From positions 1 to 35,456 of the forward strand of contig JAPOYE010000081.1 in the NCBI GenBank assembly GCA_026706695.1: a DNA stretch of 35,456 nt, in the 5' to 3' direction. The stretch's first letter is position 1. Every line of letters starts with the position of its first letter. The notes beneath the pieces were generated by a model, which saw nothing but the letters and a program-made list of their open reading frames with translations, was not told where the DNA came from and searched no databases. This document shows, one piece after another, positions 1-35,456 of the stretch. This stretch comes from Candidatus Dadabacteria bacterium. Lineage in GTDB: Bacteria; Desulfobacterota_D; UBA1144; Nemesobacterales; Nemesobacteraceae. The translations under genes and the position numbers were made by a program.

Positions 1-200
1 AATTGCGGCAAGTTTGCCCCAAAAACAGACGTAAATCGGTCTCTTCTCGCACTTTATCTGTTCTGTTCACCATGGAAGTGGTAAGATTCTTCAGGAAGCC
101 GCTTGAATCAATAATTTTGCAAGAGGCTCTATAGCATGTTCAACCCGAGTAACGCTGGAACCTTGTTTGCCATGATCTTGCTTCTTTCAAATGGCCGGGA

Positions 201-656
201 CTACGGTCTAGGTCTATCTTGCCATTCTGAACAAGCTGCCAACTGCACGGCGTGCTGTTTCTGTTCATCTCGCCTTTCCTTCCCAACTATATTTTCGTCT
301 ATATTCAGAAAGATGTCAGTATGGTAAGCATTATCGGCAGTCGGTGTAGCTTCAACTGTTCTTCCGTTGGTTGAAGCGGAGAGCACAGTGATTATAGCCC
401 AACCGTAAAATTTTTTGCTTGGGATCCTGTCTCTCGCCCGGTCTTCGGCTAATGAAGCCATTTCCGAAACAAGCGCTCTATCCATTCTGTCAACGGATAT
501 GGATTCCGCGTCGTGACTTTCCAAAAAAACATCCCTGGGAATTTGACCACTGCTCTGAGCCCTTTTCGACAATCTTCTGGAAAAGATGCTTCTGCCAAGC
601 CGCTCATTGTCAGTAAGGTCGGGAAGTCGGCACATTCTGATTCCCTTACGATTCAT
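201..656 (-). CDS. Conserved hypothetical protein, third gene of an accessory cassette
   Basis: A 151-residue soluble protein with no signal peptide or membrane segment. I do not recognise a named domain. The segment from about residue 20 (LGRSIFSRRLSKRAQ) through ISVDRMDRA (about 52-60), KKFYGWAII (about 81-89), NGRTVEATP (about 97-105) and NAYHTDIFL (about 108-116) has the look of a conserved family with aromatic and charged invariant blocks, and from memory such proteins occur as uncharacterised hypotheticals. The tail is rich in His, Gln and Arg and ends at RPRP. An internal Met at residue 8 (MCRLPDL) is a possible alternative start. The gene overlaps the stop of the preceding gene by 11 bp, so it is probably translated from the same mRNA as the two upstream genes. 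Its function is unknown. Confidence 0.7.
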   Translation of the reverse strand: MNRKGIRMCRLPDLTDNERLGRSIFSRRLSKRAQSSGQIPRDVFLESHDAESISVDRMDRALVSEMASLAEDRARDRIPSKKFYGWAIITVLSASTNGRTVEATPTADNAYHTDIFLNIDENIVGKERRDEQKQHAVQLAACSEWQDRPRP

Positions 657-1236
657 TCAATAATTGCAGCTGCTCTCTCACAAATCCGTCGGGAAGTTCA
701 GAGGAATCTTGGTATCGAGCACGCCGATTTTTCCCGTTTATGTAAGAGAAACAGGCTCCTTGCCCATTGTTGTCGAGTTCAATTGCAACTATTGAAGGTT
801 CTACAGGTGATTTAAACTGAATAACAATCTCTCCTTCTTCAGTTGGGTAGATAATGGGTGCCAGACTCTGGTTCTTCAATTTTTTAATAATTATCTTGGC
901 CTGTTGTTTAGTATTGGAACTGATTTCTGGCAATCTTTCTTCAGCTACTTCTGCGTCCAGTTCCTCCAACTGTTTTAACGCATCAGCATACCACTCTGCA
1001 TACGAATCTTGTGCAGATAGGTTTTGATTCTGCGGATATCCTGTCTCTCTAGTGACTGTAAATCCAGTCTTATATGGACTGCTGCCAAAAGAAACCTCTC
1101 GTTCTTGAGCAGGAATTTTTTGGAAACCGGACAGATTCTCTGTGTTTGCGTGAGAAAGAAGCCGGCCACTTATGCCGTATTGCAACTCCGGCAAAAGGTA
1201 GGTGGTATTTGTCCCCATATTTACGGTTTGGTTCAT
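646..1236 (-). CDS. Hypothetical protein, second gene of an accessory cassette
   Basis: A 196-residue soluble protein without recognisable catalytic motifs. The N-terminal 70 residues are polar and low in complexity and may be disordered. Residues about 80-130 form a charged helical stretch (YADALKQLEELDAEVAEER, followed by a Lys-rich helix). The C-terminal half has alternating beta-like segments (GEIVIQFKSP, SIVAIELDNNGQGACFSY) and ends in a hydrophilic helix. The start ATG overlaps the stop codon of the upstream gene by 4 bp (ATGA), and the stop overlaps the next gene by 11 bp. This is strong evidence for translational coupling in a three-gene operon. No function can be assigned. A protein-binding or immunity-type role would be only a guess. 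Confidence 0.7.
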   Translation of the reverse strand: MNQTVNMGTNTTYLLPELQYGISGRLLSHANTENLSGFQKIPAQEREVSFGSSPYKTGFTVTRETGYPQNQNLSAQDSYAEWYADALKQLEELDAEVAEERLPEISSNTKQQAKIIIKKLKNQSLAPIIYPTEEGEIVIQFKSPVEPSIVAIELDNNGQGACFSYINGKNRRARYQDSSELPDGFVREQLQLLNES

Positions 1237-1937
1237 TGATTGTCCCTGTATTCTATTCCCGTCGATTGGTCCGCAAGCCTATAGAGTTTTTCCAGCAGTT
1301 GTTTCTGACCGGAGAAATTCATGTTCTGTGCAGAAAACAAGTGTATCTGTGTGTTGATGAACAGGCCATCTTCGATTGCTTGCGATACTTCCAGCAATCG
1401 GCGAAGCGTCCAGGTGTTGTTTTTATCCGAGAGCGTCAGATGAAAAGATGGTTGGTACTTGGTTTCCTGTTCTGAATTCATAACATCGACAACTTTTTTA
1501 TGTGTGAACTGAGACAGGTAGTAATCAGCGGAGTGCCCGCTTACAACCTCCACATGCCTGTTGGATGTATGTGACAGCAGTACCTGTTCATGATTGCTGA
1601 AATCTGTTGAACACCATTCCATTGATCTACGGAGAACTTCATCAACAGTTGGAATGTCTTTTCTGGTTATTCGAGCAAAACTTAGCCGCAGGAAGTCTGG
1701 ACTCAAAACAATCCTGCACGCTCCAGCGAACAGCTGGCATGAACACTGGACCTCTCCTAAAGAATCGGATTTTGTCATCCTGAAGTCTGATGGTCGGATT
1801 CTCAGCCAATTGTCAAATTTATCAACTATTCCGGCGATAAATTTTGATTGCGCTACGGACCAATCCGTAATAAACGGACTTAAAGTCAAACTGACTTCAA
1901 TCTCTTCTTCATAAGGGTGTGTGCACAGAATGTTCAC
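1233..1937 (-). CDS. Hypothetical protein, first gene of an accessory cassette, possibly TIGR04255-like
   Basis: A 234-residue soluble protein starting at GTG with a good ribosome binding site (GGAGG at 1947-1951 on the minus strand, nine bases upstream). The general shape is beta-rich at the N-terminus (EIEVSLTLSPFITDW, CRIVLSPDFLRLSFA) with a helix around VDEVLRRSMEWC and further strand-like segments. That layout is reminiscent of the sporadically distributed TIGR04255 family, but I cannot confirm membership and no motif proves it. It leads the cassette, is preceded by a plausible promoter and overlaps the second gene by 4 bp. Position next to tRNA-Arg and the relatively AT-rich sequence compared with the backbone genes suggest acquired DNA. 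Function unknown. Confidence 0.65.
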   Translation of the reverse strand: MNILCTHPYEEEIEVSLTLSPFITDWSVAQSKFIAGIVDKFDNWLRIRPSDFRMTKSDSLGEVQCSCQLFAGACRIVLSPDFLRLSFARITRKDIPTVDEVLRRSMEWCSTDFSNHEQVLLSHTSNRHVEVVSGHSADYYLSQFTHKKVVDVMNSEQETKYQPSFHLTLSDKNNTWTLRRLLEVSQAIEDGLFINTQIHLFSAQNMNFSGQKQLLEKLYRLADQSTGIEYRDNQ

Positions 1938-1957
1938 GTATAACAGCCTCCGCTATA

Positions 1958-1985
1958 AATATAAATCTGATTTTCATACATGCAA
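1958..1985 (-). promoter_or_regulatory. Candidate sigma-70 promoter of the three-gene cassette
   Basis: Read on the minus strand, TTGCAT (1985-1980) is followed by a 16-base spacer and TATATT (1963-1958). Transcription would start just before the ribosome binding site at 1951-1947, giving a very short leader ahead of the GTG at 1937. The match is good but not perfect, and it rests on sequence alone. Confidence 0.4.
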
Positions 1986-2170
1986 GCAGCGGGAAGAATG
2001 CTTTGAAAAAGATCACTACAGGAAAAGCTGACGATGTCGAGGCGATAGACGGGATACTGAGAGAAACAAGGCGATTAGTTTGCAGAAATACAATTATGTA
2101 TTGGGAATTGGACTAAGAATTTTCTTTTCAGGCAACAGAATACTTGGGAATTAACCCTTTCTTTTCAGCG

Positions 2171-2244
2171 CGTCCCCGGCAGGATTCGAACCTGCGGCCT
2201 CAGGATTAGGAATCCTGCGCTCTATCCAACTGAGCTACGGGGAC
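2171..2244 (-). tRNA. tRNA-Arg (anticodon CCU)
   Basis: The minus strand from 2244 reads as a full cloverleaf. The acceptor stem GTCCCCG pairs with CGGGGAC, there is a D-arm GCTCAGTTGGATAGAGC, an anticodon arm CAGGA-TTCCTAA-TCCTG with anticodon CCT, and a T-arm containing GGTTCGAATCC. The discriminator base is G at 2171. The CCA tail is not encoded (the next bases read CGC), so CCA must be added enzymatically. It decodes AGG, an abundant arginine codon in the surrounding backbone genes. Its 3' side faces the accessory cassette at 201-1937. Confidence 0.95.
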
Positions 2245-2283
2245 ACAGAAGGGAAAATGAGTCTACCCGCTTGGGTTGCCGCT

Positions 2284-3204
2284 TCAAGGGGAAGTGAGTT
2301 TTATCTCGAAAACCTCAGACCAGTTCTTTCCGGTAATAAGGAAGGTGCGGGAAGAGGGTTTCCAGGCGATTCCGTTAAGCACTCCGGCCTCGTTCGAAAG
2401 ACTGAGCCTTTCCCTGAGTTGCCCCAGGTTTATCCGCCTCTTCACGATTCCGCTTTCGGGGTCTACGACCACTATGTCGTCCGAGTGCCATATGTTGCAG
2501 TAGATTCTTCCCTCCGCGTATTCGAGCTCGTTAAGCCTGGCAACTGCCGCCCCGTTTTCCTTTACTCTTAAGACTTTCGTTACCTCGAAGCTCTCTGGGG
2601 AGAGAAAATACAGTTTTTCGGTTCCGTCGCTCATTATGAGCTGCGTTCCGTCGTCGGTAAGCCCCCAGCCTTCCGTGGAATAGGTAAATGTCCCCCTGCG
2701 TTTCAGGTCTTCCTTGCCGTATATGAAGCCTTGACCGGACTTCCATGTGAGCTGGTATACGCTATCGCCTATTATGGCAAGACCTTCGCCGAAAAACTCA
2801 CGGGGAAGATCTGTTCTGGCAAGTACTTTTCCCGTAGCCGGATTCGTTTTCCTAAGAGACGACTTTCTGTATAACCCCGTGCTTTCATAAAGAAACCCGT
2901 CTCTGTAAACAAGACCCTGAGTGAAGGCGGCCGGATCGTGAGGGAAAGAGTTAAGCACAGTAAGGGCGTCTTGAGGTTTTAAGATCTGTTTTTTCCGACC
3001 CTCCGTTTCAGCACGAGCGGGCGGGTGGTCAGAAGCAGGAGCTTTGTCAGAATTCCTTCCTGGATTCAGCGTTTCGGAACAAGAGAAGAAAAGAAAGAGA
3101 GAGAGGAAAACCAGAAGGCTCGGAACAAGGTTTTCTCTTATGCCCCGGGGGTTTCGCATGGGGTTTATTGTAAGCCATAAGCGGTTCTTTTCGAAACCAG
3201 TCAT
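2284..3204 (-). CDS. Glutaminyl-peptide cyclotransferase (plant/bacterial beta-propeller type), lipoprotein
   Basis: This 306-residue protein matches the glutamine cyclotransferase family (Glu_cyclase_2), which converts N-terminal glutamine to pyroglutamate. A hydrophobic segment ends in the lipobox-like LFFSC at about residues 38-42, so the mature protein is probably a lipid-anchored envelope protein. The family hallmark lies at about residues 85-115: the FPHDPAAFTQGLVY stretch followed by FLYESTGLY. Repeated blade-like strands follow (GDSVYQLTWKSG, LNELEYAEGRIYCNIWHSD, LNGIAWKPSSRTFLITGK). The ATG at 3204 gives a long N-terminus. The internal ATG at 3159 (MRNPRG) would leave a more typical signal peptide, and neither has a clear Shine-Dalgarno sequence. 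It is transcribed divergently from the metal regulator at 3321. Confidence 0.85.
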   Translation of the reverse strand: MTGFEKNRLWLTINPMRNPRGIRENLVPSLLVFLSLFLFFSCSETLNPGRNSDKAPASDHPPARAETEGRKKQILKPQDALTVLNSFPHDPAAFTQGLVYRDGFLYESTGLYRKSSLRKTNPATGKVLARTDLPREFFGEGLAIIGDSVYQLTWKSGQGFIYGKEDLKRRGTFTYSTEGWGLTDDGTQLIMSDGTEKLYFLSPESFEVTKVLRVKENGAAVARLNELEYAEGRIYCNIWHSDDIVVVDPESGIVKRRINLGQLRERLSLSNEAGVLNGIAWKPSSRTFLITGKNWSEVFEIKLTSP

Positions 3205-3210
3205 ATTTGC

Positions 3211-3238
3211 TTGACAGCGGTTTTGTTTTCGCTAGAAT
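3211..3238 (+). promoter_or_regulatory. Sigma-70 promoter of the DtxR-tro operon
   Basis: A consensus -35 hexamer TTGACA at 3211-3216 is followed after 16 bases by TAGAAT at 3233-3238. Transcription should start near 3244-3246, just ahead of the inverted repeat at 3249-3264. This is the best promoter match in the window. Confidence 0.65.
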
Positions 3239-3248
3239 TAAAAATGAA

Positions 3249-3264
3249 TTTAGACAAGACTAAA
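3249..3264. promoter_or_regulatory. Candidate DtxR/MntR-type operator
   Basis: The 16-bp imperfect palindrome TTTAGACAAGACTAAA has TTTAG/CTAAA arms plus one inner C-G pair (6 of 8 symmetrical positions pair). Its general form resembles operators of metal-dependent repressors of the DtxR family. It lies at about +4 to +20 of the predicted promoter, where a bound repressor would block transcription. The regulator gene begins 57 bases downstream, so autoregulation of the whole operon by manganese or a similar metal is the natural inference. Confidence 0.5.
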
Positions 3265-3320
3265 ATATTTTTTTGCCTGTTTGAATTTTAAGCGTTTTTA
3301 CTTGGATAAAGAGAAAAAAG

Positions 3321-3980
3321 ATGCTTTCGCAATCAATAGAGGATTACCTTAAGGCCATTTACGAGATTGAGACTTCCGAGGGGAAGGTTTCGACCAGCGC
3401 ACTTTCGGAAAAACTGGGCGTGTCTCCGGCTTCGGTTACGAGCATGATGAAAAAGCTCTCGGAGAAAAAGCTTATAACCCACAAGCGCTACCAAGGGGTG
3501 AAGCTTACTCCCGCTGGCAGGAAAATAGCTCTTGAGATAATCAGACATCACCGGCTTATCGAGCTTTACCTGAAGGAGGCGCTAGGCGTTCCTTGGGACC
3601 AGGTGCACCAGGAAGCCGAGAAATGGGAACACGTGCTCTCAGAGGATCTTGAAGACAGGATCGACAAGTTTCTCGGTTATCCGGTCACCGACCCGCACGG
3701 CTCACCGATCCCGCGCCGAGACGGCACCATGATCGTGAGGGAGTGCGACGCTCTTGTGGATGTGGAGCCTGACACCTTGGTGAGAGTGGTTGAAGTGAGC
3801 GATCATGACCCGGAACTGCTTCGTTACTTGGGCGGGATAGGGCTTTACCCCGAAACCGAGATGACGGTTGTTTCGAAGCAGCCTTTTAAGGGTCCCATAA
3901 TCGTCGAGCTGACCGGGAAGGAATATCCCATAGGGCGAAACGCTGCCAAGTACATACTGGTTGAGAAAGCGAACAACTGA
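3321..3980 (+). CDS. DtxR-family metal-dependent transcriptional repressor (MntR/TroR-like)
   Basis: A 219-residue regulator with an N-terminal winged helix (about 1-65, recognition region VSPASVTSMMKKLSEKKL), a metal-binding dimerisation domain (about 66-140) and a C-terminal FeoA/SH3-like domain (about 145-215). By reading against DtxR and MntR, likely metal ligands are D8, H77, E100, E103 and H104, with H77, E81 and H96 matching the DtxR ancillary site. Asp at position 8 and an acidic residue in place of the DtxR cysteine are features of manganese-sensing members, so Mn2+ is the favoured co-repressor, although Fe2+ cannot be excluded. It is first in an operon with an ABC metal importer, 11 bases upstream of the binding-protein gene, and sits behind a promoter with a palindromic operator. 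Confidence 0.9.
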   Translation: MLSQSIEDYLKAIYEIETSEGKVSTSALSEKLGVSPASVTSMMKKLSEKKLITHKRYQGVKLTPAGRKIALEIIRHHRLIELYLKEALGVPWDQVHQEAEKWEHVLSEDLEDRIDKFLGYPVTDPHGSPIPRRDGTMIVRECDALVDVEPDTLVRVVEVSDHDPELLRYLGGIGLYPETEMTVVSKQPFKGPIIVELTGKEYPIGRNAAKYILVEKANN

Positions 3981-3991
3981 GAGAGGAAAAA

Positions 3992-4975
3992 ATGAAAATG
4001 ATAGCGGGCATAAGGTTTTTTATGCTTTCTGCGTTGCTGGTGCTCTGTGTGGCCTGCGCTGAAAGCAGCGGAAGCGTAAAAAGAGAAGGCACGATAAAAG
4101 TGGTTACGACCACCGCTATGATCGGGGATCTGGTCAAGAACGTCGCCGGGGAAAAAGCGGAGGTCATCTCCCTCATGGGAACCGGGGTTGACCCGCATCT
4201 TTACAAAGCGAGCGCCGGGGACGTGGAAAAGCTTGCCGGAGCCGACATGATTTTTTATAACGGTCTTCACCTCGAGGGAAAGATTACGGATGTTCTTGCG
4301 CAGATGAAAAAAAGCGGGATATTCACCGTAGGGGTTGCGGAGGGAATCGACAAGTCCCTGCTTCTTTCTCCCGAGGAATACGAAGGATACTACGATCCGC
4401 ATATCTGGTTTGACGTCGCTCTGTGGAAAAAAGCGGCCAAGGTGGTCAAGGAGGCTTTCTCACTCTACGATCCGGAAAACGCCGTTATCTACAAGCAGAA
4501 CGCCGAATCCTATCTCAAAGAACTGAATCTTCTGCAGTCTTACATACAGAAGAAGGTAGCCTTGTTGCGCCACGAAAGAAAAGTCCTTATAACGGCCCAC
4601 GATGCATTTAATTATTTCGGAAGAGGTTACGGATTTGAGGTAATGGGGCTTCAGGGAATAAGTACCGATTCTGAAGCGAGCGTTGCGGATATACAAAATC
4701 TCTCAAGGGTAATTGCCGAGCGAAAAATTCCGGCAGTTTTCGTTGAAACCTCCATCTCTCCCAGATACATGCGTGCCCTTCGGGCCTCGGTCAAGGCAAG
4801 AGGTTTTGATGTCCGGATAGGCGGCAGTCTTTACTCGGACTCGATGGGCAGCCCGGGAACAGAAGAGGGTAGCTACATAGGGATGTTCAGAAGCAACGTG
4901 GATACTATCGTGGAATCGCTCAGTCGCAGTATCGAGGTTGCCGATTCCAAAGCCGAAGCCGCCGGAGATGGGTAA
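3992..4975 (+). CDS. troA: Metal ABC transporter substrate-binding lipoprotein (TroA/ZnuA family)
   Basis: A 327-residue cluster A-I solute-binding protein. A signal peptide ends in a lipobox-like CVAC with C22 as probable lipid anchor. Metal ligands fit the TroA set: H69 in DPHLY, H137 in DPHIWFD, H203 in TAHDAF and D283 in LYSDSMG. The His-rich loop typical of dedicated zinc proteins between the first two ligands is absent or very short, which favours Mn2+ or a mixed Mn/Zn specificity. It captures the metal at the outer face of the inner membrane and hands it to the two permeases. The stop codon overlaps the start of the ATPase gene by one base. The final 20 residues are Ala/Glu-rich and probably flexible. 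Confidence 0.92.
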   Translation: MKMIAGIRFFMLSALLVLCVACAESSGSVKREGTIKVVTTTAMIGDLVKNVAGEKAEVISLMGTGVDPHLYKASAGDVEKLAGADMIFYNGLHLEGKITDVLAQMKKSGIFTVGVAEGIDKSLLLSPEEYEGYYDPHIWFDVALWKKAAKVVKEAFSLYDPENAVIYKQNAESYLKELNLLQSYIQKKVALLRHERKVLITAHDAFNYFGRGYGFEVMGLQGISTDSEASVADIQNLSRVIAERKIPAVFVETSISPRYMRALRASVKARGFDVRIGGSLYSDSMGSPGTEEGSYIGMFRSNVDTIVESLSRSIEVADSKAEAAGDG

Positions 4976-5751
4976 TGAGCAGCGGAGAGGAGAATCCGGC
5001 CGTTCCGGCAGTCCGTGTGACGGACCTTACCGTCGCTTACGGCGACAAGACCGTTCTCTGGGATATAGACCTTGAGATTCCAAGCGGGTCGATAGTCGCC
5101 GTTGTGGGACCGAACGGCGCCGGCAAGACAACCCTGATAAAATCTATCCAAGGACTTGTTCCGCGCGTTGCGGGAGTCGTCTCCATCCACGGTAAACCTT
5201 ACGAAAAACAGAGAAAGGAAGTGAGTTACGTTCCCCAGAGAGGTTCTGTAGACTGGGATTTTCCCACTTCCGTAGTGGATACGGTGAAAATGGGCAGTTA
5301 CGGAGACCTGGGATGGATAAGACGTCCCGGAAGAAAGGAGCATGAAAAGGCGCTCAGCGCCCTTGAGAAAGTCGATATGCTTGAGTTTGCCCAGAGGCAG
5401 ATAAGCCAGCTCTCCGGAGGGCAGCAGCAGAGAGTTTTCCTCGCAAGAGCCCTTGTTCAGAGCGCATCGGTTTACCTTCTGGATGAGCCTTTCCAAGGGG
5501 TTGATGCTACGACCGAGAAAGCGATAGTCAGGATACTGAAGGAACTTGCCGCCGGGGGAAAAACTGTGCTTGCGGTTCATCACGATCTTAACACCGTTTC
5601 CGAGTACTACCAGCGGATCGCCATTCTGAATGTGGGACTTGTGGCCTCGGGGAGGGTGGATGAGGTCTTTAATTCTGAGAATCTCATGAAGGCTTACGGA
5701 GGCAAGACCTCCTTTTTCCCCGAAAGAAAATCGGCCAAAAGGGCAGTGTGA
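4975..5751 (+). CDS. troB: Metal ABC transporter ATP-binding protein
   Basis: A 258-residue cytoplasmic ATPase that powers the Mn/Zn importer. Walker A GPNGAGKTT is at residues 45-53, the Q-loop lies in YVPQRGSVDWDFP at about 85-97, the ABC signature LSGGQQQR is at about 145-152, Walker B VYLLDEPFQG follows, and the switch histidine is in VHHDLNTV. The WDFP segment after the Q-loop is common in manganese and zinc importer ATPases. Length is normal for the family. The start ATG overlaps the stop of the binding-protein gene and the stop overlaps the start of the first permease (TGATG), so the four transport genes are translationally coupled. Confidence 0.93.
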   Translation: MSSGEENPAVPAVRVTDLTVAYGDKTVLWDIDLEIPSGSIVAVVGPNGAGKTTLIKSIQGLVPRVAGVVSIHGKPYEKQRKEVSYVPQRGSVDWDFPTSVVDTVKMGSYGDLGWIRRPGRKEHEKALSALEKVDMLEFAQRQISQLSGGQQQRVFLARALVQSASVYLLDEPFQGVDATTEKAIVRILKELAAGGKTVLAVHHDLNTVSEYYQRIAILNVGLVASGRVDEVFNSENLMKAYGGKTSFFPERKSAKRAV

Positions 5752-6875
5752 TGCTTGAATTTGCGGTTGAGCTTTTCTCTGACTATACGGCCAGGACCAT
5801 TCTCTTGGGAGCGGCTTCCCTTGGGGTTGTAAGCGGCGTGGTCGGCTCTTACGCGGTGCTTAGAAAGCAAAGCCTCGTGGGCGACGTCATGTCGCACGCG
5901 GCCCTTCCCGGAATAGTGCTTGCCTTCCTCATAATGGGAGTCAAGGAACAGCTGCCGATCTTTATCGGGGCCGCGCTCTCCGCCGTCCTGGCGGTTTTTC
6001 TGATCAACCTAGTTACGAGCAACTCGAGGATAAAAACCGACAGCGCTATGGGGATGGCGCTTTCTGTCTTTTTCGGGCTTGGCCTTGTTCTTCTTACCTA
6101 CGCGCAGAAAATGCCGGACGCCAACCAGGCGGGGCTTGATAAGTTTCTTTTCGGTCAGGCGGAGGCGCTTGTCGAAAAAGACGTCCTTGTTATAGGTGTT
6201 ACGGGGCTTTTCGCCCTTTTGGTTGTGGGACTTTTCTGGAAAGAGTTCAAACTTCTTTGCTTCGATCCGGATTTCGGGGGAACTATGAGCTTTTCCATTA
6301 AGTCTCTGGACCTGCTCGTTACGGCCGTCATAGTTTCGGCAATAGTAATCGGGCTGCAGACAGTAGGGGTCGTGCTTATGAGCTCAATGCTCATTGCCCC
6401 CGCGGTTGCGGCCAGACAGTGGACCGGCGGTATGGGCTCGATGGTGATTCTTGCGGCCTCAATAGCGGCCGTCTCCGGCGTAACCGGTGTTGCGCTAAGT
6501 GCCGGGCTTGAGAACGTGCCGACGGGACCGGCGGTTATAGTCTGCGTGAGCGTCATCGCTTTTTTTTCGGTTCTTTTCTCGCCGAACGGATTTTTCACCC
6601 TGAGATTCAAAGACGCCAGGAGCAGAAGGGAGATAAGGAAGGATTACGTCTTAAAAGCCCTGCACGATCTGGCTCTTGAGCATAACGACCCCGGCTACGC
6701 GCATTCCGAGAAGCTGCTTGCGCTTGGAAGCGAGAAGGGGTTTAACGTGAGAAAAAGTCTTTTGCATCTGCAGGCGGCGGGGCACGTGGAGAGAGCGGGC
6801 GAAGAGAACTGGCGGCTCACCCCAAGCGGTATTCGCGAGACCAGGAGGCTTTCACCGGTGGGGAATAACGGATGA
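5751..6875 (+). CDS. troC: Metal ABC transporter permease with C-terminal winged-helix-like extension
   Basis: A 374-residue ABC-3 family permease. About eight hydrophobic segments cover residues 10-285, including the conserved SYAVLRKQSLVGDVMSHAAL region that contacts the ATPase and the GVVLMSSMLIAPAVAARQW segment. The ATG at 5751 is preferred because it overlaps the ATPase stop as TGATG; a GTG three bases earlier is in the same frame. After the last membrane helix there is an 80-90-residue cytoplasmic tail (from about RSRREIRKDYVLKALHDLAL) with helices and a final HVERAGEENWRLTPSGIRE stretch typical of a winged helix. Family members usually end near 285-300 residues, so this is an extension. 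The architecture resembles the chlamydial YtgCR permease-repressor fusion, though sensing or DNA binding here is inference. Confidence 0.9.
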   Translation: MLEFAVELFSDYTARTILLGAASLGVVSGVVGSYAVLRKQSLVGDVMSHAALPGIVLAFLIMGVKEQLPIFIGAALSAVLAVFLINLVTSNSRIKTDSAMGMALSVFFGLGLVLLTYAQKMPDANQAGLDKFLFGQAEALVEKDVLVIGVTGLFALLVVGLFWKEFKLLCFDPDFGGTMSFSIKSLDLLVTAVIVSAIVIGLQTVGVVLMSSMLIAPAVAARQWTGGMGSMVILAASIAAVSGVTGVALSAGLENVPTGPAVIVCVSVIAFFSVLFSPNGFFTLRFKDARSRREIRKDYVLKALHDLALEHNDPGYAHSEKLLALGSEKGFNVRKSLLHLQAAGHVERAGEENWRLTPSGIRETRRLSPVGNNG

Positions 6876-7972
6876 GTCCGCATCAGTTTGATATACAGCT
6901 GGTAGCCGTCATAGTCGCGGCTTCATGCGCCATACCGGGGGCGTTTCTTGTTCTAAGAAGAATGTCCATGATGACTGACGCGATCAGCCATTCCATTCTG
7001 CTCGGCATAATTCTCGCTTTTTTTCTCGTGAAGGACCTTTCATCGCCGATTCTCATAATAGGGGCCGCCGCAAGCGGGGTGCTTGCGATTTCGCTCATAG
7101 AGGCGGTTAACCGCGCAAGGCTGGTTAAAAAGGACGCGTCGATAGGGATAGTTTTCCCGTTTCTTTTCAGCGTGGCGGTCATACTGCTTTCCAAGTACGC
7201 GCGAAACGTGCATATTGACACCCACTCCGTGCTTCTCGGAGAGATAGCGTTCGCTCCTTTTAACCGCCTGATTCTCTCGGGTATGGACCTGGGACCCAAA
7301 GCGGTTTACGTAATGGGTTCGATTCTTCTTCTGAACCTGCTTTTCATTTCCTTTTTCTACAAGGAGCTTAAGGTGTCGACTTTTGACGAGAGCTTTGCGT
7401 CGTCAATAGGGTTCCGTCCCCGACTCATCCACTACCTGCTTATGGCTGTTGTGTCGCTTACATGCGTCGGGGCGTTTGACGCCGTGGGCTCGATACTTGT
7501 TATAGCGCTTATAGTGATTCCGCCGTGCTGTGCCTACCTTCTTACGGATTCGCTTTTCAGGATGATTCTCCTGAGCGTGGTCTTTGGAATCTCGGCAGCC
7601 GTTTCGGGGTTCTGGGTCGCCAACTGGCTTGACGTTAACATAGCGGGTTCAATGGCCTTTGTGTGCGGGTTATTTTTCCTCGTGGTTTTTCTCCTTGCTC
7701 CCCAAAGGGGACTCTTCGGCATAATAAGAGAAAAAAGGAGACAGAGAATGGATTTTGCCGAAGCTTCGCTTCTCGTGAGTCTTTACAACCAGGAAAGAGG
7801 GGAGACGGTAAAGAACCATCCCGACAGCAGGGGCATGTTTCGGTCGGCTGATTTCGCGTCAAAAGTGGTTGAATTTCTGAAGCGGAAAGGAGAAATAGCT
7901 GTTGCGGGCGGAAAGCTTTTTCTTACGGAGAAAGGAAGAGAGAGGGCACGTATGACCATGGAGGGAAGATAA
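6872..7972 (+). CDS. troD: Second metal ABC transporter permease, also with C-terminal winged-helix-like extension
   Basis: A 366-residue ABC-3 family permease. The N-terminal 285 residues hold about eight to nine membrane segments, with the conserved FLVLRRMSMMTDAISHSILL region near residues 24-43 and VGSILVIALIVIPPCCAYLL around 207-226. The ATG overlaps the stop of the first permease by 4 bp (ATGA). As in the first permease, the chain continues past the membrane domain by about 75 residues (from MDFAEASLLVSLYNQER), ending FLTEKGRERAR, again winged-helix-like in pattern. The two permeases probably form a heterodimeric channel. The operon ends here, 8 bp before a convergent gene, leaving almost no room for a separate terminator. 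Confidence 0.9.
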   Translation: MSPHQFDIQLVAVIVAASCAIPGAFLVLRRMSMMTDAISHSILLGIILAFFLVKDLSSPILIIGAAASGVLAISLIEAVNRARLVKKDASIGIVFPFLFSVAVILLSKYARNVHIDTHSVLLGEIAFAPFNRLILSGMDLGPKAVYVMGSILLLNLLFISFFYKELKVSTFDESFASSIGFRPRLIHYLLMAVVSLTCVGAFDAVGSILVIALIVIPPCCAYLLTDSLFRMILLSVVFGISAAVSGFWVANWLDVNIAGSMAFVCGLFFLVVFLLAPQRGLFGIIREKRRQRMDFAEASLLVSLYNQERGETVKNHPDSRGMFRSADFASKVVEFLKRKGEIAVAGGKLFLTEKGRERARMTMEGR

Positions 7973-7980
7973 CGGAGGTC

Positions 7981-8706
7981 TTAGAGTAGGCGGAGCGGTT
8001 CTACTGCTCTTACGGTTCTGGGCTCATCCGTCAGTTCCCCGTCTCTTATTTCAATCTGGCGCCCAGGAGCCAGTTGATCACATCTGGGGTTATCTTCTCC
8101 CTCTATTCCCGTATTATCCAGTCTGACGGTTATTGTTACAGTTTCACTGCCCTCGGCTGATATCTTAATCAATATTTCTCCGTTTAGTTCATCGTCTTCG
8201 TCTGTACAATCTTTGTTCCCTTCAACGTCAACTTCTCCATTGAAAGTTATTTCGACTTTTTCTCGGTAAGATATCCTTTGATCCTTTATATCTATATCTC
8301 CAATTTTAACCACAGATCCGGGGAAAACATTTCTTCTCCCCGCGCCGATTTGGGAAGATTCGTCCCCGGTCTCAAAAATCTGAAGCTGAACTTCCGGGTC
8401 GAGATTTCCCTTTAGGGAAAATTTATCGTCCTGTAATATGTCCTCTTCAATTGCTCTTACTTCGCAGTTTCGTATATCCCCGTTTTCCACGACACATGCC
8501 TTTATGACAAAGCTTGCTCCTTCGTAAGCGGACGGCACATCCCTGATGGTGCCCTCTATCGTTTCTTCATGAGATACATCGGCGTTTCCATTGTTCCCGC
8601 TTCCGCCGAAATCAACATCCAGACCGCACCCTGAAACTGCGAATAAGGAAATAAAGAGGAAAAACAGGTAGATTTTCACGGCGCTTGCGCAGGTTTTTGT
8701 GTGCAT
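7981..8706 (-). CDS. Hypothetical lipoprotein
   Basis: A 241-residue protein with a classic lipoprotein signal: positively charged N-terminus, hydrophobic core and lipobox VSGC with the acylated cysteine near residue 27. The mature protein is acidic, starts with a Gly/Asn-rich linker and continues with repeated beta-strand patterns (VEITFNGEVDVEG, VTITVRLDNTGIEG), like a small extracellular beta-sandwich. Mature-region cysteines near residues 70, 79, 162 and 204 could form disulphides. The start has a fair Shine-Dalgarno sequence (CGAGGAA). I do not recognise the family. It is convergent with the metal importer and divergent from the glycosyltransferase gene, so no neighbour points to a function. 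Confidence 0.75.
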   Translation of the reverse strand: MHTKTCASAVKIYLFFLFISLFAVSGCGLDVDFGGSGNNGNADVSHEETIEGTIRDVPSAYEGASFVIKACVVENGDIRNCEVRAIEEDILQDDKFSLKGNLDPEVQLQIFETGDESSQIGAGRRNVFPGSVVKIGDIDIKDQRISYREKVEITFNGEVDVEGNKDCTDEDDELNGEILIKISAEGSETVTITVRLDNTGIEGEDNPRCDQLAPGRQIEIRDGELTDEPRTVRAVEPLRLL

Positions 8707-8783
8707 TAAGATTCCTCGATTTTTAATTTGCCTGACATAAAAGATAACATGAAATTCATATTAGTTTATTTTTCTTTTCCGCT

Positions 8784-8813
8784 TTGACACTCCGGGGGAT
8801 TTTACCGCAATAT
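8784..8813 (+). promoter_or_regulatory. Possible promoter of the glycosyltransferase gene
   Basis: TTGACA at 8784-8789 and CAATAT at 8808-8813 are separated by 18 bases. If used, transcription would begin at about 8819-8822, almost exactly at the ATG at 8822, implying a leaderless or very short-leader mRNA. No Shine-Dalgarno sequence is seen before that ATG, which is consistent but not proof. Confidence 0.3.
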
Positions 8814-8821
8814 CAGCCGAT

Positions 8822-10030
8822 ATGAAAAAAACAAACGTGCTTTTCATCAATCACTCGGTAAGGGACGGAGGACCGGGAAGAAGCCTTCTCTACATACTGA
8901 AGTACATCGACCGGGATAAGATAAACCCTTTTGTGCTCGTGCCGAAACACGACATATTCTCTGAGAGCCTGAAATCCGAGGGCATCTTTGAAAACGTCAT
9001 AGTCGACCCCAGGTTTCCCGAGAACATACAGAAATCAACAATGGTGGCGGACACAACGCGGGCCCCGGGTCTTATGAGAGTTTTCTCCATAATCGTAAAC
9101 ATAGTGAATATGCTCCGCCTGCTTTGCGGTTCCCCTAAGATAATCAGGGAAAACGGAATCGACATTGTCTACTGTAACGGAACCCTTGGGAAAATCGTGG
9201 GAACTCTGATCGGGAGGAAAAACAAAAAACCCGTTATCTGGCACGTAAGGAACATACAGCAGACGCGGTTTATGAAATCTTTAATGGAAACGCTCTCGGG
9301 GTTTCAGTGCGTGAAGAAGATAATATGCGTTTCCCGCGCCACGGCCAAGCCGTTTGAGAGGGCAAAAAACAAGGTTCACGTCGTCTATAACGGCATTGAC
9401 CCCGCGGATTTCGACAGGGATTCCGTTCGGGGTTCTCTAAGAGAGGAGTTCTCCATTCCGCCGGATACGGTGCTTGTCGGAAACACCGGGAGGGTGGTTC
9501 CGAGAAAGGGCTACGTGGAATTCATCGACACTGTAAGCCGACTTGTCTCGGACGGCAATATCAGGGAGAAAACAAAGTTCGTTATAGTCGGAGATACTCC
9601 GTGGTTCTTTCCGAAAAACCACCTGCGGGAGCTTGAGGATCATGCGGAGAGACTGGGGGTGCGGGATAGCTTTATCTTCACCGGGTACAGAAAGGACGTA
9701 AGGCCGTATCTTAAGGATTTTGACCTCTTCGTTATTCCGTCCAATTATCCGGATCCTTTCCCGAGGTCAGTGATAGAGGCGATGGCGTTCAGTCTCCCCG
9801 TCGTGGGTTTTTCAATAGGGGGAATAGCGGAGGCCGTTGAGGACGGAAAGACCGGTTTTCTCTGCGCACCGGGGGATTTTCAGGAGATGGGGGAGAGCGT
9901 CTCGATTCTTGCGTGGGACGCGGAGGCCCGGGGTGAAATGGGCCGAAACTCAAGGCGCAGGGTGATGGAAATGTGTTCCGCTGCCGAGCGGACCGCGGAC
10001 GTACAGAGAATAATACTCGAGGTCCGGTAA
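8822..10030 (+). CDS. Glycosyltransferase family 4 (GT-B fold)
   Basis: A 402-residue GT-B glycosyltransferase, probably building cell-surface polysaccharide or glycolipid from a nucleotide sugar. The N-terminal acceptor domain starts with VLFINHSVRDGGPGRSL, where the Gly-rich loop is typical. The donor-binding domain starts near residue 205 (LVGNTGRVVPRKGYVEFI) and contains FTGYRKDV and FPRSVIEAMAFSLPVV, with E319 as the conserved glutamate of the family motif. The first glutamate of the usual EX7E pair is an aspartate here (D311), as in some GT4 subfamilies. GGIAEAVEDGKTGFL follows. No membrane segment is obvious. It stands alone, divergent from the lipoprotein gene and convergent with der with a one-base gap, so the substrate cannot be deduced. 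Confidence 0.88.
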   Translation: MKKTNVLFINHSVRDGGPGRSLLYILKYIDRDKINPFVLVPKHDIFSESLKSEGIFENVIVDPRFPENIQKSTMVADTTRAPGLMRVFSIIVNIVNMLRLLCGSPKIIRENGIDIVYCNGTLGKIVGTLIGRKNKKPVIWHVRNIQQTRFMKSLMETLSGFQCVKKIICVSRATAKPFERAKNKVHVVYNGIDPADFDRDSVRGSLREEFSIPPDTVLVGNTGRVVPRKGYVEFIDTVSRLVSDGNIREKTKFVIVGDTPWFFPKNHLRELEDHAERLGVRDSFIFTGYRKDVRPYLKDFDLFVIPSNYPDPFPRSVIEAMAFSLPVVGFSIGGIAEAVEDGKTGFLCAPGDFQEMGESVSILAWDAEARGEMGRNSRRRVMEMCSAAERTADVQRIILEVR

Positions 10031-10031
10031 G

Positions 10032-11378
10032 CTAGACTTCCTTTCCTTCCCTGTCCCGAAACAGAAGCCTGAGGGGAGACCCCTCGAAGTCCGCGTACTC
10101 CCTTAACTTGTTCTCAAGGAACCTTCTGTAGTTCTCCGGGATGCCCTTTGCCGAATTCGTGAAGATCGTAAATGTCGGCGGTGCGGTGAAAGGCTGCGAG
10201 ATGTAGAAAAGCCTGATCTCCTTTCTTCTGTAGACCGGGGGAGGATGGCGTTTTGTAAGGTCTTCGAGGAACCTGTTTAGCTTTCCCGTGGATATCTTTC
10301 TTTTAAAATTTTCCTCCACCCGCTCGACAACGTCAAAGATTCTCCCGACTTTCTTGCCGGTAAGAGCGGAGATGGTCAGCACGGGGGCGTAGTCAACCCC
10401 GGGCAGTTTCTCCTTTGTTACCTCCTCAACCTCTTTGGGGTCCGCTATGTCCTCGGGAGCGAGATCCCATTTGTTAAGCAGTATTATAAGGGCCCTGTTT
10501 CTGCCTTTAATCAGTTCCGCGAGGCGCGAGTCGTGGTGGGTCGGGCCTTCTTGACCGTCTATCATCAGCAGTACGATGTGGGCTCTTTCGATGGACCTTA
10601 TTGCCCGGAAAACGCTGTGTTTCTCAACCGGGGCGTCTATTCTTGACTTCCTTCTTATGCCCGCGGTATCAATAAAGACGTATCTCTTTCCGTCTTTTTC
10701 ATATACGGAGTCAATGGAGTCGCGTGTCGTGCCGGGCGTGGAACTTGTTATGAGTCTCTGTTCTCCGAGTATCCTGTTCACTAGGGTGGATTTTCCCACG
10801 TTGGGTTTGCCGATAACGGCGATTCTCGTCTCTTCTGACTCTTCCGATTCTGCTTCCGGCTGCACGGAAGTTTCTATGCAGGAAGCGATCTGCTCCGCGA
10901 GTTCGTAGATATTTTTGTTGTGAAGCGCGGAAATCGCCATGAAGTCATCCGTGCCCGTCCCGTAGAATTCGTATGTCTTCAGCACCTGTTTTATGTTCCC
11001 ATGGTCGATTTTGTTTACGGCGTAGATGACTTTCTTGTCGGTCTTTCGAAGATACCGCACTATCTCGGAATCCTGAGGCAGGACCCCGTCCCTGCCGTCA
11101 AAAAGCATCACCACGAGATCGGCTTCCGAGATAGCCACGTCTATCTGCTCTTTTATGAGTGAGTAGTCCTGGTCGTCTTCGCCGAGAGAAAGCCCTCCGG
11201 TGTCAACCAAGGTGAACTCCTTTTCCTTCCATCGGGTGTCTTCATAGACCCTGTCTCTCGTGACGCCAGGGATATCCTCTACTATCGTCTTGTTCCACCC
11301 TATTATTCTGTTAAAAAGGGTGGACTTGCCGACATTTGGTCTTCCGACTATGGCTACGATAGGCTTTTCCCCGCTCAT
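10032..11378 (-). CDS. der: Ribosome biogenesis GTPase Der (EngA)
   Basis: A 448-residue double GTPase required for maturation of the 50S ribosomal subunit. The first G domain shows GRPNVGKST (G1, about 11-19), DTGG (G3) and NKID (G4). The second shows GKPNVGKST (about 190-198), DTAGIRRKSR (G3) and NKWD (G4). A KH-like RNA-binding domain fills the C-terminal 90 residues (from about KRKISTGKLNRFLEDL). An acidic linker (PEAESEESEE) separates the two G domains. The ATG has a Shine-Dalgarno sequence (GGAGAAG). It lies 51 bp downstream of the tamB-like gene on the same strand and could be cotranscribed with it. Confidence 0.97.
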   Translation of the reverse strand: MSGEKPIVAIVGRPNVGKSTLFNRIIGWNKTIVEDIPGVTRDRVYEDTRWKEKEFTLVDTGGLSLGEDDQDYSLIKEQIDVAISEADLVVMLFDGRDGVLPQDSEIVRYLRKTDKKVIYAVNKIDHGNIKQVLKTYEFYGTGTDDFMAISALHNKNIYELAEQIASCIETSVQPEAESEESEETRIAVIGKPNVGKSTLVNRILGEQRLITSSTPGTTRDSIDSVYEKDGKRYVFIDTAGIRRKSRIDAPVEKHSVFRAIRSIERAHIVLLMIDGQEGPTHHDSRLAELIKGRNRALIILLNKWDLAPEDIADPKEVEEVTKEKLPGVDYAPVLTISALTGKKVGRIFDVVERVEENFKRKISTGKLNRFLEDLTKRHPPPVYRRKEIRLFYISQPFTAPPTFTIFTNSAKGIPENYRRFLENKLREYADFEGSPLRLLFRDREGKEV

Positions 11379-11429
11379 TGCGCTTCTCCGTTACAGTTTC
11401 CGGGAAGAATATGCCCGAAGTTTGGGCTT

Positions 11430-14400
11430 TTAATAATTGAAATTGTAGAAAAAATCGACTCCGGGGTTTTCTCCCCCCATCTGGCTTTCAATCGAGAATC
11501 TTCTGTTCAGTCTCCATTCGAGGTTGAGCTTGTTACGCATCTCCACCGTGTGATCAAGCGAGGTCTTGGAGGGCGACCTCTCGTAGCCGACGAAGATATC
11601 TCTTGTGACGTAGGAGCCGACTTTTAGCGTGCTGTCCTCAAACCCTCGGTCTCCTTCCTGTATGCTCAGGAGGTCAAGACCGATCTCAGAGCTTAAAAGC
11701 TCCGAAATTCCGCCTGTGGCAACCGCGGTCGCGAATTTCCCAACAAAGGCCCTTTGCTGGTTCTGGAGCCTGTTGCTCGAAGCTCCGAAGACTATATAGG
11801 AGATTATGTCGATTTCTTCAAGATCGGGAGTGCTTGAGAGAGACAGGTCCGGTTCCCTCAGGTCTCCCGTGACGTTTACGTACACGTCAACATCGTCGGC
11901 GTCGTAGTAGGCCTTGACGTTGAGATCCGGGTTATTCGACGCCCCCGTAAAATTAAGCGTGGCGTCTTCTATGTCGAAAAGCTTGCCGAAGACCGTGTAA
12001 TATCCCTCGGATGACACTATGTTTCCCTGCATGTTGAGGTCTCCGCCCGGTTCTTTCTTAAGCCTCAGTTTTCCTCTTGTATTGAAGTTGGCCTCTTTGG
12101 TTTTAATCCATGTGCCTGAGGAGATATCGACTGAGATATCCATCGCGGTTTTTTCTCTGTAAAAGCCGGTTTCATTCTGTGCCTCAAGTGAAAACTCATC
12201 GGCCAGACTTTCGGTTTTCTCTATGAAGCTGATGTCTCTTATGCTTTTTATCCTGCCCGGGTACAGGCGAATTCTTCCCGCAGTGACCTTGGTTTTTCCC
12301 GTTACTTTAAGAAATTCGCCTTTTTTTTCTATCTTGAGATCACCGGAGAGATCCGTTTTTATCGAATGAGGATTAAAACGGACTTTCTCCATCTCAAGAT
12401 TCGCGCGGTAGGTGAAATCGGAGATGTCCATTCTGCCTTTCAGGTAGGCTCTCCCCTGTTTTGAGAGGATTTCCGTCCTTGGCAAGGAGAGTTTTGTCCC
12501 GCTGAGCGAAAGCTTCGCGTGCTCGGTGAACAGACTGTTTCTGAGCTGGGCAAGAGAGAGTCTCATGCCGTTTAGCTCAAGATTCCCTTTTACACGCGGT
12601 CTTGAGAGGGTGCCGTTCAGAGAAAGACTGCCGGATGAGAAGTCGCCATCGATCTTCTCTATCGAATTTGAAAAAATTTCCATGAACCCGAGGCCGTATC
12701 CATCCGACTTCAATTCAAGGTCAATCGAAGTTCCCATTATCGCTTCCAGCGGGCTCTGCGCATTTCGCGGAACCAGCAGATCTCCTCGCAAGCTTAGGTT
12801 TTCCTTTTGTTCCAGGGAGGATAGCAGGTCCAGAGAAAGCTTTCCTTTTTCGCCATCGAGCCTGATTTTCATGTCTCCCGATGCTGGGAATCCGTAAGAG
12901 AAGCCTTCCGATCTTATTTCGGCCTGGACGGAAGGAGCGGTGAGAGAACCGCTGGCTCGGACTTTTCCGTTGAGAGTTCCCCCCAGGTCGTGTCTGAAAT
13001 TAAGAACCTTCGATATGATCAGCGGATTGAAGTTTGTTATCTCGGCCCGCAGTTCGATCGTTTTTTCTTTCCTGTCGATTTCTCCCAGAAAGTCGGAGAT
13101 TTTCCCCTCTCCGTAGAGAAATTCATCTCCCCGAATACTTGCTCTGTCCGAAGATATATCAAGGAAGATATCTCCTTTGTTTTTAAACAGTTTTTCGTCC
13201 AGAAGACCTTCAAGATAGGTCATCCTTAATTTTTTCTCGTCTTCCAGAAGGTCGCTAACGCTGAATTCTGAAGAGGCGTAGGAACCGTTTTTCTTGCTCA
13301 AAAGAACGCCCGCGTCAAAGAGAGTTTCCGTTCCCCGAAGCTTTGCCTCGATAGTGTCCGAGTAATTGCCGAGAACGCGGGCCCGTTCTCCCAGCAGATA
13401 TATGTCAAGCGATACCTTGGGGGTGTTTTTTAAATCAATCCGGGTGCTTGACCGTACGGACATTTCCTGAGCTATGAAATCTTCTTCATAGGCGAAGTCC
13501 TCTACGCGCGAGTTCGCCTCGATAAGCGGAGTGAAAATGTCTCCGCTGATTTTTCCGCTTGAGTCTATTTTTCCTAAAACCAGAGGAATCCTTTCGTCAA
13601 TCTCGGAGAGAAAACTCAGGTCCTGCGTTTTGAATTCAAAAACGCAGTCAAGACCCTTCTGCGCTCCTTTGGTTTTTTCCGCGGACAGGGAAAATTGATC
13701 GGACAGGACCTTAAGCCTGTTTACCGTCAGGGTTCCTTTTTGAATGCTGCCGTCTATCCGGGAGTTTATGCTGGTTATTCCGTACAGTTCGTCTGTTTTA
13801 AGATCGGCGTTTACTCGCAGGTACTTGTCTTCAAAGAATTTGCCTTTTTTCGGTATCGCCCCCTTAAAAGTCGCGTTTCCGTCGACATGGTTGTCAATTG
13901 TGATATCCGGGAATTCGAGTTTCAGCTTGAATCCTTTTGCCTTTGAGGTGAAATCGAAATCCGTACCGTCGTTTCTGAACGTCATGTAACCTTCGATCCG
14001 AAGGCTGCTTTGCTCGCTGTCTATTACGTCGAGATAATCGGGTTCGATCCGAAGGGAATAGATTTCCCTGCTCGCCCAGCTGCCGCTTACCCTGAGATTC
14101 GAGTTCAGCCTCGGGTTGTCTCCGAACTTAAGCGGGTAGGGGGTGCGGTTGAGTATCTCGGTCAGTTCATCCGTGTTCGCGCCGCTTAGCTCCGCGGTGA
14201 GATCAAACCAGTTCTTCTCTCCCCCTGCGAGCCATTTCCTAAAGTCGATGCTGCCCCTCAGGCTTGACTCCCCGAATCCTCCGCCTGCCGTGCCTTCTAT
14301 AAAGGTTTTTGTCCCTTTAATGGTTACAGGTCTGAGGTCCATCCGAAACGGCTTTCCGTTAAGAAAAGAATCGGGTGTCGAGAGCTCCATCGTGCCGACC

Positions 14401-15245
14401 ATGTTGTCTAAGGAGTGCATCTTGACTTTTGTTTTTGCCTTGAGATTTATCTCTCCCTTTCCGTTTATTCCGAGCGTGTCGAAATACACGGTCATGTCGA
14501 ATTCGGGGTTCCTCAGGCCTCTCGCGACCCCGCTTCCCCTGACCGGCACGCCCTCAACCTTAAATCCTGCGTCCTTGAATACGCAGTCCCAGGAAGCTAT
14601 ATCGATTTTCCCCTTGAGGTTCCTTATCCTGATTCTGGGGGACACGTAGTCGAAATTCATGTCCTTTGCGTCAAGTTCGATCTTTTTCGTCAGTTCAATG
14701 ATGTTTATCGAGAACAGAGACTCCTCAACCAGGTCAAATTCCCAGACCTTGTCTCTAGTGCGGTCAACAATCGTAACGCGGGAATCGCGGATTCTGTTAT
14801 TCGCGAAAATGAGGCTTATTCTTTCCCCTTGCGGGCCCTCGGCGGTTTTGTCCTCGTTCTTGAGTTTCTTGAAATCCCATACCCCGCGTCTGTCCTTTGC
14901 GAGAAAAACCCTGAGACCTTGTATTTCCGTGTCGGACAAGTAGAGCTTCTTTCTCGAAATCATTGAGTAAAGAAGCGGAATTGAGTAGTTCGTCGAGAGT
15001 TTTTCGATCTTCATGTGACTCTCTCCGGCTATTTTTACTTCAATATCGCTTATCTCCAGCGTGGAGATTACGCTTCCCTCGATATCTCCGAGGCTGATAT
15101 GGAAATTGGGGATTGAGTTTAGCCTTCGCTCTATGAGGTTTTTTGCGTACTGGCGGCTTCCCTCGGTCTGGGAGAACAGAAAAAGCCCCAGGACAATGCC
15201 GCAGATTACTGCCGTGAATATAAAAAAAATCGTTCTTCGACGCAC
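11430..15245 (-). CDS. tamB: TamB-like translocation and assembly module / AsmA-like lipid transport protein (DUF490)
   Basis: A 1271-residue protein anchored by one N-terminal membrane segment (about residues 4-25). It then continues as very long beta-strand-rich repeats typical of the TamB/AsmA-like bridge proteins, which span the periplasm and are linked to outer-membrane protein assembly or phospholipid transport. The C-terminal 300 residues show the DUF490 pattern, including GDLNMQGNIVSSEGYYTVFGKLF, here split as a glycine-rich strand followed by FDIEDATLNFTG, then LEEIDIISYIVFGASSN. The chain ends in aromatic residues (FFYNFNY), as expected for a C-terminal beta signal. The start is GTG, with AAGGA three to four bases upstream, a tight spacing. 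No TamA/BamA partner gene lies adjacent. der follows on the same strand. Confidence 0.9.
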   Translation of the reverse strand: MRRRTIFFIFTAVICGIVLGLFLFSQTEGSRQYAKNLIERRLNSIPNFHISLGDIEGSVISTLEISDIEVKIAGESHMKIEKLSTNYSIPLLYSMISRKKLYLSDTEIQGLRVFLAKDRRGVWDFKKLKNEDKTAEGPQGERISLIFANNRIRDSRVTIVDRTRDKVWEFDLVEESLFSINIIELTKKIELDAKDMNFDYVSPRIRIRNLKGKIDIASWDCVFKDAGFKVEGVPVRGSGVARGLRNPEFDMTVYFDTLGINGKGEINLKAKTKVKMHSLDNMVGTMELSTPDSFLNGKPFRMDLRPVTIKGTKTFIEGTAGGGFGESSLRGSIDFRKWLAGGEKNWFDLTAELSGANTDELTEILNRTPYPLKFGDNPRLNSNLRVSGSWASREIYSLRIEPDYLDVIDSEQSSLRIEGYMTFRNDGTDFDFTSKAKGFKLKLEFPDITIDNHVDGNATFKGAIPKKGKFFEDKYLRVNADLKTDELYGITSINSRIDGSIQKGTLTVNRLKVLSDQFSLSAEKTKGAQKGLDCVFEFKTQDLSFLSEIDERIPLVLGKIDSSGKISGDIFTPLIEANSRVEDFAYEEDFIAQEMSVRSSTRIDLKNTPKVSLDIYLLGERARVLGNYSDTIEAKLRGTETLFDAGVLLSKKNGSYASSEFSVSDLLEDEKKLRMTYLEGLLDEKLFKNKGDIFLDISSDRASIRGDEFLYGEGKISDFLGEIDRKEKTIELRAEITNFNPLIISKVLNFRHDLGGTLNGKVRASGSLTAPSVQAEIRSEGFSYGFPASGDMKIRLDGEKGKLSLDLLSSLEQKENLSLRGDLLVPRNAQSPLEAIMGTSIDLELKSDGYGLGFMEIFSNSIEKIDGDFSSGSLSLNGTLSRPRVKGNLELNGMRLSLAQLRNSLFTEHAKLSLSGTKLSLPRTEILSKQGRAYLKGRMDISDFTYRANLEMEKVRFNPHSIKTDLSGDLKIEKKGEFLKVTGKTKVTAGRIRLYPGRIKSIRDISFIEKTESLADEFSLEAQNETGFYREKTAMDISVDISSGTWIKTKEANFNTRGKLRLKKEPGGDLNMQGNIVSSEGYYTVFGKLFDIEDATLNFTGASNNPDLNVKAYYDADDVDVYVNVTGDLREPDLSLSSTPDLEEIDIISYIVFGASSNRLQNQQRAFVGKFATAVATGGISELLSSEIGLDLLSIQEGDRGFEDSTLKVGSYVTRDIFVGYERSPSKTSLDHTVEMRNKLNLEWRLNRRFSIESQMGGENPGVDFFYNFNY

Positions 15246-15560
15246 TGTCCTTAGTAAAAACGCAGGGAACTTCTCTTCTGTTACGCTGTATAGATCTGGA
15301 TTTTCCTAACAAGCCTATTATACTTAAAAGCCGCCAAATAAAAACAGAACTCACCTGAGGTGCCCGGAAGGTCCTTTCCAAAGAAATGTTCTGTTCGCTG
15401 CGGGCTTTTCCCCGTAGAACCGGATCGTGCGAGAGGCAAGTTTGAGATCCCTGAGGGGGTGCGGAAACAGGGTTTCTTTCAGGTTCACTTGCGCTATCCG
15501 GGCTGTTCTTATGATGTTATAAGCGAAGCTGCTACGGTAATTCGAAGGAGGTTGTTTTAA
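15246..15560. other. 315-bp divergent intergenic region between tamB-like and M23 peptidase genes
   Basis: This is the longest gene-free stretch in the backbone part. It holds the candidate tamB promoter on the minus strand. On the plus strand there is a hairpin at 15398-15417 (CTGCGGG, six-base loop, CCCGTAG, with one G-T pair) that is not followed by a T-run, and a strong ribosome binding site AAGGAGG at 15545-15551. A GTG-initiated open frame at 15360-15560 ends directly against the ATG of the next gene, but nothing else supports it as coding. I see no RNA family that I can name. Confidence 0.4.
15317..15346 (-). promoter_or_regulatory. Candidate promoter of the tamB-like gene
   Basis: On the minus strand a perfect TATAAT lies at 15322-15317, about 70 bases ahead of the GTG start at 15245. 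The -35 region is weak: TGTTTT at 15346-15341 with an 18-base spacer is the best candidate. Confidence 0.4.
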
Positions 15561-16939
15561 ATGCTAAAGGTGTCCGGAAAACAGGTTGCGGCTGTTTTTG
15601 GGATTGTGCTTCTGATCATTGCTCTCATAAAAGTTATCTCCATTGCCGAGATGAGCCCTCCCGTCATATCCCTTGAGCGGGATGTTAAGAGTCTCGGCTT
15701 AAAGCCCCTTGAGGTGACGGTGTCTGACAAGGGCACAGGGCTTTCCAAGGTCCGCATCTCTCTGCTTGACGCTTACGGGGAATCCGTTCTTGTTGAAAAA
15801 GAATACAAGAAAGGAACTAAAAGCGATGTGATAAGCGTGAGAATCAACCCCGAGAAGCTTGGTATAAAAAGCGGCGCGGCGGAACTTTTAATAGAGGCGA
15901 CTGACCGTTTCATGAATGGTCTTCTCCCCGGGAAAAAGGCTGTTTTCAGCCAGAGAGTCACCCTGGATTTCATCCCTCCCCAGATACAGGAACTTTCGCC
16001 CGCGCTGTACATAAGACACGGGGGCGCGGGAGTCGTCATTTACAAGGTTTCCGAGGACACGGTCTCAAGCGGCGTTGAAATAAAAGATCTCTTTTTTGAA
16101 GGCTACACGGGATACTTCGAGGACCCCTCGGTATACCTTGCCTTTTTCGCCTACCCGTATAATGCGGACAGGGGTGAGAAGATAGAAATTCTTGCGGCTG
16201 ACGCGGCCGGCAACGAAGCGAGGGAATCTGTTTATTACAGGCTTCTTCGGGCCTCGTACGTAAAGGATGAGATAGGCCTCTCCGAGTGGTTTCTTAAAAG
16301 CAAGGTGCTTCCGCTTTTCACCAAGGTCTACGGCTATTCCCCGGTCGGAGATGACGGGAAACCTGATTTGCGTAAGGCGTTTCTGAAGATCAACAGCGAA
16401 ACAAGAAAGGAAAACGACAACAGGATATACGAGATCGGAAGACAGAGCGGCGGCGAGATTCTCTGGAAAGGGAAGTTCAACCAGCTTCGCAATTCCAAGG
16501 TGGGCGCGACGTTTGCGGACCACAGGAAATACCTGCTGGACGGCAACGTGATCGACAACCAGTATCACCTCGGCTACGACCTCTCGGTTACTAAAAAATA
16601 TCCCGTTCCCGCCTCCAACACCGGAGTGGTGGTCTTCGCTGAGCACCTCGGCATATACGGCAATACGGTTATCGTTGACCATGGAATGGGGGTTATGAGT
16701 CTTTACTCCCACCTGAGCTCGATGGATGTGAGCGTCGGGGACAGCGTGGGGAAAAAAGATATCGTGGGGAGGACGGGCACTACCGGGCTTGCCGTTGGAG
16801 ATCATCTGCACTTCGGGGTTTACGTCCAGGGAGTTCCGGTGAGGCCGCTTGAGTGGTGGGACGCCAAGTGGATCAACGACAACATACTGTACAAGGTTAA
16901 CTACGTTAAGAAGAGTTTCGGGGTCGTGGAGAGTCCGCG

Positions 16940-16943
<4 letters not shown>
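15561..16943 (+). CDS. Membrane-anchored M23 (LytM-type) metallopeptidase
   Basis: A 460-residue protein with an N-terminal membrane segment (about residues 11-28) that places the rest in the periplasm. Residues about 35-300 are beta-rich and look like an accessory region with Ig-like strands. The M23 peptidase domain covers about 335-430: YHLGYDLSV carries the first zinc ligands, VIVDHGMGVMSLYSHLS follows, and DHLHFGVYV carries the final HxH. The ligands appear intact, so it is likely an active endopeptidase cutting peptidoglycan cross-links. The start is well set by AAGGAGG nine bases upstream. The stop overlaps the TTG start of the rRNA methyltransferase gene by 4 bp (TTGA). Confidence 0.9.
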
Positions 16944-21456
<4,513 letters not shown>

Positions 21457-21472
21457 AAAATACGCGGGGGCC

Positions 21473-23221
21473 TCAGGAGACTTTCTGGGTCTGCGTTGAG
21501 TACTTCTTTATTCCCAGAACTATTCCGTCCACTATTCTATTTATGTAGGCTTCGCTCTTCAGTCTTTTTTCCTCTCTGGGATTTGTTATGAAGGAGGTTT
21601 CAATCAGCAGGCTCGGCACGTCCGCGCCGATCAGCACGACAAAAGGCGCCTTTTTCACTCCTTTGTTGTTTACGTACTTGTATTTCACGGAAACGCTCTG
21701 GATTATGGATTTCTGCACGTAACCGGCGACCTGCTGGGACTCTTCTTTCTTGGCGCTGAGTATGTATTGCTTGAGCGTGCTTCCAAGCTCATTCAGTCCC
21801 TTGGTCGTGGTGGCGTTCTCCCTGGCCGCGAGCTGCAGGGATGTCTGGTCGTCTGTAAAGCCCAGTATGTAGGTCTCTATCCCGTGCGCCTTTTTCCTTC
21901 TTGCCCCGTTGCAGTGTATGGATATGAAAATGTCTGCCTTTCTTTTTTTCGCTATTGCCGTGCGCTCCTCAAGAGGAATGAACCTGTCGGTGCTTCTTGT
22001 AAGGTAGACGTTTTCTATGCCGAAGCTCTTTCCCTCTTCTATAAGCCTCTCCCTAAGCCTCTTGGCTATCTTGAGGTTTACGTCCTTTTCCCTGAGGCCG
22101 CTTGGACCTATGGCGCCCGGATCATGTCCTCCGTGGCCCGGGTCGATCACTATGGTCCTTACCTTGAGTCCCAAGGCCTGCTTTAGGCTCGCTATCTCTC
22201 CTTCGGGAACCTTGGATTCAAGAGAGGGTCCCTGCTTGTCGTAAGAAGGAGCGTCCTTGGCGAATATCTTCTCAGGCTGCGCTCCCGCTCCCTTTATGTC
22301 CATAACGAGCCGGAAAGAAGGGTTCTGTTCCGATTTTCTCAGCGAAAAGACCTTGTGGCCCTCCAGATCCTTTATGTAGAGCACGACGCGCGAAACTCCC
22401 GGGCGGTTGCTCGCGAAACTTATCCTCTCGAGAAGTCCTTTCGTGATGGGCTCGATGTTGACCGAATCCGATATGACGGTTTTTTCAAGGTCAACGTAAA
22501 GACGGGGAGGGGTCTTTAACTCGGGGTCGGCACGCAGCATGTTGGATGTGTACTTGATCTCCCTGTCGGCCTCTATTACGACCCGCGTATAATCATCCGT
22601 TGACCAGTGCCTTATTTTCTTTACGACGGCGTATCCCTTGGGATATTTTTTGGGCGGCGCTTTTTTTGCCGCGGGCTTCGTTTTCTTTGAAGTTTTTGCT
22701 CCCGTGAGTGTCGCCAGCTTCTTCTTGGCTATCTCGTAGGTATCTGCTTCCTCCATTCCGTAGACGATTCTCTGGTACGCCGTGGCGGCTCCCTTTTTAT
22801 CCCCCCTGCGCTCAAGGATCCTTCCCACCCGAAGCCACGAGTCATCGGCCAGGCTGTCTTTCGGATATCTTTTCACAAACTCGCGCGAGTACTGAAGCGC
22901 TTTCTCGGAGTCCTCGGGCGTTTTGAACCTGAGGGACTTCTTGTCGTAGACCCTGGCAGCGGCGAAGAGACAGAGCGGGGCGTTTTTCCACTCGGGGTCC
23001 TGCGAGTATAGCCTGTAGAAAGTGTTTCCCACGAGATCCCACGTTTCGCTTCTTTTGGCTTTTTCGGAATTTGATTCGAGCTGGCGGTAAAGCTTGAAAT
23101 TCTCCTCGAAGAGGGCCCTGTTTTTCTCCTTCGCCGTGGCGAAAGAGAGTGTAAGCAGACAGATAGGAACTATACAGATAGAAGTTATGAGGAAGGAAAA
23201 AAGTTTTGTGCGGCTTTTCAC
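21473..23221 (-). CDS. N-acetylmuramoyl-L-alanine amidase with AMIN domain (AmiC-like)
   Basis: A 582-residue envelope protein that cleaves the amide bond between MurNAc and the peptide stem. An N-terminal hydrophobic segment (about 8-28) acts as signal peptide. Residues about 35-170 are TPR-like helices (LADDSWLRVGRILERRGDKK). A Lys/Ala/Pro-rich linker (about 175-192) leads to an AMIN domain (about 195-312), which targets proteins to peptidoglycan or the division site. The Amidase_3 catalytic domain (about 355-575) contains IDPGHGGHDPGAIG (zinc His), FISIHCNG (zinc His) and LLIETSFITN (catalytic Glu). The start is GTG with no clear ribosome binding site. It is first in the run amidase-polX-ligA on the minus strand. 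Confidence 0.92.
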   Translation of the reverse strand: MKSRTKLFSFLITSICIVPICLLTLSFATAKEKNRALFEENFKLYRQLESNSEKAKRSETWDLVGNTFYRLYSQDPEWKNAPLCLFAAARVYDKKSLRFKTPEDSEKALQYSREFVKRYPKDSLADDSWLRVGRILERRGDKKGAATAYQRIVYGMEEADTYEIAKKKLATLTGAKTSKKTKPAAKKAPPKKYPKGYAVVKKIRHWSTDDYTRVVIEADREIKYTSNMLRADPELKTPPRLYVDLEKTVISDSVNIEPITKGLLERISFASNRPGVSRVVLYIKDLEGHKVFSLRKSEQNPSFRLVMDIKGAGAQPEKIFAKDAPSYDKQGPSLESKVPEGEIASLKQALGLKVRTIVIDPGHGGHDPGAIGPSGLREKDVNLKIAKRLRERLIEEGKSFGIENVYLTRSTDRFIPLEERTAIAKKRKADIFISIHCNGARRKKAHGIETYILGFTDDQTSLQLAARENATTTKGLNELGSTLKQYILSAKKEESQQVAGYVQKSIIQSVSVKYKYVNNKGVKKAPFVVLIGADVPSLLIETSFITNPREEKRLKSEAYINRIVDGIVLGIKKYSTQTQKVS

Positions 23222-23283
23222 TTTACACAGAAATATATTGGTTGCTACGCCGATGTAAATTTATTTTCGGAAGATTTGTATGT

Positions 23284-23298
23284 ATGTTGTTACAACAT
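23284..23298. promoter_or_regulatory. Perfect 7-bp-arm inverted repeat in the divergent amidase/PhnP-like intergenic region
   Basis: ATGTTGT-T-ACAACAT forms a perfect inverted repeat with one central base. It lies between two divergent genes, 27 bases ahead of the ATG at 23325 and about 63 bases from the GTG at 23221. Dyads of this size are typical of operators for dimeric regulators, but no regulator is encoded nearby. Confidence 0.25.
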
Positions 23299-23324
23299 CA
23301 ATTCTACCATGTTTGGCGTGTTCT

Positions 23325-24092
23325 ATGAAGGTCAGAGTGCTTGGATGTGCCACTTCAACCGGCGTTCCCGTAGTGGGCTGCCAATGTGACGTATGCACAT
23401 CGGATAATATTAAGAATAAACGTACCAGAAGCTCCGTGGTTGTTGAGGTGGCCGGGAAGAAAATACTTATCGACACCTCGACCGATCTGAGGACTCAGGC
23501 TCTGAGGGAAGGCATAACCAGGATCGATCTTGTTCTCTATACTCACTCCCACGCGGACCACACCCACGGAATAGATGATCTTAAGGCGTTTAACTTCATA
23601 AATTCAATGGATATAGACTGTTACGCAAATCCGGTTACCCTCGATGACATAAAGCGGAACTTCGCCTACATATTCGATTCTTTCCCCGCCGCGGGAGGGA
23701 AACCCAGGCTTAACTTCAAGGAGATAAACGGGGAAATCAGGTTCGAGGGAATCAGGATAGAACCAATCGACATCTATCATCACAACTGGCAGATACTCGG
23801 CTACAGGATCGGGTCTTTCGGTTACGTTACAGACTGCAGCGCCATCCCCGAGGAATCCTACGAAAAACTCTCGGGGCTTGACCTTCTGATACTCGGTGCG
23901 TTGAGGTACAAACCCCACAGAGCCCACTTCAGCATAGAGCAGGCGGTAGAGGAAATAGAAAAACTGGGACCCAAAAGGGCCCTTCTTACCCACATGGGGC
24001 ATGAGCTTGAGTATGAAAAGCTCCTTGGGGAACTTCCGGATCATATAGAGCCGGCGTATGACGGAGCCGAAATAGAGCTCAGTGACCCCTGA
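23325..24092 (+). CDS. MBL-fold phosphodiesterase, PhnP-like
   Basis: A 255-residue metallo-beta-lactamase-fold hydrolase from the ATG at 23325; an ATG at 23280 would add 15 residues that do not fit the family N-terminus (MKVRVLGCATSTGVPVVGC). The early cysteine cluster GCQCDVC (about residues 18-24) is typical of PhnP-type phosphoribosyl 1,2-cyclic phosphodiesterases. The active-site HxHxDH is present as THSHADHTHG. TDCSAIPEE, KPHRAHFS and the final LLTHMGHE supply the remaining metal ligands. No phn genes are near, so it may act on another cyclic phosphodiester or be a general housekeeping hydrolase. Its stop shares one base with an ATG in the frame of the next gene (TGATG). Confidence 0.85.
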   Translation: MKVRVLGCATSTGVPVVGCQCDVCTSDNIKNKRTRSSVVVEVAGKKILIDTSTDLRTQALREGITRIDLVLYTHSHADHTHGIDDLKAFNFINSMDIDCYANPVTLDDIKRNFAYIFDSFPAAGGKPRLNFKEINGEIRFEGIRIEPIDIYHHNWQILGYRIGSFGYVTDCSAIPEESYEKLSGLDLLILGALRYKPHRAHFSIEQAVEEIEKLGPKRALLTHMGHELEYEKLLGELPDHIEPAYDGAEIELSDP

Positions 24093-24127
24093 TGTTATTC
24101 CGCCCGGGTAGCGGGCAAGGAAGAAAA

Positions 24128-25351
24128 ATGCAGGATCTAGTATCAAAACTTGTTGAGAAAAATTCCTCGAAGATAGTTCTCTGCGTCCTTGACGGACTCG
24201 GGGGGCTTCCGGTTGACGGAAAGACCGAACTCGAGGCGGCACGAACCCCGAATCTTGACCGGCTCTCTTCGTCCGGGTCTCTGGGGCTGCATGTGCCGGT
24301 TGAGAGAGGCATAACCCCTGGAAGCGGCGCCGCGCACCTCGCGCTTTTCGGCTATGATCCCGTCAGAAACGAGATAGGAAGGGGCGTGCTTGAGGCTCTT
24401 GGCCTCGGCATTGATCTCGGCCCGTCGGACGTGGCGGTGAGGGGCAACTTCGCCACCGTGAAATACGAAGGGGATAACCCGGTTGTTACCGACAGGAGGG
24501 CGGGCAGGCTCAGCACGGAGGAGAACCAGAGGGTGATTTCCAGGATTTCGTCGGCCGTCAAGGAGATATGCGGGGTAAAAATAAATTTCTATCCGGGCCT
24601 TGAGCACAGGTTTGTCGTGGTTCTGTCATTTCTGGCGCAGCTCTCGGAATCAGACGCGCTTGTCTGCGACACAGACCCGCAGGCAGAAGGCAGGACTCCT
24701 GTAAGGCCCCGCGGGGAGAATGGCAGTTCCCAGAAGATGGCCGAGATCGCAGGAGAACTGATTGACAGGGCTTGCGAAGTGATAAGGGATGAGCCCGTTG
24801 CCAACTACATGCTTCTTAGAGGTTTTTCCGTGAGGCCGAACCTTCCGACCTTTGATGAGGCCTACGGACTTCGGGCAGGTTGCATTGCCGCCTATCCGAT
24901 GTACAGGGGAGTATCGAAACTGCTCGGGATGGATGTTCTTGAGGTCACCGGAGATTCCATAGGTGATGAGATCGAGACGCTTTCTCGTAATTTTGAAGAT
25001 TATGACTTTTTCTATCTCCACGTAAAGAAAACAGACAGTTACGGAGAGGACGGGAATTTCGGAGCGAAGGCAGGTGTAATAGAGGAATTCGATTCACTTC
25101 TCCCCGAAATCATGGGACTCGGAGTTGACGTTCTTACCGTTACGGGTGATCACTCGACCCCGTCAGCGATGAAGTCACACAGTTGGCACCCTGTGCCCCT
25201 TATGATCAGCTCTAAATACTGCAGGGGAGGGGGAGTGGAAGGTTTCTCCGAATCGCACTGCTCATCTGGTGATCTGGGAATCATAAAGGCGACTGAGATA
25301 ATGCCGCTTCTTCTTGCCCATGCGGGGCGGCTTCGCAAGTTCGGCGCTTGA
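24128..25351 (+). CDS. apgM: 2,3-bisphosphoglycerate-independent phosphoglycerate mutase, archaeal type
   Basis: About 407 residues in the alkaline-phosphatase superfamily. It interconverts 3- and 2-phosphoglycerate in glycolysis and gluconeogenesis. Motifs: IVLCVLDGLGGLP (metal Asp), ARTPNLDRLSSSGSLG, ITPGSGAAHLALFGYDP with the catalytic serine, a central insertion (about 100-260), MYRGVSKLLGM, and VTGDHSTPSAMKSHSWHPVP with metal Asp and His residues. The ATG at 24128 is chosen because it follows an AAGGAAG ribosome site; an ATG at 24092 overlapping the upstream stop would add 12 residues of non-family sequence. It is distinct from the longer bacterial GpmI type. The upstream PhnP-like gene is probably in the same transcript. 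Confidence 0.92.
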   Translation: MQDLVSKLVEKNSSKIVLCVLDGLGGLPVDGKTELEAARTPNLDRLSSSGSLGLHVPVERGITPGSGAAHLALFGYDPVRNEIGRGVLEALGLGIDLGPSDVAVRGNFATVKYEGDNPVVTDRRAGRLSTEENQRVISRISSAVKEICGVKINFYPGLEHRFVVVLSFLAQLSESDALVCDTDPQAEGRTPVRPRGENGSSQKMAEIAGELIDRACEVIRDEPVANYMLLRGFSVRPNLPTFDEAYGLRAGCIAAYPMYRGVSKLLGMDVLEVTGDSIGDEIETLSRNFEDYDFFYLHVKKTDSYGEDGNFGAKAGVIEEFDSLLPEIMGLGVDVLTVTGDHSTPSAMKSHSWHPVPLMISSKYCRGGGVEGFSESHCSSGDLGIIKATEIMPLLLAHAGRLRKFGA

Positions 25352-25392
25352 AATTTGTCCCTTGCGTGATACTTTTTACAGTCCGATTCTGT

Positions 25393-25478
25393 GCCGAAGT
25401 GGCGGAATAGGCAGACGCGCTATCTTGAGGGGGTAGTGCCCTACGGGCGTGCGGGTTCGACTCCCGCCTTCGGCACCA
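25393..25478 (+). tRNA. tRNA-Leu (anticodon GAG)
   Basis: This is a full class II tRNA. The acceptor stem GCCGAAG pairs with CTTCGGC, the anticodon arm is CTATC-TTGAGGG-GGTAG with anticodon GAG, the variable arm is long (TGCCCTACGGGCG), and the T-arm is GCGGGTTCGACTCCCGC. The discriminator is A at 25475 and CCA is encoded at 25476-25478, unlike the tRNA-Arg in this window. The accessory segment with the helicase fusion begins directly after its 3' end. No promoter was assigned. Confidence 0.96.
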
Positions 25479-25650
25479 TCATAAAATTGTAGCCACCTTA
25501 TATTATTAGGGTTTTTAGGATGTAAGGAATCTCGATATTACTTTCAATACCACGTATTAGCTATATAATCCCCATTCCTTTGGTATTCAAACCATCCCAT
25601 AGTATAAAACTCACCCCGAACTCGACGAGGGAGGCTCACTTGCTCTGTCC

Positions 25651-26202
25651 TTATCCCATTGCAGCGTCAACACTGGTAGGGTTCTGAACGTAACAATAAA
25701 GAGGCGATTCATCTTCGCTCGCGATCTTCTCGGCCTTATCGAGGGAAATGACACCAGGGAAATCAACTGCAAACAAGCCTTCGACGGTATCACCATGACG
25801 TTCACCCTTTAGTGTATCGCCACGACGTAAAGCTTTTAACGCTTCCCAGCCAAATAAGAATTTGGAGTTAGGTGGGACATAAAGATTTATCCATTTCCCA
25901 CCGCCCCACGGCGTATAGTGAACTTCTGTGTAAGTTTTTGTCTCATCTAAGATCATCTTTTTTTCTATTATCTGCCAGACAAACCTTTTTCCCATAATAA
26001 CAGCCTCGGCTTGATCCAGAGTAAAAACATATACGCTATCTCTATAGAGCCAGGGGACCGGGGTTCTGGTATGCGAATCCAATACCGCATAAAGCCCGTA
26101 GTCAAAAGCCCCCGGATCTCTCCTCCGCGTTTTCAAAAGAATTTTCCCCCGTCGCCTTGCGGTGCGACGCAGCCTATCTTCTTTTACCTTGAGACTTGCC
26201 AT
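25651..26202 (-). CDS. Hypothetical protein with an RRDPxxxDYG-type N-terminal domain
   Basis: A 183-residue basic, soluble protein. The ATG at 26202 is favoured by AGGAGG at 26220-26215; the upstream in-frame ATG at 26265 lacks such a site and falls in a tandem repeat. Residues about 8-65 (LRRTARRRGKILLKTRRRD, then DYGLYAVLD, then FTLDQAEAVI) resemble short uncharacterised proteins with an RRDPxxxDYG motif and an Arg-rich helix, which I know only as hypotheticals. The C-terminal 110 residues (EVHYTPWGGGKWINLYVPP onward) are unfamiliar. There is no membrane segment. It lies between tRNA-Leu and the giant helicase fusion, on the opposite strand to the latter. Function unknown; a DNA-binding role is only suggested by the basic N-terminus. 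Confidence 0.6.
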   Translation of the reverse strand: MASLKVKEDRLRRTARRRGKILLKTRRRDPGAFDYGLYAVLDSHTRTPVPWLYRDSVYVFTLDQAEAVIMGKRFVWQIIEKKMILDETKTYTEVHYTPWGGGKWINLYVPPNSKFLFGWEALKALRRGDTLKGERHGDTVEGLFAVDFPGVISLDKAEKIASEDESPLYCYVQNPTSVDAAMG

Positions 26203-26263
26203 TTTTTCACAAAACCTCCTAAAATTGGGAGGGTGTAACTTTGGTAAAAGAAATTTATCCAAC

Positions 26264-26308
26264 ATAAGCCAGAAGTCAAGCTAGGATATAAGCCAGAAGT
26301 CAAGCTAG
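26264..26308. repeat. Tandem repeat, two 21-bp copies with a 24-bp period
   Basis: The 21-base unit ATAAGCCAGAAGTCAAGCTAG occurs at 26264-26284 and, identically, at 26288-26308, separated by three bases. Only two copies are present. It lies just upstream of the 183-residue gene (minus strand) and just downstream of the possible mini-gene at 26311-26472. It could be a regulator-binding repeat or a slippage duplication. Confidence 0.85.
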
Positions 26309-26310
26309 AA

Positions 26311-26472
26311 TCAAAATTTGCCCGATTTCTTGAACTCACACGTGGCCCAGCGTTTATAAAACGTGTTTCTCTCCATGATTCGCTTTTCGGCGGGAGCGAG
26401 TGTTTCAACGGTACAAATACCCACCCGGTCGGGATTGTCGACTTTCTGCGGTTTCGGGAGCGATTTAAGCAC
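26311..26472 (-). CDS. Possible small gene (53 residues), start uncertain
   Basis: A short minus-strand frame starting at GTG 26472 and ending TGA 26313-26311. It reads as a hydrophilic, plausible protein: (M)LKSLPKPQKVDN, then VGICTVETLAPAEKR, then IMERNTFYKRW and a basic tail ending KKSGKF. No ATG is available except within RIMERN, and there is only a purine-rich region upstream, so the start is weakly supported. It could be a small gene, or the 3' remnant of a larger one cut off by the upstream in-frame TGA. It shares no motif that I recognise. Confidence 0.3.
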   Translation of the reverse strand: MLKSLPKPQKVDNPDRVGICTVETLAPAEKRIMERNTFYKRWATCEFKKSGKF

Positions 26473-26735
26473 AGGTGAGATAATGTTAAATTTCTTCTTT
26501 TTTTCTTCTCTTCAATTTTTAAACCGTTTCTTTCGTTCGATTAAAACAGTTTTTAAATTACAATAACGAGAACAAGCCATGGATGAGAAAAATGATGTAC
26601 TTGGGTTTGGAAAAAAATTTTCTCACTATAAATAGCGACCAAATTCAAAAACTGATCCGAGTTTGTATTGAATGCCCGCGACTAAAACGCAGGAATCGTT
26701 CGTCGGCGTTTAAGGCGAAGGTGGTGATGTAAGCT

Positions 26736-29700
26736 ATGTCGTTCGCAGATTTTATCAAGAGGTGCCTCACATTAGACCTTGAGATAAGTGCTGACAGACA
26801 GATTCGAGATATGGGTGTGTTACGCGGAGACGACGAGTTGCGGATTCGCGATGTGGGATTGTTAAATGATGCGGTTCAAAAACTCAACGCGTTCGCAGAC
26901 GGTGCTGGTTTCGTGGTGGGGCATAACATAGTTGCCCACGATAGACGTTTCATAGAAGATCACCTGCCGGGTGCCGCGATTCTCAGTCTACCTGTTGTAG
27001 ATACTCTCTACTTGGCGCCTCTCGCGAGTCCGCAGCAGCCCTATCACCACTTGGTCAAAGACTACAAGCTTGTCAGTACGGCGCAGAGTGATCCCGTTGC
27101 GGACTGTCGGCTCTCGCTGCAACTGTTGGAGGACTGCTGGGTTATTTTGGAGAAACGGGAACGCGAGCATCCAGGACTAGTGTCAATCTATCGCAGCTGC
27201 TTTGACGACTCTGACGCTCCCGGTGGTGTCTCGTCTCTTAACCTGAACGGGACCGGTATCTTTCTGGAAGCTCTTGGCGCTCGGCTACTGTCTCGGGATC
27301 TCGTGCTCCGTAACTTCGAGCACTTCGCTCGCGACAGGGCGTGCCCGGCTGCAATCCGTCGTAAACTACCGTCTCTTCTAGACGACCCAATGACTCGACC
27401 GGCTGCTGCCTATTCCCTCGCTTGGCTCACGGCAGCAGGGACTGAGTCCATTCTTCCGCGCTGGGTACACCGCACTTTCCCGGCCGCTCCCCAATTTCTG
27501 CACTCGGTCCGGAGCGTTCGGTGTGACGACCCAAGGTGCACGTATTGCTCTGTCCATCACGACCCCCGTGGCAAACTGGAGGAGTATTTCGGGTATGAAG
27601 CCTTTCACCCGACCCCAATAACGAGTGACGGAGATAGTCTGCAGGAACGGATTGTCATGCAGGGCATCGAAAAACAGCCGATTTTGGCGATTCTGCCAAC
27701 AGGCGGTGGAAAGTCGCTTTGCTTCCAACTACCCGCGATTGTCCACAACGAGCGGACCAGAGCACTTACCATTGTTATTTCTCCGCTCCAGGCGCTGATG
27801 AAAGATCAGGTTGAGAATCTCAATCGTAAGACCAAGACCGGGAACCTCGCAGCTGCTTTGAATGGCCTCCTGACCATGCCCGAGCGTCATGATGTGCTTG
27901 AAGGAGTACGGCTCGGACGGTTTGCACTCCTCTATGTCTCACCCGAACAACTGCGGAACCGTTCTTTCAAAACAGCTATACGCCAGCGTGAGATCGCCAC
28001 TTGGGTGTTCGATGAGGCCCACTGCATTTCGAGATGGGGGCACGACTTCCGTCCAGACTACCTGTATGCGGCACGCTTCATCCGAGAGTTTTCGGCGCGA
28101 GAAGGGATCGATCGGGCTCCGGTAGCGTGTTTCACCGCGACCGCAAAGCTCGACGTACGTGAGGAGATCGTTGCACATTTCCGTGAAGAGCTCGGCCAAG
28201 AGCTCGAGGTGCTCGCAACCGATAGGGTTGACCGGGAGAACCTGCACTACTCGGTCGAAGAGGTGTCCCCTACGCAAAAAAGAGCTCGCATCCTCGAGTT
28301 GCTTGCAGAGCACATTGGAGAACCGTCGGCCACAGTACCCCAAGGCGCAGCAATCATTTACGCAGGCAGGCGCCGCCGGACAGAAGAGCTCGCAACAGCG
28401 CTGCGTGTGCACGGATGGAATGCTGAGCATTTCCATGCCGGCATCGACCCACCCGAAAAGAAGCGCGTCCAAGATGCATTCATCTCCGGAGAGGTGCCAG
28501 TTATCGTTGCGACCAACGCCTTCGGTATGGGAATCGATAAGGAAAACGTACGACTTGTCGTACATGCCGACGTTCCCGGATCCCTTGAGAACTATCTGCA
28601 GGAAGCCGGGCGGGCAGGCCGAGACGGCGATTCGGCAAACTGTGTCCTGCTCTTTGCCAAAGGCGACCTCGAGGACCAGTTCGACTTGGCCTCGCGCGGT
28701 TGTCTCACCCAACGAGACATTTCTCAGATACTCAAAGCGGTCCGCCGGGCGCGGCGTCGGGACGCCGAAGAGATCGTGCTTTCACCGGGTGAGATCCTGC
28801 GGATACCGGACACCGATGTATCGTTCGACGAGCGTGAAGCATCAGCGAATACAAAGGTCAGAACCGCCATCTCGTGGTTGGAACGCACGGGCTTTGTACT
28901 ACGCGACGAAAACCAGACCCGCGTTTTCCAAGGTGTGCCGGCAGTTCCCGATCTCGAGACTGCAAAAAGGAAAATGGAGGAGCTTAACCTCCCAGAACGT
29001 GTACGGCAGCAGTGGCTGGAGGTAATCAGTGAACTGCAAGAGGCGGATATCCGAGAAGGAATCGACACTGATCAGCTTGCTCACTTACCCTCATTTCGAT
29101 CACTCAGATCCCATGTTGGCGAAGACGCGGCAAATTGGGACCGCACTGTGTCCCGGGAGATCCTTCGCACCCTAGACGGAATGACACGCGCCGGATTGCT
29201 AGAGAGAGGGCTCTACTTCACGGCCTGGGTTCGGCATAAGACGAAGAGCCGGTCGCTAGATCGGCTGGCGGAGATTGTAAGAGTTGAGAAAGCAGTGGAG
29301 GACCTCTTGCGCACTGAGCATCCTGATGCAACACCCGGCACCGAAATACATCTGTCCATCTCCCACTTGCAGGAACGCCTTCGAACCGAGGAAATAAAAG
29401 TCACCCGCGACAGCACGCTAAAGCTACTTGTGGGTTGGGCACGCCAAGGCTTTAGTCAAAAAGCGCTCATCACGCTCGGGGGCGGCGGGCGACATGGCTT
29501 GCGTGTGAGTCTGCAAGCCGACTGGGCTGGCTTTCGGGAACAATTGGACCTACGCGTCCAGGTAAGCCAGACGGTACTCAAAGTCCTTCTCGCAATTGCC
29601 GAGCGACAAGGCCTGATAGGTGAACAGCTCGTGCTGTTTTCTTTAGAAGATCTCCGGGGTGGCATCGACGGGCAGCTCGGATTGGCTAATCGGATCGGCG

Positions 29701-31901
29701 ATCCTTTCAACGCAATCGAGAAAACGCTCCTGTTCTTAGACGAGCACGACGTTATCAAGCTCCAGAAGGGCTTGTCGATTTTCCGCCAGGCAATGACTAT
29801 CCGATTTCCAGACGAGGCAAAGGGAAAACGTTATTCCAACCACCACTACCGTCCCCTCCAGGACCACTACGATCAACGGGTGTGTCAGATTCATGCGATT
29901 GGACGCTATGTAGAGGAAGCAAAGGCAAGACTCAACGGCGGTCGCCGCTACGTACAGAGCTACTTTAGTCTGCCCGCGTCTGAGTTCATTCAGCATTATT
30001 TCGCAGACGATCCTAGGACACTCGAGCGAGCTACATCACGGGAGAGCTATGCGGAAATTGTTGAAAGCCTGTGCAACGATGCTCAGGAGCAAATTGTCAC
30101 CGCGTCGAAGAATCACAATTTACTAGTGCTGGCAGGTCCTGGGTCCGGAAAGACGCGCGTTGTGGTTCATCGATGTGCCTACCTTCTAAGGGTAGAGCGC
30201 GTACGACCCGAACGCATCCTAGTTGTCTGTTTCAACCGCTCCGCCATGCACCAGTTACGAGTGCGGCTCAGAGATCTCGTCGGTGATCTTGCACGCCAAG
30301 TTGCTGTACACACCTATCACTCTCTTGCTCTGCACCTGACCGAGCGGTCGATGGCAGCTAGGATCGAGGTGGCGGGTCAGGAGGACATCGACTTTGACAG
30401 TATCATCGACGAGGCGAACAGCCGGCTACGGGGTGAAGAGCAGGTTGTAGGAATGGAGCCGGACGAACTTCGAGACCGACTGCTCTCAGGTTTTGAATAC
30501 GTGCTCGTGGACGAGTACCAGGACATTGATGCGCGGCAGTATGAATTGATCACTCACATTGCGCGACGGGCGGGCGAAGACGAAGATCGCGACCGCTGCG
30601 CAACGATCCTCGCAGTGGGCGACGACGATCAGAGCATCTACGAGTGGCGCAACGCTAACGTCCAATTTTTGCGTCAGTTCGAGGAAGAATTCAACGCCCA
30701 GCGACACTACCTCGTAGAGAATTACCGATCTACTCAGCACATCATTGACACGTCCAACGCATTGATCTGTCACAACCGGGACCGAATGAAATTGGAGTAT
30801 TCGATTCGGGTGAATGTGGATCGCTTAAGAGACCCTCCTGGTGGTGAGTGGGAATCGCTGGATCCTATTACCCGGGGACATGTTTCACTGCTGAAAGTAG
30901 AGGGTGGCGAGGCACAGGCGGCTACAGTATTAGCTGAGATTGAGCGTCTGCGAAGGCTCGATCCGACGCCAGACTGGCACAACTTCGCCGTCCTCTCGCG
31001 GACGCATGATCAACTGGATGCTGTGCGTGCGCTTCTCGAACGTGAGGGCGTGCCGATCCGTAGGGTTCTCCGGGGCGGATTACCGCCTCTTTGGCGTATT
31101 CGAGAATTCAAACGCCTGCTTGCACATTTGGAAGAAAATGAACTGTTAGAGGTCTCTATACCAAAACTGCGTGGGGAACTCTCTAGGATTTGCGGTGTGG
31201 ACTCATTCTGGACGGCAATGGCAAGCCGTATGCTGATGGATCTTGAGGTAGAGTTTGGAACAGAATCCTGTGCTGTGGTTGATGTGACGGTGCACGCAGC
31301 GAAGGGATTGGAGTTTGCCCATGTCATCGTGCTCGGTGGTGGGTGGAAGAAGAATGCTCGCCTTTCCGAGGAAGAGCGTCGCCTTTACTATGTGGCGATG
31401 ACACGAGCACGCAAAACGCTTGCATTGATAGACCGGCGAGATGATCCGCTCCCTTATGCGCGGGAGCTCGAGTTAAAGAACTTACGCCTCCGCAAAGTCG
31501 GTGTCGCCGACGGCCAATCAGACAAGTTTGCTGATGTCCGCTACACGGTGCTTGGAATGCGGGATTTATTCATCGACTTTGCGGGTGGAAAGCCTAAAGG
31601 ACACAAAGTACACCGCTCGCTGGCCCATATGCAAGCCGGTGATTCGATCACCTTAAGCCCCAAGCAATCCGGCCAGGTCGCGGTACTGGATCGCAAGGGT
31701 GTGCAGGTGGGGCGTCTCTCAAAGAACACTGCGGAAAGTTGGCAACAGCCAAAGTTGCAACAGATCAATGAAGTCCGGGTGCTCGGCATGGTATCGCGTG
31801 AAATGGAGGACTGCAAGCCGGAGTATCGAGATCAAATTGCCGTCCCCGACTGGGAGCTTCCGCTCCTCGAAGTGTGCCACCGCAATCCGGCTGCTGAATA
31901 G
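26736..31901 (+). CDS. Giant fusion: DEDD exonuclease-like domain, RecQ helicase and UvrD/Rep-type helicase
   Basis: A 1721-residue protein. Residues about 8-135 look like a DnaQ-type exonuclease: TLDLEIS (D14, E16), GHNIVAHD (H63, D69) and DPVADC (D123). A Cys/His cluster C263-C268-C271-H274-H275 precedes a RecQ core at about 290-650, with LPTGGGKSLCFQLP (motif I), FDEAHCISRWGHDFRPDY (motif II) and QEAGRAGRDGD (motif VI). A winged-helix-rich middle (about 650-1100) leads to an SF1 helicase: LAGPGSGKTRVV near 1131, VDEYQDID near 1257, GDDDQSIYEWRN, VENYRSTQ, VHAAKGLEF and YYVAMTRARK. The last 130 residues are beta-like and unassigned. Arg codons are mostly CGN, unlike neighbours, suggesting transfer. 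A role in DNA repair or anti-phage defence is inference. The ATG follows AAGGTGGTG. Confidence 0.9.
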   Translation: MSFADFIKRCLTLDLEISADRQIRDMGVLRGDDELRIRDVGLLNDAVQKLNAFADGAGFVVGHNIVAHDRRFIEDHLPGAAILSLPVVDTLYLAPLASPQQPYHHLVKDYKLVSTAQSDPVADCRLSLQLLEDCWVILEKREREHPGLVSIYRSCFDDSDAPGGVSSLNLNGTGIFLEALGARLLSRDLVLRNFEHFARDRACPAAIRRKLPSLLDDPMTRPAAAYSLAWLTAAGTESILPRWVHRTFPAAPQFLHSVRSVRCDDPRCTYCSVHHDPRGKLEEYFGYEAFHPTPITSDGDSLQERIVMQGIEKQPILAILPTGGGKSLCFQLPAIVHNERTRALTIVISPLQALMKDQVENLNRKTKTGNLAAALNGLLTMPERHDVLEGVRLGRFALLYVSPEQLRNRSFKTAIRQREIATWVFDEAHCISRWGHDFRPDYLYAARFIREFSAREGIDRAPVACFTATAKLDVREEIVAHFREELGQELEVLATDRVDRENLHYSVEEVSPTQKRARILELLAEHIGEPSATVPQGAAIIYAGRRRRTEELATALRVHGWNAEHFHAGIDPPEKKRVQDAFISGEVPVIVATNAFGMGIDKENVRLVVHADVPGSLENYLQEAGRAGRDGDSANCVLLFAKGDLEDQFDLASRGCLTQRDISQILKAVRRARRRDAEEIVLSPGEILRIPDTDVSFDEREASANTKVRTAISWLERTGFVLRDENQTRVFQGVPAVPDLETAKRKMEELNLPERVRQQWLEVISELQEADIREGIDTDQLAHLPSFRSLRSHVGEDAANWDRTVSREILRTLDGMTRAGLLERGLYFTAWVRHKTKSRSLDRLAEIVRVEKAVEDLLRTEHPDATPGTEIHLSISHLQERLRTEEIKVTRDSTLKLLVGWARQGFSQKALITLGGGGRHGLRVSLQADWAGFREQLDLRVQVSQTVLKVLLAIAERQGLIGEQLVLFSLEDLRGGIDGQLGLANRIGDPFNAIEKTLLFLDEHDVIKLQKGLSIFRQAMTIRFPDEAKGKRYSNHHYRPLQDHYDQRVCQIHAIGRYVEEAKARLNGGRRYVQSYFSLPASEFIQHYFADDPRTLERATSRESYAEIVESLCNDAQEQIVTASKNHNLLVLAGPGSGKTRVVVHRCAYLLRVERVRPERILVVCFNRSAMHQLRVRLRDLVGDLARQVAVHTYHSLALHLTERSMAARIEVAGQEDIDFDSIIDEANSRLRGEEQVVGMEPDELRDRLLSGFEYVLVDEYQDIDARQYELITHIARRAGEDEDRDRCATILAVGDDDQSIYEWRNANVQFLRQFEEEFNAQRHYLVENYRSTQHIIDTSNALICHNRDRMKLEYSIRVNVDRLRDPPGGEWESLDPITRGHVSLLKVEGGEAQAATVLAEIERLRRLDPTPDWHNFAVLSRTHDQLDAVRALLEREGVPIRRVLRGGLPPLWRIREFKRLLAHLEENELLEVSIPKLRGELSRICGVDSFWTAMASRMLMDLEVEFGTESCAVVDVTVHAAKGLEFAHVIVLGGGWKKNARLSEEERRLYYVAMTRARKTLALIDRRDDPLPYARELELKNLRLRKVGVADGQSDKFADVRYTVLGMRDLFIDFAGGKPKGHKVHRSLAHMQAGDSITLSPKQSGQVAVLDRKGVQVGRLSKNTAESWQQPKLQQINEVRVLGMVSREMEDCKPEYRDQIAVPDWELPLLEVCHRNPAAE

Positions 31902-31907
31902 TCGATT

Positions 31908-31927
31908 TCCCGATATTAGGGAGTTTT
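31908..31927 (+). terminator. Possible weak terminator after the helicase fusion
   Basis: TCCC (31908-31911) and GGGA (31919-31922) form a short stem with a seven-base loop, followed by G and TTTT at 31924-31927. The stem is only four base pairs, so it is at best a weak intrinsic terminator. It lies between convergent genes, where termination is expected. Confidence 0.25.
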
Positions 31928-31964
31928 AGCAAGAAGATTAAATTCCCTGAACGTTTTGAGTTTT

Positions 31965-32582
31965 TTATCTGGTTGAGATGCTAGATGTTTCTTTTCGAAT
32001 TTTCTCCGCTTTCTCGGGTTCTCCGATCTTTTCGTACACAAGACTCAACTGCCTTCTCGCTTGGACGTAATAGGGGCTTTCGCTTCTGTTCACTTCGGAG
32101 AAGTATTCTATGCTCTTGTCCCATTTCTCAAGCTCGAAAGCGGACAGCCCGATCACTAGATTTGCGCCGTCGCGGAAAATACCGTCTTCGGGATCATCAT
32201 CAAGGAAAACCTCAAGGTGTTTTATCGCTTCTTCGAAGTTCCCAAGCTGGTAATTGATCATCCCCATCTGGTAAAGAGCCAGAATCGACACCTCGGTTCC
32301 GGAATGCTCCTCACGCAACGTTTGCAGTTGTGAAAGAGAAGTTTCCATTTCTCCGCTCTTGTAACTCTTAAGAGCCTCGCGGAGTTGCTCGTTTGCCAAG
32401 AGGTCTTTTTCTTCCTGTTGCGAGGAAACAAAGCAGACTGCGAGCAGGGCCACTGCTATGACGCCCATGCCGATAAGTATTTTGTTGAAGTGCTCCGAGA
32501 GACCTTCGAGGGATTCCGCCAGGAACTCTCTGAATTTATCGGGGCGCTTAAGTTCTTTGGTCGTATATTTTATTTTGGGCAT
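31965..32582 (-). CDS. Membrane-anchored TPR protein, YfgM-like
   Basis: A 205-residue protein with a short cytoplasmic N-terminus, one membrane helix at about residues 35-53 (ILIGMGVIAVALLAVCFVS) and a periplasmic TPR region. Helical repeats include LREALKSYKSGEMETSLSQL, ILALYQMGMINYQLGNFEEA, and KWDKSIEYFSEVN followed by RRQLSLVYEKIGEPEKA. Topology, length and TPR content resemble the TPR_21/YfgM family, which in gammaproteobacteria associates with SecYEG and periplasmic chaperones. The assignment is by architecture only. It is transcribed divergently from the NfeD gene, with 205 bp between the two starts, and marks return to backbone-like sequence after the helicase island. Confidence 0.75.
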   Translation of the reverse strand: MPKIKYTTKELKRPDKFREFLAESLEGLSEHFNKILIGMGVIAVALLAVCFVSSQQEEKDLLANEQLREALKSYKSGEMETSLSQLQTLREEHSGTEVSILALYQMGMINYQLGNFEEAIKHLEVFLDDDPEDGIFRDGANLVIGLSAFELEKWDKSIEYFSEVNRSESPYYVQARRQLSLVYEKIGEPEKAEKIRKETSSISTR

Positions 32583-32658
32583 TAATCGTAAATTCTTGCT
32601 TTATAGAAAAGCGGCAAGCCTGTAAATTCCGTGTCTTTACTGCCGGATTTATCTGCTG

Positions 32659-32667
32659 TGTTAGAAT
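32659..32667 (+). promoter_or_regulatory. Candidate extended -10 promoter of the nfeD-slipin operon
   Basis: TGTTAGAAT at 32659-32667 fits the extended -10 pattern TGnTATAAT with one mismatch. No good -35 is found at normal spacing, as is usual for extended -10 promoters. It would give a leader of about 115 bases ahead of the ATG at 32788. Confidence 0.3.
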
Positions 32668-32787
32668 ATTCCTTGAGTGAACATGATACGTTGTTTCTTC
32701 AGACAATGTCAAAGGTTTTCGGGGAATTATCGGGGGAATCGGCTGAGGTTTGATTTCCCGGCCCGAAAGTCTGGACGAAAAAGGACT

Positions 32788-34173
32788 ATGCCCCAAGCGG
32801 GCAGGGGTCCGCTTCTGCGCATTTCAGTTTTTTTCCTGCTTCTCTCCGCGATTTTGGGTTACCAGGTATCCGCCGCCGATCCGGAAGCTCCTCCCCGGAC
32901 AGCAGAGATAGTTGAGATCGAGATAAACGGTTCCATAAATCCCTCGACCGTGGACTACATTAAAACCGGTCTCTCAGAAGCGCGCGCCCGCGATGCCACC
33001 GCTCTGCTTATCCTCTTGGATACCCCAGGGGGGCTTCTTAATTCCACGAAGGATATAGTGAAGATCCTTCTTAATTCCGAGGTTCCGGTGATAGTTTACG
33101 TCTACCCGAGGGGAGCGACTGCCACTTCCGCGGGAGTTTTCATCACGCTCTCAGCCCACGTGGCGGCCATGTCTCCCGGAACAAGCATAGGGGCGGCCCA
33201 TCCTGTGATGCTGGGGCGTGGCCAGCAGAGGGGCCCGGCCCCCGGGAAGCCGGAAGAAAAGAAAGACGATAAGTCTTCTGACGTGATGAACGAAAAGATT
33301 GAGAATTTCGCGTCGTCTTTTATGGAAAGCATAGCCAAGGAAAGGGGAAGAAATGCGGAATGGGCAGTCGATTCGGTGAGAAAAAGCGTTTCGGTGACCG
33401 CCGATGAAGCGCTTAGCAAAAATGTGATTGATATCATCTCTCCCGATATTCCCTCGCTTCTCTCCGAGATAGACGGCAAGGAAGTGAAAGCAAGCGGCCA
33501 GAGCGTCCGTCTTGAGACAGCCGGCGCGAGCACGCAGCGCCTCGAGATGAGCCTGCGGCAGAAGGTGGTTAATATTCTCAGCACCCCGGACATAGCGTTT
33601 CTGCTTCTCTCCCTGGGCTCGCTCGGAATATTCCTTGAGTTCTACAACCCGGGAATGATTTTTCCCGGAGTCGCCGGACTTATTGCGCTGCTCGTCGGTT
33701 TTGTCTCCCTTCAAATCCTTCCTTTTAATTACGCCGGTTTGATACTGCTTTTCGTCGCAATGGCGCTTTTGATATCGGAGGTGTACGTGACGAGTTACGG
33801 CCTTTTGAGCCTAGCTGCGCTTGCGTGTCTTGTGTTCGGGGGGCTTCTGCTTTTTGATACGCCGGAATCTGATCTCGGCGTGAGCAGGGGAACCATAGCA
33901 GCTGTGGCCGTAAGCATTGGATTGCTCTCGGTTTTTATTGTATATTTAGGCGTAAAATCGTTCAAAGTTCCCGTTCAGGGCGGTTTCGAGGGGATGGTGG
34001 GTCAGAAGGGGGAAGTTGTTTCCTGGTCTCAAAAAAGCGGAAAGGTTTTCATCGGGGGAGAGTACTGGGAAGCGACGGGCGAGCGCGAGTTTTCACCCGG
34101 GGAAAAAATAAAAGTAATAGAGAGCACAGGAGATCTCGTCGTCAGGGTTTCAGACTATGACGGCAAACAGTGA
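32788..34173 (+). CDS. NfeD-family membrane serine protease (long form)
   Basis: About 461 residues from the ATG at 32788; an ATG at 32677 would add 37 residues ahead of a normal signal peptide (PLLRISVFFLLLSAILGYQVSA) and is less likely. The N-terminal domain is ClpP-like (about 30-270): LLILLDTPGGLLNST, and ATATSAGVFITLSAHVAAMS with the probable catalytic serine, followed by TSIGAAHPV. A lysine further on would complete the Ser-Lys dyad known for the archaeal homologue. Four or five membrane segments occupy about 275-390. A small OB-fold NfeD domain (about 400-455, GMVGQKGEVVS, KVFIGGEYWEATGE) ends the chain. It is followed six bases later by a slipin gene, a well-known pairing in which the NfeD protease cleaves stomatin-like proteins. 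Confidence 0.93.
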   Translation: MPQAGRGPLLRISVFFLLLSAILGYQVSAADPEAPPRTAEIVEIEINGSINPSTVDYIKTGLSEARARDATALLILLDTPGGLLNSTKDIVKILLNSEVPVIVYVYPRGATATSAGVFITLSAHVAAMSPGTSIGAAHPVMLGRGQQRGPAPGKPEEKKDDKSSDVMNEKIENFASSFMESIAKERGRNAEWAVDSVRKSVSVTADEALSKNVIDIISPDIPSLLSEIDGKEVKASGQSVRLETAGASTQRLEMSLRQKVVNILSTPDIAFLLLSLGSLGIFLEFYNPGMIFPGVAGLIALLVGFVSLQILPFNYAGLILLFVAMALLISEVYVTSYGLLSLAALACLVFGGLLLFDTPESDLGVSRGTIAAVAVSIGLLSVFIVYLGVKSFKVPVQGGFEGMVGQKGEVVSWSQKSGKVFIGGEYWEATGEREFSPGEKIKVIESTGDLVVRVSDYDGKQ

Positions 34174-34179
34174 CGCACA

Positions 34180-34938
34180 ATGTCGATAACCGCGATTGTA
34201 ATTCTCGTAATTGTTTTTCTAATCATTATATCGGGACTTAAGATCCTCTATGAATACGAGAGGGGAGTGATATTCCGTCTCGGAAGAATAGTCGGAGTCA
34301 GGGGTCCCGGGTTCATAGTTGTCATCCCGTTTCTTGAGAAAATGGTGAGAGTCAGTCTGCGGCTCGTGACCATGGATGTGCCTCCTCAGGACGTGATCAC
34401 CAGGGATAACGTTTCGGTAAAGGTAAACGCGGTTGTCTACTTCAGGGTGGTTGAGCCGAACAGGGCCATCTTGCAGGTTGAAAACTATCTCTACGCCACT
34501 TCCCAGCTTGCCCAGACAACCTTGAGGAGCACGCTCGGGCAGGTGGAACTGGATGAGCTTCTCTCGGAGAGGGATAAGCTTAACGTCAAGCTTCAGGAGA
34601 TTCTTGACAAGCAGACCGACGCTTGGGGGATCAAGGTTACCATGGTCGAGGTTAAGTACGTTGACCTCCCGCAGGAAATGCAAAGAGCGATGGCCAAGCA
34701 GGCGGAAGCCGAGAGGGAGAGAAGGGCGAAGGTGATAAGCGCCGAAGGAGAGTTTCAGGCCTCCGCCAAAATTGCGGAAGCCTCAGAGATACTGTCGGCA
34801 AACCCCGTTTCTCTTCAGCTCAGGTTCCTTCAGACAATAAACGACATATCTTCCGAGAAGGCTTCCACGATCATTCTTCCTGTTCCGCTTGACATCTTGA
34901 AGGCCTTTGCGACAAAAGACGAAAAAACGAATTCGTAA
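34180..34938 (+). CDS. Slipin (SPFH/band 7, stomatin-like membrane protein)
   Basis: A 252-residue protein with one N-terminal membrane helix (about 2-20) and an SPFH domain (about 25-180): [40 protein letters not shown], and the [20 protein letters not shown] segment with [12 protein letters not shown] charged coiled-coil stretch ([20 protein letters not shown], about 187-206) should mediate oligomerisation, and the C-terminal hydrophobic region ([16 protein letters not shown]) matches the family. Slipins form large ring-like assemblies on the membrane. Paired with the upstream NfeD protease gene, it most likely works in membrane organisation or quality control. Confidence 0.95.
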
Positions 34939-34974
34939 GCTTTTTGCCGGACCGAAACTCTTTGTAAAAACTTC

Positions 34975-35456
34975 ATGGGCAAATTTCTGCGTCTCTTTGT
35001 GTTCGCGTTGCTGGTTGCGTCCGCGGGGTTCTTTTCTGCCGGATGCTCCCGGAGCGCGGACTGTCAGAATAAAAACGACAACGCCTCACTTGTCGGCAAT
35101 GCGGACCCGAACTCTTTTTCCGCCGGGGGTTCGCTCATAAGGGAGCTCGGCGAGGAGCCTGCGACCCTCAACCCCGTTATAGCGACTGATGTTTACGAAG
35201 GCATCGTTAACGGCGGAATCTACGAGACTCTTATAAGAAGAAACAACGAAACCCTTGAGTTCGAGCCCCTTCTTGCAAGTTCCTGGAAAGTTTCTGAGGA
35301 CGGGCTTTCCTATACTTTTCATCTCAGAAAAGACGTGAAATGGCATGACGGCACTCCGTTTACCGCCGATGACGTGGTTTTTTCCTATGAATCCATAAGA
35401 AACCCCAAAGTCGCCGCCGCCCACCTCCAAAGCTACTACCAAGACGTAAAGTCCTA
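34975..35456 (+). CDS. Peptide/oligopeptide ABC transporter substrate-binding lipoprotein, partial (cut by window end)
   Basis: An open frame from ATG 34975 runs off the window after 160 codons. The N-terminus is a lipoprotein signal (FVFALLVASAGFF) ending in a lipobox SAGC with C24 as the acyl site. The mature part has the hallmark of SBP_bac_5 (OppA/DppA-type) proteins: GSLIRELGEEPATLNPVIAT, LASSWKVSEDGLSYTFHLRK and DVKWHDGTPFTADDVVFSYE. It should bind peptides or similar solutes and deliver them to an ABC importer whose other genes would lie beyond the window. No clear Shine-Dalgarno sequence precedes the ATG. It follows the slipin gene by 36 bases. Confidence 0.9.
   Translation, partial: MGKFLRLFVFALLVASAGFFSAGCSRSADCQNKNDNASLVGNADPNSFSAGGSLIRELGEEPATLNPVIATDVYEGIVNGGIYETLIRRNNETLEFEPLLASSWKVSEDGLSYTFHLRKDVKWHDGTPFTADDVVFSYESIRNPKVAAAHLQSYYQDVKS

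Follow-up and report, generated by a model that had tools for sequence, protein, structure and literature searches.

Related systems

The closest described system to the cassette analyzed here is PDC-M32 (PADLOC-DB v2), which consists of M32A and M32B and is, to our knowledge, a phage defense candidate (PDC) without experimental validation. PDCs were put forward on the basis of "guilt-by-embedding", and most of them lack validation (PMC10855318, PMC12988326); a Sinorhizobium prophage is reported to carry PDC-M32 (PMC12429752). Two other groups are comparable: operons led by a protein of the NCBIfam family TIGR04255, a family of unknown function that is named in no paper of the literature we searched, and HEPN/MNT and PIN (VapBC-type) toxin-antitoxin modules, which are small operons like ours.

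We analyzed the 35,456-bp contig C81 (hereafter the window) of a 1.87-Mb draft genome of a Candidatus Dadabacteria bacterium (GCA_026706695.1) and compared it with 13 congeners. In the three-gene cassette near its left end, the C-terminal domain of gene 2 corresponds to M32A and gene 3 probably to M32B, in the same order. The cassette differs from PDC-M32 in that the place of its separate gene 1 is taken in the long M32A by an N-terminal stretch of ~245 aa, and in that window gene 3 reaches M32B only via intermediate sequences. TIGR04255 operons, one of which is found in the same genome (contig C90), have the same three-gene architecture and overlaps as the window cassette, a clearly homologous gene 3 and a homologous gene 2 C-terminal domain, but no sequence similarity could be detected between window gene 1 and TIGR04255. 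In sister TIGR04255 operons, a PIN or HEPN-like protein can stand third, whereas window gene 3 matches neither family.

Organization of the cassette

All three genes lie on the minus strand. Gene 1 (1937-1233) starts with GTG and encodes a first-slot protein of 234 aa, which we assign to subfamily 1a. Gene 2 (1236-646) encodes 196 aa with a variable N-terminal half and a conserved C-terminal domain, and gene 3 (656-201) encodes 151 aa, a remote relative of PDC-M32B and a probable effector. A preliminary description of the locus had reported a run of three open reading frames with overlaps of 4 and 11 bp, and the coordinates bear this out, with genes 1 and 2 sharing 4 bp (1233-1236) and genes 2 and 3 sharing 11 bp (646-656). 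The good ribosome site that it reported is the GGAGG read from the sequence at 1951-1947 (minus strand), 9 nt 5′ of the gene 1 GTG. The cassette does lie 3′ of a tRNA gene, tRNA-Arg(CCT) (2170-2244, minus strand), on the same strand. Its own promoter was not recovered: there were 2 sigma-70-like sites versus 2.6 expected by chance, and none was upstream of gene 1. The cassette may be co-transcribed with tRNA-Arg.

Searches of Pfam, NCBIfam and PHROGs with all three proteins returned nothing significant, and none of them reached the cut-off of a Pfam or NCBIfam family; none of the three is a housekeeping protein. Gene 2 and its copy in the congener G010 differ with a dN of 0.34 and a dS of 3.0 (third-position differences 103/221), which indicates that gene 2 is under purifying selection. 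Because of these values, and because the gene order recurs in other genomes, the three open reading frames are, by comparative criteria, real genes.

Insertion at tRNA-Arg

In 12 congeners, all of those with sequence on that side, a glycosyltransferase gene lies against tRNA-Arg, at a distance of ~10 bp in most and ~100 bp in G004. The congener flanks at tRNA-Arg can be aligned to one another, and window 1-2167 is absent from the site. The order glycosyltransferase, tRNA-Arg, glutaminyl cyclase is kept in the congeners, while ~2.1 kb intervenes in the window genome. The right junction of the insert falls at 2167..2168, with homology to the congeners running from 2168 in most comparisons (2159-2171 overall) and ending 2 bp past tRNA-Arg, so that the 3′ end of the tRNA gene is the insertion point. 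Since the site is empty in 12 congeners and holds a ~2.1-kb insert here, alignment indicates that the cassette is acquired, at this site in the window genome alone, in agreement with the earlier proposal of an acquired module.

The preliminary description missed the end of a multicopy insertion sequence (IS) at window 1-129 (minus strand), which includes the start of a transposase-like open reading frame and an inverted repeat at ~113-129. Copies of window 1-129 terminate several contigs of the genome. The matching glycosyltransferase of the window genome lies terminally on contig C83; beyond it come 85 bases without a match, then TATA, then the IS end of window 113-129 as an inverted copy. 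The same TATA occurs at window 130..133 and is a putative target-site duplication. The simplest reading of these sequences is the order C83-[IS]-C81, in which the ~2.1-kb insert would consist of this cassette essentially alone, with the IS at its far side. Contig C61 carries the same IS end and TATA too, and the C83-C81 join is therefore drawn from synteny in the relatives together with the IS ends and not from the duplication alone. The IS was inserted next to the cassette at a later time, and the contig breaks there. No integrase was found among the window open reading frames, although the assembly does not cover the inside of the IS copy, and the 3′ end of the tRNA gene was not repeated directly in the C83 tail.

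Recurrence of the module in other genomes

The module recurs at unrelated sites, and its patchy distribution and decayed copies are typical of conflict modules. The same three-gene order was found on contig C77 of the window genome (L014 2345-4405), where the first gene belongs to a second family, 1b, and gene 3 contains a stop, and in the congener G006; a decayed three-gene copy lies beside clpP/clpX in G010. A Dam-type DNA methyltransferase-like open reading frame and a restriction-enzyme-like one, both read from the sequence, adjoin this decayed copy (L013 3647-5857). The window genome also holds a TIGR04255-led module on C90 (L042 4010-5656), a module of a third type on C27 (L062 291-2262) and a decayed gene 3 fragment on C88 (L044 4883-5047).

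A scan across 84,980 species genomes identified gene 3 relatives in Latescibacterota, Nitrospirales and Arenicellales, plus L036, a contig filed as Poribacteria (VXXH01000007.1). The three module proteins of L036 were identical to those of G006, and it is probably a mis-binned contig. Nitrospirales and Arenicellales have all three genes with a first gene of family 1b, while the two Latescibacterota loci (L032, L033) have genes 2 and 3 without gene 1. Genes 2 and 3 are also present on viral contig L046, whose neighboring open reading frames we read as putative portal, prohead protease, capsid and terminase genes; a PDB search with the putative capsid gave no match. Scans of viral contigs with window gene 3 alone, with TIGR04255-linked gene 3 and with gene 1a found nothing. 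Genes 2 and 3 were linked in other phyla, in cyanobacterial plasmid DNA and on viral contigs. Far from being scattered and unlinked, their homologues stay together across phyla, which supports the functional coupling first proposed from the tight gene arrangement.

Relationship to PDC-M32 and TIGR04255 operons

The PADLOC models for PDC-M32A (PDLC04575/04576) matched gene 2 over residues 81-177, aligned to positions 260-358 of 375 (E 9e-6), without the N-terminal part of the model. This match lies within the conserved C-terminal domain, at approximately residues 81-180. When the profiles of this domain were compared, the window family matched the TIGR04255-linked set at 89.3%, the latter matched PDC-M32A at 51.0%, and the window family matched PDC-M32A directly at 30.7%.

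Gene 3 profiles detected the third gene of TIGR04255-led operons (E 8e-12) on C90 of the window genome and in relatives of this genome. TIGR04255-led operons with a gene 3 relative were also present in three more distant genomes, and such operons were also found on viral contigs. In profile-profile comparison, the window gene 3 family matched the TIGR04255-linked set at 98.3% (E 1.3e-14), and the TIGR04255-linked set matched PDC-M32B at 90.9% (E 1.1e-6). When the window gene 3 family was compared directly with three PDC-M32B sequences, the result was a non-significant 1.1%, and a PADLOC search (models such as PDLC04579) gave no direct match for window gene 3; the link between the two is indirect because it runs through the TIGR04255-linked set. 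As controls, 16/16 gene-3/gene-2 pairs scored <1%. The module on C27, a TIGR04255 gene with two further genes, is similar by motif and was not joined by profile. Taken as sequence relationships, these results support well the view that the cassette is a divergent relative of PDC-M32.

Well-defined conserved blocks had been noted in the third protein from its sequence alone, and they were evident in the alignment: S54, R57, H112 and I115 were invariant in 16/16 homologues, and L20, R22, F44, G85, A136 and L139 were near-invariant in the same 16 sequences. We recognized no catalytic signature in gene 3, which matched neither PIN nor HEPN in a Pfam search. AlphaFold2 models of gene 3 (7 sequences) had a mean pLDDT of 43.6, too poor for a fold search, and PDB sequence searches with the gene 1b, gene 2, gene 3 and TIGR04255 profiles gave nothing credible.

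The exchangeable first slot

Gene 1 belongs to no Pfam, NCBIfam or PADLOC family, and among the sequences found its relatives were limited to G006 (the same proteins as in L036) and the decayed copy in G010. A match of the G006 gene 1 to HpaP (E 6e-4) was below the cut-off and was judged to be due to chance. Comparison of gene 1 with TIGR04255 gave no match at E up to 10 and an hhalign value of 0.1%. Family 1b heads the triplets of C77, Nitrospirales, Arenicellales and Picosynechococcus, a TIGR04255 protein heads the remaining operons, and no homology between 1a, 1b and TIGR04255 was detected by sequence. In genome G136 the long M32A carries its N-terminal part of ~245 aa in place of a separate gene 1. 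Gene 1 is a variable slot: its occupant comes from one of at least three families that do not resemble one another in sequence, or is an N-terminal extension of M32A.

AlphaFold2 models of gene 1 (2 sequences) had a mean pLDDT of 38.5, too poor for a fold search; the order of strands and helices in this poor model was like that expected of TIGR04255, which is at most a hint. A tblastn search of plasmids with gene 1b found 20 cyanobacterial plasmids, while the same search with the window's own three proteins found none. In cyanobacterial plasmids, family 1b also occurs without genes 2 and 3, upstream of very large proteins, which in L016, L019 and L020 are annotated as cytotoxin, Ig-domain protein and S8 peptidase.

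Defense context

In G136, hsdM and hsdS flank the PDC-M32 pair, and a TIR-like gene (Cap12-like, E 6e-5) and hsdR come next. The Picosynechococcus triplet is flanked by hsdR and hsdS, and HepT/nucleotidyltransferase and VapC genes follow. No restriction genes were present in the stretches read around the window, G006, Nitrospirales and Arenicellales copies. No defense gene was visible adjacent to the window cassette, where the contig ends in the IS and the inferred neighbor is the glycosyltransferase. Among other TIGR04255 operons in the phylum, the third gene can encode a PIN protein (PF01850, E 3e-7) or a HEPN-like protein (E 0.0016, below the cut-off). These operons share TIGR04255 alone with the group described here, and not gene 2 or gene 3.

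Proposed function of the module

The reading that we prefer, and to which we give an even chance of being right, is that the cassette is a conflict module of three genes, compact and mobile, and a distant relative of PDC-M32, with a core of genes 2 and 3 and an exchangeable gene 1. The preliminary description had suggested a defense or toxin-antitoxin-type module. The remote relationship of genes 2 and 3 to the candidate PDC-M32 favors this suggestion, and defense or toxicity itself is inferred. In such a module the constant core would be formed by gene 2, with its PDC-M32A-like C-terminal domain, and the PDC-M32B-like gene 3. Gene 3 would be a small effector whose complex with gene 2 either keeps it inactive or is needed for it to act. 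Gene 1 would serve as the exchangeable sensor or input through which a cue, for example phage infection, leads to release. We assign effector to the third slot and input to the first because of the defense contexts and the PIN and HEPN-like third genes; for gene 3 itself, a probable effector, the assignment is made from position and association. Complex formation, sensing by gene 1 and protection against phage are proposed as well.

If gene 3 were simply a toxin and gene 2, with or without gene 1, its antitoxin, the module would kill cells that lose it and would have no anti-phage role. The compact overlapping genes, the occurrence of genes 2 and 3 alone in Latescibacterota and on the viral contig, and the sister operons whose third gene encodes a PIN or HEPN-like protein would all fit plain addiction. 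However, loss is evidently tolerated, as seen from the decayed copy in G010, the gene 3 stop in C77 and the C88 fragment. Addiction would not need as many as three genes, the first of them large and exchangeable, and the location among type I restriction genes speaks for defense; we regard plain addiction as rather unlikely. That same location, shared by PDC-M32 and the Picosynechococcus triplet, together with the 1b genes that precede very large proteins without genes 2 and 3, would suit an accessory of three proteins that acts through restriction or surface systems, regulating or assisting them, and not by itself. Against such an accessory, which seems quite improbable, stand the copies of the window, G006, Nitrospirales and Arenicellales, around which the stretches read contained no restriction genes. 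Finally, the cassette could be cargo of a mobile element, metabolic or selfish, with no role in immunity. The tRNA insertion site and adjoining IS would be expected of cargo, and no enzymatic or toxin family was recognized, but the homology to PDC-M32A/B and the purifying selection on gene 2 make cargo without an immune role very unlikely.

Beyond the conflict-module reading, we tentatively consider, as a possibility somewhat on the doubtful side, that the window cassette, the TIGR04255 operons, the 1b triplets and PDC-M32 form one modular immune superfamily, with the gene 2 domain as constant connector, gene 3 as constant effector, exchangeable first-slot sensors, and PIN or HEPN nucleases replacing the effector in TIGR04255 operons. 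Gene 3 would then, if this is true, be a new class of effector with conserved R, S, R and H residues. The superfamily would join a family of unknown function, a candidate system and unannotated triplets in one modular architecture, and one small cassette would make the function of all three groups testable, gene 3 being the first to assay.

Additional loci

At L117 1-8006, the hsd genes of a type I restriction operon enclose both a PDC-M32 pair and a TIR-like (Cap12-like) gene. TIGR04255 operons with a PIN, HEPN-like or DUF7689 third gene are located at L059 393-2184, L047 536-2226 and L048 647-2256. In the window, positions 3321-6875 encode a DtxR-type regulator, a metal-binding lipoprotein, an ABC ATPase and a permease, which we read from the sequence as an ordinary Mn/Zn uptake operon.
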